Of a stretch of 64,000 nt of DNA, positions 1 through 64,000 are shown one piece after another. Every line of letters begins with the position of its first letter. Position 1 is the first letter of the stretch. The notes beneath the pieces are model-generated. The model had not been told where the DNA came from and searched no databases. It worked only from the letters and a program-made list of their open reading frames with translations. A program made the position numbers and the translations under genes. The stretch is from Allopusillimonas ginsengisoli (GTDB lineage Bacteria; Pseudomonadota; Gammaproteobacteria; Burkholderiales; Burkholderiaceae_B). Location of the stretch: positions 1 to 64,000 of the forward strand of contig NZ_SDQE01000018.1 of assembly GCF_004153455.1 (NCBI RefSeq), in the 5' to 3' direction.

Positions 1-169
1 GGAATATACCCTCGGGATCAGCGCCCGACAGCGTGTAATAGTCGGTGTGGCAAATGCCCGTGGCCTTGATCTCGACCAGTACTTCGCCCGCCTTGGGGCC
101 GGACAGCTCGACATCTTCGATGGTAAGGGGCGCGCCTGCTTTCCAGGCAATAGCAGCTTTGGTTTTCAT
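1..169 (-). CDS. adhC: Class III alcohol dehydrogenase / S-(hydroxymethyl)glutathione dehydrogenase, N-terminal part
   Basis: The reverse strand from the ATG at 169 encodes [15 protein letters not shown], then [20 protein letters not shown], which is the start of zinc-dependent class III alcohol dehydrogenases. The Cys-His-Thr-Asp stretch holds the first catalytic zinc ligand. These enzymes oxidise S-hydroxymethylglutathione in cytosolic formaldehyde detoxification. Only 56 codons are inside the window; the gene runs off the left edge. It is divergent from dusA, with 61 bases between the two starts. Family identity is clear from the N-terminus; the specific substrate is family knowledge. Confidence 0.85.
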
Positions 170-230
170 GGTGATCGCGTCCGTATGGCTTAAAATACAA
201 GACTGTAGTGTACCCAGTTCAACGTTATTC

Positions 231-1250
231 GTGACCTTCAGCTCAATTCCTCCCTCTGCCGGCTGGCGCCTTTGCGTTGCGCCGATGATAGACGTAACCG
301 ATAGGCACTGCCGGTATTTTCACCGTCTGCTGGCACCCGGTGCGCGGCTTTACACCGAAATGATCACCACCGGCGCCTTGATGCATGGCGATGTCGCGCG
401 TCATCTGAACTTTGATCCCGCCGAGCATCCGGTTGCCTTGCAGGTAGGAGGCAGCGAGCCTGATGCGCTGGCCCGCAGTGCGCTGCTGGGTGAGCGATGG
501 GGCTACGACGAAGTGAATCTGAACTGCGGCTGTCCCTCCGAGCGCGTGCAACGTGGCGCATTTGGCGCCTGCCTGATGGCCGAACCCGCCCTGGTGGCCG
601 ATTGCGTCAAGGCCATGCAAGATGCGGTATCCATACCAGTTACTGTCAAGCACCGCTTGGGGCTGGATTACGACGAGTCCTATGGCTTTGTGCGCGATTT
701 CGTCGGCAAAGTTTACGATACTGGTTGTCGCGTTTTTATCGTGCATGCGCGCAATGCGGTGCTCAAAGGCCTGTCGCCCAAAGACAATCGAGAAAAGCCT
801 CCGCTGCGTTACGATGCCGCCGCCCGGCTCAAAGCGGATTTTCCCGATTGCATTTTTGTGCTCAATGGCGGCATCACCCAGAAGGAAGACGCCCTGTCGC
901 TGATGGCACAGTTCGATGGCGTGATGCTGGGCCGCGCAGCGTGGCACAATCCCGGCATTCTGTCGGATATCGTGCGCGATGACCAACCGCATGTGGCGTT
1001 GTTGTCTACTGATGAGGTTGTGCGGGCCATGGTCGACTACGCTGATAGCGAAATACAGAAGGGCGTGCCGTTGCGTATCATCGCCAGGGCCATGTTGGGC
1101 TGGATGGCGGGCAGAACAGGGGCGCGTCAGTGGCGCCGTACCTTATCGGATCCCGCCCAGCTCAATGCCAACGATCCTGGGCTGTTTGCGCGCGCCTGGG
1201 AAGACATCGCCAGCCGCAACAGCGCCGGCGAGGCGGTTATCGCACCGTAG
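231..1250 (+). CDS. dusA: tRNA-dihydrouridine(20/20a) synthase DusA
   Basis: FMN-dependent reduction of uridine to dihydrouridine in the tRNA D-loop. The protein carries the DusA N-terminal signature [20 protein letters not shown], the catalytic Cys in [20 protein letters not shown], the [16 protein letters not shown] segment typical of DusA, and the FMN phosphate region VLNGGIT followed by [15 protein letters not shown]. The frame stays open upstream to position 45, but that part overlaps adhC on the other strand and is not Dus-like. A GTG at 231 just before the signature gives 339 residues, the usual length. The only ATG near the signature lies inside it, so GTG is preferred. Odd detail: family members usually have Trp or Leu-Asp-Trp where this one has Ile-Asp-Val. 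Confidence 0.9.
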
Positions 1251-1294
1251 AAGCGGCTAAGCAAAGCTCGCCCTGCGCGGAATGACGCTTCTGC

Positions 1295-1756
1295 CTAGTT
1301 TGGCCGCGCCGTTTCGTTGTCTGAGGGCCAGTCGCGAATATAGGCCTTGAGCATATCGTTTTCGAACTGTTGCGCCGCGACAATGGCCTGAGCCATGTCG
1401 TAGAACGAAATGACGCCCAGCAACGTTGGGCCATCCATAACCGGGATATAACGCGCGTGCTTTTCAAGCATGAGGCGTTGGACTTCGTCGGCGTTGGTAT
1501 TGGGCGAAACGCTGACGGGTGCGTCGTCCATGATGCTGCGCAAAGTGTTGTTGCCGGTATTGCCGTTGTTGGCATGAAGATGGCGGATGATTTCCCGGAA
1601 AGTGACCATGCCTGCCAACTGACCGTGATCCATGATAACCAGGGAGCCGATGTCCTGCTCGCTCATGGTTTCGAGTGCGCGCAAGATAGGCATATCCGGC
1701 GTGGCTGTATAAAGCGTATTGCCCTTGACCCTCAGGATTTCATTAACTTTCAACAT
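1295..1756 (-). CDS. CBS-domain pair protein
   Basis: A 153-residue stand-alone tandem CBS protein. The first CBS motif spans about residues 8-65 (ILRALETMSEQDIGSLVIMD) and the second about 75-135 (VQRLMLEKHARYIPVMDG, then LLGVISFYDMAQAI). Such Bateman modules bind adenosine nucleotides and often sense energy or redox state; the ligand and target here are unknown. The start codon lies inside the 3' end of the BrkB-like gene, with a 14-base overlap, so the two genes are probably cotranscribed from the BrkB side. Confidence 0.85.
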   Translation of the reverse strand: MLKVNEILRVKGNTLYTATPDMPILRALETMSEQDIGSLVIMDHGQLAGMVTFREIIRHLHANNGNTGNNTLRSIMDDAPVSVSPNTNADEVQRLMLEKHARYIPVMDGPTLLGVISFYDMAQAIVAAQQFENDMLKAYIRDWPSDNETARPN

Positions 1757-3113
1757 GGCGGTGCTCCTGTCCCTGCGTTGTTTTTATTGTATTTTGCCCT
1801 ATCCCTTGGCTTTCGGGTAGTGCTGTCTTGTGGAAGAGTGTTTCCAGCCGCATGGGCGCTTGCGTGAGCGTTATGGCGATGGCATCCAGCAGCTCGCGGT
1901 TACCGTGCATCCCTGGTTGCTTGCGGTCTACCAGCATGGCATCCAGCAACGGCCCGAGATCCGCACTGCGCTGATCGCAGGCCAACACCCATACCTGATC
2001 ATCGTTTTCCAGCGTATCGACCACATACCCGAGATCTTTGAGTTGCTTCAGGACACTTGCTGTCTCATCTTGATGCAACTGCAGGCGTTCGCACAACTGG
2101 ACGATGCTGCATCCAGGACAAGGGTTGTTGGCTTGTGTTTCCCACAGCACCCGCAACACACGCAAAGAATCGATGAACTGGTCGCCGGTGTAGTGTTCGA
2201 GCGCCCAGCGCCTTTGCCGGATCGAGGGGAGAATGGCGGCCACTGTAGCGCCCACCAAAATAACCAGCCAGGACATATAGATCCAGAGCAAGAAGATGGG
2301 CAGCGTGGCGAATGCCCCGTAAATAACGGTGTAGGACGGGAATCGGGTCAAATAGAACGCGAAGGCGGTGCGCATGATTTCGAGCACGATGGCGGTGCCG
2401 AGACCGCCGATCAATGCGTCTCGCCAAAGCACCTTGCGATTGGGCACCAGACAGAAGAGCGCCGTGAAGCCCAGGCCGGTGGCCACGAGCGGTATAAAGG
2501 ACAGGGCGAATCCGACGGAAGTCGGCAGGTCGTCGACGTGCCCGAGGGACTCGCGCGCCAGCAGAGACGTTGCCCAGAGACTGGCGCCCGCCAGGATGGG
2601 ACCCAACGATACGATGGCCCAGTACACAAGCATGCGCTGGCGCATTGGGCGTTGCTGTTCGACCTGCCAGATGTCGTTGAAGGCCTCATCGATCGTCATG
2701 ATCAGCGATATCGATGTCACGAACAGAAACAAGCTGCCTATCGCCGTCAGTCCGGACGCTTTGGCTGCGAACTGGTTCAGATACAGCATGACGTTGTCGG
2801 ATACCGCTGGCGGCATCAGATTTGTCGTGAGAAAGTCTTCGAGCGCAAGCCGAAATTCGCCGAACAAAGGAAACGCGGTAAACAGCGCCAAAACCACCGC
2901 CAGCATGGGGACGATGCTGAGCACTGTGGTGAAGGTCAGGCTGGAGGCGACTTGTGTCAGTTTCTTTTCGCCTGCGCGCCGCAGCACAAAGCGGACGACT
3001 TTGCTGGTGTCGGCCGGCAACGCGATGGCTCTGCGCAAGGGCGTTCTAGGCTTGTGCTGCCCAGCCCGGTCGGTGGCCTTATCCGGTGTACTGCTTGTAT
3101 CGTGTGCAACCAT
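1743..3113 (-). CDS. YihY/BrkB-family inner membrane protein
   Basis: A polytopic membrane protein with the YihY/BrkB core: FVLRRAGEKKLTQVASSLTFTT, then VLSIVPMLAVVLALFTAFPLF, and several further hydrophobic helices (FLFVTSISLIMTIDEAFNDIW, AIVLEIMRTAFAFYLTRF, IYGAFATLPIFLLWIYMSWL). A soluble C-terminal tail of about 140 residues follows. The family was once annotated as ribonuclease BN, wrongly; its true function is not established. The frame is open upstream to 3356, but the ATG at 3113 begins a plausible cytoplasmic leader and avoids overlap with the divergent DUF2069 gene. Length is 456 residues. Its last codons overlap the CBS gene. Confidence 0.85.
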   Translation of the reverse strand: MVAHDTSSTPDKATDRAGQHKPRTPLRRAIALPADTSKVVRFVLRRAGEKKLTQVASSLTFTTVLSIVPMLAVVLALFTAFPLFGEFRLALEDFLTTNLMPPAVSDNVMLYLNQFAAKASGLTAIGSLFLFVTSISLIMTIDEAFNDIWQVEQQRPMRQRMLVYWAIVSLGPILAGASLWATSLLARESLGHVDDLPTSVGFALSFIPLVATGLGFTALFCLVPNRKVLWRDALIGGLGTAIVLEIMRTAFAFYLTRFPSYTVIYGAFATLPIFLLWIYMSWLVILVGATVAAILPSIRQRRWALEHYTGDQFIDSLRVLRVLWETQANNPCPGCSIVQLCERLQLHQDETASVLKQLKDLGYVVDTLENDDQVWVLACDQRSADLGPLLDAMLVDRKQPGMHGNRELLDAIAITLTQAPMRLETLFHKTALPESQGIGQNTIKTTQGQEHRHVES

Positions 3114-3186
3114 GCGTGTCAGAACCTTTTGAATCTCGGGAACACGGGTCCGGCAGGGCGGATGTCTTTCGAGTGATAATACCAGC

Positions 3187-3573
3187 ATGACTACACAATT
3201 GAACCCCGTTCTGCGCCACGGCGCATCCACGGCACTCGTTTTGCTGATTGTTCTTTGTCTGGCCTGGGAGCTCTGGCTTGCGCCGCTCAGGCCGGGTGGA
3301 TCGTTGCTGGCGCTCAAGGCCTTGCCACTGCTGTTGCCGTTGCGTGGTGTCCTCAAAGGGCGGCTGTATACCCTGCAGTGGGCTGCGATGCTGATTCTGT
3401 TGTATCTGATGGAGGGGGCGGTGCGTGTCTGGTCGGATCCGGCGCCAGCTTCCGCCGTCCTGGCGGCGCTCGAAATTGTGCTGTCACTGGTGTTTTATTG
3501 CTGTGCCATTTTTTACCTGCGCCCCGCCAAGCAAGCGGCCAAGCGCGAAGCCAGGGCCAAGACGGCATCGTGA
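3187..3573 (+). CDS. DUF2069 family membrane protein
   Basis: A 128-residue protein with about four hydrophobic segments (ALVLLIVLCLAWELWLAPL, LLALKALPLLLPLRGVLKG, TLQWAAMLILLYLMEGAVRV, VLAALEIVLSLVFYCCAIFY) and a basic C-terminal tail. The LPLLLPLRGVLKG to MEGAVRVW arrangement is that of DUF2069, a small inner-membrane family of unknown function found next to housekeeping genes in beta- and gammaproteobacteria. Divergent from the BrkB-like gene, with 73 bases between the starts. Confidence 0.8.
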   Translation: MTTQLNPVLRHGASTALVLLIVLCLAWELWLAPLRPGGSLLALKALPLLLPLRGVLKGRLYTLQWAAMLILLYLMEGAVRVWSDPAPASAVLAALEIVLSLVFYCCAIFYLRPAKQAAKREARAKTAS

Positions 3574-3620
3574 ATCCTTTTAAATTCCGGCCCCTGGGCC
3601 GGCTACGCTGGAGCACTTAG

Positions 3621-5096
3621 ATGAAGGACACCCTGGACCAGTTGGAAGTCGTCAATTCATATGCAGGGCTGCCAGCGCCGTTCTATACGCGCCTGAAAAC
3701 GCAGCCCCTGACCGATCCAACGCTGTTGCACGTTAACGAACCGATAGCCACCATGCTGGGCCTGTCGGCCAAGGCAGTCAATAGCTCACAGTTTTTGCAG
3801 GTATTTTCGGGTCAGGCCCCCTTGCCGGGCGGTGACACGCTCGCTGCCGTCTACAGCGGCCATCAGTTTGGCATCTGGGCTGGACAGTTGGGCGATGGCC
3901 GCGCGCATTTGTTGGGCGAAATCGTAACGGCTCATGGCCACTGGGAGTTGCAACTCAAAGGGTCTGGCCGTACACCGTATTCGCGCATGGGCGACGGGCG
4001 GGCGGTGCTGCGCTCGTCCGTGCGTGAATATCTGGCGGGCGAAGCCATGGCGGGATTGGGTATTCCCACAACTCGGGCGCTGGCGCTGGTCGGATCAAAA
4101 GACCCGGTCTATCGCGAAACCGTTGAGACGGCGGCCATTGTGACGCGTGTCTCGCCGAGTTTCGTGCGTTTCGGGTCATTTGAACACTGGTCGCGCCGAC
4201 CAGACATGCTCAAGGCGTTGCTGGATTATGTCGTACAGCGACACTACCCCGAGTGTTTGCAGCCCGCCGCGGGCGAACCCGACGATGAGCAGGGCGTGGC
4301 GCTGCGCTTTCTTGGCGCAGTGGTCGAGCGGACAGCGCGGCTGATTGCGGACTGGCAGACGGCAGGGTTTTGCCATGGCGTCATGAATACCGACAATATG
4401 TCCATTATCGGGCTAACGCTGGATTACGGCCCGTATGGCTTCATGGATGCCTTTAAGGTCAACCATGTCTGCAATCATAGCGACACTGAGGGCCGGTACG
4501 CCTGGAATGCGCAGCCTTCGGTCGCGCACTGGAATCTGTATCGCCTGGCCAGCACGCTGCTGCAGCTAGGCATAGACGAAGAGGCGCTCAGGCAGCCATT
4601 GCGCCGCTACGAACCGGTTTTTCTCGAGGCGTACCGTGGCAATTTATCTCGAAAGCTCGGGTTGGTGCGCTACGAAGAGGGCGATGATGTGCTGATGGAT
4701 GGCTGGTGGCAATTGCTGCACACCCAGGAAGCCGATTTTAGCCTGAGTTTTCGTCGGCTTGCTGCGGCGGTTCAGGACAACGATGCCTTCCTGCAGCATT
4801 TCCCTGAACGCGAGGCGGCTCGGGCCTGGCTGGATGTATATCTGCAGCGCGTCGGCCGAGATGGCCGGGATGACGGCGAGCGCGTGGCGCAGATGAACGG
4901 CGTCAATCCGCTCTATGTATTGCGCAATCATCTTGCCGAAAACGCGATCCGTGCTGCCGTCAAAGGCGACGCCAGCGAAATCGACACGCTGCTCAGCCTG
5001 CTGCGCGACCCTTGCACAGAAAGGCCGGGTTTCGAACAGTATGCTGCCGAGCCCCCGGAATGGGCAGGGCTGCTCGAAGTCAGCTGTTCGTCCTGA
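3621..5096 (+). CDS. selO: Protein adenylyltransferase SelO (YdiU)
   Basis: SelO proteins are pseudokinases that bind ATP in a flipped orientation and transfer AMP to protein Ser, Thr or Tyr residues; in E. coli this is linked to the oxidative stress response. Seen here: AAVYSGHQFGIWAGQLGDGR, LQLKGSGRTPYSRMGDGRAV, the active-site block HGVMNTDNMSI, and DYGPYGFMDAF in the position of the kinase metal-binding loop. The protein ends EVSCSS: Cys third from the end, the position that is selenocysteine in animal SelO. Length (491 aa) is normal. It starts 47 bases after the DUF2069 stop. Confidence 0.95.
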   Translation: MKDTLDQLEVVNSYAGLPAPFYTRLKTQPLTDPTLLHVNEPIATMLGLSAKAVNSSQFLQVFSGQAPLPGGDTLAAVYSGHQFGIWAGQLGDGRAHLLGEIVTAHGHWELQLKGSGRTPYSRMGDGRAVLRSSVREYLAGEAMAGLGIPTTRALALVGSKDPVYRETVETAAIVTRVSPSFVRFGSFEHWSRRPDMLKALLDYVVQRHYPECLQPAAGEPDDEQGVALRFLGAVVERTARLIADWQTAGFCHGVMNTDNMSIIGLTLDYGPYGFMDAFKVNHVCNHSDTEGRYAWNAQPSVAHWNLYRLASTLLQLGIDEEALRQPLRRYEPVFLEAYRGNLSRKLGLVRYEEGDDVLMDGWWQLLHTQEADFSLSFRRLAAAVQDNDAFLQHFPEREAARAWLDVYLQRVGRDGRDDGERVAQMNGVNPLYVLRNHLAENAIRAAVKGDASEIDTLLSLLRDPCTERPGFEQYAAEPPEWAGLLEVSCSS

Positions 5097-5152
5097 ATCC
5101 CTATGCACGCTGATAAAATCATCCATCCATAACAGGTAAAAGAACATAGATC

Positions 5153-6229
5153 ATGTCCGGCAACACCTTAGGCAAGCTTTTCTGCGTTACGAATTTTGGT
5201 GAGTCCCACGGCCCGGCCATCGGCGCTGTGGTCGATGGCTGCCCGCCCGGCCTTCCGCTGACAGAGGCCGATATCCAGCTCGAGCTGGACCGCCGTCGCC
5301 CGGGCACGTCACGACATGTGACCCAGCGCAAAGAGCCGGATCAGGTCGAGATTCTGTCGGGGGTTTATCAAGGGCTGACAACGGGCACGCCCATCGGGCT
5401 GCTGATCCGCAATACTGATGCGCGCAGCAAAGACTACGGCAATATCGTCGATACCTTCCGGCCCGGACACGCGGATTTCACCTACACACGCAAATATGGC
5501 GATCGTGATCCGCGGGGCGGGGGGCGTTCATCGGCCAGGCTGACGGCCCCGTCCGTCGCGGCTGGTGCAATTGCCAAGAAATGGCTGGCCCAGGCTTATG
5601 GGGTCCGTGTACGCGGCTACATGAGCCAGCTTGGGCCGCTGTCCATTCCCTTTCAATCCTGGGATGAGGTTGGTAATAATCCTTTTTATGCACCAAATGC
5701 CGAGATCATTCCCGAGTTGGAGGCGTTCATGGACCAGTTGCGGCGCGATGGCGATTCCATCGGCGCGCGCATCGAGGTGGTTGCGGACAACGTGCCCACA
5801 GGGTGGGGCGAGCCTCTGTACGATAGGTTGGATGCGGATATTGCCCATGTCATGATGGGGCTTAATGCCGTCAAAGGGGTGTCTATCGGCGCGGGTTTTG
5901 ATTGCGTAGCCCAGCGTGGATCCGAGCACGGCGACGAAATCCTGCCAACGGGCTTTGCCAGCAATCATGCGGGCGGCGTGCTGGGCGGGATTTCGTCGGG
6001 CCAGGCCATTACCGTATCTGTGGCTATCAAGCCTACATCCAGCATTCGTGTCGAGCGCCAGTCCATCAACCGCGCCGGCGAGCCTGTTCCGGTACAGACA
6101 TTGGGGCGGCATGATCCTTGCGTGGGCATCCGTGCCACGCCTATTGTTGAAGCGCTGCTGGCCATTGTGCTGATGGACCACGCCCTGCGTCATCGTGCTC
6201 AATGCGCTAGCGTGCCGAACCTGCCTTAG
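5153..6229 (+). CDS. aroC: Chorismate synthase
   Basis: Last step of the shikimate pathway: EPSP to chorismate, using reduced FMN, in the cytosol. All family signatures are present: [18 protein letters not shown] near the N-terminus, [15 protein letters not shown] in the middle, [20 protein letters not shown] for FMN and substrate binding, and the C-terminal [17 protein letters not shown] followed by [10 protein letters not shown]. 358 residues is the standard length. The ATG at 5153 gives the canonical start [20 protein letters not shown]. It stands between selO and the M48 lipoprotein gene, all on the plus strand. Confidence 0.97.
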
Positions 6230-6308
6230 GCGGCGAGGATCAGCACTCGCCCGAGTGTTCGCAAACAGACTGCCCAGGAAACTGTACCTTCGAAGGAGAA
6301 ACAACATC

Positions 6309-7151
6309 ATGCACAAGAAATATTTGCTTCTGCGCCGCTTGTCCACCGCCGGTGTTCTGTCGGTTGTCACAGTGCTGGCGGCGTGCACAGCGGTACAGAC
6401 GACCGGCTCGGGGGCTGTCGGTGTAGAACGCAAGCAGTACATGTCGGGCATGGTGTCGGAGGCTGCTCTGCAGCAGGAAGCGGCACAGCAGTATTCCAGC
6501 CTGATGTCCAAGGCCAAGGCCCAGGGAGCGCTCGACCAAGACGCCACTCAAACCGCACGCGTCAAGAAAATCGCGAACAGGCTGATTCAGCAGGTAGGTA
6601 CGTTCCGCCCGGACGCCAGCAGCTGGAAATGGGAAGTCCACGTTCTGAAATCAGACGACGTCAATGCGTGGTGCATGCCGGGCGGCAAGATTGCGGTGTA
6701 TACCGGCCTGATCCGGCAGATAAAGCCTACCGATGCGGAGCTTGCCGCCGTCATCGGACACGAAATGGCCCATGCACTGCGCGAACATACACGCGAGCAG
6801 GTTTCCCAGCAGATGACGACCAACATCGGCCTGTCGGTATTGGGGGCTGTTACCGGAATGCCGGCAACGGCTGACCTGGGGGGCGCGCTGTCCAAAGTCA
6901 TGTTTACCTTGCCCAATAGCCGGACGGCAGAAGCCGAAGCCGATCGGATTGGCGTGGAACTGGCGGCCAGGGCTGGCTACGATCCGCGGGCAGCCGTGAC
7001 GTTATGGCAAAAAATGGGTGCGCTCGGCGGCGGTAGCCAGCAGCCCGAGTTTCTGTCTACCCACCCCTCTGCGGCCAGCCGTACGGCAGATCTGACCGAA
7101 GCCGCCAATAAGGTACTGCCGCTGTATCAGCAGTCGGCCAAAGCGGGATAA
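6309..7151 (+). CDS. M48-family zinc metalloprotease lipoprotein
   Basis: A 280-residue secreted lipoprotein protease. The first 26 residues are a type II signal peptide ending in LAAC, with lipid attachment predicted at Cys26. The zinc motif HEMAH is at residues 151-155 and the third-ligand helix EAEADRIGVELAARAGYDP lies downstream. The architecture matches periplasmic M48 peptidases of the LoiP/YcaL type used in envelope quality control. The ATG at 6309 follows an AAGGAG Shine-Dalgarno; the open frame upstream overlaps aroC and is not used. The physiological substrate is unknown. Confidence 0.92.
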   Translation: MHKKYLLLRRLSTAGVLSVVTVLAACTAVQTTGSGAVGVERKQYMSGMVSEAALQQEAAQQYSSLMSKAKAQGALDQDATQTARVKKIANRLIQQVGTFRPDASSWKWEVHVLKSDDVNAWCMPGGKIAVYTGLIRQIKPTDAELAAVIGHEMAHALREHTREQVSQQMTTNIGLSVLGAVTGMPATADLGGALSKVMFTLPNSRTAEAEADRIGVELAARAGYDPRAAVTLWQKMGALGGGSQQPEFLSTHPSAASRTADLTEAANKVLPLYQQSAKAG

Positions 7152-7190
7152 GCCAGCGTTCGCAAGCGCGACCGAGCGCTTGCCGCTGGC
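7152..7190. terminator. Nested hairpin between convergent genes
   Basis: GCCAGCG (7152-7158) pairs with CGCTGGC (7184-7190), and inside it GCAAGCGC (7162-7169) pairs with GCGCTTGC (7176-7183) around a 6-base loop. It sits exactly between the stops of the M48 gene and the iclR gene, which converge here. There is no clear T-run on either side, so intrinsic termination is likely but not certain. Confidence 0.5.
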
Positions 7191-7193
7191 GCG

Positions 7194-8003
7194 CTATGCG
7201 CTGTCCAGCATGTCATCACTTGCGTCCGGGTTGTACCCAATGCGGGTGGACAGGCGCAGGCAGATGCTGGACATGATTTCCTTGATCTGCTCGATATCGG
7301 GTCGCGGCATGCCATCGATGCGTGCGATGTGCGGCACATTGATGGCGGCCACGACGCGCCCGCCATTGCTGAAAACAGGAAACGCAATATTGGTGATCCC
7401 ACCGATCTGGATACTGGGCATCGAAGCATAGCCCTTGGCGCGTACATCCTTCAGGATGGAGAAAAGCTCGCCAGGATCCATCTGCAGCTCGCCTTCGACC
7501 TTGATGTGGCTGCTGAGCATGCGGGTGCGCTCTACCTCGTCCTGATAGGCGAGTATGACGTGGCCGGATGAGGTGTCGGTCAGCCCCATGGCTTCTCCCA
7601 CTCTAAGCCCGAAAGACCACCGTTCAGGACTGTCGATTTGCGCGACAATGACCATGCGTCCGCTGCGAAACAATGATAAATGACAAGACTGTCGCGAGCG
7701 TTCCGCCAATTCTTTCAACAGAGGCAGCGCCGCCTGCAGCAGTGACTTGATCGGTTGCTGGTAATGCGCCAACTGGAAGAGCCGCATCGACAGCGTATAG
7801 CGATCGTCCGGCTCGGCCTGCTGAATATACCCCCTGTGCTGCAAGGTCATGACCATGCGAAAAATTTCGTTGACATTGCGTCCGAGCGTCCTGGCAAGCT
7901 CGTTGAGCGTGTAACCGTCTTCGCTTTGCGCAAGCGCTTCCAGTATGTCCAAGCCTTTTTCCAGCGCTGGCGCGCTATAGCGATTCGGTGTGGTTGTGTT
8001 CAT
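7194..8003 (-). CDS. IclR-family transcriptional regulator
   Basis: 269 residues. The N-terminal winged helix-turn-helix (about 10-70) contains YSAPALEKGLDILEALAQSE and LARTLGRNVNEIFRMVMTLQ; the C-terminal IclR effector domain has SCHLSLFRSGRMVIVAQIDS and GLRVGEAMGLTDTSSGHVIL. It is divergent from the TctCBA operon across a 245-base intergenic region and is the obvious candidate regulator of the 8-21 kb island. IclR proteins usually sense small organic acids, which fits the transporters and dehydrogenases nearby; the ligand is unknown. Confidence 0.92.
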   Translation of the reverse strand: MNTTTPNRYSAPALEKGLDILEALAQSEDGYTLNELARTLGRNVNEIFRMVMTLQHRGYIQQAEPDDRYTLSMRLFQLAHYQQPIKSLLQAALPLLKELAERSRQSCHLSLFRSGRMVIVAQIDSPERWSFGLRVGEAMGLTDTSSGHVILAYQDEVERTRMLSSHIKVEGELQMDPGELFSILKDVRAKGYASMPSIQIGGITNIAFPVFSNGGRVVAAINVPHIARIDGMPRPDIEQIKEIMSSICLRLSTRIGYNPDASDDMLDSA

Positions 8004-8100
8004 GTTTGTTTTATATATGAAAAGATATTAACGTGATTATCCACTGCTTTGCATTTTAAGGATGGAGGGAAATCCCTAGGTAAAAAAGGGTGATTTTGGA

Positions 8101-8129
8101 TTGATTGCCCCGTTTTCCTGTCTTACGAT
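8101..8129 (+). promoter_or_regulatory. Candidate promoter of the tctCBA operon
   Basis: TTGATT at 8101-8106 and TACGAT at 8124-8129 with 17-base spacing, about 120 bases upstream of tctC in the iclR-tctC intergenic region. Matches are 4/6 for each box; no clear IclR operator palindrome was recognised around it. Confidence 0.4.
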
Positions 8130-8248
8130 ATCCTGGACAATCAGAAATAAGTTTTTACTCATAAAAAGTCGTTGTGGCGATTCCGGCGCCACATAGGAGT
8201 ACAGCAGTCCCCTGGTAGCTTAGACATAACAGTAACTGGAGAGAGACA

Positions 8249-9229
8249 ATGAAAACACAACGCCTGCTCAAACTGGCGGTAGCTGTATGCGCCAGTGTTG
8301 TCGTCGGAGCCGCGCACGCGGCATGGCCTGAACGGCCAATTACAATGATAGTCGCCTGGGGCGCCGGCGGAGGCACGGATGCCACCGCGCGCATTATTGC
8401 TTCGCTGCTGGAAAAGGAACTGGGCCAGCCAGTGAATGTAGTGAACCGAACAGGCGGCAACGGGGTTGTCGGCCACGCCGCGATAGCCAAGGCCAAACCT
8501 GATGGCTATACCCTGGGCATGCTGACCGTGGAAATTGCCATGATGAGGCATCAAGGTCTGACCAAGTTGACGCCTGCCGATTACACGCCGCTTGCATTGA
8601 TGAATGTGGATCCGGCAGCGGTCTCCGTGAGCGCTGAATCGCCGTATAAAACCATGGCTGCGCTGATGGAGGCGATCAAGGCCAATCCCGGCAAGCTCAA
8701 GGCATCCGGCACGGGGCAGGGCGGCATCTGGCATATTGCCATTGCTGGCCTGCTCAAGAACATGGGGCTGGATCCTGCCGCCGTACCGTTCGTGCCGTCC
8801 AATGGCGCAGCCCCTGCCATGCTGGAACTGGCGGCAGGCGGTATCAACATCGTGCCGACCTCGCTGCCCGAAGCACGTTCGATGATAGACGCCGGCAAGG
8901 CGAGGCCGCTGGCTGTCATGGCAGATGAACGCGAGCCACTGTATCCCGATGTTCCCACCCTCAAAGAGTCCATAGGCAGCGACTGGAAGATTGGTGTCTG
9001 GCGCGGCATTGCAGGCCCCAAGGGCTTGCCCGATGATGTGGTCAGCCGGATGGAAACGGCGTTGAAGAACGTCAATGAGAGTCAGGAATTCAAGGATTTC
9101 ATGAAGAAGCGCGGGTTTGGCATTGGCTATGCCAGTGGTCAGGCGTACGGCGAGTTCATGAAAAAGTCCATGGACGACTTTGGCGAGGTGATCTCGGCAA
9201 TCGGTATGGCACGTCCCGTGGCTGACTAA
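8249..9229 (+). CDS. tctC: Bug/TctC-type tripartite tricarboxylate receptor
   Basis: Periplasmic solute-binding protein of the tripartite tricarboxylate transporter (TTT) family. A Sec signal peptide ends about AAHA (residue 24); mature AWPERPITMIVAWGAGGGTD is the Bug signature, followed by the lobe-linking NRTGGNGVVGHAAIAKAKPD. 326 residues, the usual size. It precedes tctB and tctA, giving a complete TTT system. The SD is GGAGAGA just upstream. Bug receptors bind di- and tricarboxylates, amino acids or aromatic acids, so the ligand cannot be read from the sequence. Confidence 0.93.
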   Translation: MKTQRLLKLAVAVCASVVVGAAHAAWPERPITMIVAWGAGGGTDATARIIASLLEKELGQPVNVVNRTGGNGVVGHAAIAKAKPDGYTLGMLTVEIAMMRHQGLTKLTPADYTPLALMNVDPAAVSVSAESPYKTMAALMEAIKANPGKLKASGTGQGGIWHIAIAGLLKNMGLDPAAVPFVPSNGAAPAMLELAAGGINIVPTSLPEARSMIDAGKARPLAVMADEREPLYPDVPTLKESIGSDWKIGVWRGIAGPKGLPDDVVSRMETALKNVNESQEFKDFMKKRGFGIGYASGQAYGEFMKKSMDDFGEVISAIGMARPVAD

Positions 9230-9298
9230 GCACCGTCCTCCTTTCCTGCCGCGTCGAATGCGGCGGGAAAAGACTGCTTGAAACAACGCGAGCTGCCT

Positions 9299-9775
9299 AT
9301 GAAATTTGATGACACCCTGATCGGCGTGGCGCTAGGCATTTTTTCCGTCATTGTATTCATCATGGCCCAGGCATTCCCCGTGATCCCCGGCCAGAACTTT
9401 GGCGCAAGCCTTTTCCCCACCGTCATTTCCGTTGGTCTGTTTATCTGTGCGCTGTTATTGGTTGTCCAAGGCGTGCGCGGCCGGGCATCAGGCCGGCCAC
9501 GTCATGTGCGTGCGCCCTGGCTGCGTGATCCGCGCGCTGTATGGCGTTTTTTGCTCGTGCCAGCGTCCTTGGTGTTTTATTTTGAACTGGCGGGGACGCT
9601 GGGTTTTCTTCCCTGTTCCTTCATTCTGCTTTGCGTGCTGCTGCTCGCCTTTGGTGTGCGCTGGCTTCGCGCGGCGCTTGTGGCATTGATCAGCGTGCTG
9701 GTCATTCATTTCATGTTTTACAGCGTGCTCAAGGTGCCACTGCCGTGGGGCCTGCTTGAGCCCTTTGCATGGTGA
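9299..9775 (+). CDS. tctB: TctB small membrane subunit of a TTT transporter
   Basis: About 158 residues with four hydrophobic segments. It starts MKFDDTLIGVALGIFSVIVF and has the IPGQNFGASLFPTVISVGLF segment typical of TctB; the C-terminal helix pair is LVALISVLVIHFMFYSVLKV and PLPWGLLEPFAW. The ATG at 9299 is preferred over the upstream TTG at 9278, which would add seven polar residues. tctA starts four bases after its stop, so the two are translationally linked. Confidence 0.88.
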   Translation: MKFDDTLIGVALGIFSVIVFIMAQAFPVIPGQNFGASLFPTVISVGLFICALLLVVQGVRGRASGRPRHVRAPWLRDPRAVWRFLLVPASLVFYFELAGTLGFLPCSFILLCVLLLAFGVRWLRAALVALISVLVIHFMFYSVLKVPLPWGLLEPFAW

Positions 9776-9779
9776 GCCT

Positions 9780-11288
9780 ATGGATTTAGCCAATTTGTCG
9801 GCGGCATTCGCCCAGGTTACCGATCCATTTGTGCTGGGCGTGATTCTGATCGCGGCCATGTTTGGCCTGTTTGTTGGTGCGATCCCTGGCCTGAGTGCCA
9901 CCATGGCCGTTGCGCTGCTGGTGCCCATTACCTTTTTCATGGACCCGGTTCCCGCTGTGGCCATGATGGTGACGGCGACGGCCATGGCGATTACCTCGGG
10001 CGATATACCGGGCTGCCTGCTGCGCATTCCGGGAACGCCGTCCTCGGCTGCGTATACCGATGAAGCCTACGCGATGACCAAGAAAGGGCTGGCCAACCAG
10101 GCCCTGGGAGCGAGCATCGTATTTTCGTGTGTAGGCGGGCTTTTCGGTACGCTGGTGCTCATCACCTCTGCGCCCGTGCTGGCAGATTTTGCTCTCAATT
10201 TTTCGTCTTATGAGTTCTTTTGGCTGGTTGTGCTCGGTCTTTCGTGCGCGATCTTCATTTCTCCCTCCAGTACGTTGCGCGGGTTTGTTTCTCTGCTGAT
10301 CGGCTTGCTGCTGGCTTGCGTCGGCATGAACAATCCTGCCGCTTATCCGCGCTTTACCTTTGGCAACGAGGATTTGCTCAATGGCGTAACGCTTTTGCCG
10401 ATGATGGTGGGGATGTTCGCCATTTCCGAGGTACTGCGCTATGCCACGGATGCTGCACAGAAAAAGGTAGAAATCACAACACAGATCGGCAATCTGTTTA
10501 CCGGCATGTGGACGTTGGCGCGCAAGTACCCAAAGGGTATCGTGCGCGGCAGCGTACTGGGCACGATTGTCGGCGCCTTGCCAGGGGCTGGCGCCGACAT
10601 CGCCGCCTGGATGTCGTATGGCGTGAGCAAGCGGTTTTCACGCGAGCCCGAGAAGTTTGGCACGGGTCACGTGGAAGGCATTGTGGAAGCAGGTGCCGCC
10701 AACAATTCCGCGCTGGCTGGCGCATGGATACCGGCGCTGGTGTTCGGCATTCCGGGGGATTCCATCACCGCCATCGTAATTGGCGTGCTGTACATGAAAA
10801 ACCTCGCGCCGGGCCCCATGATATTCACCAATAGTCCGGTCGAAATCTATTCCGTGTTCATTGTTTTCGTTTTGGCGAACATCATCATGCTGCCTTTGGG
10901 GTATCTGGCGGTCAAAGCGGCCCGCAAGGTGCTGAACGTGCCGCGCAACATCCTGATGCCATTGATTCTGATTTTCTGCATCGTTGGTACGTTTGCCATC
11001 AACAACAGTGTGTTCGATGTGATGGTCATGCTGGCCGTTGGCGTGCTGGCGTATCTCATGGAAGAAAATGATTTCCCGATTGCGCCCGCTGTGCTCGGGG
11101 TCGTGTTGGGAGGGATGCTGGAAGAGCACTTCGTTTTTTCCATGATCAAGGCCGACGGGGATTTCCTGATGTTCTTCAGTCGGCCGATAGCCTGTGCGTT
11201 GGGCATTTTCGCGCTGCTTGTCTGGCTATTTCCCCTGATCAGAGGCGCATACAGAATGACCAGGAAGATAGGGAGGGTAGAGACGTGA
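9780..11288 (+). CDS. tctA: TctA large membrane subunit of a TTT transporter
   Basis: A 502-residue polytopic permease of the TctA family (about 12 membrane segments). The conserved block FVGAIPGLSATMAVALLVPI near residue 30 and its counterpart GTIVGALPGAGADIAAWMSY near residue 260 are the paired glycine/proline motifs of the family; PGTPSSAAYTDEAYAMTKKG and EAGAANNSALAGAWIPALVF are also typical. The ATG at 9780 is chosen over an in-frame TTG at 9756. Its TGA overlaps the GTG start of the next gene. Confidence 0.93.
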   Translation: MDLANLSAAFAQVTDPFVLGVILIAAMFGLFVGAIPGLSATMAVALLVPITFFMDPVPAVAMMVTATAMAITSGDIPGCLLRIPGTPSSAAYTDEAYAMTKKGLANQALGASIVFSCVGGLFGTLVLITSAPVLADFALNFSSYEFFWLVVLGLSCAIFISPSSTLRGFVSLLIGLLLACVGMNNPAAYPRFTFGNEDLLNGVTLLPMMVGMFAISEVLRYATDAAQKKVEITTQIGNLFTGMWTLARKYPKGIVRGSVLGTIVGALPGAGADIAAWMSYGVSKRFSREPEKFGTGHVEGIVEAGAANNSALAGAWIPALVFGIPGDSITAIVIGVLYMKNLAPGPMIFTNSPVEIYSVFIVFVLANIIMLPLGYLAVKAARKVLNVPRNILMPLILIFCIVGTFAINNSVFDVMVMLAVGVLAYLMEENDFPIAPAVLGVVLGGMLEEHFVFSMIKADGDFLMFFSRPIACALGIFALLVWLFPLIRGAYRMTRKIGRVET

Positions 11289-12352
11289 TTGAGCAGCAGC
11301 GTTATGTGGCGCAGGACCTGGAGATTTTTGCTGCGCAAGTACTGGCAAAGGCAGGTATGGACGACAGGCTTTCCGACACCGTCGCGAGAGTTCTGGTGGA
11401 AGGCGATCTGCTGGGTCATTCCACGCATGGACTGGCGCTGCTGGCGCCGTATGCGGCGGAACTTGAACAAGGCGGTATGACGCGGGCGGGCGCGCCCAAA
11501 GTGCTGGCTGACAAAGGCGCTGCCTTGCTCTGGGATGGGGAGCGGTTGCCCGGCCCCTGGCTGGTGTGCGAAGCAATTGACGCCTTGATTCCCAGAGCGC
11601 GACAGTTTGGATCTGCCTCGCTGGTTATCCGGCGCAGTCATCATATCGCCTGCCTGGCAAGCTACCTGCTCAAGGCGGTAGAGCAGGGTATGTTGATTGT
11701 GTTGGCCTCGTCCGATCCGGGCGGAAAGAGTGTTGCGCCATTTGGTGGCACAGAGGCCGTTTTCACGCCCAACCCTATTGCTGCAGGCATTCCCGCCAGT
11801 TCACCGTTGTTGATTGACATATCGGCTTCAGTGACAACCAACGGCATGTGCAGTCGCCTTGCGAAGCAGGGCGCAACGTTCGATGAGGCATGGCTGATCG
11901 ACGCAAAGGGGAATCCCAGCCATGATCCGCAGATACTCTTCGATTCTCCGCCGGGCACCATATTGCCGGTTGGCGGTTTGTCGGCTGGACACAAAGGCTA
12001 CGGGTTGGGATTGCTGGTCGAAGCGCTGACGGGTGGGCTGGGCGGATACGGCAGGGCGGATGATGCGCAAGGGTGGGGCGCGAGCGTGTTCATCAACCTG
12101 TACGACACCGTTGGTTTTGCGGGCAAGGACGAGTTCGTGCGCCAGATGGATTGGTTGGCCGCGCAGTGCCGCCAAAACCGGCCTCGTCCCGGCGTTCCGG
12201 CAGTGCGTTTGCCAGGCGACAGGGCGCTTGCCCTGCGCCGGCAGCAGCTCGACCAGGGGGTTCTGCTGCAAGAGGCCATTGAGCCCGCAATGCGTGAGCT
12301 CGCCGTCAGATATCAACTGCAGTTTCCAGCATGCAAGGACAATCAAGAATGA
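11285..12352 (+). CDS. Ldh2-family (malate / L-lactate / keto-acid) NAD(P)H dehydrogenase
   Basis: 355 residues of the Ldh2/YlbC family (YiaK, DpkA, ureidoglycolate dehydrogenase relatives), which have a non-Rossmann NAD(P) fold. Visible motifs: LVEGDLLGHSTHGLALLAPY, the His-rich VIRRSHHIACLASYLL, PFGGTEAVFTPNPIAAGIP, and the C-terminal GGLSAGHKGYGLGLLVEAL. Members reduce or oxidise 2-hydroxy/2-keto acids or cyclic imino acids. It starts with GTG overlapping the tctA stop (GTGA) and ends overlapping the next start (ATGA), so it is embedded in the operon. The substrate is not predictable from sequence alone. Confidence 0.88.
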   Translation: MIEQQRYVAQDLEIFAAQVLAKAGMDDRLSDTVARVLVEGDLLGHSTHGLALLAPYAAELEQGGMTRAGAPKVLADKGAALLWDGERLPGPWLVCEAIDALIPRARQFGSASLVIRRSHHIACLASYLLKAVEQGMLIVLASSDPGGKSVAPFGGTEAVFTPNPIAAGIPASSPLLIDISASVTTNGMCSRLAKQGATFDEAWLIDAKGNPSHDPQILFDSPPGTILPVGGLSAGHKGYGLGLLVEALTGGLGGYGRADDAQGWGASVFINLYDTVGFAGKDEFVRQMDWLAAQCRQNRPRPGVPAVRLPGDRALALRRQQLDQGVLLQEAIEPAMRELAVRYQLQFPACKDNQE

Positions 12353-13101
12353 ATCAATTCGATCTGAACGGCCGGGTGGCCGTCATCACCGGCGCCGCGC
12401 GCGGCATCGGTTTTGCCATTGCGCAGCGCATGCTTGCGTCGGGCGCCGCCGTTGCGATTTGGGACAAGGATGAAAGCCGCATGGGGCAGGCGCAGGACGC
12501 GCTGCACACGGCCGGCACCGTGAGTACACATGTTGTCGATCTGACCGATCTGGAAGCCGTGGAGGCGGCAACACGAGCAACAGTCGAACGTCACGGAAAA
12601 ATTGACATACTCGTGAACAACGCTGGCATCACGGGAGGCAATGCACTGGCTTGGGAACTTGACGCGCAGGCATGGAAAGAAGTCATAGAGGTGAACCTTG
12701 TCGCGCCGTACTACACCAGCCGCAGCGTGATTCCCCACATGCTTGGGCTTGGGTATGGGCGCATCGTCAATATTGCTTCCATTGCCGGCAAAGAAGGCAA
12801 TCCCAATGCCTCGCACTACAGCGCGTCCAAAGCGGGCTTGATTGGACTCACCAAATCGCTGGGCAAGGAACTGGCGGACAAGGGTGTTCTGGTCAACGCC
12901 ATTACGCCTGCTGTCGCCAAGACGGATTTGTTCGACACCATGACACAGCAGCATATTGACTACATGCTTTCCAAGATACCTCTGGCGCGGTTTGTTCGTG
13001 TGGAGGAGATCGCGGCAATGGTGTGCTGGCTGTCTTCGGAGGACTGTTCATTCAGCACAGGGGCGGTGTTTGATATCTCCGGTGGCCGTGCTACCTATTG
13101 A
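12349..13101 (+). CDS. Short-chain dehydrogenase/reductase (SDR)
   Basis: 250 residues, classical SDR: cofactor motif VAVITGAARGIGFAIAQRML, NNAG at about residue 87, the catalytic Ser in NIASIAGKEGNPNASHYSAS and the YxxxK as YSASKAG. The GKEGNPNASHYSASKAGLIG stretch recurs in SDRs linked to sugar and sugar-acid metabolism, in keeping with the dehydratase gene downstream. The ATG at 12349 overlaps the previous stop and replaces an earlier in-frame ATG at 12331. A role in oxidising a hydroxyl of a deoxy-keto sugar acid is inference. Confidence 0.88.
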   Translation: MNQFDLNGRVAVITGAARGIGFAIAQRMLASGAAVAIWDKDESRMGQAQDALHTAGTVSTHVVDLTDLEAVEAATRATVERHGKIDILVNNAGITGGNALAWELDAQAWKEVIEVNLVAPYYTSRSVIPHMLGLGYGRIVNIASIAGKEGNPNASHYSASKAGLIGLTKSLGKELADKGVLVNAITPAVAKTDLFDTMTQQHIDYMLSKIPLARFVRVEEIAAMVCWLSSEDCSFSTGAVFDISGGRATY

Positions 13102-13114
13102 GACAGGAATATAA

Positions 13115-13669
13115 ATGACGGAAAAAGATCAAGGCGAGAAAGGAATGGCCGCGACGCTGGCGGACCACTTGTTCGCCGTACTCACAATGATTATCGCGCT
13201 GAGCCTGCTGTTGATGCTGCTGCTGGTTTTTGGCAATGTGGTTCTGCGCTATGTATTCAATTCGGGCATCACCATCTCCGAAGAGGTGGCTCGCATGTGC
13301 TTTGTCTGGCTGACGTTCGCCGGCACCGTGCTGGCATTTCGCGCCAAGCAACATCTGGCCATCAATATGCTCGTGGATCGCTTCTCCCCGTCCACGCAGA
13401 AAGTCGTGCACGTGTTCAGGCAGCTGCTTATCTTGTGGGTGCTGTGGCTGATGATAGATGGCGGTTGGGATCAAACCATTATTGGTTTCAGCACGGTGAC
13501 GCCTGTCGCAGGCGTATCGATTGCAGTGTTCAGTGGCGCTGTGCTTTTTTCAGCCGTCGCGATGGCGTTGATGACGATACTCGATATTTATGTGGCGCTG
13601 CGAACGCCTGCCGTGCCCGAGAACACTGTGCATTTTCGAACTTCGGTCGACACCGTTGACGATGTCTGA
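13115..13669 (+). CDS. dctQ: TRAP transporter small permease (DctQ)
   Basis: 184 residues, four transmembrane helices in the DctQ pattern. FGNVVLRYVFNSGITISEEV followed by ARMCFVWLTFAGTVLAFRAK is the family signature between helices 1 and 2. It precedes dctM and dctP, so this TRAP system is complete (Q-M-P). It is the second organic-acid importer in the same run of genes as tctCBA. The start follows the SDR stop by 13 bases. Confidence 0.9.
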   Translation: MTEKDQGEKGMAATLADHLFAVLTMIIALSLLLMLLLVFGNVVLRYVFNSGITISEEVARMCFVWLTFAGTVLAFRAKQHLAINMLVDRFSPSTQKVVHVFRQLLILWVLWLMIDGGWDQTIIGFSTVTPVAGVSIAVFSGAVLFSAVAMALMTILDIYVALRTPAVPENTVHFRTSVDTVDDV

Positions 13670-13767
13670 GCGCTGATGCCGACTTACCTATGCAAATGAA
13701 CAGCCCGCGATTGCGAGCCTGCCGGCAACGCAGTGCGCTGCCAGATCTAAACCAATAACAGGTACAC

Positions 13768-15048
13768 ATGACCGTATTTATTTTCGTAGCCACCTTGCTG
13801 GGTTTTATGGCGTTCGGCGTGCCGATCGCGTTCGCCTTGTTGTTGAGCGCGATTGCGCTTATGTTCCATCTTTCCTTTTTCGACCCGCAGATCATTGCAC
13901 AGAACATGCTGACCGGCGCGGACAATTTCTCGCTGATGGCGGTGCCTTTGTTCATGCTCGCGGGCGAGGCCATGAATGCGGGCGGAATGTCGCGGCGCAT
14001 GGTGCATCTGGCGGCGTCTTTCGTCGGGCATATCAAGGGCGGGTTGGGGTATGTTGCCATCATGGCGAGCGTATTGCTGGCGGCGCTGTCGGGTTCGGCG
14101 GTGGCCGATGCGGCGGCGCTGGCAGCGATGCTGGTGCCCATGTTGCGCAGTCGAGGGTACGACATGAATCAGGCGACAGGCCTGATTGCCGCGGGCGGCA
14201 TTATCGCACCGATTATTCCGCCGTCCATTTCCTTCATTATTTTTGGCGTCGCGGCCAATATCTCGGTCACCAAGCTTTTTATCGCGGGCATTGTGCCGGG
14301 GCTCTTGATGGGGCTGACGCTGGTGACCGTGTGGGCATTCATCTCGTCCCGCTCCAAAACCATGCAGTCGTCGCCGAAAGAGAGCTGGACGGTGCGCAGC
14401 AAAGCGTTCAGGGATTCATCCTGGGCACTGCTGTTGCCCATCATTATTATCGGTGGGTTGCGGGGCGGTATTTTCACACCGACCGAGGCCGCCGCAGTGG
14501 CAGCGGTCTACGCCTTGTTTGTCGGCATGGTTGTCTATCGCGAAATTACCTTCAAGTCATTGTTCCCGCTGTTGGTCAATGCCGCCATGACAACCGCCAT
14601 CGTGATGTTTCTTGTTGCCGCGGCGCTGGTTACGTCTTACATGATCACGCTGGCCGACTTGCCTCAGGCGATTATTGAAATGTTGGGACCCTTGGTGGAT
14701 TCGCCGACGCTTCTGATGTTCACTCTGGTCATTCTGCTGACGCTGATCGGAACGGCCATGGATCTTACGCCCACCATATTGATTCTCGCCCCGGTGCTGA
14801 TGCCCGTGGTGGAAAAGGCCGGCATAGATCCCACGTACTTTGGCGTGATATTCATCATGGTCGGCTGCGCCGGCCTGCTGACACCGCCGGTCGGTACGGT
14901 ACTGAATGTGGTTTGCGGCGTGGCCCGCGTTCGAATGGAAGACATCATCAAGGGCGTGTGGCCATATGTGCTGGCGTATACAGCGCTGATCACGCTTATG
15001 GTGATTTTTCCGGAAATCGTTCTGGCGCCGTTGCGCTGGTTTTATTGA
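13768..15048 (+). CDS. dctM: TRAP transporter large permease (DctM)
   Basis: 426 residues, the DctM/SiaM fold with about 12 membrane helices. Characteristic blocks: FMAFGVPIAFALLLSAIAL, the MAVPLFMLAGEAMNAGGMSR motif, ALSGSAVADAAALAAMLVPM, ASGGIIAPIIPPS-type segment AAGGIIAPIIPPSISFIIFG, and the C-terminal GCAGLLTPPVGTVLNVVCGV. The last two are the re-entrant hairpin regions that line the Na+ and substrate sites. An AACAGGT SD precedes the ATG. Confidence 0.94.
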   Translation: MTVFIFVATLLGFMAFGVPIAFALLLSAIALMFHLSFFDPQIIAQNMLTGADNFSLMAVPLFMLAGEAMNAGGMSRRMVHLAASFVGHIKGGLGYVAIMASVLLAALSGSAVADAAALAAMLVPMLRSRGYDMNQATGLIAAGGIIAPIIPPSISFIIFGVAANISVTKLFIAGIVPGLLMGLTLVTVWAFISSRSKTMQSSPKESWTVRSKAFRDSSWALLLPIIIIGGLRGGIFTPTEAAAVAAVYALFVGMVVYREITFKSLFPLLVNAAMTTAIVMFLVAAALVTSYMITLADLPQAIIEMLGPLVDSPTLLMFTLVILLTLIGTAMDLTPTILILAPVLMPVVEKAGIDPTYFGVIFIMVGCAGLLTPPVGTVLNVVCGVARVRMEDIIKGVWPYVLAYTALITLMVIFPEIVLAPLRWFY

Positions 15049-15074
15049 GTGTTTTTTTTCGAGGATGGAATGGC

Positions 15075-16121
15075 ATGACAGTCAGATCTGCAATGAAAAC
15101 AACGTTGGGGCTCAAGAGCATGATGCTGGGCCTGGCCACCGTGGCTGCCATGGGTCTGGTCGCCCATGATGCGGTCGCCAAGGATATCAAGACGCGCATC
15201 ATCCGCTTCGGCTATGGCTTGGCCGACAGCAGCCCCACCGGCAAGGCAACGCGCTTTTTTGCCGAGGAGGTAGGGCGTCTGAGCGACGGCAAGATGAAAG
15301 TAAAAACCTATGGCAATGGCGCGCTGGGGTCCGACGAGCAGATGCAGAATGCGCTAATCGGCGGATCGCAGGAAATGACGTTTGTCTCCACGGCGCCGCT
15401 GGCCGGCATGGTCAAGGAGTTCGGCGTATTTGATCTTCCCTTCCTGTTCGATAACGAGAAGGTGGCCGACGCGGTGCTGGACGGGCCGGAGGGGCGCAAA
15501 CTGCTGGACACGCTGCCGCCCAAGGGGTTGATCGGGCTGTTGTATTGGGAGAATGGTTTCCGGAACATCACCAATTCCAGGCACGAAATCAACAAGGCGT
15601 CCGATCTGAACGGCATCAAGCTGCGCGTGATGCAGAACCAGGTGGCGCTGAGCGTGTTCAACGGATTGGGCGCCAATGCCATTCCCATGCCGTTCACCGA
15701 ATTGTTCACCGCGCTGGAAACCAAGACCGTTGATGGACAGGAGAACCCGCTGAGCACCATACAGACCAGCAAGTTCTACGAGGTCCAGCCATACCTGACG
15801 ATTTCCAATCACGTTTACACGCCATTTGTGCTTCTGGCGTCCAAGCGCTGGTGGGACGGGTTATCGACAGACGAGCAAGCGGTTATCGAGGAAGCGGCCA
15901 AGCGCTCACAGGCATTTCAACGCAAAGTAAGTCGGGAAGGCGATGTGGCAGCGCTGGCCTACCTCAAGGAACATGGCGTCAAGGTGTCCGAGTTTTCCAC
16001 AGCGGAGAAGGAAGCCATCCGCGAACAACTGGAGCCTATTGTCTCCAAGCTGAAGCAGGAAATCGGGCCCGAGACAGTAGACGCTGTGTTGGGTGCGGCC
16101 CAAGAGGCATCCAAGTCCTGA
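15075..16121 (+). CDS. dctP: TRAP transporter substrate-binding protein (DctP)
   Basis: 348 residues with an N-terminal signal peptide (MMLGLATVAAMGLVAHDAVA). Mature DctP motifs: RFFAEEVGRLSDGKMKVKTY, NALIGGSQEMTFVSTAPLAG, FDLPFLFDNEKVADAVLDG, and NGIKLRVMQNQVALSVFNGL holding the conserved Arg that binds the substrate carboxylate. TVDGQENPLSTI is the usual linker. The ATG at 15075 is used; a second ATG at 15093 would give a shorter signal peptide. It completes the TRAP system with the two genes before it. Ligand unknown, presumably a carboxylate. Confidence 0.92.
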   Translation: MTVRSAMKTTLGLKSMMLGLATVAAMGLVAHDAVAKDIKTRIIRFGYGLADSSPTGKATRFFAEEVGRLSDGKMKVKTYGNGALGSDEQMQNALIGGSQEMTFVSTAPLAGMVKEFGVFDLPFLFDNEKVADAVLDGPEGRKLLDTLPPKGLIGLLYWENGFRNITNSRHEINKASDLNGIKLRVMQNQVALSVFNGLGANAIPMPFTELFTALETKTVDGQENPLSTIQTSKFYEVQPYLTISNHVYTPFVLLASKRWWDGLSTDEQAVIEEAAKRSQAFQRKVSREGDVAALAYLKEHGVKVSEFSTAEKEAIREQLEPIVSKLKQEIGPETVDAVLGAAQEASKS

Positions 16122-16137
16122 GCGCCTTTTTCTGAAA

Positions 16138-16160
16138 GCATCCTGGTGTTGCCAGGATGC
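16138..16160 (+). terminator. Hairpin after dctP
   Basis: Perfect 9-bp stem: GCATCCTGG (16138-16146) with CCAGGATGC (16152-16160), loop of five bases. Only a short T-run follows (GTGTTTC), so it may attenuate rather than fully stop transcription between the transporter genes and the dehydratase gene. Confidence 0.5.
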
Positions 16161-16263
16161 AGCGTGTTTCAAGATGCCGTGCCCGCCGGGCGCGGGCACA
16201 CTCACGTGCCCGGCCGATGATGGCTATTGCGCTGTGCATCCGATTTTAGAAAGGTCTATTCAC

Positions 16264-18048
16264 ATGTCAGAGTCAGAAAAACCCATGCTGCGCAGTCGCA
16301 GGTGGTTCGACAATCCAGCCGATCCCGGCATGACGGCGTTGTACATCGAACGCTACATGAATTACGGCATCACCCGAGAGGAGCTGCAATCGGGCAAGCC
16401 TATTATCGGCATTGCACAGACCGGCTCAGATCTGTCGCCTTGCAACCGCCACCATCTTGAACTGGCGTCGCGAGTACGCGATGGCATTCGCGATATGGGC
16501 GGCATCCCGCTTGAGTTCCCCGTACACCCCATTCAGGAAACCGGAAAACGTCCGACCGCTGCGCTGGACCGTAATCTGGCTTATCTTGGCCTGGTCGAAG
16601 TGTTGCATGGCTATCCGCTGGACGGGGTCGTGCTGACGACAGGATGTGACAAGACGACACCAGCCTGTCTCATGGCGGCGGCCACCGTCAATATTCCGGC
16701 CATTGTCTTGTCTGGCGGGCCGATGCTGGACGGATGGTGGCGCGGCAAGCTGGCCGGCTCGGGCACTGTTGTTTGGGATGCGCGCAAGCGATTGGCGGCG
16801 GGTGAAATCGGTTATGAAGAATTCATGAGCAATGTGGCGTCGTCAGCGCCGTCGACAGGTCATTGCAACACCATGGGCACCGCGCTGTCGATGAATTCCC
16901 TGGCTGAGGCGCTGGGCATGTCTTTGCCCGGCTGCGCGGCAATTCCGGCACCATACCGCGAGCGCGGCTGGATGGCGTATGAAACCGGCCGGCGCATTGT
17001 GGGGATGGTGCACGAAAATCTTCGGCCTTCAGACATCATGACCAAGCAGGCGTTCGAAAATGCGGTTGTCGCCGCAGCAGCGCTGGGCGGCTCTTCCAAC
17101 TGCCCGATCCACATGATCGCCATCGCGCGGCACATGGGGGTGGATCACACCCTGGACGACTGGCAGCGTCTGGGGCCCTCGATCCCTTTGCTTGTCGACT
17201 GCCAGCCGGCAGGCCGCTTTCTTGGCGAAGCATTTCACCGCGCGGGTGGCGTTCCCGCGGTAATGAAGGAGTTGCTGGATGCCGGAAAGCTGAATGGCGA
17301 CGCCATGACGGTTACGGGTAAAACCCTGGCGGAAAATCTGCGGAATACAGGCCAGCCCGACCGGGAAGTCATTCGCGCATGGGATCAGCCTCTCAAAGCG
17401 GATGCCGGCTATATCGTATTGAGCGGCAACTTGTTCGACAATGCCGTCATCAAGACAAGCGTGATCGACGAAGCCTTCCGCAAGCGGTTTCTGTCCGACC
17501 CGGAACGCCCCAATGTTATGGAGCTGAAGGCCATTGTGTTCGAAGGGCCCGAAGATTATCACGACCGGATCGAAAACCCTGATCTGGGCGTCGATGAGCA
17601 CAGCCTGCTGGTCATCCGCAACGCGGGCCCGGTAGGATATCCGGGTGGCGCCGAAGTCGTGAACATGCAGCCACCGGCAGCGCTGATGGCGCGCGGTATA
17701 GATACGTTGCCCACAATGGGCGATGGCCGGCAGAGCGGTACATCCGCCAGCCCGTCCATTCTCAATGTGTCGCCAGAGGCGGCCGTGGGTGGTGGCCTGG
17801 CCTTGCTGCAAACCGGCGATAGGGTACGCATCGACCTGAACGAGCGTCGCGTCGACGTACTGATTCCCGATGAAGAGCTGGCCCGGCGCAAGGCAGCATG
17901 GACGCCGCCCGATCTCAAGAACCAGACGCCCTGGGAGGAAATCTATCGCGGTATGGTGGGCCAGCATGGCACAGGCGGCTGTCTGGAAGCTGCCACCAAG
18001 TATATTAAGATCATTGAGCAGCGCGGAGAATCGCGCAACAATCACTAA
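16264..18048 (+). CDS. IlvD/Edd-family sugar-acid dehydratase (L-arabinonate dehydratase type)
   Basis: 594 residues of the Fe-S IlvD/Edd dehydratase family, in the pentonate/aldonate branch rather than true IlvD. Visible: [60 protein letters not shown] and [20 protein letters not shown]; the three Cys residues in Pro-Cys-Asn, Gly-Cys-Asp-Lys and Gly-His-Cys-Asn are in cluster-ligand positions. The enzyme removes water from an aldonic acid to give a 2-keto-3-deoxy acid. The ATG at 16264 is chosen because upstream codons overlap the terminator hairpin. The exact sugar acid is unknown. Confidence 0.9.
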
Positions 18049-18125
18049 ATCCGGTCGTCGTCGGCCCGGCACAGACGGTGCCGCCGATTATCCCGGTTTT
18101 CCACTCGCATCAGAATTGGATACAC

Positions 18126-19538
18126 ATGCTCTCTTCAATTCATCACTCTGCGCGGCGGGTATTGCCGCAGGATGGCCTGGACGCCTTTCGGGCGCATTTT
18201 GGCGACAGATTCATTACATCGGAAGCCGTGAGGCAACACCATGGCACGGACGAGTCACCCTATCCCGTCTGCCCGCCAGAGGCCGTGATATTTCCCCGGG
18301 ATATTGACGATGTGGTGGCAGCGGTGAAACTGTGCAATCAATACAGCGTGCCCATCATCCCGTTTGGTATTGGCTCCTCGCTCGAAGGCCATGTACTTCC
18401 GATAGAAGGCGGTATCACCCTCGATTTTGCGGAAATGAACAAAGTCCTGGCCATCAATGCCGAAGACTTCACCGTGACTGTCCAGCCGGGCGTCATCCGC
18501 ACGCAGTTGAACGATGAAATCCGGCATACAGGTCTGTTTTTCCCCATTGATCCGGGTGCGCACGCGAGCATAGGCGGCATGGCGGCTACCCGCGCGTCTG
18601 GCACGAACGCCGTGCGCTATGGCACGATGCGCGAAAACGTGGTGTCGCTCAAGGTCGTTACGGCTAATGGCGAGGTTATCCGCACCAGCAGCCGTGCCCG
18701 CAAGTCATCGGCCGGCTATGATCTGACCCGGCTGTTTGTGGGAAGCGAAGGCACGCTGGGCATTATTGTCGAGGTTACGGTGCGGGTGTATCCCCAGCCG
18801 GAAGCGGTTACCGCGGCCATCTGTAACTTTCCTTCGCTATCTGCCGCCGTGCAGTCCGTGATCGAGATCATGCAGAGTGGCGTGGCGATTGCCCGGGTTG
18901 AATTCATGGACCAGCGTACCGTTGCGGCGGTCAACCGATACAGCAAGCTGGGGCTGAAAGAAACGCCGTTACTACTGTTCGAATTTCATGGCAGCCAAAC
19001 AGGCGTGCAGGAACAGGCGGAAGTCGTACAGGAAATCGCCCGTGACAACGGAGGCATGGATTTTGAATGGGCCGAACGCCCCGAGGATCGCACGCGTTTG
19101 TGGACGGCGCGCCATAATTCGCATTATTCCGGTCTGCAGCTCAGGCCTGGCTCTCGCAGCGTGGCCACCGACGTGTGTGTGCCGATCTCCCGGCTTGCGG
19201 AGTGCGTCACACAAACCGCGGCTGATCTCGAAGGCATGCCTTTTCCGTACACGATTGTCGGGCATGTGGGCGACGGCAACTTTCACGTGCAGATGCTGAT
19301 AGACCCGGACAGCGAAGACGAGTGGGAAAAATCCGAGCAGATCAATCGCCGTCTGGTCAGCCGCGCCATACAGATGGATGGCACGTGCTCGGGCGAGCAT
19401 GGCGTGGGCATTCACAAGATGGCGTTTCTGAAGGAGGAGCATGGGGAAGCCGCGCTCCAACTCATGCGGCTTGTCAAACACGCCTACGATCCCAACAATA
19501 TCTTCAACCCGGGCAAGTTGGTGTCTTGGCAGGCGTAA
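18126..19538 (+). CDS. FAD-linked oxidase of the GlcD / D-lactate dehydrogenase family
   Basis: 470 residues. FAD-binding-4 domain (PCMH fold) at about 40-220, with VPIIPFGIGSSLEGHVLPIE, ITLDFAEMNKVLAINAEDFT, FFPIDPGAHASIGGMAATRA and GLFVGSEGTLGI-type VGSEGTLGIIVEVTVRVYPQ. C-terminal FAD-oxidase C domain with IVGHVGDGNFHVQMLIDP and GTCSGEHGVGIHKMAFLKEE, ending NPGKLV. Enzymes of this type oxidise D-lactate, glycolate or other D-2-hydroxy acids and pass electrons to the chain. The ATG at 18126 fits better than one at 18078. A D-lactate-forming catabolic route upstream would fit; that is inference. Confidence 0.9.
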   Translation: MLSSIHHSARRVLPQDGLDAFRAHFGDRFITSEAVRQHHGTDESPYPVCPPEAVIFPRDIDDVVAAVKLCNQYSVPIIPFGIGSSLEGHVLPIEGGITLDFAEMNKVLAINAEDFTVTVQPGVIRTQLNDEIRHTGLFFPIDPGAHASIGGMAATRASGTNAVRYGTMRENVVSLKVVTANGEVIRTSSRARKSSAGYDLTRLFVGSEGTLGIIVEVTVRVYPQPEAVTAAICNFPSLSAAVQSVIEIMQSGVAIARVEFMDQRTVAAVNRYSKLGLKETPLLLFEFHGSQTGVQEQAEVVQEIARDNGGMDFEWAERPEDRTRLWTARHNSHYSGLQLRPGSRSVATDVCVPISRLAECVTQTAADLEGMPFPYTIVGHVGDGNFHVQMLIDPDSEDEWEKSEQINRRLVSRAIQMDGTCSGEHGVGIHKMAFLKEEHGEAALQLMRLVKHAYDPNNIFNPGKLVSWQA

Positions 19539-19601
19539 GGGGAAACAGCGCGGCCAGGATGATATGCGCTCCGCTCACTGATAGGCCGAACGAATTGAAG
19601 A

Positions 19602-20969
19602 ATGCAGGTACCCGAAATAATGGAACATTCAGCAGATAAGAACAGCGTCGTGAATATGTCCGCCCAGCACGCGCAGACTGGCTCGGGCAGCGGTGAGGAC
19701 CATCTTGACGCGGTGCAGATAGATGCGCGCTACAAAGGCTACCCGACTGCTGCCGAGCCGTGCGCAATCTCGAACATTGCAAAGCAAAGCTGGAATCTCT
19801 ATCGAGACGACCTTCCTTATCCCGTCGCCGTTCTGAAGGAAGACGCGTTGAGCCACAACCTTGCCTGGATGCAGGCCTATGCGGCGCAACACGGTGTCGA
19901 TATTGCGCCACACGGAAAAACCACAATGTCGCCGCAGATTTTCCGCCGTCAACTCGCTGCCGGCGCGTGGGGTTTGACGTTCGCCACGGTTTTTCAGGTG
20001 CAAGCAGGGGTGCGGGCCGGTGCGCGGCGCATCATCATTGCCAATCAGGTGTTGGCGCGTGCAGATCTGGATGCGCTCGCCGCAATACTGGCGCGCCATG
20101 AAGACCTGACCATCTGGTTTTTGATCGATTCGGTGGCGCAAATCGACTGCATTGAAGCCTGGGCGGCAAGCAGCAAGGCCTCTGTGACGTTCGACTGTCT
20201 GCTTGAGGTCGGTGCGGCGGATCAGCGTACAGGGTGCAGAACGCGCGAGCATGCACTCGCCGTCGCGCAGCGGGCCAAGTCCTGCCCAGTGCTTCGCCTC
20301 GGTGGCATAGCGTGCTATGAAGGCGGACTCGCTCATTGCGAGCTTGAGAACGACCGTGAACGCGTTGGCGCCTTCATGGACATCGTGCGCGATATCGCGA
20401 TGGCACTGGATGAGGCAGGATTGTTCGTTGCGCCTGAGATTATCGTCAGCGCAGGTGGTTCTGCGGTGTTTGACCTTGTTCTCCCGGCGATGGCGGTGAA
20501 GCTGTCTCGCGCGGTGCGGGGCGTGTTGCGCTCGGGTTGCTACATTACGCACGACCATGGCTTCTATCGCCACATGCTGCATAACGTGGAGCAGCGCCAG
20601 GGCCTGGACGCCAGCTTGCGACCGGCCCTGGAAGTCTGGTCCATGGTCCAGTCCACCCCTCAGCCCGGCTTGGCGATTTTGACCTGCGGTAAACGGGATA
20701 TTTCCTTTGACCTGGCCTTGCCTGTCGTTGTCAGCCATGTGCCACGCGGGTGTTTGTCGGGGGCGCCTGCGCCGCAAGGCTGGCTTATTGACGCCCTGAA
20801 TGACCAGCATGCTTATCTGCGGTACGATCCCGACGGGGCGGCGCCCGAGGTAGGCGATCGTGTTGTGCTTGGCATGTCGCATCCTTGCACCACCTTCGAC
20901 AAATGGGCCTGGCTGCCGGTCGTCGATGGGCAGGGAAATGTCGTGGATGCCGTCACGACCTGTTTCTAA
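19602..20969 (+). CDS. D-serine dehydratase / D-threonine aldolase-like PLP enzyme
   Basis: 455 residues. An N-terminal alanine-racemase-like barrel carries the PLP lysine in VDIAPHGKTTMSPQIFRRQL (Lys106), with HGK typical of the DSD1/D-threonine aldolase branch. The C-terminal D-ser_dehydrat domain contains LGMSHPCTTFDKW, where His427 and Cys429 match the zinc ligands of eukaryotic-type D-serine dehydratase. The N-terminal 40 residues are poorly conserved in appearance and the true start may be the ATG at 19620 or 19656; no good SD marks any of them. Probable substrates are D-3-hydroxy amino acids (D-serine, D-threonine, 3-hydroxyaspartate). Confidence 0.85.
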   Translation: MQVPEIMEHSADKNSVVNMSAQHAQTGSGSGEDHLDAVQIDARYKGYPTAAEPCAISNIAKQSWNLYRDDLPYPVAVLKEDALSHNLAWMQAYAAQHGVDIAPHGKTTMSPQIFRRQLAAGAWGLTFATVFQVQAGVRAGARRIIIANQVLARADLDALAAILARHEDLTIWFLIDSVAQIDCIEAWAASSKASVTFDCLLEVGAADQRTGCRTREHALAVAQRAKSCPVLRLGGIACYEGGLAHCELENDRERVGAFMDIVRDIAMALDEAGLFVAPEIIVSAGGSAVFDLVLPAMAVKLSRAVRGVLRSGCYITHDHGFYRHMLHNVEQRQGLDASLRPALEVWSMVQSTPQPGLAILTCGKRDISFDLALPVVVSHVPRGCLSGAPAPQGWLIDALNDQHAYLRYDPDGAAPEVGDRVVLGMSHPCTTFDKWAWLPVVDGQGNVVDAVTTCF

Positions 20970-21165
20970 GAGGTGGGAATGGCATCGCGCTCCTTGAGGA
21001 GCCTGCCAGGCTTCCGAACACGGGCGCGTACGCCTTGCGCTGCGAAGCTGCTTTCACGGGGAAGGCATTGCTGGATACTTGTCGACCTGTCAGCCGGTTC
21101 AGACGGCCAGGGCACGAACCGGTGACGCGTTCCTGTTAGCACGAATACCAGTATAAATGCTCGTC
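20970..21165. other. Gene-free stretch before leuC
   Basis: About 300 bases separate the PLP-enzyme stop from the leuC start. Apart from a small GCTCC/GGAGC hairpin just after the stop and the candidate leuC promoter listed separately, I see no gene, RNA or repeat here. No leucine-rich leader peptide was found. Confidence 0.5.
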
Positions 21166-21193
21166 TTGTCCTGGGAAATGATACTGGCATAAT
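21166..21193 (+). promoter_or_regulatory. Candidate leuC promoter
   Basis: TTGTCC at 21166-21171 and CATAAT at 21188-21193, spacing 16, about 80 bases upstream of the leuC ATG. It matches 4/6 and 5/6 of the sigma-70 boxes. Confidence 0.45.
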
Positions 21194-21273
21194 AGTTCGC
21201 ATACAGGGTAAACAGGGGTGTTGTCACCGTTTGTCTGCCCGCGAACCCACCTTTGGCTATCCAGGAATCCATC

Positions 21274-22677
21274 ATGCCCCAAACCTTGTACGATAAACTC
21301 TGGCGCGCGCACGTCGTGCACCAGGAGTCAGACGGCACCTGTTTGCTGTATATAGACCGCCATCTGGTGCACGAGGTCACCAGTCCGCAGGCCTTTGAAG
21401 GGCTGGCGCTTGCGGATCGCAAGCCATGGCGCGTCAGCGCCAATCTCGCCGTGGCGGATCACAACGTGCCCACCACGGCGCGCAACGAAGGCATTACCGA
21501 TCCGATATCGCGCCTGCAGGTTGATACGCTCGACGACAACTGCGAAAAATACGGCATTACCGAGTTTCGCATGAACGACAAGCGCCAGGGCATCGTGCAC
21601 ATCATTGGGCCTGAGCAAGGCGCAACCCTGCCTGGCATGACGGTCGTCTGCGGTGATTCCCATACCAGCACGCACGGCGCGGTGGGCACGCTGGCCTTTG
21701 GCATTGGCACGTCCGAGGTCGAGCATGTGCTGGCTACGCAAACGCTGCTCATGAAAAAGAACAAGAATATGCTCATACGGGTCGAAGGCAAGTTGCCCGC
21801 TGGCTGCACGGCCAAGGACGTCGTGCTGCATATCATCGGCAAGATCGGTACGGCAGGCGGCACGGGCCATGCCATCGAATTTGCCGGCAGCACCATACGC
21901 GAACTGTCTGTCGAAGGCCGGATGACCGTCTGCAATATGGCGATTGAAGCCGGAGCGCGTTCAGGCATGGTTGCGGTAGACCAGAAAACCATCGACTACT
22001 TCCGTGGGCGTCCTTATGCGCCTACCGGCGTGCTATGGGATCAGGCTGTGCAGTATTGGCGCACGCTGCACTCAGACGAGGGCGCAAGCTTTGATCGTGT
22101 CGTCGACATCGATGCACGCGAAATCGTGCCGCAGGTTTCCTGGGGCACCTCGCCCGAAATGGTGCTGCCCGTCGACGCTCGCGTACCCGATCCCGACAAA
22201 GAAAAAGACGACGTACGCCGCAGCGGCATGGAGCGCGCGCTGCAATACATGGGGCTCAAACCGAATACGCCGATTACCGATATTCGCATTGATCGGGTCT
22301 TTATCGGATCCTGTACCAATGCCCGTATCGAAGACTTGCGGGCTGCGGCGGTGGTCGCGCGCGGAAAGCGCGTTGCCTCGTCCGTCAAGCAGGCGATGGT
22401 GGTGCCTGGCTCCGGGTTGGTCAAGGCTCAGGCCGAGAAAGAAGGGCTGGACAAAATCTTTACCGAGGCGGGCTTCGAATGGCGCGAGCCGGGTTGTTCG
22501 ATGTGTCTGGCGATGAACGCCGATCGTCTCGAGCCCGGCGAACGTTGCGCCTCAACGTCCAATCGCAACTTTGAAGGGCGTCAGGGCCAGGGAGGGCGTA
22601 CCCATCTGGTCAGCCCGGCGATGGCGGCCGCTGCGGCCATCGCAGGCCATTTTGTCGATGTACGCAATTTAGGATAG
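21274..22677 (+). CDS. leuC: 3-isopropylmalate dehydratase large subunit
   Basis: LeuC carries the [4Fe-4S] cluster of isopropylmalate isomerase, which converts 2- to 3-isopropylmalate in leucine biosynthesis; it works as a heterodimer with LeuD. Seen: [20 protein letters not shown], the [20 protein letters not shown] motif, [20 protein letters not shown] with the first cluster Cys, and [17 protein letters not shown] with the other two. 467 residues is standard. The ATG at 21274 is the family start; an upstream in-frame codon at 21253 adds non-conserved residues. leuD follows after eight bases. Confidence 0.97.
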
Positions 22678-22685
22678 GACGCATC

Positions 22686-23336
22686 ATGCAAGCATTTACC
22701 CAACACACCGGCCTGGTCGCACCGCTTGATCGCGAAAACGTCGATACCGACCTCATCATCCCCAAACAGTTTCTGAAGTCCATCAAGCGTACAGGCTTCG
22801 GCCCCAATCTGTTCGACGAATTGCGTTATCTGGACCATGGCGAACCCGGCATGGACAACAGCAAGCGTCCGCTCAATCCGGATTTTGTGCTCAATCAGCC
22901 GCGCTACGACGGGGCGTCCATTTTACTGGCGCGCAAGAATTTCGGCTGTGGTTCAAGCCGTGAACATGCGCCCTGGGCGCTGACGCAATATGGCTTCAGA
23001 GCCATTATTGCGCCGTCCTATGCCGATATTTTCTTTAACAACAGCTTCAAGAACGGCCTGCTGCCGATTATCCTGCCCGAATTGCAGGTAGCGCGCCTGT
23101 TTGACGAGGTCAAGGCCTTTCCGGGCTACAAGCTGACCGTTGATCTCGAGCGTCAAGTGGTGCTTGCCCCGGACGGCCGGGAGCTTGCTTTTGACATCGA
23201 GCCGTTCCGCAAGCATTTGCTGCTCAATGGCCTGGATGATATCGCGCTGACGCTGCAGAAGGCAGACATGATCCGGGCGTTCGAGGCCGAGCGTCTGGCC
23301 CGTCATCCCTGGCTGGAGTCCCGGCCCATCGCCTGA
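22686..23336 (+). CDS. leuD: 3-isopropylmalate dehydratase small subunit
   Basis: 216 residues. [20 protein letters not shown] at the start, [20 protein letters not shown], then the swivel-domain motif [20 protein letters not shown] and [17 protein letters not shown] are the LeuD signatures. Partner of the leuC product. The leuC-leuD spacing of eight bases implies cotranscription. An inverted repeat follows the gene before leuB. Confidence 0.97.
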
Positions 23337-23347
23337 CACGGCCCAAC

Positions 23348-23384
23348 CAGCCCGCGCCATCCGGTGCGCAAGCCGGACGGGCTG
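23348..23384. other. Inverted repeat between leuD and leuB
   Basis: CAGCCCG (23348-23354) pairs with CGGGCTG (23378-23384), and inside it TCCGG pairs with CCGGA. No T-run follows. It may be an mRNA processing or attenuation element between leuCD and leuB, or a stability hairpin. Confidence 0.4.
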
Positions 23385-23432
23385 TGAAGTTGCCCGCCCG
23401 ATACTCTCTTTATACCTATCTGGATACGTTTA

Positions 23433-24509
23433 ATGACTCACAAAATCGCAGTGTTGCCTGGCGACGGCATCGGCATAGAAATCACTGAGCAGGCCCAGCG
23501 CGTGCTGAGCGCGCTCGGCCTGGCACTGGAAATGGAATCCGCGCCAGTGGGTGGTGCCGCCTATGATGCGCTCGGCCATCCTTTGCCGCCTTCCACGCTG
23601 GCACTGGCCAAGGCGTCCGATGCCGTGCTGTTTGGCGCTGTGGGCGACTGGAAATACGACAGTCTTGAGCGCGCATTGCGTCCCGAGCAGGCCATTCTCG
23701 GGCTGCGCAAAGCCTTGGGGCTATTTGCCAATCTGCGTCCCGCCATTCTTTATCCCCAACTCGCCAACGCGTCGTCGCTCAAGCCTGAAATCGTGGCGGG
23801 CCTGGACATACTGATCGTGCGCGAATTGACCGGCGACATCTATTTTGGACAGCCGCGCGGCGTGCGTACAGTCGAGGAAGGAGCGTTCAAGGGCGAGCGC
23901 CAGGGCTTTGACACCATGCACTATGCCGAGTCCGAGGTGGGTCGCATTGCTCATGTGGCGTTTCAGGCCGCCAGCAAGCGCAAAAAACGTCTGTGCAGTG
24001 TCGATAAGGCCAACGTGCTTGAAACATCCCAATTCTGGCGCGACATCATGATCGAAGTGGCCAAGGAATATCCGGAGGTCGAACTCAGCCATATGTATAT
24101 CGATAACGCAGCCATGCAACTGGTTCGCGCTCCCAAGGCGTTCGATGTGGTGGTCACCGGCAACCTGTTCGGCGATATTCTGTCAGACGAAGCCGCTATG
24201 CTCACCGGGTCTATCGGCATGCTGCCCTCGGCTTCCTTGAACGCGTCGAATCAAGGGCTTTACGAGCCCAGCCACGGGTCAGCGCCCGATATCGCCGGCA
24301 AAAACATGGCAAATCCGCTGGCAACCATACTGTCGGCCGCCATGCTGTTGCGTTATTCCCTCAACGAGGCCGCCCAGGCCGATCGCGTAGAAGCCGCTGT
24401 ACAGGCTGTTCTTGAGCAAGGATTGCGCACTGCGGACATCTACGAAGAGGGCACAGTCAAGGTTTCTACCAGCGAAATGGGCGATGCGGTGCTCAAGGCT
24501 TTACACTAG
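23433..24509 (+). CDS. leuB: 3-isopropylmalate dehydrogenase
   Basis: NAD+-dependent oxidative decarboxylation of 3-isopropylmalate to 2-ketoisocaproate. [20 protein letters not shown] at the N-terminus, [15 protein letters not shown] for substrate binding, [20 protein letters not shown] for metal binding, and [20 protein letters not shown] for NAD binding. 358 residues is standard. It lies 96 bases after leuD with the inverted repeat between, and asd follows. Confidence 0.97.
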
Positions 24510-24547
24510 AATGATATTTCTGAATAGTTTTTACGAGTGACAGTTAC

Positions 24548-25678
24548 ATGAGCCAAGCAGTGGGTTTGGTCGGCTGGCGCGGCATGGTGGGTTCCGTCCT
24601 CATGCAGCGTATGCGCGACGAAGGCGATTTTTCTCTTTTTCAGCCAGTATTCTTTTCCACCAGCAACGCCGGTGGTAAAGCGCCTGCCTGGGCAGACGGT
24701 GCGGACACGCTGCTGGATGCCTACGACATCGGCGCGCTCAAGAAGCTGCCTATCATCGTTACGGCTCAGGGGGGAGACTACACAACCGCAGTCTATCCCA
24801 AGCTGCGTGCCGAAGGCTGGGATGGCATCTGGATCGATGCGGCCAGCTCGCTGCGGATGGCAGATGACGCCATTATTGTGCTGGATCCAGTCAATCGACC
24901 GGTCATTGATGCAGCCCTGAACCGGGGCGTCAAGAATTTCATTGGCGGCAATTGCACGGTCAGTTGCATGCTGATGGGCCTGGCCGGGCTGTTCAATCAG
25001 GATGTTGTCGAATGGATGACGAGCATGACCTACCAGGCGGCCTCGGGCGGGGGGGCGCAGCACATGCGCGAACTGCTCACCCAGTTCGGTGAGCTCAACA
25101 GCGCGGTCAAGCCATTGCTCGACGACCCGGCCTCCGCCATTCTGGAGATCGACCGGGGCGTGCTTCAGGCCCAACAGGATCCGGCCCTGCCGGCAGGGCA
25201 TTTTGGCGTGCCGCTGGGCGGCAACCTGATCCCCTGGATCGACAAGGATCTCGGAAACGGCGTTTCCCGAGAAGAGTGGAAGGCCGAAGCCGAAACCAAC
25301 AAGATTCTGGGTCGGGGCGCAGGCTTTGGCACGCCCGCCACACCGATCGATGGTTTGTGCGTGCGCATTGGCGCCATGCGTTGCCATAGCCAGGCGCTCA
25401 CAATCAAACTCAACCGAGATGTGCCGCTGGATGAAATCAGCGATATGCTGCGCGAAGGTTCAAAGTGGGCCAAAGTGATCCCCAACGAGCGCGATCCCAG
25501 CATGCAGGAGCTCACGCCCGTCGCCGTAACCGGCACGCTGGACATTCCCGTCGGCCGTTTGCGCAAGATGTCGATGGGTAAAGATTATCTCAGCGCCTTT
25601 ACGGTGGGCGACCAGCTCCTGTGGGGCGCTGCCGAGCCACTGCGCCGCATGCTGCGAATTTCCTTGGGCGAACTCTAA
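24548..25678 (+). CDS. asd: Aspartate-semialdehyde dehydrogenase
   Basis: NADPH-dependent reduction of aspartyl-4-phosphate, the branch point to Lys/DAP, Met and Thr. [20 protein letters not shown] is the NADP site; the active-site Cys is residue 136 in [20 protein letters not shown]; the base His lies in [20 protein letters not shown]. 376 residues matches the Gram-negative Asd. It follows leuB by 38 bases, and fimV starts six bases after its stop. Confidence 0.97.
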
Positions 25679-25683
25679 AAATT

Positions 25684-27765
25684 ATGGTCAGGTACGGGTC
25701 CACGTCGCCATCTAACTCACCGTCTATCGCATCGGTATGCAACGTCAAACCGTGGATTGTCGCGTTGTCGGCGGCACTTGCGTGTCAGGTTTCGATGGCC
25801 GCGACGCTAGGGCATTCCAGGCTGGTGTCGGCTCTGGGTCAACCCTTGCGCATAGACGTTCAGGTTGCAGGCCTGGCGCCTGCCGACGTCGGCAAGCTTG
25901 CCGCCAGTCCCGCGCCGCAGTCAGACTGGCTCGCGGCAGGCCTGGTACCTCCCGTGGACCTTGCCAGTCTCAAGCTGAGCGTGGCCGACGGCTATACCCG
26001 CGGCAGCAAAATCATACAGGTGCGCTCCAGCCAGGCGTTCGACAAGCCGGTGGCCGACCTGCTGCTGGATGTCAGCACGCCGTCGGGGCAGCAGCGATAT
26101 CAGGTCAGTCTGCTCACGCGCAGCCAGTCCGCCGCACCTCAGCCAGTTTCGGGCGCAGACGTGGGCGGCGGGGCCGGCGGGCAGGGGGGCTACACCGCCA
26201 AAGTCGCCGATGCGCCATCCATTCGGGTGCGCCGCGGCGACAATATGTTCAAGATTGCCTACAAACATGCAGTCAAGGACGTCACCGTCTACCAGATGAT
26301 GATGGCGCTTCAACGCGCCAATCCGCAAGCTTTTATTGAAGAGAACATCAATCTCGTCAAGGCTGGCGCTACGCTCAAAATGCCAGATATGGCCGCGCTG
26401 ACGGCCATATCAGATCGAGAAGCCAGGCGGCTCTTCCAGGAGCAGGCGCAAGCCTTTGCGCTCTATCGGCAGCGGCTGGCCGCGGGCGTCGGCGCTGTAG
26501 GCGACAAGGATGCGGCAGCGTCCGGCGTGGTTTCTGCGGGCGGCGAAGGGCCTCTGGCCGACGACGCTGACAAGGGCCCGCGCGATCAACTGCGGCTGTC
26601 GGAAAAGGCCGAAGACGGAAATGCAGACGACAATGCCGCCACCCGGGCCAATATCGACGAATCCGTCCAGCGCGTCTCTCAGCTCGAAGAAAATGTCCAG
26701 CATCTTAACGAGGCCTTGCAAGCGCAGGGTGGTGCGGCGAGCAGCCTGCTGATGGAAGGCGCCCGGACGCTGTCCGAAACTTTGACCGCATCCGCGAACT
26801 CTACCAGCACGGCGGCAGAGGCTGAAGGCGGCAACCAGGTCAATGACCCGGCGGCGGTCCGTTCGAATGGCCGTCCAGGCCAGCCCAACGCCGCTGCCGA
26901 TCATGCTGGTGCGAACGGGGTGTCAGGTCAAGCGCCTGCCGCTGCGTCAAGCGCAGGCGGGGGCGTCGGCGATGGCGCTGGGTCTGGTGGTACAGCGGGT
27001 GATGGCACTGCTGGTGGCGCTGCTGCTAGTGGTTCTGCTTCTGGTGGTGCTGCTTCTGGTGGCACTGCATCTGGTGGAAAAGCATCTGATGGAACTGCAG
27101 CGGGTGGAACTGCAGCGGGTGGAACTGCAGCGGGTGGAACTGCAGCGGGTGGAACTGCAGCGGGTGGAACTGCAGCGGGTGGAACTGCAGCGGGTGCCGG
27201 ACCCGCGACTGCAGCGCCAGGCGCCGCGCCGCGTGACGCTGCTGCCAGCGACGCTGCGCCGGGCGCTGCGAATAACGGTAGTGCAGCAGGCAATGATGCG
27301 CCGTCCGCCGCGACCAGCACCGATGCCGTCAACGGCCAGGCTGGCAGCTCAGAAGGTCGTGCAGGCTCCTCAAATGGCAATGCAGCGGCTGCTGCAGCAG
27401 GGGGGGCGGGCCCGGGTGTCGGGTCGGATGATCGCACGTCGTCTGCAAGCGGACAGGGCGCAGATGGTTCCACCGCATCCTCTTCAAACTCCGCAGGCGC
27501 AGAAGGCTCGGCGACGGCGCCAGACGAAAACTCTACTAAGGCAGGGCAAACCGTGTCGTGGTTCCAAGAAAATGCGCTGGGTGTGATTACCGGCATTCTG
27601 GCGCTTATTGTGCTCATCATCGCGTGGCTGCTGCGTCGAGTTAATGCGGCGCGCAGCGATGGGCGAGACGGTGTCATTACCGAAGCTATGGTTCAAGAAA
27701 AACTGGATCAGATCAATCTGGATCTGGAAGGGCCCGGCGACCCTACGCGCACCCCGCGCCAATAG
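25684..27765 (+). CDS. fimV: FimV-like peptidoglycan-binding membrane protein with variable Gly/Ala-rich linker
   Basis: 693 residues. The order is: signal peptide ending about CQVSMA; FimV N-terminal domain beginning ATLGHSRLVSALGQPLRIDV; a LysM-like segment near 179-238 (IRVRRGDNMFKIAYKHAVKD); a short coiled coil (SVQRVSQLEENVQHLNEALQ); about 200 residues of Gly/Ala/Ser/Thr-rich sequence containing a perfect 15-base repeat; one transmembrane helix near the end (VITGILALIVLIIAWLLRRV); and a cytoplasmic tail of about 45 residues. FimV in Pseudomonas organises polar type IV pili and twitching and has a long C-terminal TPR/FimV domain; here that part is absent. The start at 25684 follows asd closely; the longer frame upstream overlaps asd. 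Confidence 0.85.
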   Translation: MVRYGSTSPSNSPSIASVCNVKPWIVALSAALACQVSMAATLGHSRLVSALGQPLRIDVQVAGLAPADVGKLAASPAPQSDWLAAGLVPPVDLASLKLSVADGYTRGSKIIQVRSSQAFDKPVADLLLDVSTPSGQQRYQVSLLTRSQSAAPQPVSGADVGGGAGGQGGYTAKVADAPSIRVRRGDNMFKIAYKHAVKDVTVYQMMMALQRANPQAFIEENINLVKAGATLKMPDMAALTAISDREARRLFQEQAQAFALYRQRLAAGVGAVGDKDAAASGVVSAGGEGPLADDADKGPRDQLRLSEKAEDGNADDNAATRANIDESVQRVSQLEENVQHLNEALQAQGGAASSLLMEGARTLSETLTASANSTSTAAEAEGGNQVNDPAAVRSNGRPGQPNAAADHAGANGVSGQAPAAASSAGGGVGDGAGSGGTAGDGTAGGAAASGSASGGAASGGTASGGKASDGTAAGGTAAGGTAAGGTAAGGTAAGGTAAGGTAAGAGPATAAPGAAPRDAAASDAAPGAANNGSAAGNDAPSAATSTDAVNGQAGSSEGRAGSSNGNAAAAAAGGAGPGVGSDDRTSSASGQGADGSTASSSNSAGAEGSATAPDENSTKAGQTVSWFQENALGVITGILALIVLIIAWLLRRVNAARSDGRDGVITEAMVQEKLDQINLDLEGPGDPTRTPRQ
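27091..27195 (+). repeat. Seven perfect 15-bp tandem repeats inside fimV
   Basis: GGAACTGCAGCGGGT is repeated seven times without a mismatch, encoding GTAAG units. Degenerate relatives of the unit lie just upstream (about 26990-27090). The unit length is a multiple of three, so copy-number change keeps the frame and would only lengthen or shorten the linker. Confidence 0.97.
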
Positions 27766-27771
27766 GTTCTC

Positions 27772-28590
27772 ATGGCGCGTGTTGCCCTGGGCCTTGCATA
27801 CGACGGCAGTCCCTGGCTGGGATGGCAAACCCAGCCAGGCGGCCGCACTGTGCAGGACACGCTGGAGTCGGCACTGTCCCGGTTCCTGGCTCGCCCGGCG
27901 TCCACGATTTGCGCAGGGCGCACCGATACAGGTGTTCACGCCTTTACTCAGGTCGTGCACTTGGACACCGATGTTGTCCGGCGGCCAGAATCCTGGGTCA
28001 GAGGGCTTAATGCTCTCTTGCCAGACAGTATTGCGATCCAATGGGCGCAGCCGGTATCGGATGAATTCCATGCCAGGTTCTCCGCAACGGCGCGTACCTA
28101 TATCTATGTCATCCGAAATGCCCGCGTGCGCTCTCCTATGTCCCATGGCAAGGTCGGATGGGTGTATCACGCCCTGCAGCTGGACCGCATGCGCAATGCC
28201 GCGCAGCGTGTCGTCGGCAAGCATGATTTCAGCAGCTTTCGGTCGTCCGAATGCCAGGCAGCCAGTCCCGTGCGCGAGCTTGCCGCGCTCGATGTTGAGC
28301 AATGCGGCGAATATTTCTTTTTCAGGTTTACCGCAAACGCTTTTCTGCATCACATGGTGCGCAATCTAATGGGTGCACTGGTGTATGTCGGCCAGGGCAA
28401 GAAAGACGCGGAATGGATGGACGAATTGCTGGCTGCGCGTGATCGGTGCCGCGCCGCCCCGACGTTCTCACCCCATGGCCTGTATTTGGCCCACGTTCAA
28501 TACCCGGTGCAGTTCGGGCTTCCCATTGCGCAGGCGGGCGCCGCCCTGGCCGCTCATACGGGCATGACTGGCCATTTTGGCTCTGTGTGA
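27772..28590 (+). CDS. truA: tRNA pseudouridine(38-40) synthase TruA
   Basis: Isomerises uridines 38-40 in the anticodon arm of tRNA. The catalytic Asp is Asp52 in ICAGRTDTGVHAFTQVVHLD; RVALGLAYDGSPWLGWQTQP starts the protein and FRFTANAFLHHMVRNLMGAL is the conserved C-terminal block. 272 residues is standard. It starts six bases after the fimV stop, the fimV-truA order being typical of betaproteobacteria. Confidence 0.97.
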   Translation: MARVALGLAYDGSPWLGWQTQPGGRTVQDTLESALSRFLARPASTICAGRTDTGVHAFTQVVHLDTDVVRRPESWVRGLNALLPDSIAIQWAQPVSDEFHARFSATARTYIYVIRNARVRSPMSHGKVGWVYHALQLDRMRNAAQRVVGKHDFSSFRSSECQAASPVRELAALDVEQCGEYFFFRFTANAFLHHMVRNLMGALVYVGQGKKDAEWMDELLAARDRCRAAPTFSPHGLYLAHVQYPVQFGLPIAQAGAALAAHTGMTGHFGSV

Positions 28591-28763
28591 CGTCCTTAAT
28601 GCATGTAGGGGCAGATACCGACAGCGCGGCCACTGTGAATCGGATAGAATCTGGAAGTTTTGGCTTGATGCATATTGGCTAACCCGGCCAAGCATGACAG
28701 GCCAATCGTCAGCCTGCGTGTGTCACCCGCCACAGGTTTCTGCTGTCCTTCCGAGTGGGGCTC

Positions 28764-29411
28764 ATGAAATTTCTCTTTTCTTTGTCCAGAATAATTGACT
28801 ACATCAATACTAAAGTCGGGCAATCCGTCATCTGGCTGACGCTGGTCGTTGTGCTGGTAAGCGCTATCAACGCCGTCGTGCGCAAAGTCTTCAGCGTCAG
28901 TTCCAATGCATGGCTGGAACTTCAGTGGTATCTGTTTGGCGCGATTTTTCTGCTGGCTGCCGGCTATACCTTTCTGCGCAACGAACATGTTCGGGTGGAC
29001 GTTCTGTCCCAAATGCTCTCAAAGCGCACACAGATCAAGATCGAAATCTTCGGGGTTATCTTCTTTCTGTTGCCGGCCTGCTGCCTGATATTCTGGCTGT
29101 CGTTGCCCTTCTTTTACGAGTCGTTCGTACTGCATGAGCAATCGTCCAATACCGGCGGGCTGACGCGCTGGCCCGTCAAGATTCTGATCCCTATCGGATT
29201 CTTTCTGCTTATTCTGGCGGGCGTATCCCATCTCATCAAATGCATTGGATATTTGCGAGGCATGTGTCCCGACCCAACGGCCAGGCCGGAAGGTAAAACC
29301 GCCGAGCAGGAACTGGCCGACGAAATCGCGCGCCAGGCAGCGCTGGAAGATAACGCGGGGCACGAAACACTGCACCAGAACAATATCGATACACAGGGCA
29401 GGGATCGCTGA
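28764..29411 (+). CDS. dctQ: TRAP transporter small permease (DctQ), second copy
   Basis: About 215 residues, four transmembrane helices with the DctQ signature (SSNAWLELQWYLFGAIFLLA and GYTFLRNEHVRVDVLSQML). A hydrophilic C-terminal tail of about 45 residues (EGKTAEQELADEIARQAALE) is longer than usual. The ATG at 28764 is preferred over a GTG nine bases upstream. It sits with its dctM between truA and trpF; no periplasmic DctP gene is adjacent. Confidence 0.88.
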   Translation: MKFLFSLSRIIDYINTKVGQSVIWLTLVVVLVSAINAVVRKVFSVSSNAWLELQWYLFGAIFLLAAGYTFLRNEHVRVDVLSQMLSKRTQIKIEIFGVIFFLLPACCLIFWLSLPFFYESFVLHEQSSNTGGLTRWPVKILIPIGFFLLILAGVSHLIKCIGYLRGMCPDPTARPEGKTAEQELADEIARQAALEDNAGHETLHQNNIDTQGRDR

Positions 29412-29413
29412 TC

Positions 29414-31087
29414 ATGGAGTTTTTTATCGACAACCTGGCGCCGATCATGTTCATCAACCTGATCGTGTTCCTGCTGCTGGGTTTTCCCGTGGCATTTTCA
29501 CTCGCAGCCAATGGCATTCTGTACGGTCTGGTGGCCATTGAGCTTGGCCTGATGCAGCCGGCGCTGTTCCAGGCGTTGCCGCAGCGTGTCTTCGGTATCG
29601 TGTCGAACGACACCTTGCTGGCGGTGCCGTTTTTCACGTTGATGGGGCTTATTCTTGAGCGGTCAGGCATGGCCGAGGATCTGCTCGAAACCGTTGGCCA
29701 GCTGTTCGGGCCGATTCGAGGCGGCCTCGCCATCGCCGTCGTGGTGGTTGGCGCGATGCTGGCAGCCACCACAGGGGTGGTTTCCGCTTCGGTCATCTCG
29801 ATGGGGCTTATTTCCCTGCCCATCATGCTGCGCTACGGCTATGACCGCAGGCTGGCAACCGGCGTCATTGCAGCGTCGGGTACCTTGTCGCAGATCATTC
29901 CGCCATCTCTCGTGCTCATCATCCTGGCCGATCAGCTCGGCCGTTCCATCGGGGACATGTACCGTGGCGCGATGTTGCCAGGCCTCTTGCTGGCGGGTTC
30001 GTATATCGCTTACGTGGTCCTGATGTCGTTCATCAAGCCTACGTATGCCCCTGCGCTGCCACCCGAGGCTCGCCTGTATGACGAAGACAATGGCCGGCGC
30101 GGCCTGAGGTCCTTGTTCGCGTTGACGCTTGTGGCGGCGATCGTGGCCTATTTTGCCACACAGCACTATTTCCGCGCGCATACTCAGGTACCCGTGGATG
30201 AGCGTGTTGTCATCAGTCTGGTGGCCTGGGGCATTACCGCCCTGGCGATTGCGCTCATCAACCGCATATTTCGCCTGAAACTGCTCTCGCCAATTGCCGA
30301 GCGCGTGGTGTTTGTCATGATCCCGCCGCTGGCGCTCATTTTTCTGGTGCTGGGCACGATTTTCATCGGCGTGGCAACGCCCACGGAAGGCGGTGCAATG
30401 GGGGCTGTGGGCGCATTGATCATGGCCGTTTCTCGCGGGCGGTTTTCATGGTCGCTATTGCGGCAAGCCATGGAAACCACCACCAAGCTGTCGTGTTTCG
30501 TCGTATTCATTCTGGTGGGTTCCACAGTATTCAGCCTGAGTTTCCGGGGCATCAACGGCGATTTGTGGGTAGAGGAACTACTGATTGGCTTACCCGGAGG
30601 CGAGTGGGGCTTTCTGATCGTCGTCAGTCTGCTTACTTTTTTCCTGGCATTCTTTCTGGACTTTTTTGAACTCGCCTTCATCATCGTTCCGCTGCTGGGG
30701 CCCGTTGCGGACAAGATGGGCATAGACTTGATCTGGTTCGGAGTGCTGCTGGCAGTCAATATGCAAACGTCGTTCATGCACCCGCCTTTCGGATTTGCCT
30801 TGTTCTATTTGAGATCGGTGGCGCCGCGCGAAGACTACCGGGATCGCATTACGAACAAACTGATTCCCAAGGTCACCACAGGCCAGATTTACTGGGGATC
30901 AGTGCCTTTCATCATGATCCAGATCCTCATGGTGGCGGCAGTGATGGTGTTTCCCGGAATGGTGACACACTACAAGCATGGCGAGAGCCTGGTTGACCCT
31001 TCCACTGTCGACTTCGGCAGCGGTGCAAACTATGGCACAGGCATTTATGGTGATTCGGACAATGATGCGGGTGCCGCCTTTCAGTAG
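29414..31087 (+). CDS. dctM: TRAP transporter large permease (DctM), long form
   Basis: 557 residues, about 130 longer than the compact DctM at 13768. Core motifs are present: FLLLGFPVAFSLAANGILYG, AVPFFTLMGLILERSGMAED, ATTGVVSASVISMGLISLPI, ASGTLSQIIPPSLVLIILAD and the C-terminal ADKMGIDLIWFGVLLAVNMQ followed by TSFMHPPFGFALFYLRSVAP. The extra length is a central hydrophilic stretch plus an extended pair of helices, as in the subfamily annotated for mannitol/chloroaromatic TRAP systems. It follows dctQ by two bases. Confidence 0.9.
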   Translation: MEFFIDNLAPIMFINLIVFLLLGFPVAFSLAANGILYGLVAIELGLMQPALFQALPQRVFGIVSNDTLLAVPFFTLMGLILERSGMAEDLLETVGQLFGPIRGGLAIAVVVVGAMLAATTGVVSASVISMGLISLPIMLRYGYDRRLATGVIAASGTLSQIIPPSLVLIILADQLGRSIGDMYRGAMLPGLLLAGSYIAYVVLMSFIKPTYAPALPPEARLYDEDNGRRGLRSLFALTLVAAIVAYFATQHYFRAHTQVPVDERVVISLVAWGITALAIALINRIFRLKLLSPIAERVVFVMIPPLALIFLVLGTIFIGVATPTEGGAMGAVGALIMAVSRGRFSWSLLRQAMETTTKLSCFVVFILVGSTVFSLSFRGINGDLWVEELLIGLPGGEWGFLIVVSLLTFFLAFFLDFFELAFIIVPLLGPVADKMGIDLIWFGVLLAVNMQTSFMHPPFGFALFYLRSVAPREDYRDRITNKLIPKVTTGQIYWGSVPFIMIQILMVAAVMVFPGMVTHYKHGESLVDPSTVDFGSGANYGTGIYGDSDNDAGAAFQ

Positions 31088-31095
31088 GAATAGCA

Positions 31096-31767
31096 ATGCA
31101 AAGTGAGTTGTCTGCGCGTACTCGTGTCAAGGTATGCGGCCTGACTCGCCTGCAGGATGTCGATGCCGCCGTGCGGGCAGGCGTAGATGCGGTAGGCCTG
31201 GTGCTCTATCCGGGCAGCAAGCGGGCGGTCAGCCTGGCGCAGGCACGTGATCTGCGCAAGGCTGTGCCTGCTTTTGTCAGTGTTGTGGCGTTATTTGTGA
31301 ATCCCGCGTCGCAAGACGTGGAGGCAGTATTGGAGCACGTCGCGCCAGACATACTCCAATTCCATGGCGACGAGACACCCGGGTTTTGCGCCGGGTTCGG
31401 CCACCGGTATATGCGGGCGTTCAGGATAGGCGCACCAGGGCTCGCCACGGCTGATGAAGTGCTGGCAGCTTGTCGCCGCTACGATTCCGCGTGCGCCTGG
31501 CTGTTCGATAGCTTTAGCGAAGGTTACGGTGGCAGCGGGCAAGCCCTGGATATCAACTTGCTTGAGCAAGTGCGTAAAGCGCAAGACAGCCGTGCGCTGG
31601 TGCTGGCTGGCGGCCTGCGCGCCGAGACCGTCCACGCATCCATTGCACGTGTTCGGCCGTACGCCGTCGATGTCAGCAGTGGCGTCGAAGTCAAGCCAGG
31701 GATCAAGTCAGCCGAAAAAATGGCGGCGTTCATGCGCGCGGTACGCGGCGAGCTCCCGGCGCCTTGA
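31096..31767 (+). CDS. trpF: Phosphoribosylanthranilate isomerase
   Basis: Tryptophan biosynthesis step 3, a (beta/alpha)8 enzyme. RVKVCGLTRLQDVDAAVRAG has the catalytic Cys; LQFHGDETPGFC, then ALVLAGGLRAETVHASIARV and YAVDVSSGVEVKPGIKSAEK form the phosphate-binding and active-site end. 223 residues is normal. trpB and trpA, its usual partners, are not in the window; downstream is a one-kilobase stretch with a tRNA on the opposite strand. Confidence 0.96.
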   Translation: MQSELSARTRVKVCGLTRLQDVDAAVRAGVDAVGLVLYPGSKRAVSLAQARDLRKAVPAFVSVVALFVNPASQDVEAVLEHVAPDILQFHGDETPGFCAGFGHRYMRAFRIGAPGLATADEVLAACRRYDSACAWLFDSFSEGYGGSGQALDINLLEQVRKAQDSRALVLAGGLRAETVHASIARVRPYAVDVSSGVEVKPGIKSAEKMAAFMRAVRGELPAP

Positions 31768-32002
31768 CGTTGTGCCATCGACGCTTCGTGGCTGCCTTGC
31801 TCCGGATCTCCCATTTGCAGGGTAGGGCCGTGTTGCGCTTGGTTTTGCCACCGGATGCGCATGTTGCTTGCCGACACTTGATGTCTATCTGCGGCGCAAT
31901 AACTGCTGCCATGTCCCCATGGCCAAACGCATACCCATGCCCCGAAATGAGGAAGAGCCTACATTGAACGTGTCTGACAGCTATGGCAAGTGATTGGGGC
32001 AC

Positions 32003-32036
32003 AAAAAAACCCGCAAACGCTTATGTGATGCGGGTT
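32003..32036 (-). terminator. Intrinsic terminator of tRNA-Val
   Basis: On the minus strand AACCCGCA (32036-32029) pairs with TGCGGGTT (32015-32008) around a 13-base loop, followed by a run of seven T residues (A-run at 32003-32009 on the plus strand). It lies about 47 bases beyond the tRNA 3' end. Confidence 0.8.
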
Positions 32037-32082
32037 ATGGGCAGTAATGGACATCTTGTCGATGTCTTGGGAAACGAGGTCT

Positions 32083-32159
32083 TGGTAGGCAGTACTGGAT
32101 TCGAACCAGCGACCTCTACGATGTCAACGTAGCGCTCTAACCAACTGAGCTAACCGCCT
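32083..32159 (-). tRNA. tRNA-Val(GAC)
   Basis: 77 bases read on the reverse strand. The acceptor stem AGGCGGU pairs with ACUGCCU, with one G-U pair; the D arm is GCUCAGUUGGUUAGAGC; the anticodon stem-loop is CUACG-UUGACAU-CGUAG, giving anticodon GAC for Val GUC codons; the T arm contains GGUUCGAAUCC; the 3' CCA is encoded. It has its own promoter and terminator, so it is a monocistronic tRNA gene. Confidence 0.95.
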
Positions 32160-32173
32160 GAAGAAAGAACGCA

Positions 32174-32203
32174 ATTCTAACCCGGATATTTTTACCTTGT
32201 CAA
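32174..32203 (-). promoter_or_regulatory. Promoter of tRNA-Val
   Basis: On the minus strand TTGACA (32203-32198), an 18-base spacer and TAGAAT (32179-32174), about 14 bases upstream of the tRNA 5' end. The -35 is a perfect match and the -10 matches 5/6. Confidence 0.65.
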
Positions 32204-32624
32204 ACCGCAGGCACAGGCCCGGATCGATGGCATAGGTGGGCATAGCGAGCCAACATTTACCACGATGAGTGCGCAAAATCTATCCAGGCAACGTCACCGG
32301 CGTCATCCTTGCGGCTTTGCGCGAAGTGTTCACGAGTTGTACTCAGGCTTATTCACATGCTGTGTGAATAAGTTTGCTGCGCGCGTCCGTCCTGCAAAAA
32401 GGAAAAAGGCCTGATCGCGCCGCGGCTATGAAGCCTCGTTCACGCTATTTGGTCATCACGGATCACGCTTAGCGGGTTGCGGCCCGGCAGGCCGACGATG
32501 CGCAAAAACTGGCGATATCTGTCCTGATAAGTGGCCGTAAGGGCTTTTTCGCAACATTGCGCCTGGTTTTCGGCCTGGATATGAACGAATCTGTCGGCCA
32601 GTGACGGTGATTTCACCCGTGGGT
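32204..32624. other. Gene-free stretch upstream of the thrS leader
   Basis: About 420 bases between the tRNA-Val promoter and the thrS leader promoter. No open frame with coding character, tRNA, repeat or clear hairpin was recognised. The 235 bases between trpF and the tRNA terminator are equally empty. Confidence 0.5.
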
Positions 32625-32653
32625 GTTACACTAAGGAACGAATGTTATATATA
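32625..32653 (+). promoter_or_regulatory. Candidate promoter of the thrS leader transcript
   Basis: GTTACA at 32625-32630 and TATATA at 32648-32653 with 17-base spacing, each matching 4/6. The predicted start point falls around 32660, a few bases before the leader peptide ATG, so the leader would have a very short or absent 5' untranslated region. A start further upstream is possible. Confidence 0.4.
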
Positions 32654-32664
32654 CCTTTTTCTCC

Positions 32665-32706
32665 ATGAGCACAAACACTACGCGAACTACGACACGGCAC
32701 CCATGA
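32665..32706 (+). CDS. Threonine-rich leader peptide of thrS (13 aa)
   Basis: ATG AGC ACA AAC ACT ACG CGA ACT ACG ACA CGG CAC CCA TGA encodes MSTNTTRTTTRHP. Six of 13 codons are Thr (residues 3, 5, 6, 8, 9 and 10), directly upstream of threonyl-tRNA synthetase and of a terminator hairpin. This composition and position are those of an attenuation leader: the ribosome would stall at the Thr codons when charged tRNA-Thr is scarce. No strong Shine-Dalgarno is visible, which fits a transcript starting close to the ATG. The peptide itself probably has no function. Identification rests on sequence only. Confidence 0.8.
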   Translation: MSTNTTRTTTRHP

Positions 32707-32758
32707 TTGCCGCCGCGTACTGTTTTGTCTGCCTGCTAGCAAAACCAATTTACCGATG
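32707..32758 (+). promoter_or_regulatory. Antiterminator region of the thrS attenuator
   Basis: GCCGCGT at 32712-32718 is an exact copy of the right arm of the terminator (32770-32776). Both can therefore pair with the single ACGCGGC at 32759-32765. The copy starts six bases after the leader stop, so a ribosome sitting at the stop would cover it and let the terminator form, while a ribosome stalled on Thr codons would leave it free. GTTTTG (32722-32727) and CAAAAC (32740-32745) can fold inside the antiterminator loop. ACGCG at 32680-32684 within the Thr codons can also pair with CGCGT at 32714-32718, a candidate protector stem. Confidence 0.7.
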
Positions 32759-32787
32759 ACGCGGCCAGGGCCGCGTTTTTGTTTTTT
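32759..32787 (+). terminator. Attenuator terminator upstream of thrS
   Basis: ACGCGGC (32759-32765), loop CAGG, GCCGCGT (32770-32776), then TTTTGTTTTTT: a GC-rich 7-bp stem with a strong U-tract. It lies between the leader peptide and the thrS Shine-Dalgarno (AGGA at 32789-32792), where it would stop transcription before thrS. Confidence 0.85.
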
Positions 32788-32798
32788 CAGGATGTTTT

Positions 32799-34745
32799 AT
32801 GGTTCAGATTACCTTGCCCGATGGCTCGCTGCGCGAGTATCCAGGCCCCGTTTCCGTTAGCGACGTTGCCCACTCCATAGGCACCGGGCTCGGTCGCGCT
32901 GCCTTGGCGGGAAGGGTGACGCAGGATGGCGCTGAGCCCCGGTTGGTGGATACCAGCTTCGTCATCGACCGTGACGCTCAGCTGGCTATTGTTACGGCCA
33001 AGGATGCCGATGGCCTGGACCTTATTCGTCACTCCACGGCTCACCTGTTGGCCTACGCGGTCAAATCGCTGTTTCCGGATGCGCAGGTCACCATTGGCCC
33101 CGTCATCGACAATGGCTTTTACTACGATTTTTCCTATAAACGTCCTTTCACGCCCGACGATCTGGCTGCCATCGAACGGAAAATGGCGGAGCTCGCCAAG
33201 AAGGACGAAATCGTTACGCGTGAAGAATGGCTGCGCGACGACGCAGTCAAGTATTTTGAAGGGATCGGCGAGCATTACAAGGCGGAGATCATTGCTTCGA
33301 TTCCCTCCAACGAGCCCATCAGCCTGTATCGCGAAGGCGATTTCATCGATCTGTGCCGTGGCCCACACGTTCCGTCCACGGGCAAACTGAAGGTCTTCAA
33401 GTTGATGAAGGTGGCTGGCGCCTATTGGCGCGGTGACAGCAACAACGAGATGCTGCAGCGCATCTATGGCACCGCCTGGGCCACCAAGGAAGAGCAGGCG
33501 GCTTACCTGCACATGCTGGAAGAGGCCGAGAAGCGAGACCACCGCAAGCTGGGTCGTGAACTCGATTTGTTCCACTTTCAGGATGAGGCGCCAGGCTTGA
33601 TTTTCTGGCATCCCAAGGGATGGACGCTGTGGCAGCAGGTCGAGCAATACATGCGCCGTGTCTATCAGGACAATGGCTACGAAGAGGTCAAGGCGCCGCA
33701 GATACTGGATCTTTCCCTCTGGAAGAAAACCGGCCACTGGGATAATTACGCCGAAAACATGTTCACGACCGATTCCGAGAACAGGGTTTATGGCCTGAAG
33801 CCCATGAACTGTCCCGGGCATGTGCAGATTTTCAACAGCAACCTGCATTCGTATCGCGAACTGCCGGTGCGTTACGGAGAGTTCGGCCAGTGTCACCGCA
33901 ACGAGCCCTCGGGTTCGCTGCACGGAATGATGCGTGTGCGCGGTTTCACGCAAGACGACGGCCATATTTTTTGCACAGAGGATCAGCTCCAGGAAGAGTG
34001 CGCGGCTTTTACGGCGCTATTGCAGAAAGTCTATGCGGATTTCGGTTTCGACCAGATACTGTATAAGGTAGCCACGCGGCCTGAAAAGCGGATCGGCGCT
34101 GACGATGTCTGGGACAAGGCTGAAAAGGCCTTGATGGACAGCCTGGATCACACCGGCTGTGAATACGAAATTTCGCCAGGCGAGGGCGCCTTCTACGGCC
34201 CCAAAATTGAATACACACTCACGGATGCCATTGGCCGTCACTGGCAGTGCGGCACTATTCAGGTGGATTTTTCCATGCCGCAGCGTTTGGGCGCCGAGTA
34301 TGTTGACGCAAGTGACCAGCGTCGCACCCCTGTCATGCTGCATCGTGCCATACTGGGTTCGCTTGAGCGGTTTATCGGCATGCTCATCGAGAATCACGCT
34401 GGCGCCATGCCTGCATGGCTTGCGCCGCAGCATGCCGTGGTGTGCTGCATTTCAGAAGCGTCTGCAGAATATGCCTCTCAAGTTGCCCTAAGCCTGAAAA
34501 AACAAGGGTTTAGAGTTGATTCTGATTTGCGTGGTGAAAAAATCACCCGTAAAATTCGTGAACATAGCATGCAGAAGTTGCCATATATATTGGTGGTAGG
34601 CGAAAAAGAGCGCGAATCCGGCAATGTGGCAGTACGTGGCCGTGGCGGGCTGGATTTGGGCGTCATGCCTCTTGACCAGTTTTCGGCACGCCTGAAGAAC
34701 GAAATCGATAACAGGCTGAGCAGCGGCGAAGCTGCTTCCGCCTGA
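32799..34745 (+). CDS. thrS: Threonyl-tRNA synthetase
   Basis: 648 residues. TGS domain at about 1-65; an editing domain with the HxxxH motif His78/His82 in [16 protein letters not shown] and [12 protein letters not shown]; a class II catalytic core with motif 2 [20 protein letters not shown]; and a C-terminal anticodon-binding domain from about 545. It charges tRNA-Thr and removes mischarged Ser. Preceded by an attenuator and followed 28 bases later by infC. In E. coli thrS is instead repressed translationally by ThrRS binding its own mRNA; the leader here points to a different mode. Confidence 0.98.
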
Positions 34746-34773
34746 CCTTATTCAACAACTAGGAGTCCTAGAC

Positions 34774-35322
34774 ATCGCAACCGATAAATCTCATCGCATT
34801 AATGGTGAAATCCGTGTCCCGGAGGTTCGCCTCATTGGCACGGATGGTGAACAACTTGGCGTTCTGAAAACCGCCGAGGCTATACGTTTGTCAGAGCAAC
34901 ACGAAGTGGACCTGGTCGAAATCGCACCCAATGCGGTGCCGCCAGTTTGCCGCCTGATGGATTATGGCAAGTTCAAGTACCAGGAGCAAAAGCGCCAGCA
35001 AGAAGCGCGCGCCAAGCAAAAGACTATACAGGTCAAGGAAGTCAAGTTTCGTCCCGGAACCGATGAAGGCGATTACCAGGTCAAGCTGCGCAATCTGCGC
35101 CGTTTCATCGAAGAGGGCGACAAAGCCAAGGTCACCTTGCGTTTCCGTGGCCGCGAAATGGCCCACCAGGAACTCGGCATGCGCGTACTCGAACGCGTGC
35201 GCGACGATCTCAATGAGCTCGTCCAGGTGGAAGCCATGCCCAAGCTTGAGGGGCGTCAGATGGTGATGGTGCTTGCGCCGCGCAAAAAAGCCACGCCAGG
35301 CAAGGGCGAGTCCGCTTCCTGA
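34774..35322 (+). CDS. infC: Translation initiation factor IF-3, ATC start
   Basis: 182 residues. The conserved N-terminal part [20 protein letters not shown] lies upstream of every ATG, GTG or TTG in frame, except for a TTG at 34888 that would remove the first 38 residues. The only sensible start is the ATC at 34774, eight bases after the AGGAG at 34761-34765. Initiation of infC at a non-standard codon (AUU in E. coli) is the known basis of autoregulation, because IF-3 rejects such starts. [20 protein letters not shown] and [12 protein letters not shown] are typical of the C-terminal domain. It follows thrS as in E. coli. Confidence 0.95.
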
Positions 35323-35343
35323 TCCGATTGTCTATTCATGGCA

Positions 35344-35364
35344 ACGCCGGCCTGACGCCGGCGT
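35344..35364. other. Hairpin between infC and gshB
   Basis: ACGCCGGC (35344-35351) pairs with GCCGGCGT (35357-35364), loop of five bases. No T-run follows, so it is not a standard intrinsic terminator, but it is the only structure between infC and gshB. Confidence 0.45.
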
Positions 35365-35385
35365 CGCAACGCACGCGGGTGTCCT

Positions 35386-36351
35386 ATGCACGTCTTGTTT
35401 GTGATCGACCCCTTGTTGTCCTTGAAGGCATACAAGGATTCATCTGTGGCGATGATGCAGGCGTTGGCTGCACGTGGCCATCAGCTTAGTGTCACCCATC
35501 AGGGCGACCTTTATATTGACGAAGGTATAGTCAAGTGCGTTGCAGCCGGCATCGAACTGGTGGCGGGGGCAGATCTGCACGGCCATGCATGGTGGCGTCA
35601 GCGGGCCGAAGCCGCCGAGCGTCCTCTGCCGGATTTCGACGCCATCGTGATGCGCAAGGATCCTCCCTTCGATATGGAGTATGTGTATTCCACGCATTTA
35701 TTGGAGTATGCGCAAAAGCAAGGCGCGCGCGTCTTCAATTCCGGCGAGGCGATACGCAATCACCCCGAGAAGCTGGCCATTACCGAATTCGCGTCATTTA
35801 CGTCGCCGACATTGGTTACGCGCGATATGGCGCGCTTGCGTGCATTCCATGCCAGTCACGGCGACGTTATCGTCAAGCCGCTGGATGGTATGGGCGGAAC
35901 TGGCATCTTCCGGCTGCGCGATTCGGAGTACAACCTGGGCTCCATTCTCGAGACGCTGACTGACAATGGATCGCGCACAATCATGGCGCAGCGCTATATC
36001 CCTGAAATCGTTCATGGCGATAAGCGCATTCTGCTGATTGCAGGCAACGCCGTGCCTTATGCACTGGCGCGCATTCCCCTGGCGGGCGAAACGCGCGGCA
36101 ACCTAGCCGCCGGCGGCCGGGGTGTGGCACAGGCGCTCAGTGAGCGAGACAAGGAGATTGCCGAGGCAGTCGGCAAGCAACTGGAAGGACGCGGACTGTT
36201 GCTGGTAGGGCTTGATGTCATTGGAGATTATGTCACCGAGGTCAATGTGACCAGCCCAACATGTTTTGTCGAAATCACAGAGCAAACCGGCTTTGACGTA
36301 GGCGGCTGTTTTGCCGACGCGCTCGAACAGTCGGTGGCGCATCATGGCTAG
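35386..36351 (+). CDS. gshB: Glutathione synthetase
   Basis: ATP-dependent ligation of gamma-glutamylcysteine and glycine. The ATP-grasp protein of 321 residues has HVLFVIDPLLSLKAYKDSSV at the N-terminus, IVMRKDPPFDMEYVYSTHLL, VIVKPLDGMGGTGIFRLRDS in the nucleotide loop and GLDVIGDYVTEVNVTSPTCF near the end. It starts a gshB-EIIA-ptsH-ptsI run; the next gene overlaps its stop. Confidence 0.97.
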   Translation: MHVLFVIDPLLSLKAYKDSSVAMMQALAARGHQLSVTHQGDLYIDEGIVKCVAAGIELVAGADLHGHAWWRQRAEAAERPLPDFDAIVMRKDPPFDMEYVYSTHLLEYAQKQGARVFNSGEAIRNHPEKLAITEFASFTSPTLVTRDMARLRAFHASHGDVIVKPLDGMGGTGIFRLRDSEYNLGSILETLTDNGSRTIMAQRYIPEIVHGDKRILLIAGNAVPYALARIPLAGETRGNLAAGGRGVAQALSERDKEIAEAVGKQLEGRGLLLVGLDVIGDYVTEVNVTSPTCFVEITEQTGFDVGGCFADALEQSVAHHG

Positions 36352-36739
36352 CATCGTCCTGGTCATGCACGAGCCCTTGGGTGCTGCGTTTGCCGCCTGT
36401 GCCGGGCATGTGTTGGGTCAAAGCTCACCGCTCACTGTTTTTGATGTTGCGCCGGATGCGGATCCCGAGGCCGAGGTCACTCGCCTTGCCCGTCTTCTGC
36501 AGGAGCAGGGTGATGCGGTCCTGGTGCTGTGCGATATCTACGGCGCGACGCCGTTCAATATCGCGAAGCGAGGCATACGCCTTGCGACGGCTCAAGGCAT
36601 TGATGCGCATCTTATTACGGGGACAAATCTGTGCATGGTCTTGAAGGCCTTGACCGAACAGCAGGAAAATCCGGATAAACTTAGTGAAAGTGTTCGTCAG
36701 GGAGCGCTTCGAGGTATCGTCAGCGCCGACCAGCCTTAG
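36344..36739 (+). CDS. PTS EIIA component, mannose family (ManX-type)
   Basis: 131 residues with only the EIIA-Man domain. The phosphorylatable His9 lies in ASIVLVMHEPLGAAFAACAG, and VLCDIYGATPFNIAKRG is the usual second active-site loop. No EIIB or EIIC is nearby, so it is unlikely to support sugar import and more likely has a regulatory role with HPr and EI, as in other betaproteobacteria. The ATG at 36344 overlaps the gshB stop. Confidence 0.93.
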   Translation: MASIVLVMHEPLGAAFAACAGHVLGQSSPLTVFDVAPDADPEAEVTRLARLLQEQGDAVLVLCDIYGATPFNIAKRGIRLATAQGIDAHLITGTNLCMVLKALTEQQENPDKLSESVRQGALRGIVSADQP

Positions 36740-36788
36740 TGGCTGGACACGGCGGTCGTCATCATAAGTATCTAGCTACAAAGAGCCT

Positions 36789-37058
36789 ATGCCTTCTATT
36801 GATATCGTGATCAGTAACAAACTGGGTCTGCATGCGCGAGCGGCGGCCAAACTCACGCAACTGGCTGGCAAGTTCGCCAGCGAGATTTTCATTTCTCGAG
36901 GCGCGCAGCGCGTCAATGCAAAAAGCATTATGGGTGTCATGATGCTGGCAGCAGGCATGGGCGTAACGGTAAAGGTGGATGCCGCAGGCGAAGACGCTGA
37001 TGCTGCATTGCGCGATATTCGCGCGTTGTTCGACGGAAAATTTGGCGAGCCAGAGTAA
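36789..37058 (+). CDS. ptsH: Phosphocarrier protein HPr
   Basis: 89 residues. His15, phosphorylated by EI, is in ISNKLGLHARAAAKLTQLAG. Ser46 in NAKSIMGVMMLAAGMG is at the position used by HPr kinase/phosphorylase, so regulatory phosphorylation is possible; an hprK gene is not in the window. It sits between the EIIA gene and ptsI. Confidence 0.97.
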   Translation: MPSIDIVISNKLGLHARAAAKLTQLAGKFASEIFISRGAQRVNAKSIMGVMMLAAGMGVTVKVDAAGEDADAALRDIRALFDGKFGEPE

Positions 37059-37076
37059 GCTTTCCCCCATTAAGGA

Positions 37077-38849
37077 ATGGCGCATATTCCCATGAAACAA
37101 GCACCCTCCCATCTACCATCTGGCATGTGTGCGATGGTGTGCGCCCATGGGCAAGGCGTCGTAAAAGGCTATGCAATAGGCAAGGCTGCGATCATGAGCG
37201 CGGCGGCGCTCGAGGTTGCGCATTACAGGATAGCGCCCGAGGACGTCCCGGGCGAATGTGCACGGCTTGAGCAGGCCATGTGCAAGGCCCGTGAAGAGCT
37301 CGATGCCATTGCCGCCACGCTGCCCGATGACGCTCCCAGGGAGCTGGGTCCGCTGCTTACCGTGCATAGCCTCCTGCTGGCCGACCCCATGTTGCTGCAG
37401 CAGACCTGTGAATTGATCACGGAACGCCACTACAACGCCGAGTGGGCGCTCACCAGCCAGGGTCAACTGCTGTCCGAGCAGTTTGCGCTCATGGATGACG
37501 AATATTTGCGTGAGCGTGGTGCTGACATACGCCAGGTCATTGAGCGCATTCTGCGGGTGATGTCCGGGTCAACATCGTTGTTGCCCAGTCTCTACGCCAG
37601 CGATGCGGAAGATTCACTGATTGTGGTTGCCCGGGATATCTCACCAGCCGACATGCTTCGGCTGCGCGGTGGGCGCTTTGCTGCCTTTCTCACGGACCTG
37701 GGCGGTCCAACCTCGCATACCGCCATTGTGGCGCGCAGCATGAATGTGCCGGCGATCGTCGGTCTTGGGCACTTTCGCGGTCTGGTTCGAGATGGCGACA
37801 TTCTGGTTGTCGATGGGTTCACTGGTACAGTCTTGATTAATCCGTCGGGGCAGGTATTGCAGGAATATCGCGAACGCCAGGCCGAATACGAGCGAGAGCG
37901 TGCCGAGCTGGCCTTGTTGCGTGATGCACCGGCTGTAACGCTCGATGGCATCGTGATCAAACTCGAGGCCAATATCGAATTGCCCGAAGAGGCCGAAGCC
38001 GCCAAGAAGGCCGGCGCAGATGGCATTGGCTTGTTCCGCAGTGAGTTTCTGTTCATGGGTCGCTCGGATCTGCCTACCGAAGTAGAGCAATACGAAGCCT
38101 ATGCAGCGGTCGTCAAGGCGATGGACGGGCGGCCGGTGACAATACGCACCCTGGATATCGGCTCGGACAAAACCCTGGACGGCGACGTGACGGTTGCGAC
38201 CAATCCTGCACTGGGACTGCGGGCCATACGCTATTGCCTGGCCAAGCCGGAAATGTTTGCCACCCAGTTGCGCGCCTTGCTGCGCGCATCGGTGTTTGGG
38301 CATGTTCGCATTTTGATTCCCATGATTTCTCATATTCATGAGGTGCATGCGACGCGGCTGGCTATCGAGTCAGCGTGCCGCGAGCTTGACGCGCGTGGCG
38401 TCACCTATGCGCGCAATTATTCCTTGGGAGCGATGGTGGAGATTCCGGCCATTGCAATTGCGATTGAGCCCTTTGTCGAGGCCCTGGATTTTCTTTCTAT
38501 CGGCACCAACGACTTGATTCAATATACGCTTGCGGTAGACCGTGGCGACTCGGACGTGGCGGACTTATACGATCCGATGCATCCTGCCGTGTTGCGACTG
38601 ATTGCCCACACGATCAACGCAGGAGAACGCGCCGGCAAGCCGGTTGCCGTATGCGGCGAGATTGCAGGTGATTCCCGTGTCACCCGCATGCTGCTGGGCT
38701 TGGGGTTGACTGAGTTTTCCATGCATCCACAGCAGTTGCTTGATGTCAAGAAAGAGGTGCGCCAGGCGCATTCCAACGCGTTGCGTCTCAAGGTCGCCAT
38801 GGCTTTGAACCGGGCAGAGCGCATTGATCTGGCCACGCTGTCAAGCTAG
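37077..38849 (+). CDS. ptsI: PTS enzyme I (phosphoenolpyruvate-protein phosphotransferase)
   Basis: Transfers phosphate from PEP to HPr. The active-site His is in LGGPTSHTAIVARSMNVPAI (His214 by this start); the PEP-binding domain has GADGIGLFRSEFLFMGRSDL, TIRTLDIGSDKTLDGD and the C-terminal FLSIGTNDLIQYTLAVDRGD. The active His is about 25 residues further in than in E. coli EI, so the true start may be at 37125 or 37134; no convincing Shine-Dalgarno marks any candidate. It is followed by a very strong hairpin. Confidence 0.95.
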   Translation: MAHIPMKQAPSHLPSGMCAMVCAHGQGVVKGYAIGKAAIMSAAALEVAHYRIAPEDVPGECARLEQAMCKAREELDAIAATLPDDAPRELGPLLTVHSLLLADPMLLQQTCELITERHYNAEWALTSQGQLLSEQFALMDDEYLRERGADIRQVIERILRVMSGSTSLLPSLYASDAEDSLIVVARDISPADMLRLRGGRFAAFLTDLGGPTSHTAIVARSMNVPAIVGLGHFRGLVRDGDILVVDGFTGTVLINPSGQVLQEYRERQAEYERERAELALLRDAPAVTLDGIVIKLEANIELPEEAEAAKKAGADGIGLFRSEFLFMGRSDLPTEVEQYEAYAAVVKAMDGRPVTIRTLDIGSDKTLDGDVTVATNPALGLRAIRYCLAKPEMFATQLRALLRASVFGHVRILIPMISHIHEVHATRLAIESACRELDARGVTYARNYSLGAMVEIPAIAIAIEPFVEALDFLSIGTNDLIQYTLAVDRGDSDVADLYDPMHPAVLRLIAHTINAGERAGKPVAVCGEIAGDSRVTRMLLGLGLTEFSMHPQQLLDVKKEVRQAHSNALRLKVAMALNRAERIDLATLSS

Positions 38850-38875
38850 CAACAGGCCCTGACGGAATCTTCCTG

Positions 38876-38915
38876 ACAAACAGGCTGATGGCACCGCGGC
38901 CATCAGCCTGTTTGT
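38876..38915. terminator. 17-bp hairpin terminator between ptsI and amtB
   Basis: ACAAACAGGCTGATGGC (38876-38892) pairs perfectly with GCCATCAGCCTGTTTGT (38899-38915) around a six-base loop; TTCTCTT follows on the plus strand. It terminates ptsI transcription and, given its strength, may also serve the convergent amtB operon. Confidence 0.85.
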
Positions 38916-38937
38916 TTCTCTTGCTCAGCTACCGGAT

Positions 38938-40167
38938 CTAGGGGTGATAAGCGGTTTCGCCATGTGCGCTGATGTCCAGCCCCTCGCGTTCCTGATCTGC
39001 GTTGACGCGCATGCCCCCGCATAGCTTGTCCGCGACAAAGTAGGCGATCAGGGCGGCGATCGCGGACCACGCGATGGTGATGAGCACGCCTTCAAGCTGC
39101 AGCCAGACCTGCCAGGGGATGTCGCCCAGGCTATCCAGGCCTGGCCCACCCAAAGGCTTGGCATTGAACACGCCTGTGAGCAGGGCGCCCACGATTCCTC
39201 CTACACCATGGATGCCAAATACGTCGAGCGCGTCGTCAGCGCCCAACATGCGCTTCAGGCCATTTACTCCCCATACGCAGGCTGCGCCGGTCGCAAGGCC
39301 GATGATGAGAGCCCCGCCAGGCCCGACGAGCCCTGCGGCTGGTGTTATGCCAACCAAGCCTGCGACAGCCCCTGAAACGGCACCCAATAATGAAGGCTTG
39401 CCCTTGATCGCCCACTCGACTGCGATCCAGGAGAGTATGCCGCCCGCCGTGGCAATAACGGTATTGAACAATGCGAGAACCGCTGTTTCGTCTGCGGCAA
39501 GCGCAGAGCCGGCGTTGAAACCGAACCAGCCTACCCACAGCAGCGAGGCGCCGATCATCGCCATAGGCAGGTTGTGAGGCTGCATGGATTCGCGCCCGTA
39601 ACCGACGCGTTTGCCCAGGTAGTAGGCCCCTACCAGCGCCGCAACGCCCGAGTTGATGTGCACGACGGTGCCGCCGGCGAAATCCAGGGCGCCCCGCTCA
39701 AGCAGAAATCCCCCCGGCCCCCACACCATATGGGCGATGGGGATGTAGGACAGGGTCATCCAGATTAATGTAAACACAAGGACGGCGCCGTAACGGGCCC
39801 GTTCGGCGAATCCACCCACGATCAGTGCGCAGGTAATGCCGGCGAAGGTGGCCTGGAACGTGGCAAAGCTCAGCTCGGGAATGCTGCCCGACATGTTGTA
39901 TGTGCCGGCGCCCAGATCGAGCATGCCGCGAAACAGCGTGCGGGAAAATCCGCCCAGCACGGCCGAGCCATCGGTGAATGAAAGTGTGTAGCCATAGACG
40001 AACCAGACCACCAGGACCAGCGCGAATATCGAGGTAACCTGCACCAGCACTGACAATACGTTCTTGGAACGCACCAACCCGCCGTAGAACAGTGCGAGGC
40101 CGGGCATGACCATGAACAGTACCAGCACCGTCGAGATGCTTACCCATGCCAGATCGGCTTTATCCAT
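38938..40167 (-). CDS. amtB: Ammonium transporter AmtB
   Basis: 409 residues, 11 predicted transmembrane helices. DKADLAWVSISTVLVLFMVM begins the protein; MPGLALFYGGLVRSKNVLSV is the first-helix motif, FAGGTVVHINSGVAALVGAY has the first pore His, and FGIHGVGGIVGALLTGVFN has the second. The N-terminus begins directly at helix 1, so any cleaved signal peptide is absent or the start has been lost. glnK lies 77 bases upstream. Confidence 0.96.
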   Translation of the reverse strand: MDKADLAWVSISTVLVLFMVMPGLALFYGGLVRSKNVLSVLVQVTSIFALVLVVWFVYGYTLSFTDGSAVLGGFSRTLFRGMLDLGAGTYNMSGSIPELSFATFQATFAGITCALIVGGFAERARYGAVLVFTLIWMTLSYIPIAHMVWGPGGFLLERGALDFAGGTVVHINSGVAALVGAYYLGKRVGYGRESMQPHNLPMAMIGASLLWVGWFGFNAGSALAADETAVLALFNTVIATAGGILSWIAVEWAIKGKPSLLGAVSGAVAGLVGITPAAGLVGPGGALIIGLATGAACVWGVNGLKRMLGADDALDVFGIHGVGGIVGALLTGVFNAKPLGGPGLDSLGDIPWQVWLQLEGVLITIAWSAIAALIAYFVADKLCGGMRVNADQEREGLDISAHGETAYHP

Positions 40168-40244
40168 TTTGTACTCCTGAAGAATGCGCGCAAACCTTTT
40201 CGTTGTTACGCCACAGAGGTTGTCGATAGAAGGGCGGCGAGCAA

Positions 40245-41087
<843 letters not shown>

Positions 41088-41585
41088 ATGAACAAGACTC
41101 GTACCCATCTCGCCATCATTGCATTGGCTGCTTCGATGAGCCTGCTCGCGGCATGCTCCAAGGAAGAATCGGATGCTGCGGACACGGGCGCCACAACCAC
41201 TGAACCCGCACCGGCGACAGAAAGCGCGCCTGCCATACCGCCTGCATCGCCAGATACTTCATCCACTGCGCCAGATACTTCATCTACCGCACCGGACACC
41301 TCCTCGACTGCGCCGGATACTTCTTCAGTCACCCCGGCTCCTTCCGCGGCGAACGGCACCAGCACGGAGCCATCCGCCGGTGACCAATTGAAGGCCGACG
41401 CCAAGAGCGCAGGCAGCACAATTTCCGAAAAAGCGGGTGACGTGAAGGATGCCGCGGCGGAGAAAGCCCATCAGGCTGGCGAGGCGATTCGTGAGGGCGC
41501 CGACAAGGCAGATAAATCCATCCAGGAAAACCTGGGTGATGGCTCGCCCAGCACGGATGAAACGCCGCCTGAAAACCAGGGGTAA
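41088..41585 (+). CDS. Small lipoprotein with DTSSTAP repeats and amphipathic C-terminus
   Basis: 165 residues; not matched to a named family. The signal peptide ends in LLAAC with lipidation predicted at Cys23. A Thr/Pro/Ala/Ser-rich spacer (about 30-95) contains four 7-residue units of the form PDTSSTA. The C-terminal 65 residues are charged and helical in character (GDQLKADAKSAGSTISEKAG then VKDAAAEKAHQAGEAIREGA), with the heptad-like A/K/E pattern seen in YtxH- and CsbD-like stress proteins. The ATG at 41088 has a GAGG SD. A surface or periplasmic anchored stress protein is a guess. Confidence 0.75.
   Translation: MNKTRTHLAIIALAASMSLLAACSKEESDAADTGATTTEPAPATESAPAIPPASPDTSSTAPDTSSTAPDTSSTAPDTSSVTPAPSAANGTSTEPSAGDQLKADAKSAGSTISEKAGDVKDAAAEKAHQAGEAIREGADKADKSIQENLGDGSPSTDETPPENQG
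41250..41333 (+). repeat. Four 21-bp tandem repeats in the lipoprotein gene
   Basis: Units at 41250-41270, 41271-41291, 41292-41312 and 41313-41333 encode PDTSSTA, PDTSSTA, PDTSSTA and PDTSSVT. The DNA copies have diverged at synonymous positions, so they are older than the fimV repeat. Confidence 0.9.
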
Positions 41586-41627
41586 GCACAACGCGAGTAG
41601 TCGAACTGCGGTCCGGCTAGTCACTGG

Positions 41628-41670
41628 CAGCCTCCCAATACCGGAAAGTCGTTCCGGAATTGGGAGGCTG
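41628..41670. terminator. Long perfect inverted repeat between lipoprotein and ubiK
   Basis: CAGCCTCCCAAT (41628-41639) pairs with ATTGGGAGGCTG (41659-41670), then after one A/A mismatch CCGGAA (41641-41646) pairs with TTCCGG (41652-41657) around a five-base loop: 18 base pairs in a 43-base element. No T-run follows. It is probably a terminator or transcript-end stabiliser for the lipoprotein gene, though its size would also fit a dispersed repeat. Confidence 0.6.
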
Positions 41671-41711
41671 TCTGCTATAAACTAGAGGAATTACTGCATC
41701 AGGAGGCAGCC

Positions 41712-41981
41712 ATGATCGCCCGCAATGAATGGATTGAAGATTTTCAGAAAAACATATCCGAACTGATTGCCAAAAGCCCCGCCGCCGACATCGAACGCAA
41801 CATCAAGGCAATGATGGCCCAGACCTTTTCCCGGATGGATCTCGTGACACGCGAAGAGTTTGATGTTCAGGCAGAGATGCTGGAACGGGCCATGACGCGT
41901 GTCACGGCGCTCGAATCTCGCATACAGGCCCTGGAAGGCCGGCCAGACACGCCGCTTCAGCAAGGCACTGTCCGCTCCTGA
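41712..41981 (+). CDS. ubiK: Ubiquinone biosynthesis accessory factor UbiK
   Basis: 89 residues of the former DUF526/BMFP (YqiC) family. The N-terminal amphipathic part NEWIEDFQKNISELIAKSPA is followed by the coiled coil VTREEFDVQAEMLERAMTRV and ALESRIQALEG, which drives trimerisation. UbiK is needed for efficient aerobic ubiquinone synthesis and works with UbiJ and the Ubi complex. An AGGAGG SD precedes the ATG. Confidence 0.93.
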   Translation: MIARNEWIEDFQKNISELIAKSPAADIERNIKAMMAQTFSRMDLVTREEFDVQAEMLERAMTRVTALESRIQALEGRPDTPLQQGTVRS

Positions 41982-42209
41982 CCGCACTGCGGCACGGTCT
42001 TGGGCAATGCTGACGGCCGCGTGATGCCCGCCATGGTAGGGCGGGTGCCTGGTATTCCTTATCCCGGCGTATTGATTCGGACATCTTTGGCCAGACCCCA
42101 TCCCGGGGTCGGTGGCGAAATGACATACTGATTCCCTTTGTTTTCCTGCGCATGTCACAGGCCGACTGTTCTGGCGCTGTGACATGCGCATGGGTTGACG
42201 GAGGGGGGC

Positions 42210-43835
42210 ATGTCGCTTGCTGTACTGGCCAGCCGGGCGCTTTGCGGCCTGGAGGGTCACTCGGTTCGAGTGGAAGTTCATGTTGGCAGTGGGCTGCCTA
42301 CCTTCACCATGGTAGGTTTGCCCAATACAGGGGTGCGCGAAAGCCGCGACCGTGTTCGCTCCGCCATTGTCAGCAGCGGCTACGAATTTCCCCCGGGACG
42401 TATCACGGTCAATCTCGCGCCAGCTGATATCCCAAAGGAATCTGGGCGTTTCGACCTGCCGATTGCATTCGGGATATTGCTGGCGTCGGGACAGATCACG
42501 TTCGCGGCGCCAGGCGGTGAAGCATCCTTGATCAACTACGTGTTTGCCGGAGAGCTCTCGCTTACGGGGGCTGTCATGCCCGTGGCCGCGCCGCTGGCCA
42601 TTGCGCTGGCCGTGGCGCGCACCGATCCGCAAGCCATACTGGTAATGCCTCCCGCTTGCGCTCAGGCAGCGGCGCAAGTGCCTGGCCTCAAGGTGCTGGC
42701 GCCACCGACCCTGGGGGATCTGGTGGGGCATTTCACAGGCAGCCAGCCCTTGCCCTTTGTTGTGCTGCACAGTCAAGAGGGATGTGAAGTGAGGCAGGGA
42801 AGGCGCCAGGCGCTTGCGGGGCGGGAGGCCGCCGATGCGCATGAAGCCCTTGACACACAGTTGGGGCCGGACCACAGCCAGGGCGGGCTTGCTGAGCACG
42901 GCGCCGAAGCCTGCCTGTCCGCAGTGCGGGGCCAGCCGTTGGCGCGCAAAGCGCTCGAAGTGGCCGCGGGAGGTGGACATAGTTTATTGATGTCCGGGTC
43001 GCCCGGTACTGGCAAAAGCATGCTCGCCCAGCGCCTGCCTGGCATTTTGCCCCGCCTCGACAGATACCAGGCGCTGGAGGCGGTGGCGTTGGCCAATATC
43101 GCGGGAGGACAGCAGCCATTCAGCGACCTGCCGCCTTTTCGATCTCCGCATCATACGGCTTCGGTGGCCGCATTGGTGGGCGGCGGGCGTTTTCCGAAAC
43201 CCGGTGAAATCAGTCTGGCGCACCGCGGAGTATTGTTTCTGGACGAATTGCCCGAGTTCAATCGCCAGGCGCTAGAATCGCTGCGTGAACCACTGGAAAC
43301 TGGCAAGGTCACCATCGCAAGGGCCAGCCGTACGCTGACCTATCCTGCCAGCTTCCAGCTTGTCGCGGCGATGAATCCCTGCCCTTGCGGGTGGATGGGG
43401 CATCCCTTCAAGCCGTGCAACTGTAGCCCTGACGCCGTGCGTCGATATCGCGAGAAAATATCCGGTCCGCTGCTCGACAGAATAGATATTCAGGTGTCTT
43501 TACCGCCAGCGGATATAGACTGGCTCAACGCGCCGCCAGGCGAACCCTCGGCACAGGTGCGGGCAAGAGTGCTCAAATGCAGGGAACGTCAGCTGGCACG
43601 GCAGCAGTGCGTGAACGCGATGCTGGATGCCAGTCAGATTGACATTCATTGCCGTCTGGAGGCCGATGCGCGGCAAATGCTCAGCCGGGGCCTGGCAAGA
43701 TGGCGCTGGTCTGCCCGTGTCTTGCATCGCCTGTTGCGCATCGCGCGCACAATTGCAGATTTCGATGACGCCCGCGGGATTGCCGCCGCCCATCTTGCCG
43801 ATGCCATTCGGCTGCGTCAGCCCTGGGAGACATAG
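42210..43835 (+). CDS. comM: YifB/ComM-family Mg-chelatase-like AAA+ ATPase
   Basis: 541 residues. N-terminal part MSLAVLASRALCGLEGHSVR and VGLPNTGVRESRDRVRSAIV, FDLPIAFGILLASGQITFAA; Walker A LMSGSPGTGKSMLAQRLPGI; FRSPHHTASVAALVGGG; Walker B LFLDELPEFNRQALESLREP; and Cys-rich NPCPCGWMGHPFKPCNCSP. In other bacteria ComM is a helicase that promotes branch migration during natural transformation. A GAGGGGGG SD stands before the ATG. Common neighbour of ubiK in betaproteobacteria; here it is followed by a TTT transporter. Confidence 0.94.
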   Translation: MSLAVLASRALCGLEGHSVRVEVHVGSGLPTFTMVGLPNTGVRESRDRVRSAIVSSGYEFPPGRITVNLAPADIPKESGRFDLPIAFGILLASGQITFAAPGGEASLINYVFAGELSLTGAVMPVAAPLAIALAVARTDPQAILVMPPACAQAAAQVPGLKVLAPPTLGDLVGHFTGSQPLPFVVLHSQEGCEVRQGRRQALAGREAADAHEALDTQLGPDHSQGGLAEHGAEACLSAVRGQPLARKALEVAAGGGHSLLMSGSPGTGKSMLAQRLPGILPRLDRYQALEAVALANIAGGQQPFSDLPPFRSPHHTASVAALVGGGRFPKPGEISLAHRGVLFLDELPEFNRQALESLREPLETGKVTIARASRTLTYPASFQLVAAMNPCPCGWMGHPFKPCNCSPDAVRRYREKISGPLLDRIDIQVSLPPADIDWLNAPPGEPSAQVRARVLKCRERQLARQQCVNAMLDASQIDIHCRLEADARQMLSRGLARWRWSARVLHRLLRIARTIADFDDARGIAAAHLADAIRLRQPWET

Positions 43836-44006
43836 GTGTGGGAACGCCCTCGACACAAAGCTTGGGGTTGGGTCTGGGGTGAGGCGTAAATATTTTCAAC
43901 ATGGCAAAACGTGCCTTTTTGTCACGCATCCAGTATCCTTAGATCCACATGCGGTCAATGCTTGACACTCAGGCGCAGCAACAAGAAAACCACAAGGAGA
44001 CATTCA

Positions 44007-44963
44007 ATGGCATTGTTAAAGAAAATCTGTTCGGCTGTCGTGGTGGCGGCATTGCCGCTTTCCGTCGCGTTTGCAGATCCTGCCGTCGTCATGGCGCCAG
44101 GCGGGGCCGGTGGCGGTTACGATGCCGCTGCGCGGGTGCCGCTGCAGGTCATGCAGGAAGCGGGCATCTTCACGGACGGCGCACAAGTCACCAATAAGGG
44201 CGGCGCGGGCGGCACGATAGGCCTTGCGGAATTTGTCCGTACCGCCAAGGGCAACGATAACGCCATCATGTCGATCGGGTCGATTCTGGTCGGCGCCATC
44301 ATTTTGAACAAGTCACCGGTCTCGCTCGACGACGTTGTGCCCCTTGTGCGGTTGGCTGACGATGCGGGGGCCGTGGCTGTTCCCCCCAACTCTCCCTTCA
44401 AAACCATCGAAGACATCACCAAGGCCCTGGCAGATAATCCTGGGGCCAATCCCATCGGCGGAGGGTCTATCGGCGGCGTGGATCACGTGACGGCAGCCTT
44501 GCTGGCGCAGGCTGCGGATATCGACCCCAAAACCATCAATTATGTCCCTTACACCGGCGGCGCTGAAATGATTACCGCGCTGGCGGGCGGGCAGTTGAAA
44601 TTGGCGATTTCGGGCCTGTCCGAGCTCAAGCCCTACGCGGATCAAGGCAGGCTGCGCCTGATTGCGGTCACCTCCGACGAACGGTTGCCAGGTACGGATG
44701 TACCCACCCTGAAAGAGTCTGGCCTTGATGTCGTCATTGGCAACTGGCGCGGCATCGTGGGCGCACCCGGGATGTCCGACGACGGCCGCAAAATGTGGTT
44801 GGATCGTTTTGAGAAAATGCATGCGACGCCAGAATGGAAAAAGGCGCTCGCGGATCATGAGTGGACAGATGCCTATCTGGCCGGTGATGACTTCGCGACA
44901 TTTCTTGACGAGGAAAAAGAGCGCCAGAAAGAGGTGCTTGAGTCGGTCGGCCTGATTAAGTAA
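44007..44963 (+). CDS. tctC: Bug/TctC-type receptor of the second TTT system
   Basis: 318 residues. A signal peptide (ICSAVVVAALPLSVAFA) precedes DPAVVMAPGGAGGGYDAAAR, in which the start of the Bug core is GGAGGGYD. TNKGGAGGTIGLAEFVRTAK and VTSDERLPGTDVPTLKESGL are typical. The ATG at 44007 follows an AAGGAGA SD; the frame extends upstream but without conserved sequence. tctB and tctA follow, four and two bases after the preceding stops. Confidence 0.92.
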   Translation: MALLKKICSAVVVAALPLSVAFADPAVVMAPGGAGGGYDAAARVPLQVMQEAGIFTDGAQVTNKGGAGGTIGLAEFVRTAKGNDNAIMSIGSILVGAIILNKSPVSLDDVVPLVRLADDAGAVAVPPNSPFKTIEDITKALADNPGANPIGGGSIGGVDHVTAALLAQAADIDPKTINYVPYTGGAEMITALAGGQLKLAISGLSELKPYADQGRLRLIAVTSDERLPGTDVPTLKESGLDVVIGNWRGIVGAPGMSDDGRKMWLDRFEKMHATPEWKKALADHEWTDAYLAGDDFATFLDEEKERQKEVLESVGLIK

Positions 44964-44966
44964 TTG

Positions 44967-45449
44967 ATGATGCCCAAGAAGCAACGCCCCTGGTGGTTGG
45001 GGCTGGCTGTGATTGCCATCGGGCTGCTCTGGTTCTTTCAGGGACGCAGTCTGCCTCAGCTCGGTGGTTACGCCGCGCTGGGGCCGGGATTCTTCGTAAC
45101 CGTCATCGGCGGCCTGATTGTATTGCTGGGCGTCATCCTGCTGGTGCAGATAGCGCGCGGGGAACAATTTACGCCTCAGGACACCGAAAATGCAGAGGCC
45201 AATGCGGCGGTTTCCTGGCCTTCATTGTTTTACGCCGCCGCGGCGGCTGCTGTGCCGCTGTTAACCATGCAGCGACTGGGCTTTCCCCTGACCGCCATGT
45301 TCTCGTTTGCACTCGTTACACGGGCATTCGGGTCGCGCCGCATTGTGTTCGACTGCTTGATTGGGCTGGTGCTGGGCGTTATCTGCTGGATTGGCTTTTC
45401 GAAACTGGGCGTGAACCTGGGGCAGATCATGCCTCTGGTGGAGTGGTGA
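44967..45449 (+). CDS. tctB: TctB subunit of the second TTT system
   Basis: About 160 residues, four hydrophobic segments: [60 protein letters not shown] and [20 protein letters not shown]. Two adjacent ATG codons (44967 and 44970) are both possible starts. It fits TctB by position, size and the LGPGFFV motif. Confidence 0.85.
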
Positions 45450-45450
45450 A

Positions 45451-46941
45451 ATGGACTCTCTGAACGCGTTAATGACCGGGTTCGGCGTTGCGCTGCATCC
45501 CATCAACCTGCTCTGGGCACTTCTGGGTTCGGTGCTCGGTACCGCCATCGGCGTATTGCCAGGTATCGGGCCTGCGCTCACGATCGCCTTGCTGCTGCCT
45601 GTCACGGTACAGATCGCTCCCACTGCCGCCTTCATTATGTTTGCGGGCGTCTTGTACGGCGCCATGTATGGGGGCTCAACGACTTCGATTCTACTGAATA
45701 CGCCGGGCGAAAGCGGGTCTATGATGACTGCGCTAGAAGGCAACAAAATGGCCAAGTCGGGCAGAGGGGCAGCCGCGTTGGCAACGGCGGCCATCGGCTC
45801 TTTTGTGGCCGGTACGTTGGCAACGCTGGGCATCACTTTCTTTGCCCCGCTGGTGGCGGAGTTGGCATTTGTTTTTACGGCCGCCGACTATTTCGCCTTG
45901 ATGGTGCTGTCCTTGATGTCGGTTTCCGTTGTCATGGGTACGTCGCGCGTGCGTGGCCTGATCGCTTTACTGCTGGGGCTGGCGCTTGGCGTCGTGGGCA
46001 TTGATGGCCAGACAGGGCAGGCGAGGCTGACCTTTGGGTCGCCGGCGCTTCTTGATGGCATTGAGCTCACCGTGGTGCTGGTGTCCTTGTTCGCAGTCGG
46101 CGAGATTATGTATGTCGCGAGCCGCTACAGCAGCATGCCGCCACAAATGAATCCCTTGTCGGGCGGGGCCTGGATGACCAAAGACGACTGGAAGCGCTCC
46201 TGGAAGCCCTGGTTGCGCGGTACGCTTTTTGGGTTTCCGATTGGCGCCTTGCCAACAGGTGGTACGGAAATTCCCACTTTTCTTTCTTATACCGTAGAGC
46301 GCAAGCTGTCCAAACATCCTGAAGAGTTTGGCCACGGCGCCATCGAGGGGGTGGCGGGGCCAGAGGCAGCGAATAATGCGGCAGCAGCCGGCATTCTGGT
46401 TCCCTTGCTGACACTGGGCCTGCCCACGTCGGCGACAGCAGCCATCCTGCTGGCCGCCTTTCAGAGCTATGGGCTGCAACCAGGGCCATTTTTGTTCACC
46501 AATAGCCACGATCTGGTCTGGGCGGTGATTGCATCGCTGTATGTGGGCAACGTGATGCTGTTGGTGCTGAATTTGCCGTTGGTAGGTTTGTGGGTGCGCT
46601 TGCTGCTGATACCCAGGCCTTATCTTTATGCCGGTATTCTCATCTTTGCCATGGTCGGCATATGGGGCATCTCCACCTCCTGGATGGATTTGCTCATCAT
46701 GTTTGTGGTGGGCGTGGCCGGCTATGTGATGCGGGTCTATGATTTTCCGATCGCACCGGTACTGATTGGACTCATACTCGGGCCCATGGCCGAAACTCAG
46801 CTCAGGCGCGCGCTGGCCATCGGGCAGGGCAGTCCCATGGCGCTGGTCGCCGATCCGCTGTCCATTGTTTTCCTGAGTCTCGCCGCATTGGTGTTCCTGT
46901 TGCCTCTGCTCTTGAAACGGATCAAGGCTGCGGCAGGTTGA
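45451..46941 (+). CDS. tctA: TctA subunit of the second TTT system
   Basis: 496 residues, about 12 membrane segments. [20 protein letters not shown] is the first conserved block and [20 protein letters not shown] the second; [20 protein letters not shown] and [20 protein letters not shown] are also diagnostic. It is clearly paralogous to, not a recent copy of, the TctA at 9780. It starts at the stop of tctB with one base between. Confidence 0.93.
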
Positions 46942-46981
46942 TCGTCAATCAGGGGCCGCTGTTGCGCACGGTGGATTGCAG

Positions 46982-47011
46982 TGGACAAGCGCTAGAAAAT
47001 CGTCTTATAAT
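46982..47011 (+). promoter_or_regulatory. Promoter of rpmI-rplT
   Basis: TGGACA at 46982-46987, 18-base spacer, and a perfect TATAAT at 47006-47011. The predicted leader before rpmI is about 185 bases, long enough for L20-dependent autoregulation as known in E. coli, but I did not resolve an L20 binding structure. Confidence 0.6.
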
Positions 47012-47203
47012 CAAGGGCTTTTCCGGTGTTATCGCTTTTTGCAGTGCCCAGTCAGGGCGCGCGTGCCGGGGCGGCGTGTAGCCAACGGCTGCGCTTCGCT
47101 TGCTCAGCGGCCGGGAAAATCAAATAAGTGAATTGCAAGGTCTAACAAGTGTCGCCAGAAGGCTGGGGTCCACCTGCATTCATAAATCATAGAGTTTTGC
47201 ATC

Positions 47204-47401
47204 ATGCCTAAGATGAAAACCAAGCGGGGCGCCGCAAAGCGCTTCAAGGTTCGCGGTAGCGGGTCAATCAAGCGGGGCCAGGCGTTCAAGCGCCACATCC
47301 TCACCAAGAAAACAACCAAGAACAAGCGCCAGTTGCGCGGTTCTACCGCGGTGCACAAGTCAGATGTCACCTCGGTCAAGGCAATGATGCCTTTCGCTTG
47401 A
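47204..47401 (+). CDS. rpmI: 50S ribosomal protein L35
   Basis: 65 residues: [20 protein letters not shown] then [20 protein letters not shown]. Basic, full-length L35. It is followed 19 bases later by rplT. In E. coli the pair lies directly after infC; here they are separated from infC by about 12 kb. Confidence 0.98.
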
Positions 47402-47420
47402 TTATCGGAGATCTACTACC

Positions 47421-47780
47421 ATGCCACGCGTAAAACGCGGCGTTACCGCCCGAGCCCGTCATAAAAAAGTCCTTAAAGCAGCCAAAGGCTACCGCGGTCG
47501 CCGCGGTAATGTATTCCGTATAGCCAAACAGGCGGTCATGAAGGCTGGGCAATATGCCTACCGTGATCGCCGCAATAAAAAGCGTACCTTCCGCGCACTC
47601 TGGATCACCCGTATTAATGCGGCCTGCCGCGAGCTGGGCGTTTCCTACAGCGTGTTCATCGCAGGCACCAAGAAAGCCTCTATCGAGCTTGATCGCAAGG
47701 TACTGGCCGACATGGCTGTCAATGACAAGGCAGGCTTTGCAGCCGTCGTTGCACAGGCCAAGAACGCATTGGCCTCCTGA
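47421..47780 (+). CDS. rplT: 50S ribosomal protein L20
   Basis: 119 residues with the L20 signature: [40 protein letters not shown], and [21 protein letters not shown]20 is an early assembly protein and in other bacteria represses its own operon. A stem-loop and the pheS gene follow. Confidence 0.98.
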
Positions 47781-47806
47781 TCGGCCTGCATTTTCTGTTG
47801 TAACAC

Positions 47807-47839
47807 TGCAAACGGGGCCTTTGTCGGGCTCCGTTTGCA
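47807..47839 (+). terminator. Stem-loop between rplT and pheS
   Basis: TGCAAACGG (47807-47815) pairs with CCGTTTGCA (47831-47839), extended by GGCC/GGCT-type pairs including one G-U, for 13 pairs around a seven-base loop. Only TTT follows, so it is a weak terminator at best and may be a partial attenuator before pheST. No Phe-rich leader peptide was found. Confidence 0.45.
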
Positions 47840-47856
47840 TTTGGACACGCGACACT

Positions 47857-48879
47857 ATGACACCTCCGGTCGACGACCTGATCCTTCAGGCCAAAGAACT
47901 TTTCGCACAGGCGCCCGACGCCGCTGCGCTCGAGAATGCCAAAGCCCGTTTTCTGGGCAAGCAGGGCGAGCTAACCGCTCTGCTCAAGGGCCTTGCCAAG
48001 CTGGACCCACAGCAAAAGAAAACTGAGGGCGCGCGCATCAATCAGCTCAAGCAGCAGATAGAAGGCCTGCTCAATGACCGTCGCGCCCAAATGGCCCAGG
48101 CGGAACTCGATAAACGCCTTGCGGCCGAAACCATCGACGTCACGCTGCCAGGCCGCGGCAGGGCGATGGGTGGCATACATCCCGTGATCCAGACTTGGCA
48201 GCGCGTCGAAGCCATTTTCCGTTCGATCGGTTTCGATGTTGCGGACGGCCCCGAGATCGAGAACGACTGGACCAACTTCACCGCGCTGAACAACCCCGAA
48301 AACCATCCGGCCCGCTCCATGCAGGATACGTTCTATGTCGACATGAACGACGCGCAAGGGTTGCCGCTGCTGCTGCGCACGCACACCAGCCCCATGCAGG
48401 TGCGCTATGCGCGCATGCACAAGCCTCCAATCAAGGTCATTGCCCCAGGGCGCACCTATCGCGTGGACAGCGATGCCACGCACTCACCGATGTTCCATCA
48501 GGTCGAAGGCCTCTGGATTGCCGAAGACATTTCCTTCGCCGACCTCAAGGGTGTGTATACCAATTTTCTCCGCGCCTTTTTCGAAACCGACGACCTGAGC
48601 GTCAGGTTCCGCCCCTCCTTTTTTCCGTTTACCGAACCTTCCGCCGAAATCGACATGATGTTCACGTCGGGCCCGAATCAGGGGCGCTGGCTTGAAATTT
48701 CCGGTTCCGGGCAAGTGCACCCCGAAGTCGTGCGCAACTACGGTCTCGATCCCGAACGATATATTGGCTTTGCCTTTGGTTCGGGCCTCGAGCGCCTTAC
48801 CATGCTGCGCTACGGTGTCAACGACCTGCGTCAGTTTTTCGAGGGCGACTTGCGCTTCTTGCGCCAGTTCAACCGATAA
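47857..48879 (+). CDS. pheS: Phenylalanyl-tRNA synthetase alpha subunit
   Basis: 340 residues. An N-terminal coiled coil (about 1-95) is followed by the class II catalytic core: [60 protein letters not shown] and the terminal [20 protein letters not shown]. The frame extends upstream into rplT, but the ATG at 47857 gives the standard start. The alpha2-beta2 enzyme is completed by pheT. Confidence 0.97.
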
Positions 48880-48911
48880 CCCCCGACTATCACGAACTCA
48901 ACGAGCGGATC

Positions 48912-51320
48912 ATGTTATTTCCAGAGTCCTGGCTACGCGCTTTTGTTAACCCCGACATCGATACGCAGGCCTTGTCGCATCGCCTGACCATGGCGGGCCT
49001 CGAGGTCGAAGAAACCGACCCGGCTGCGCCGCCATTCGAGGGTGTGGTGGTCGGGCACATCGTCGATATTGCACCCCATCCCGATGCGGACAAGTTGCGT
49101 GTTTGCCAAGTGGACGATGGCACCGGTTCGCCGCTGCAAATCGTATGCGGTGCGCCCAACGCCGCGGCAGGCATCAAGGTGCCGCTGGCGCGCGTGGGTG
49201 CGCAATTGCCGAACGGCATGCAGATAGGTGTCGTAAAGATGCGGGGGGTGGCGTCCTCCGGCATGCTCTGCTCGGCGCGCGAGCTCGGACTTTCTCAGGA
49301 TCACGATGGCCTGCTGGTGCTCGACCCCGCGCTGCAAGCCGGCCAGTCGCTTCGCGAAGCCCTGGACCTGGACGATACTGTATTCACACTCAAGCTAACC
49401 CCCAACCGGGCCGACTGCCTGTCCATCCTGGGTGTCGCGCGCGAGGTGTCGGCGCTTACCGGGGCTCCGCTTGTCGTGCCAACGTATGAGCCGGTTGCTG
49501 TCACCCTGGAAGACATCTTGCCGGTTCGCGTCGATGCCCCCGACCTTTGCGGGCGCTTTGCCGGCCGGGTGATACGGGGTGTCAATGCCCGGGCGCAAAC
49601 ACCTTCATGGATGAGAACCCGGCTCGAACGGGCAGGGCAGCGGTCTATTTCGGCGCTGGTCGATATTTCCAACTACGTCATGCTGGAACTGGGTCGTCCA
49701 ACGCACGTCTTCGATCTCAAGCGGGTCGATGGCGGCCTGACCGTGCGCTGGGCCAGGCATGGCGAGCAACTTGAGCTGCTCAATGGCCAGACCGTCCAGC
49801 TCGACCCCGACGTGGGCGTCATCTGCGCGGGAGATCAAATCGAAAGCCTGGCAGGCATCATGGGCGGCGAGGGATCGTCCGTCACGCTGGATACCACTGA
49901 TATCTACGTCGAGGCCGCTTTCTGGTGGCCAGAAGCCATCATGGGGCGCGCGCGTCGCTACAAGTTCAGCTCAGAGGCCAGTCATCGCTTCGAACGGGGT
50001 GTGGATTTTGCCTCCATCTCGGAGCATCTCGAATACATGAGCCGTCTGATCGTCGATATCTGCGGCGGGCAGGTGGGTCCGGTCGACGATCAGGTAATCA
50101 ACCTTCCGGAGCGCAAGCCCGTCGCCATGAGGCTATCGCGCTGCCGCAAAGTGCTCGGGCTGGCGGTTGCCAGCAACGAGGTCGAGGCCATTTTTACCCG
50201 CCTGGCGCTGCCTTACGTCCAGCAGGATGATGCCTTCATCGTGACGCCACCCTCCTATCGTTTCGATATTGCCATCGAAGAAGATCTGATTGAGGAAGTG
50301 GCGCGCGTTTATGGCTTTGAGCGTATTCCGGATCTGCCCCCCGTCGCGCGCGCAGACATGCTGATCGAACCCGAAACCTTGCGCGGTCCCCATATGCTGC
50401 GGGCCCGCATGGCGGCACTCGACTATCAGGAGGTCATCAATTTTGCCTTCGTCGAAGAAGCCTGGGAGCACGATTATGCGGGCAACGACGATCCCATCCG
50501 CTTGCTTAACCCGATCGCCAGTCAGTTGGCGGTCATGCGTTCAAGCCTGATCGGCGGCCTGCTTGCCAACATCGTCCATAACGCGAACCGCAAGCAGAGC
50601 CGTGTGCGCGTATTCGAACTGGGCCGGGTCTTTGCGCGGGACAATACCGTCGTGGATGGCGACCTCGCAGTAGCGGGTGTGCGCCAGCCTGTGCGGCTGG
50701 CTGGCGCTGCCTGGGGGCCGGCGCTGGATGAGCAGTGGGGCACCGCCACGCGTCAGGTCGATTTTTACGACGTCAAGAAAGACCTCGAGAATCTGTTGGG
50801 CGAATCAGCCCACGACCTGGTCTGCATTGCTCATGCCCATCCCGCCTTGCATCCTGGGCGATCGGCGCGTCTTGAGCTCGCTGGGCAGACGGTGGGCTGG
50901 ATAGGCGAAATCCATCCGCGCTGGGCACAGCGCTGTGATCTGGCTCAGGCGCCCGTTGTGTTCGAAATCGACGTCGATGCCGTGTCCGCCAGCTTGCTGC
51001 CCGCGCCAGGCGAGCTTTCCCGGCAGCCGGTCGTTATTCGCGATCTGGCGCTGTGGGTGAATACAGCCGTCAGCTATCAAGACTTGCTGGATACATTTAC
51101 CCATACTATCCAATCTGATGATACGCTTGGCATCGTGAAAGACATTAAACTGTTCGATGTCTGGCGTGACAAAACGGCGCAAACCTCCGAAAAAAGCATG
51201 GCCTTTCGCTTCTGGCTGCAGGGGCACGATGCAACGCTGGATGATGCAACGGTAGAACAATGCCTGTCCAGGCTGCTGGATGCACTGGTTGCTGCGCATG
51301 GCGTACGCCAGCGCGCTTAA
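48912..51320 (+). CDS. pheT: Phenylalanyl-tRNA synthetase beta subunit
   Basis: 802 residues. N-terminal tRNA-binding (EMAP-like) domain with ADKLRVCQVDDGTGSPLQIV; B3/B4 editing domain; B5; and the C-terminal FDX-ACB anticodon-binding domain starting about SRQPVVIRDLALWVNTAVSY. It carries a proofreading site for mischarged Tyr. The gene lies 32 bases after pheS, and ihfA follows nine bases later. Confidence 0.97.
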   Translation: MLFPESWLRAFVNPDIDTQALSHRLTMAGLEVEETDPAAPPFEGVVVGHIVDIAPHPDADKLRVCQVDDGTGSPLQIVCGAPNAAAGIKVPLARVGAQLPNGMQIGVVKMRGVASSGMLCSARELGLSQDHDGLLVLDPALQAGQSLREALDLDDTVFTLKLTPNRADCLSILGVAREVSALTGAPLVVPTYEPVAVTLEDILPVRVDAPDLCGRFAGRVIRGVNARAQTPSWMRTRLERAGQRSISALVDISNYVMLELGRPTHVFDLKRVDGGLTVRWARHGEQLELLNGQTVQLDPDVGVICAGDQIESLAGIMGGEGSSVTLDTTDIYVEAAFWWPEAIMGRARRYKFSSEASHRFERGVDFASISEHLEYMSRLIVDICGGQVGPVDDQVINLPERKPVAMRLSRCRKVLGLAVASNEVEAIFTRLALPYVQQDDAFIVTPPSYRFDIAIEEDLIEEVARVYGFERIPDLPPVARADMLIEPETLRGPHMLRARMAALDYQEVINFAFVEEAWEHDYAGNDDPIRLLNPIASQLAVMRSSLIGGLLANIVHNANRKQSRVRVFELGRVFARDNTVVDGDLAVAGVRQPVRLAGAAWGPALDEQWGTATRQVDFYDVKKDLENLLGESAHDLVCIAHAHPALHPGRSARLELAGQTVGWIGEIHPRWAQRCDLAQAPVVFEIDVDAVSASLLPAPGELSRQPVVIRDLALWVNTAVSYQDLLDTFTHTIQSDDTLGIVKDIKLFDVWRDKTAQTSEKSMAFRFWLQGHDATLDDATVEQCLSRLLDALVAAHGVRQRA

Positions 51321-51329
51321 GGAGCACAT

Positions 51330-51656
51330 ATGAAAACCGACCGCACGCTAACCAAAGCGGAGCTTGCAGAGCTGCTATTTGATCGTGTTGGCCTGAACAA
51401 ACGCGAAGCCAAAGACATTGTCGATACCTTCTTTGAAGAGATACGGGAATGCCTGGCGAGCGGGTCAGAAGTCAAGCTGTCTGGTTTCGGCAATTTCCAG
51501 GTGCGCGATAAACCGCCACGCCCCGGACGCAATCCGAAAACGGGCGAAATCATTCCAATTGCCGCGCGGCGGGTGGTGACTTTTCACGCCAGTCAAAAAC
51601 TGAAAAGCATCGTGGAACTATCCAGCAAACCCGATGCCGCGTCCGATCAGCAATAA
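51330..51656 (+). CDS. ihfA: Integration host factor alpha subunit
   Basis: 108 residues of the HU/IHF family. [20 protein letters not shown] and [20 protein letters not shown], with the DNA-intercalating Pro in [14 protein letters not shown]. The N-terminus [15 protein letters not shown] marks IhfA rather than HU. IHF bends DNA and, among other roles, helps NtrC/sigma-54 promoters such as that of glnK. The order pheT-ihfA-MerR is common in betaproteobacteria. Confidence 0.96.
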
Positions 51657-51773
51657 AAGTATCGTTTGCGGGTGCGTTGCGGCGCATCTGCAATTCGGGC
51701 TATAACCATTGTGGCCCCGCAGGTACTTCCGGGATTATTTCCGTAGACTTATCAACCGGCTTACAATCCGCCC

Positions 51774-52193
51774 ATGAGCACAAGCGAAACCCCCGTCATT
51801 CTGCCGCCCATTCCGGCAAAACGATATTTCACGATCGGCGAAGTCAGCGACCTGTGTTGTGTCAAGCCCCATGTCCTGCGCTACTGGGAGCAAGAGTTCA
51901 CGCAACTCAAGCCCGTAAAACGACGCGGCAATCGGCGCTATTACCAGCATCACGAGGTTTTGCTTATCCGCCGTATCCGCGACCTGCTGTACGAGCAGGG
52001 GTTCACCATCAGCGGCGCGCGCAACCGTCTGGGCGATACGCATGACATTTCGCGCGACCAGGACGCGGCTGTACGCCTTTCGGGCGCCGAACTGCAATCG
52101 CTGCGCAACGACCTCACGGCTGTCAAAGACATGCTGTCGGCTGCGTTGCAGGAAAACGAATCGAATGGCACAGAGGGTTCGCAACTCTTCTGA
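51774..52193 (+). CDS. MerR-family transcriptional regulator
   Basis: 139 residues. N-terminal winged HTH of MerR type: KRYFTIGEVSDLCCVKPHVL, RYWEQEFTQLKPVKRRGNRR, YYQHHEVLLIRRIRDLLYEQ. The C-terminal part is a short coil without a recognisable effector domain. This small MerR protein is regularly found after ihfA; its target is unknown. Confidence 0.9.
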   Translation: MSTSETPVILPPIPAKRYFTIGEVSDLCCVKPHVLRYWEQEFTQLKPVKRRGNRRYYQHHEVLLIRRIRDLLYEQGFTISGARNRLGDTHDISRDQDAAVRLSGAELQSLRNDLTAVKDMLSAALQENESNGTEGSQLF

Positions 52194-52271
52194 TCGGCGC
52201 CTTGCCAACCTGATGCGTATTTCTATTTCCGGATTCCGCGCAAGGCCGCAACACGCCATCTTTTGCCAGAC

Positions 52272-53087
52272 ATGATTGACGCTTCACTGCGATCGCGGGC
52301 GCTCTCTGCACTGCTTGAATCCGAGCCTGCGGCAAAGGCCGCTGCCGCGAGACGGTTGGATGATACGCTCGTCATAGACACGGCTATGGTAATGGCTGTC
52401 CCGGCGGGGATTCCGGGCCGCCCCCACCGACCCGAGCTCGTTCCGCCGCACAAGGTAAAGTCCCGCTCGGTCGGATCGCCGCAGGGAAGAGCCGCACTTA
52501 TACACTCTCTGTGCCATATTGAGTTCAACGCCATCAACCTGGCGCTGGATGTCCTGTGGCGGTTCCCAGGAATGCCCGACGCCTTTTACAGAGATTGGGC
52601 AAAGGTGGCGCGCGAAGAGGGCTTGCATTTCGAGTTGCTCTGCGCGCATCTGCAGGCGATGGGCTATGCCTATGGCGATATGCCGGCACACGACGGCTTG
52701 TGGGAAATGGCAGAACGAACCCGCGAAGATCTCTTGGCCCGCCTTGCGCTGGTGCCGCGCACGCTGGAAGCCCGTGGGCTGGATGCGTCGCCCATTGTGC
52801 GGGACAAACTCTCGGGCGCAGGCGACGAGGCCGCCGCAGCTATCATAGACATTATTCTGCGTGACGAGATTGGCCACGTGGCGACCGGCAATCGCTGGTA
52901 TAGACACCTCTGCACGCAGCGTGGGTTGGATCCCATCGCCAGCTTCAGAATGCTTGCTGAGCGCTATCGCGCGCCACGGCTGCGTGGCCCATTCAATCTA
53001 CCCGCCCGTCGCGCTGCAGGCTTCAGCGACGAAGAACTGGATGCGCTGCTGCAAGAGGCCGCGACGACCTCTCAGGATCACGGTTGA
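52272..53087 (+). CDS. DUF455 ferritin-like protein
   Basis: 271 residues. The DUF455 core shows helix-borne Glu/His residues suited to a di-iron centre: ALIHSLCHIEFNAINLALDV, AKVAREEGLHFELLCAHLQA and IILRDEIGHVATGNRWYRHL. The ferritin-like fold is family knowledge; the reaction is unknown. The ATG at 52272 is preferred over an in-frame TTG nine bases upstream. Confidence 0.85.
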   Translation: MIDASLRSRALSALLESEPAAKAAAARRLDDTLVIDTAMVMAVPAGIPGRPHRPELVPPHKVKSRSVGSPQGRAALIHSLCHIEFNAINLALDVLWRFPGMPDAFYRDWAKVAREEGLHFELLCAHLQAMGYAYGDMPAHDGLWEMAERTREDLLARLALVPRTLEARGLDASPIVRDKLSGAGDEAAAAIIDIILRDEIGHVATGNRWYRHLCTQRGLDPIASFRMLAERYRAPRLRGPFNLPARRAAGFSDEELDALLQEAATTSQDHG

Positions 53088-53108
53088 GCCCTTAACCGTG
53101 TGGGAGCC

Positions 53109-53149
53109 AGACCTCCCCCGGCAGAAGGTCCGGGGTCGAGGCCGGGTCT
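53109..53149. terminator. Hairpin between DUF455 and anti-sigma genes
   Basis: AGACC (53109-53113) pairs with GGTCT (53145-53149) and inside it CCCCGG (53116-53121) pairs with CCGGGG (53130-53135); TTCTGTCTTTC follows on the plus strand. The two genes converge here. A second 7-bp stem, CACGGTT/AACCGTG (53079-53100), overlaps the DUF455 stop codon. Confidence 0.5.
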
Positions 53150-53184
53150 TCTGTCTTTCATAGATTGCCGTGTTTCTGCTGGGC

Positions 53185-54612
53185 TTACGAGGATGGCAGT
53201 GTTTCGCCTTGAGAGTGGTTGCCTTGCGAGAGGCTTGGCTCCGCATCGGGCGCACCGAATGTGACGACCCGGCCTATGAACAGCACCGGCCCGCTTGGGC
53301 TGGACGTTGGCGACCCGCCCTGTGGCTCCAGCGTCATTTCGAAATACTGTTCGTCCCCTAGCTCACCCATGAGCGTCGCAGGTACGGTAATGGGCTTGTT
53401 GGGGTCGATCAAACCCATGGAGCGGGGCTGAGGCAAGGTGGCGTTGTAGGTCCATAGTTGCACGGAAGCGTCGGCGGGGATATCGCTGCGCACCTGGGGA
53501 GACATGAGCACGTTGCCTTGCGGGTCGAACGTGACGATCCAGGCAGGGGTGGAGCTTTGCCCGGGAGCTTGAAGAATGGCTGCCTTGGTCGGAGCCACTT
53601 TGACCACCGTCACAGGCGGTTCGGTCGGTGCTGCCGGCATGAGGGCGAGTGCCAGCGCCAGGGCGGCAAAAATCACAGTGGCGCCACGCCAGATCCAGAC
53701 ACTGTTGACAAGGCGGCGGGACTGGGCGGGTGGCAGCGACGATGGCGCCGTGATCGGGATGGCGTCGGGCAGGGGAGGCGTGCTTTCCTTGGGCGGTATG
53801 GCATTGGCCACCGACGGCGGCGCAGCGCCGGCCTCGGAACCCAGGGTATGTTCAACGGATCTCGATCCGGCAACCGCGTTACGCTCGGCGGTTCTGTCGA
53901 TGGGTGCGCTGCGGACGTTGTCGGACTTGATGGGCGAGATCGTCGACGGGGAGGGCCCGGTCGAGGGTTCTTTTCGGCTGGTTGGCGCGCCCGCGTTTGT
54001 ACGCGAAGTCGGGGGTGTCGTGGCAGGCGAGGCCGGGTCGGGCGCGGGAGGGCGCGCGAATGGGGTGACAACGGCGCCTGATGCATTGGGGGTGGATGAA
54101 TGGGGGGCTGCAGGCGATGCCGCCGGTGTTTGGGGCAGTGTTTGGGGCGCGAGAGGCTCAGGCTGCCTGCCTGGCCTGTCTGGGACTGGTGCCAGTGGCG
54201 CGGGAGGCTGTGCCGGTCGCGGTATTTCGGTGACAACTGGGCGGGCGTTCGGTGCCGGCGGCGCAGTGCGCGTGGCGCCAGCTTCGGCGGACGCCGCAGG
54301 AAGGTCGCCGGATCCGTCGTGTTCCTTGGGGCGCAGGCTGGCAGGCTGACGATACAGGCTGGACGGAGCGGGAATGGCATCGTGGCCCAGCGTGGCCTGA
54401 ATGCGTTGCAGCAGCAAGGGTGAGGGGTCAACAGGCGGCAGCAGGTCGGTCAGCTCCAGCAGACTGTTTTCCCAGTCCAGAGCGGCCGTGACTGCGCTGT
54501 CGTCGTGGCTGAGCAACTGATGGGCTCTGGCCATATCATGGCGATCGAGCAGGCCGAGCGTGTATTCCGCAATCAGGATGTTATGGCTGTTGGGTGTTTT
54601 ATTGCTGCTCAT
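53185..54612 (-). CDS. RskA-like anti-sigma factor with long Pro-rich linker
   Basis: 475 residues. The N-terminal anti-sigma domain (about 1-75) has ILIAEYTLGLLDRHDMARAH; a very long Pro/Ala/Ser/Thr-rich, probably disordered linker runs about 80-295; one transmembrane helix is at about 304-326 (VWIWRGATVIFAALALALAL); and the periplasmic C-terminal RskA domain has PAWIVTFDPQGNVLMSPQVR and ADASVQLWTYNATLPQPRSM. Regulated proteolysis would free the sigma factor. Its start overlaps the stop of the sigma gene (ATGA). The usual RskA protein is about half this length. Confidence 0.88.
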   Translation of the reverse strand: MSSNKTPNSHNILIAEYTLGLLDRHDMARAHQLLSHDDSAVTAALDWENSLLELTDLLPPVDPSPLLLQRIQATLGHDAIPAPSSLYRQPASLRPKEHDGSGDLPAASAEAGATRTAPPAPNARPVVTEIPRPAQPPAPLAPVPDRPGRQPEPLAPQTLPQTPAASPAAPHSSTPNASGAVVTPFARPPAPDPASPATTPPTSRTNAGAPTSRKEPSTGPSPSTISPIKSDNVRSAPIDRTAERNAVAGSRSVEHTLGSEAGAAPPSVANAIPPKESTPPLPDAIPITAPSSLPPAQSRRLVNSVWIWRGATVIFAALALALALMPAAPTEPPVTVVKVAPTKAAILQAPGQSSTPAWIVTFDPQGNVLMSPQVRSDIPADASVQLWTYNATLPQPRSMGLIDPNKPITVPATLMGELGDEQYFEMTLEPQGGSPTSSPSGPVLFIGRVVTFGAPDAEPSLSQGNHSQGETLPSS

Positions 54613-55139
54613 GCTTGCCGCAGCTCCTTGAGCAGGCTAAGGCCGACCTGGACACGTGTCTTGAGCTGTGCGGCCGGCACTTTCAGGCGAGCGGCAATCT
54701 GCTCATAGGTATATCCCTTGTAGAAAGCCATCATGATGGGGGCTCGTTGGCTTTCGTCCAGTTGGGACAGTGCGCGCAACAGGCTGCTGGTCGCCGCATT
54801 GCGCACATCCGTGGCATCGGGCAGATTGTCTGCGGCCTGGGCATCCAGCAGCGGATTGCGAGCCGCCTGACGCAGTCGCTTGAGCGCACGGTAACGCAAA
54901 ATACTATACATCCAGGCACGACCCGTGCCAGAGTCTTCGTCGAAGCTTTCCGCGTTCTTCCAGATCAAGGTGAATGTATCGCGCAGCAGTTCTTCTGCGC
55001 TGGCGCGCTGGCCCAGCATGGACAGGCCGAGCGCAAGCATGTGCGGTGCTTCATGCTCATAAAGTTGTTGGAAGGCGTTTTCGTCGCCGCGCGCGCAGGC
55101 ACGCAGGGCGGCATCGTAGTCGACGGGTGCAACAGCCAT
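54609..55139 (-). CDS. ECF RNA polymerase sigma factor (SigK-like)
   Basis: 176 residues. Region 2: ENAFQQLYEHEAPHMLALGL, AEELLRDTFTLIWKNAESFD and GTGRAWMYSILRYRALKRLR. Region 4: LRALSQLDESQRAPIMMAFY and GYTYEQIAARLKVPAAQLKT. Sigma-K-type ECF factors are paired with RskA anti-sigma factors, as here. Its regulon is unknown; no recognisable target gene was identified beyond the possibility of autoregulation. Confidence 0.92.
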   Translation of the reverse strand: MAVAPVDYDAALRACARGDENAFQQLYEHEAPHMLALGLSMLGQRASAEELLRDTFTLIWKNAESFDEDSGTGRAWMYSILRYRALKRLRQAARNPLLDAQAADNLPDATDVRNAATSSLLRALSQLDESQRAPIMMAFYKGYTYEQIAARLKVPAAQLKTRVQVGLSLLKELRQA

Positions 55140-55165
55140 AAGTTCTCCGGAATCGCCATAACAGG

Positions 55166-55189
55166 CACGCCCGTGTTTTAACGGGCGTG
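55166..55189. other. Hairpin upstream of the sigma gene
   Basis: CACGCCCGT (55166-55174) pairs perfectly with ACGGGCGTG (55181-55189), loop of six bases. It lies 27 bases before the sigma start codon and after the Bug receptor gene on the same strand. No T-run lies on the minus-strand exit side, so it is either a poor terminator for the receptor operon or a structure in the sigma leader. Confidence 0.55.
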
Positions 55190-55244
55190 TAATTTCATTA
55201 TTGTATTAGGTGTAAACGATCCTGATGGTTCCAGATTGCAAGCG

Positions 55245-56216
55245 TTACGCAGGCTCAATGCCTGCTTTCTTGATAATCTCCCCCCATTTCTCTGTTTCTT
55301 GCTTCTGGAACTCGGCAAGTTCCTCGGGTGTGGATGTTACAGGTTGGGTTCCCGTTTGTGTGTAGAACTGCACGGCAGCGGGTCGGGCCGTTGCATTGAC
55401 CAGAAGGTCATGCAGCGTAGACACCACGTCGCGCGGCGTGCCGGCAGGAACATAAGCGCCAAACCAATAGCCCATCTGATAGTCTGGCACGCCTGCCTCG
55501 GCGATCGTCGGCACATCTGGCGCCAAGGGAGAGCGCTGCGGTGTTGTCACACCCAGGGCGCGCAGTTTGCCGGATGTGGCCTGGGGCAAGCCGGTAGCCA
55601 TGTCAGCCATCATCATGTCGATCTGGCCTCCCAGTAGATCAGTGATGACCAATGGATTGCTCTTGTATGGCACATGCAGCAACTCAACGCCAGCCATTTG
55701 CTGAAACAGTTCCCCCGCAACACGGCTGCTTGAGCTGCCGCTGCCGAACGTCAGTTTGCCAGGATTTTCCTTGGCGAGCTTGATGAAGTCCTCCACGTTT
55801 TTCGCGGGGGATTTTGGGTTGACCACCATAATCTGCCCACCCATACCCAGCAGCGTGACCGGCTGAAAGTCGGATACCGGGTCGTAATTCAGTTGTTTGT
55901 ACAGGTGCGGGTTAGCGGCCTGCGAAGTATTGGTGGTGATCAGCACCCGATAGCCGTCAGGCCCGGCGCGGGCCACATCGGTGGCGCCTATCATTGCACT
56001 GGCACCCGCTTTGTTCTCAATGACAACGGTCTGTCCGCTCTGTTCCGATACGCCCTGGCCGAGCGCGCGCGCCAGCTGATCTGTCGCGCTACCCGCCCCA
56101 AAAGGGACCACAAAGGTAATGGGGCGGTCATCGGGATACTTTGCGTAGGCAGCGGGCGATATGCCCAGCCCGAGCGCGCAGGCCAGCAGCGTGGCGTTAA
56201 TGAAATTAGGCATCAT
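55245..56216 (-). CDS. Bug/TctC-type receptor, no membrane partners nearby
   Basis: 323 residues with a signal peptide ending about PAAYA. Mature motifs: YPDDRPITFVVPFGAGSATD, ENKAGASAMIGATDVARAGP, VPYKSNPLVITDLLGGQIDM, and APDVPTIAEAGVPDYQMGYW. It lies downstream of the AtuA-family pair on the same strand. No tctA or tctB is adjacent, so it must use permease subunits from elsewhere or act as a sensor, as orphan Bug proteins of Bordetella do. Confidence 0.9.
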   Translation of the reverse strand: MMPNFINATLLACALGLGISPAAYAKYPDDRPITFVVPFGAGSATDQLARALGQGVSEQSGQTVVIENKAGASAMIGATDVARAGPDGYRVLITTNTSQAANPHLYKQLNYDPVSDFQPVTLLGMGGQIMVVNPKSPAKNVEDFIKLAKENPGKLTFGSGSSSSRVAGELFQQMAGVELLHVPYKSNPLVITDLLGGQIDMMMADMATGLPQATSGKLRALGVTTPQRSPLAPDVPTIAEAGVPDYQMGYWFGAYVPAGTPRDVVSTLHDLLVNATARPAAVQFYTQTGTQPVTSTPEELAEFQKQETEKWGEIIKKAGIEPA

Positions 56217-56246
56217 GGTTTGTCTCCTGGTTATGGATAAAGGACT

Positions 56247-56618
56247 TCAGCTGGAAATATCCGGTAGGCTTTCAGCCAGGCTTCGGGGAACGCGTATTGG
56301 AAAATCCAGAAGGTAAAAAGATAAGGCCTTGCCGTGCGTGTCCAGATTGAGTGCGCTGTTGACACCGCCGTCCAGGATGTCGTGCAGCACAAAATTGAGC
56401 GCGCCCAGGGATGCAACGCTATGGCGTACCACTTTCGAGGGTCCGCGAAAGGAAAACCATTGGTGGACCGCGGACGCTGTCAGTTGATCCTGCAACAGGG
56501 TGTAGTGCTCCTCGTTGTAGGCAATGACACTAATATTCGAAATATTGCCTTTGTCGCCTGTGCGGCTGTGCGCCAGACGGTACAGTGGGATGTCGATGTA
56601 ATCTTTGTGTTGGGTCAT
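56247..56618 (-). CDS. AtuA-like C-terminal domain protein
   Basis: 123 residues. YIDIPLYRLAHSRTGDKGNI, ISVIAYNEEHYTLLQDQLTA and ASLGALNFVLHDILDGGVNS match the C-terminal ferredoxin-fold domain found at the end of longer AtuA proteins. Here it is a separate gene downstream of the main AtuA-family gene. The function of the domain is not known. It is 31 bases after that gene and 30 bases before the Bug receptor gene, so all three form one operon. Confidence 0.8.
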   Translation of the reverse strand: MTQHKDYIDIPLYRLAHSRTGDKGNISNISVIAYNEEHYTLLQDQLTASAVHQWFSFRGPSKVVRHSVASLGALNFVLHDILDGGVNSALNLDTHGKALSFYLLDFPIRVPRSLAESLPDISS

Positions 56619-56649
56619 GGTGTGAGTTCCTGGGATACCAGCCGAACGG

Positions 56650-57999
56650 CTAATCGGCGAAGCGCCACCCTGCCGGCGCCAGGTCGCGGGGCATCAGCGC
56701 AGAGAGGCTGCCCAATCGCGAGCGTAAGGACGTTCGTACGCCACCGCCGCCAGCGGGGCCGCAGGTATACAGTGCGGTGACCTCTCGCAGAATGCGCTCG
56801 GCAACGCGCCGATCTTGATGGGATCCCGCCACACGCAGTCGCACATCGCGCGCCTGACCGGGCTTGGCCCCGGCCTGCAGCTTGCCATCGTCATCGCTAA
56901 AAATACTGAGCACGCCGATCAGGTCAAAGCGCAGTGTGATCTGCGAACCCAGGCGTTTTTGTATGGTGTCCGCGGCAAGCCGCGCCCGCGCTTCTGCCTG
57001 AACGCCGGCGTAGGAAATCTCTGCTTCGCCAAGCCAGCCGCCGCGGTAGCAAATATTGACCTTGAGCGTGTCTGGGCGCGCATGACCCTGCACCCCGTTG
57101 ATACGCACCCGATTCGGGCCCACCTCTGACACCGACGCGCGGCTCAGATCGGCAACGACATCGGGCGTAAGATAAGCAGCTGGATCGTGCACCTCGTACA
57201 ACAACTGCTCTTTGACCGTTCTGCAATCCACAAGGCCGCCGGTTTGATCCGCCTTGCCGACTGTAAAATCGCCGGTCTCATCGATATAGGCAATGGGAAA
57301 CCCCAGCGTATCCATGCCCGGCACGTCTTTGATGCCAGGCACCGCGAAATAGCCGCCTGTGACCTGTGTGCCACATTCCAGCAGGTGGCCCGCCATGGTT
57401 GCGCGCCCCAGCCGCTGCCAGTCGTCTTCGCGCCAGTCATAATGGGCCAGCGCGCATCCTAGCGTCAGGGATGGGTCGGCAACACGGCCTGCTACAACAA
57501 TGTCCGCCCCCGCCCGCAAGGCCTGGCCAATTTCAGTGGCGCCCTGGTATGCGTTCATGCTGACGATCTCCAGGCCTTTCAGCTGATCGCCTAATTGTTC
57601 ATTCAGGAAGTCCAATTGTTCCGGGCGGTCCAACTGATCGCCGGACAAGACTGCGACACGGGGCTCGCGCTGCTTGAGCCCGGCGGCCAACTGCTTGATG
57701 CGACGCGCGGCGGCGGGAGGATTCGCAGCGCCGAAATTGCTGACGATTTTGATACCGTGCTGCAGGCAGGGTTCAAGCGCGGGCTGCAGCAGATCGTCGA
57801 GGAGCGGCTCATAGCCGCGATCAGGGTCCTCATTCTTGGCCAGTTGCGACAGCGCCAGGGTGCGCTCGGCCAGCGTTTCGAAAATCAGCGCGTGGCCATT
57901 CTGGCGTATCAGGGTTTGGACGACTGGCGCAACGCCGTCCGTCCGGTCGCCGGAAAAACCCGATGCACAACCTATTGTCAGCGGTGTAGCGGTTTGCAT
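56650..57999 (-). CDS. AtuA family protein (DUF1446)
   Basis: 449 residues: the DUF1446 core with TIGCASGFSGDRTDGVAPVV, KIVSNFGAANPPAAARRIKQ, VSMNAYQGATEIGQALRAGA and DIVVAGRVADPSLTLGCALA, then CGTQVTGGYFAVPGIKDVPG. AtuA is needed for acyclic terpene (citronellol/geraniol) use in Pseudomonas, but most relatives act in other pathways and no reaction is known. The terpene genes atuB-H are not here, so a terpene role should not be assumed. Divergent from a LysR gene. Confidence 0.85.
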   Translation of the reverse strand: MQTATPLTIGCASGFSGDRTDGVAPVVQTLIRQNGHALIFETLAERTLALSQLAKNEDPDRGYEPLLDDLLQPALEPCLQHGIKIVSNFGAANPPAAARRIKQLAAGLKQREPRVAVLSGDQLDRPEQLDFLNEQLGDQLKGLEIVSMNAYQGATEIGQALRAGADIVVAGRVADPSLTLGCALAHYDWREDDWQRLGRATMAGHLLECGTQVTGGYFAVPGIKDVPGMDTLGFPIAYIDETGDFTVGKADQTGGLVDCRTVKEQLLYEVHDPAAYLTPDVVADLSRASVSEVGPNRVRINGVQGHARPDTLKVNICYRGGWLGEAEISYAGVQAEARARLAADTIQKRLGSQITLRFDLIGVLSIFSDDDGKLQAGAKPGQARDVRLRVAGSHQDRRVAERILREVTALYTCGPAGGGGVRTSLRSRLGSLSALMPRDLAPAGWRFAD

Positions 58000-58043
58000 A
58001 CTGTGATCCTTGAGATTGCTGGCTTGCTGTCACTATAGAAATG

Positions 58044-58057
58044 ACTTATTAATAAGT
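58044..58057. promoter_or_regulatory. 14-bp perfect palindrome in the LysR/AtuA intergenic region
   Basis: ACTTATTAATAAGT is perfectly symmetric and sits between the divergent lysR and AtuA-family genes, 44 bases from the AtuA ATG and 35 from the lysR ATG. It contains T-N11-A spacings as expected for a LysR operator, within an A/T-rich stretch. Confidence 0.6.
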
Positions 58058-58092
58058 AAAATAGAAAATACTGATGGATTGATAAGGTATTT

Positions 58093-58992
58093 ATGATGAA
58101 TATCACGGCACGGCAGTTGCGCGCCTTCGTTGCGCTTGCCGACGAACATCATTTCACGCGTGCCGCCGCCCGCTGTCACCAGACTCAGCCTGCCTTCAGT
58201 GCGCTTATCAAATCGCTGGAAGACGCGCTGGGCGTCCGGCTGTTCGAACGCAGTACGCGCAGGGTTGAGCTTACGGCGGAAGGCAGATTGCTCAACCGTT
58301 CAGCGACCAGACTACTGCGCGATATGGAAGCCGTTGTGCAGGATGTGCGGGATCATGTTGCAATACGAAAGGGCAGGGTGTCCGTTGCCGCATTGCCCTC
58401 GCTTGCCGCTGGCTGGCTACCGGATATTTATGCGCGTTTCCACGCCGAACATCCCGGGGTGGAGCTCACGCTGCACGACGCCCTGCTTGAACCTTGTCTG
58501 GCACTGGTACGCAGTGGGGCAGCCGATATCGCGGTTGCGGCCCAGGGCGTGGACATGAGTGGTCTTGACGCCGAAACCTTGTACGAAGACGCTTTTTATC
58601 TGGTCTGTCGCGATGACCATCCGCTCGCACGCAAGCGCGCCGTCCGGCTGCGCGACATCGAAGGCTGTGCCATGATTCAACTGGGCAAAGGCAGCAGCGT
58701 CAGGCAAAGCCTCATTCGCAACAGCGCTTTTCGCAAGTTGGGCACTTTCCTTGAGGTTGATCATCTCGCCACGGTGACTGGCCTAGTCGTTGCGGGACTT
58801 GGCGTAAGTCTGGTGCCTGCCATGACCCTCTTTCAGTTCAAGCATGCGCGCCTGCGCGTGATTCCTCTCGTCCGGCAAGACGCTGTCAAGCGGTCGCTGT
58901 ATCTGATCCGTCGCAGCGATCGGGGCCTTTCCAGCGCCGCACAGGCTTTTTACGATGTTTTGCTGCGCGAACGAGCGGCGCTGGGCACATGA
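58093..58992 (+). CDS. LysR-family transcriptional regulator
   Basis: 299 residues. N-terminal HTH: ITARQLRAFVALADEHHFTR, AAARCHQTQPAFSALIKSLE, then LGVRLFERSTRRVELTAEGR. The C-terminal periplasmic-binding-like effector domain spans about 90-295. Divergent from the AtuA-Bug operon and very probably its regulator. The start has two adjacent ATG codons (58093 and 58096). Confidence 0.92.
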   Translation: MMNITARQLRAFVALADEHHFTRAAARCHQTQPAFSALIKSLEDALGVRLFERSTRRVELTAEGRLLNRSATRLLRDMEAVVQDVRDHVAIRKGRVSVAALPSLAAGWLPDIYARFHAEHPGVELTLHDALLEPCLALVRSGAADIAVAAQGVDMSGLDAETLYEDAFYLVCRDDHPLARKRAVRLRDIEGCAMIQLGKGSSVRQSLIRNSAFRKLGTFLEVDHLATVTGLVVAGLGVSLVPAMTLFQFKHARLRVIPLVRQDAVKRSLYLIRRSDRGLSSAAQAFYDVLLRERAALGT

Positions 58993-59090
58993 TGGATTCG
59001 CGACGACATGGTTGGCGCGACCGCGGGTGTGGAAGACGGTTGCTGCGATAACCAGACGTACAATGTCGGATTCGAGAATCGGATAGAACC

Positions 59091-60875
59091 ATGTTTTCCA
59101 GGACTCCCGCGCCCAAAGGCCGCAATGATCTGTATGTCCTGAAGTCTTTATTGCCTTATATATGGCAGTTCAAGTATCGCGTCATGGCGGCGCTCGCCTG
59201 TCTGGTGGCTGCAAAGGTGGCCAATGTTGTCCTGCCTTTATTCCTGAAAGATATTGTCGACGGGCTGAGTGTCCCTGCCACGCTGCTTGCCTTGCCGCTG
59301 GCCGCCTTGCTTGGCTACGGTTTTGCTCGCCTGGCGACCAGTCTGTTCGGTGAATTGCGCGATGCCTTGTTTGCGCGGGTGACGCAAGGCTCGATACGGC
59401 GCATTGCCACGCGGCTGTTCAGCCATCTATTTTCGATGTCCCTGCGTTTTCATATGCAACGCCAAACGGGAGGACTCAGCCGCGACATAGAGCGAGGCAC
59501 CAAAGGCATCGGATTTCTGCTGAACTTCACCGTCTTCAATATTCTGCCTACGCTGCTTGAAATCAGCATGGTCAGCGCTGTGCTGCTTTGGCGTTACGAC
59601 TATCGGTTTGCCATCGTGACGCTTGGCACCATCGCTGCCTATGTGGCGTTCACTCTGCTGGTCACCGAGAAGCGCATGGTGTATCGGCGCAGCATGAATG
59701 ATCTGGACAGCAAGGCCAACAGCAAAGCCATCGATGCGCTGATCAATTACGAAACTGTCAAATATTTCGGCAATGAGGCCTACGAAGTGCAGCGCTATGA
59801 CCGCAATCTGGGGAAATGGGCTGATTCTGCGGTCAAGAACCAGATTTCGCTGAACCTGCTCAACATGGGGCAGGGCGCCATCATTACGCTGGGTATCAGC
59901 TTGTTGCTGTGGTTGTCGGCTGACGGTGTTGTTCAGGGGCACATGACAGTAGGTGATGTCGTGCTGGTGTCGGCTTATCTCACGCAACTGTATGCCCCGT
60001 TAAACTTTCTGGGTTTTGTATATCGGGAAATCAAGCACGCCCTGGCCGATATGGAGCGTATGTTTACGCTGATGGATCAAGGGGAGGAGGTCGCCGACCG
60101 CGTCGATGCTCACGTATTGAAGTCGGCGAACGCCAGTGTGGCCTTTGATCGCGTGAATTTTGGATATAGCGGTGCCCGCCAGATATTGTTCGATGTGTCG
60201 TTCACAATCCCGGCCGGCCATACGCTGGCGGTTGTCGGGGCATCGGGCGCCGGAAAATCAACGCTGTCGCGGTTGCTGTTCCGTTTCTACGACGTGGACG
60301 AAGGCGCGGTACGCATCAATGGCACCGATATAAGGGACTTTACCCAGGCCAGCCTGCGGCAGCACATAGGCATTGTTCCCCAGGATACAGTTCTTTTTAA
60401 CGACACGATTCTCTACAACATCGCCTACGGGAATCCCGAGGCCAGCGAGCAAGACATCATCAAAGCGGCCCGGGCGGCGCGTATTCATGATTTTATCGTC
60501 AGCCTTCCTGAGGGTTATCAAACACAGGTCGGCGAGCGCGGCCTGAAACTGTCGGGCGGAGAAAAGCAACGCGTGGCCATCGCGCGCACCATTCTCAAGA
60601 ACCCGCCTATCCTGGTTTTCGACGAGGCGACCAGCGCCCTGGACACCCGAACCGAACGGGCCATACAGCAGGAACTGGAGCTTATCGCCCGAAATCGCAG
60701 CACGCTGATCATCGCGCACAGATTGTCCACCATTGTCAATGCAGATGAAATTCTGGTGCTGGACCGCGGAAGCGTCATCGAGCGGGGCACGCATGCAGAG
60801 CTGTTGCAACGCAATGGCCGTTACGCGCAGATGTGGGTTATGCAGCAGGCAGGGCAGGAAGAGGTGATCGCGTAA
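59091..60875 (+). CDS. Atm1/HMT1-type ABC exporter
   Basis: 594 residues, half-transporter with a six-helix ABC transmembrane domain (about 25-310) fused to an ATPase domain. Walker A VVGASGAGKSTLSRLLFRFY, signature LSGGEKQRVAIARTILKN and Walker B PPILVFDEATSALDTRTERA. LINYETVKYFGNEAYEVQRY is the characteristic Atm1 motif. Bacterial Atm1 exporters move glutathione conjugates and help in metal tolerance; mitochondrial Atm1 links to Fe-S export. Its neighbourhood with the SUF operon fits the Fe-S theme but is inference. Confidence 0.93.
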   Translation: MFSRTPAPKGRNDLYVLKSLLPYIWQFKYRVMAALACLVAAKVANVVLPLFLKDIVDGLSVPATLLALPLAALLGYGFARLATSLFGELRDALFARVTQGSIRRIATRLFSHLFSMSLRFHMQRQTGGLSRDIERGTKGIGFLLNFTVFNILPTLLEISMVSAVLLWRYDYRFAIVTLGTIAAYVAFTLLVTEKRMVYRRSMNDLDSKANSKAIDALINYETVKYFGNEAYEVQRYDRNLGKWADSAVKNQISLNLLNMGQGAIITLGISLLLWLSADGVVQGHMTVGDVVLVSAYLTQLYAPLNFLGFVYREIKHALADMERMFTLMDQGEEVADRVDAHVLKSANASVAFDRVNFGYSGARQILFDVSFTIPAGHTLAVVGASGAGKSTLSRLLFRFYDVDEGAVRINGTDIRDFTQASLRQHIGIVPQDTVLFNDTILYNIAYGNPEASEQDIIKAARAARIHDFIVSLPEGYQTQVGERGLKLSGGEKQRVAIARTILKNPPILVFDEATSALDTRTERAIQQELELIARNRSTLIIAHRLSTIVNADEILVLDRGSVIERGTHAELLQRNGRYAQMWVMQQAGQEEVIA

Positions 60876-61145
60876 AGGCCGACATGTCCAAAGGACGACC
60901 TGGGCGGCGGTGCAGGTCGGCGATCCCGCAATCTTGCCTGGGGCCACGTAATCCGCGCATGAATTCGTACTTTCCGGTAAACTACTGCCTGCGGAATTCC
61001 TCAGGCCCCTGCCGGCAATCGTTCTGATCAGCCATCGCCTCCCGATTTCACGACCGTCCTTACCTGCGCCAGCCCTAGTCCGGACTGCCCGAACGCGCTG
61101 TCCAGATCCACTGTTGCGTAGGCGCCCGACAAAGACACGGGTCGC
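60876..61145. other. Gene-free stretch before the SUF promoter
   Basis: About 270 bases after the ABC exporter stop, before the SUF promoter. No open frame with coding character, tRNA or clear hairpin was seen. Confidence 0.5.
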
Positions 61146-61175
61146 TTGATCTATACAGTACCGAAATGGTACTAT
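61146..61175 (+). promoter_or_regulatory. Promoter of the SUF operon
   Basis: TTGATC at 61146-61151, 18-base spacer, TACTAT at 61170-61175. The predicted start point is about 61182, some 23 bases before the regulator start codon. The -10 box overlaps the dyad operator. Confidence 0.5.
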
Positions 61176-61177
61176 AT
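61153..61177. promoter_or_regulatory. Dyad operator in the SUF promoter
   Basis: ATACAGTACC, five bases, GGTACTATAT: a 25-base dyad whose inner arms AGTACC (61157-61162) and GGTACT (61168-61173) are perfect. It lies between and over the promoter boxes, directly upstream of an Rrf2 regulator. The shape (two arms with a short A/T-rich centre) resembles IscR-type operators, although the base sequence is not the E. coli IscR consensus. Autoregulation is inferred. Confidence 0.7.
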
Positions 61178-61204
61178 GGCATAGTCATACGCCGGAGGCA
61201 GTAC

Positions 61205-61702
61205 GTGCTGCGTATCAGCAAAATAATGGATTACGGAACCTTGGTGCTCACCCACATGGCAGGAGCGCCTACGCGTGTCTACAGCGCGGCCGATCTGGCC
61301 GCCACGCTGGGCTTGGGCCAACCTACCGTCAGCAAGATCCTCAAACTCCTGGGCCAGCAAGGGCTGGTTCGCAGCAGCCGTGGCGCGCGCGGCGGCTATG
61401 CCCTGGGCAGGCCGGCCGAAGACATCAGCGTCGCTGATGTGGTCGATGCGCTCGAAGAGCAGCCGTTCGGCCTCACCGAGTGCACCGCGCTGCCTGGCGC
61501 CTGTAGTGTGGAAGCCGGCTGTCAAATCCGCAGCAACTGGCAGCGTATCAATGCCATCGTGCGCCGCACCCTCGAAGACGTCAGCATCGCCGATATGGTG
61601 CGGCCAAACCCGACCGAATTTTCCCTTAACCGTCAGCCGCTTCCCCGACCAGAAGCCAAGTCCCGCGTGGCCCATCCCACGACATGGAGCATTCCAGAAT
61701 GA
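61205..61702 (+). CDS. Rrf2-family SUF operon regulator (GTG start)
   Basis: 165 residues of the SUF Fe-S cluster regulator subfamily. Winged [23 protein letters not shown] and [20 protein letters not shown]; Cys residues at [20 protein letters not shown] in the cluster-binding loop, three in all (TEC, GAC, AGC) as in IscR. The frame is open from 61166, but the family start (M/V)LRISKI is the GTG at 61205, six bases after the GGAGG at 61194-61198. Its stop overlaps the sufB start. Confidence 0.92.
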
Positions 61703-63171
61703 AACCATCCACCGAACCTGCAGTCATTTCCGCGGCCGATCCGCTGGAATCGTTTCTTGATCGCGAATACTCGGCGGGTTTTGTGACCGATATCGAGTCG
61801 GTCACCATTCCAAAGGGCCTGTCCGAGGATACGATACGCCTGCTTTCTTCCAAGAAGAACGAGCCCGAATTCATGCTCGAATGGCGGCTTTCCGCTTATC
61901 GCCATTGGCTTACCATGACGCCGCCCCATTGGGCGCAAGTCAGTTTCCCGCCCGTTGATTTTCAGGACATCAGCTATTATTCCGCGCCCAAGAGCAAGAA
62001 GGATGGCCCCAAAAGCCTGGACGAGGTCGATCCCGAATTGCTGCGCACCTACGAGAAGCTGGGAGTGCCATTGCACGAACGCGCCCGTCTCGCCGGCGTG
62101 GCGGTCGATGCGGTGTTTGATTCCGTCTCAGTGGCCACGACCTTCCGCAAGCAGTTGGCCGAAGTCGGTGTCATCTTCTGTTCGTTCAGCGAGGCCGTAA
62201 AGGATCACCCCGACCTCGTTCGCAAGTATCTGGGCACGGTTGTGCCTCCCTCCGATAATTTCTATGCCGCGCTCAATTCGGCTGTGTTTTCGGACGGCTC
62301 GTTTGTTTTCATTCCCAAGGGCGTGCGCTGCCCCATGGAACTTTCCACGTACTTCCGCATTAATGCGCAGGATACCGGGCAGTTCGAACGCACGCTGATC
62401 ATTGCGGAAGAGGGCGCGTCCGTCAGCTATCTTGAAGGCTGTACGGCGCCCATGCGCGATGAAAACCAGCTTCACGCCGCCGTCGTGGAGCTGGTCGCGC
62501 TGGACGACGCCAAGATCAAATACTCTACGGTGCAGAACTGGTACCCCGGAGACAAGGATGGCGTGGGGGGTATCTACAATTTTGTCACCAAGCGGGGCGA
62601 CTGTCGCGGACCGCGCTCGCATATTTCCTGGACCCAGGTGGAAACGGGATCGGCCATTACCTGGAAGTACCCAAGTGTCATTTTGCGTGGCGACGATTCC
62701 GTGGGCGAATTTTATTCCGTTGCCCTGAGCAATCATCGTCAGCAGGCTGATACCGGCACCAAGATGATTCATATGGGGCGCAACACGCGCAGCACCATTA
62801 TTTCCAAGGGAATTTCGGCGGGACACGGCAGCAATGCCTACCGCGGACTGGTGCGTATTACACCCAAGGCAGAGAACGCACGCAACTATACCCAGTGCGA
62901 TTCTTTGCTCATCGGAAAGACCTGTGCCGCGCACACCTTTCCCACGATGGAAGTCCAGAACCCCAGCGCGAGCGTCGAGCATGAAGCGACCACCTCGCGT
63001 ATCGGTGAAGACCAGCTCTTTTACGCCATGCAGCGCGGCCTGTCGGCCGAAGATGCCGTGTCCATGATCGTCAATGGGTTCTGCAAGGAAGTTTTCAAGG
63101 AATTGCCCATGGAGTTTGCTGTCGAGGCCCAAAACCTGCTCGGCGTCAGTCTCGAAGGCAGCGTAGGTTAA
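61699..63171 (+). CDS. sufB: Fe-S cluster assembly scaffold SufB
   Basis: 490 residues. [50 protein letters not shown]-type [20 protein letters not shown] and [11 protein letters not shown]-like [20 protein letters not shown] are the SufB signatures. SufB is the scaffold on which the nascent cluster is built, in the SufBCD complex. The ATG at 61699 overlaps the regulator stop (ATGA); an ATG at 61684 is inside the regulator gene. Confidence 0.97.
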
Positions 63172-63184
63172 GGAGAAGTACACA

Positions 63185-63955
63185 ATGCTGAGCATCAAAG
63201 ATTTGCACGCATCGGTCGAAAACAAGTCGATCCTGCGCGGTTTGAACCTCGAAGTCAACGCTGGAGAAGTCCACGCAATCATGGGTCCCAACGGTTCGGG
63301 CAAAAGCACCCTGTCACAGGTGCTGGCCGGTCGCGAAGACTACGCTGTCACCCAAGGTTCTGTGCAATGGTTCGACCAGGACCTGCTGGCCATGCCCATC
63401 GAAGAGCGCGCCCGGTCGGGCCTCTTCATGGCTTTTCAGTACCCCATCGAAATCCCCGGCGTTTCCAATGCCTACTTTCTGCGCGCATCGGTTAATGCGG
63501 CGCGCCGTCACCAGGGTTTGCCGGAACTGGATGCCATGGATTTCATCAAGCTGGCCAAAGCAGAGATGAAAGCCGTCGGCATGCGCGACGAGTTCCTGTA
63601 TCGCTCAGTGAACGAAGGTTTCTCCGGGGGAGAAAAAAAGCGCAATGAAGTCCTGCAAATGATTCTGCTTGAACCCAAGCTTGCCATTCTGGATGAAACC
63701 GACTCGGGTCTGGACATCGATGCGCTCAAGGTGGTTGCCGACGGTGTAAACCGCATGCGTTCGCCAGATCGCGCCATGATTGTCATCACTCACTATCAAC
63801 GCCTGCTCGACTATATCGTGCCAGACTACGTACATGTTCTGGCGGGTGGCCGCATTGTGCGCTCCGGCGGCCGCGAGCTTGCGCTTGAGCTTGAGGAGCA
63901 CGGCTATGGCTGGGTGACAGAAGTTGCCCCGCCGCAAAAAGGGGCTGCCGCATGA
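63185..63955 (+). CDS. sufC: Fe-S cluster assembly ATPase SufC
   Basis: 256 residues, an ABC-type soluble ATPase: Walker A IMGPNGSGKSTLSQVLAG, signature EGFSGGEKKRNEVLQMILLE and Walker B LAILDETDSGLDIDALKVVA. SufC drives conformational change in SufB-SufD. It starts 13 bases after sufB, with an AAGGAGA SD, and its TGA overlaps the sufD ATG. Confidence 0.98.
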   Translation: MLSIKDLHASVENKSILRGLNLEVNAGEVHAIMGPNGSGKSTLSQVLAGREDYAVTQGSVQWFDQDLLAMPIEERARSGLFMAFQYPIEIPGVSNAYFLRASVNAARRHQGLPELDAMDFIKLAKAEMKAVGMRDEFLYRSVNEGFSGGEKKRNEVLQMILLEPKLAILDETDSGLDIDALKVVADGVNRMRSPDRAMIVITHYQRLLDYIVPDYVHVLAGGRIVRSGGRELALELEEHGYGWVTEVAPPQKGAAA

Positions 63956-64000
63956 GTAACCTTCCGTCCTGGGCAGGCGATTACGCTGCCCGCCAAACGG
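63952..64000 (+). CDS. sufD: SufD, first codons only
   Basis: ATG at 63952 overlaps the sufC stop and opens a frame reading MSNLPSWAGDYAARQ before the window ends. Position after sufC, and the Trp-containing N-terminus, make sufD the expected gene; too little is present to confirm it by motifs. Confidence 0.7.
   Translation, partial: MSNLPSWAGDYAARQT

Follow-up and report, generated by a model that had tools for sequence, protein, structure and literature searches.

In Escherichia coli, thrS carries a translational operator at which binding of threonyl-tRNA synthetase (ThrRS) blocks translation, and in Firmicutes, T-box thrS leaders sense the charging of tRNA-Thr by reading the tRNA directly and switch a terminator located before thrS. 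Control through translation of a leader peptide is known from E. coli thrL-thrABC, in which Thr codons in a short leader precede alternative hairpins and an intrinsic terminator and which controls threonine biosynthesis and senses isoleucine too, and from E. coli pheM-pheST, in which a leader peptide with cognate codons controls an aminoacyl-tRNA synthetase operon by attenuation. For Streptomyces lividans TK24, the authors of PMC8079986 proposed a threonine-dependent attenuator, thrL-thrS, from RNA-seq, and they also list leaders before alaS, leuS, and trpS. In bacilli, His leader peptides with an intrinsic terminator have been predicted before hisS/hisZ (PMC2965389).

We analyzed a window of 64,000 nucleotides from Allopusillimonas ginsengisoli (contig NZ_SDQE01000018.1), in which an ORF with cognate codons lies upstream of an intrinsic terminator in the thrS 5' untranslated region (Table 1). 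Sequence tests on the window and on close relatives support well that this is a real ribosome-mediated attenuator, and we assign a probability of roughly 0.86 to the reading that charged tRNA-Thr is sensed here by a leader-peptide transcription attenuator with control over thrS and, probably, infC.

Table 1. Features of the thrS locus, in coordinates of the window
Feature	Position	Strand	Remarks
tRNA-Val(GAC)	32083-32159	-	opposite strand to thrS
Extended -10 promoter-like element TGTTACACT	32624-32632	+	putative transcription start ~32639
Leader peptide ORF MSTNTTRTTTRHP	32665 (ATG) to 32706 (TGA)	+	13 codons, six Thr; translation predicted
Region 1 (ACGCG), protector arm within leader ORF	32680-32684	+	from sequence and folding
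Codon pair CGA-ACT (Arg-Thr), leader core	32683-32688	+	kept in relatives
Region 2 (GCCGCGT), antiterminator arm	32712-32718	+	begins 5 nt past leader stop; from sequence and folding
Region 3 (ACGCGGC), common to antiterminator and terminator	32759-32765	+	
Loop CAGG between regions 3 and 4	32766-32769	+	
Region 4 (GCCGCGT, 32770-32776) and U-rich tract of intrinsic terminator	32770-32787	+	
thrS Shine-Dalgarno AGGA	32789-32792	+	directly 3' of terminator; read from sequence
thrS, threonyl-tRNA synthetase, putatively regulated gene	32799-34745	+	Pfam TGS, tRNA_SAD, tRNA-synt_2b, HGTP_anticodon
infC (IF-3)	34774-35322	+	Pfam IF3_N, IF3_C on 34888-35322; frame open from 34774; start predicted

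The preliminary description of this DNA had claimed the Thr-rich leader, the terminator before the thrS Shine-Dalgarno sequence, a second copy of its right arm upstream, and an ACGCG word within the leader; we found the leader in sequence and translation as claimed, and the terminator (32759-32787) and both upstream words are exact in the sequence. Chance tests within the window were of unequal weight. A pattern scan also listed the terminator but is weak support alone, because it returned 4 terminator-like sites in 2 kb where 2.0 were expected. At least six Thr codons occurred in 8 of 2,133 nested short ORFs (8 to 34 codons, both strands of the window), and the leader was the only one of those 8 with fewer than 23 codons. 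The observed complementarity to the terminator arm was reached by 1 of 60 dinucleotide shuffles of the spacer between leader stop and terminator. We regard conservation in relatives as stronger evidence than these tests.

Downstream, infC probably starts at an ATC codon 28 nt after thrS, non-canonical start codons being known for IF-3 genes, and it is probably cotranscribed with thrS. In the window the thrS-infC pair lies about 12 kb from rplT (L20, 47427-47744); thrS, infC, and rplT are often adjacent in other bacteria.

The locus differs from each of the described systems. The E. coli operator also regulates thrS, but the window instead has a terminator with alternation between regions 2 and 3, and the zone near the thrS start where that operator has its tRNA-like stem-loops is occupied here by the terminator. 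Firmicutes T-boxes share the signal and the terminator before thrS, yet neither the window nor 12 related loci gave a T-box match in Rfam at the gathering threshold. The Rfam Thr_leader model, which represents thrL-thrABC, likewise had no match there at that threshold, and the resemblance to pheM-pheST is one of mechanism, with Phe codons and other genes. The S. lividans thrL-thrS locus, as described in PMC8079986, also has a short Thr-codon leader ORF upstream of thrS; however, it belongs to an actinobacterium, its leader (MKRVRPFLETTPGFVPAR) has 18 residues with two Thr and lacks the Arg-Thr-Thr core, its transcript is said to start leaderless, and it has no clear Rho-independent terminator. 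The bacillar hisS/hisZ leaders place a cognate-codon leader before a synthetase-family gene as here, but in Firmicutes and for histidine, and the main text of that paper (PMC2965389) does not contain the term thrS.

No Rfam family matched the leader at gathering thresholds in the window or the 12 loci; only tRNA genes did. A covariance model of the leader, run over 300 genomes of the order, gave a match in 114 at E values up to 0.1, although strong matches were confined to the window's genus and all others were at 7e-6 or weaker. Because 13 of the 27 loci fetched by this model outside the genus do not contain thrS (14 do), we read thrS upstream regions directly instead. In the window's own genome, the next-best hit to the model (E of 0.2) was the other strand of the same terminator, followed by three at 0.58 to 2.7. 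The 350 nt upstream of hom held no Thr/Ile-rich short ORF as a sign of threonine control. The Bordetella small RNA S17 was considered as a terminated leader and rejected, as it sits between a glycosyltransferase gene and coq7 (PMC11722255).

ThrS matched in 194 of 200 genomes of the window's own family, from which 30 loci and 60 fetched upstream regions were used. Together with the best 80 of 586 named contigs, whose highest ThrS identities were in Alcaligenaceae or relatives, these gave 165 distinct thrS upstream regions, which were taken for the closeness of their ThrS to that of the window and not drawn at random. From those identities, the window's own family is probably Alcaligenaceae. 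A terminator lay within 260 nt of thrS in 151 of the upstream regions, and in 114 of those 151 it was also preceded by a short ORF that was Thr-rich or contained Arg-Thr-Thr. We added an order-wide set (108 of 110 genomes matched; upstream regions read at 99 of 109 other listed places), bringing the distinct terminator-bearing upstream regions to 221. The word CGAAC occurred within 140 nt 5' of the terminator in 144 of these, compared with 14% in mononucleotide shuffles, and was missing as a core from the remaining 77. In 136 of the 144, it formed an in-frame CGA-ACN within an ORF that starts at ATG and closes upstream of the terminator, while frames +1 and +2 each accounted for 5. The expectation that the leader codons are kept as Thr in relatives is thus borne out for the Arg-Thr core in the upstream regions compared.

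Beyond the window's own family, 15 of the 48 other families read had an in-frame leader with a terminator. Leaders of MTP(R) type made up 43 of the 64 in-frame leaders found there; Ralstonia leaders read MIQAPRTTT or MIRAPRTTT, and the Pandoraea leader reads MIARTFT. In other orders of the class, CGAACTAC was found in 0 of 28 loci (350 nt before thrS, from 28 of 130 matched genomes). Four of these loci (L178, L193, L195, and L200) have terminator-like hairpins 45 to 86 nt before thrS without a Thr leader, which may be other attenuators or the ends of upstream genes.

For positional comparisons, we used an alignment of 44 short-leader loci picked by hand from 72 own-family rows after their region 2 offsets had been inspected; long-leader and odd rows were left out, and results on these 44 therefore lean towards the attenuator reading. 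In 43 of these, a TGnTAnAnT-like extended -10 word ended 29 to 44 nt ahead of the leader ATG, with 1.2 of 44 expected from mononucleotide shuffles; a stricter two-hexamer scan did not report the window's element. The distance from the end of the terminator stem to thrS was 17 to 24 nt in all but one of the 44 loci, which makes a promoter downstream of the terminator implausible on sequence grounds. There was no clear Shine-Dalgarno sequence before the window's leader, and among the aligned leaders, 6 had an SD-like motif and 38 had none. In the MTP type, 38 of 43 loci had a conserved GAAAGGC-like box no more than 24 nt ahead of the leader start, where the box (GAGAAAGGC-like) was followed by GGTTATGACACCG. 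This box is perhaps a Shine-Dalgarno sequence, and pairing of GGT with ACC could form a short stem-loop enclosing the start codon.

We then examined by constrained folding how a ribosome, assumed to cover the RNA from 18 nt before the first A-site base to 12 nt after it, could alter pairing. In window RNA ending before region 4, ribosome-free folding gave a P(1:2) of 0.83 and a P(2:3) of 0.15; placing codon 8 in the A site raised P(2:3) to 0.95, and placing the stop codon there lowered it to 0.00. Both parts of the earlier proposal that bear on this RNA fared well, namely that the region 2 copy is covered by a ribosome at the stop and free when one is stalled on Thr codons, and that the ACGCG word could form a protector stem. 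An antiterminator that excludes the terminator was found by constrained folding for RNA ending before region 4 and not at full length. Because the full-length RNA favored the terminator (3:4) in every ribosome state, the switch, as modeled, must be kinetic; the terminator winning in completed RNA is compatible with a kinetic decision and is not proof of it.

Across the 44 picked loci, P(2:3) exceeded 0.5 in 42 when stalled, 10 when ribosome-free, and 0 at the stop. Region 3 was held by any upstream RNA with mean probabilities of 0.51 free, 0.92 stalled, and 0.39 at the stop, compared with 0.66, 0.72, and 0.67 for shuffled spacers; other upstream RNA therefore still partly holds region 3 at the stop codon. 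The stalled value exceeded the stop value by more than 0.2 in 95% of the 44 (12% of shuffles), and a stalled value above 0.5 combined with a stop value below 0.3 occurred in 36% (3% of shuffles). The distance from the first Thr codon to the stop was 18 nt in 36 of 42 loci.

We repeated the ribosome test, without picking, on all 135 in-frame loci, with shuffled spacers as the control. A difference above 0.2 appeared in 74 of 135 loci versus 97 of 810 shuffled spacers, while the reverse effect, in which the terminator 5' arm is held worse when the ribosome is stalled, appeared in 3 of 135 versus 24 of 810. Restricted to the window's own family, again unpicked, the counts were 48 of 71 versus 60 of 426, with the reverse in 0 of 71 versus 8 of 426. 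By group, the effect was present in 38 of 42 loci of the aligned group, 17 of 43 of the MTP type, and 9 of 21 in other families, and it was weaker beyond the picked loci, at 10 of 29 in the rest of the own family versus 27 of 174 shuffled. Taken with the in-frame leaders in 136 of 144 upstream regions, these counts uphold the original proposal of a Thr-codon, ribosome-mediated attenuator before thrS.

Evidence from the pairing arms themselves was mixed. Region 2:3 complementarity averaged 16.8 against 13.9 for shuffled spacers (113 loci), but only 36 of the 113 exceeded 95% of their own spacer shuffles, and own region 3 arms were matched little better than foreign ones (mean 16.5 versus 15.0 in 134 loci). 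The terminator stem varies on both sides between groups, with 61 inner-stem types when leaderless terminators are included (for example CGCGGC/GCCGCG, GTGCGG/CCGCAC, TGCAGC/GCTGCA, and CTCGAC/GTCGAG). Matching changes of the kind foreseen for the alternative arms occurred in eight region 3 types (14 loci, for example Pandoraea L057 and Acidovorax L094), where region 2 fits its own region 3 better than at least 90% of foreign arms. The window's group shows no covariation, its arms being almost invariant, which leaves pair counts silent, and in the three types AAGTGCGGC, AAGCGCGGC, and AAACGCGGC (10 loci each), region 2 fits its own region 3 no better than foreign arms. Between leader stop and terminator, L050, L052, L057, and L049 have a U-rich word (for example TTTTTCGTC) that looks like the terminator tail. 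It may be a U-rich region 2 that pairs with the A-run of the terminator arm, and in L050 and L052 such a region 2 is able to pair with the A-run before region 3.

The most constrained element of the leader was the codon pair CGA-ACT. Among 113 leaders chosen by amino acids alone (containing RTT), which are related to each other and so do not give independent counts, the Arg codon was CGA in 110 and the first Thr codon was ACT in 104, while the second Thr codon was mixed (ACG 54, ACC 25, ACT 19, ACA 15). For comparison, CGA has a share of 3.7% among the Arg codons of six window genes, and ACT a share of 8.3% among their Thr codons. Leaders picked by GGTTATGACNCC before codon 4 concurred (CGA in 40 of 43, ACT in 39 of 43), and in 10 of 135 leaders, the four codons after the Arg codon include a single Thr. 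The earlier view of a Thr-codon leader therefore stands insofar as the leader is conserved as coding sequence, but what is conserved is the CGA-ACT pair and not the number of Thr codons, the later ones of which vary. On these comparisons, much of Burkholderiales appears to have retained the pair with hardly a base altered, even as the remaining Thr codons, the peptide outside the pair, and the RNA arms diverged. In folds of 136 leaders, the C and G of the core were paired at about 0.8 and AACTA at 0.40 to 0.54; as CG is usually paired and AACTA less so, we rejected conservation of CGAACT as a product of pairing.

That the leader is translated, that transcripts terminate in the cell, that the decision is kinetic, and that threonine governs the outcome are steps that we infer, and they could be ordered as follows. 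RNA polymerase would start near 32639, and a ribosome would translate the 13-codon leader. With ample Thr-tRNA, the ribosome would reach the stop codon and mask most of region 2, leaving region 3 to pair with region 4 and transcription to stop around 32787. Under a shortage of Thr-tRNA, the ribosome would wait on the Thr codons and mask region 1, so that region 2 could capture region 3 ahead of the synthesis of region 4, and polymerase would read into thrS. If the leader were untranslated, region 1 would pair with region 2 and the terminator would form.

Feedback of the E. coli kind, in which ThrRS binds its own leader RNA and decides termination while the leader ORF is incidental, would fit the regulation of ThrRS expression by ThrRS in E. 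coli (noted in PMC2965389) and the conservation of AACTA although it is mostly unpaired in folds. It does not account for a core that sits in frame 0 in 136 of 144 upstream regions, inside closed ATG ORFs, or for the finding that ribosome positions explain the alternative pairing in a larger share of loci than of shuffles, and we consider it highly improbable. The least probable account is that of a plain terminator for an upstream unit such as tRNA-Val, without regulation. Among 269 upstream regions (not deduplicated), 88 do have a tRNA-Val(GAC) gene in the 500 nt before thrS and on its strand, and 13 have one on the other strand; in some loci, such as L300, L289, L255, and L328, a terminator comes straight after the tRNA and no leader intervenes. 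In the window, however, the tRNA-Val gene is encoded on the strand opposite thrS, with a promoter-like element and the leader lying between, and the terminator abuts the thrS Shine-Dalgarno sequence; a plain terminator would need neither region 2 nor the leader geometry. The attenuator may have grown between the tRNA terminator and thrS.

What the codon pair does is a further question. A tentative proposal, to which we give somewhat less than even odds, is that the sensor is the single codon pair, with a slow CGA in the P site and a wait for the Thr-tRNA that decodes ACU, the mini-ORF having perhaps been placed beside the tRNA-Val terminator. Alternatively, CGAACU could be an RNA-level motif, such as a protein-binding site or an unusual loop, within a leader that is still translated, so that the motif and not slow decoding is the special sensor. 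The near fixation of the third positions of CGA and ACT and the persistence of the motif where later Thr codons are lost both speak for this, but the reading frame is conserved, a his-leader assay in Salmonella showed slower decoding for CGA than for CGU or CGC (PMC4046918), and avoidance of a perfect region 3 copy (ACGCGG) in the leader could also favor CGA. We consider an RNA-level motif unlikely.

A Thr attenuator on thrS had been put forward as unexpected. The proposed S. lividans thrL-thrS (PMC8079986) and E. coli pheST are precedents for it. Our search found no report of a thrS leader in Burkholderiales, but the closely titled work of Lopatovskaya, Seliverstov, and Lyubetsky (2010) may already predict this one. 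Since no Rfam family matched, the leader could be added to Rfam as a family.

The ribosome-mediated attenuator would give a large bacterial order a defined, testable control of threonyl-tRNA synthetase, and probably of IF-3, that differs from both the E. coli operator and the Firmicutes T-box. As read from the sequences, the window's bacterium and many of its relatives would probably raise production of the enzyme in response to a scarcity of charged tRNA-Thr. The fixed CGA-ACT pair is an unusual feature of this thrS attenuator, and its near invariance offers a natural case in which to ask whether slow codon pairs, besides cognate codons, set the sensitivity of attenuators.
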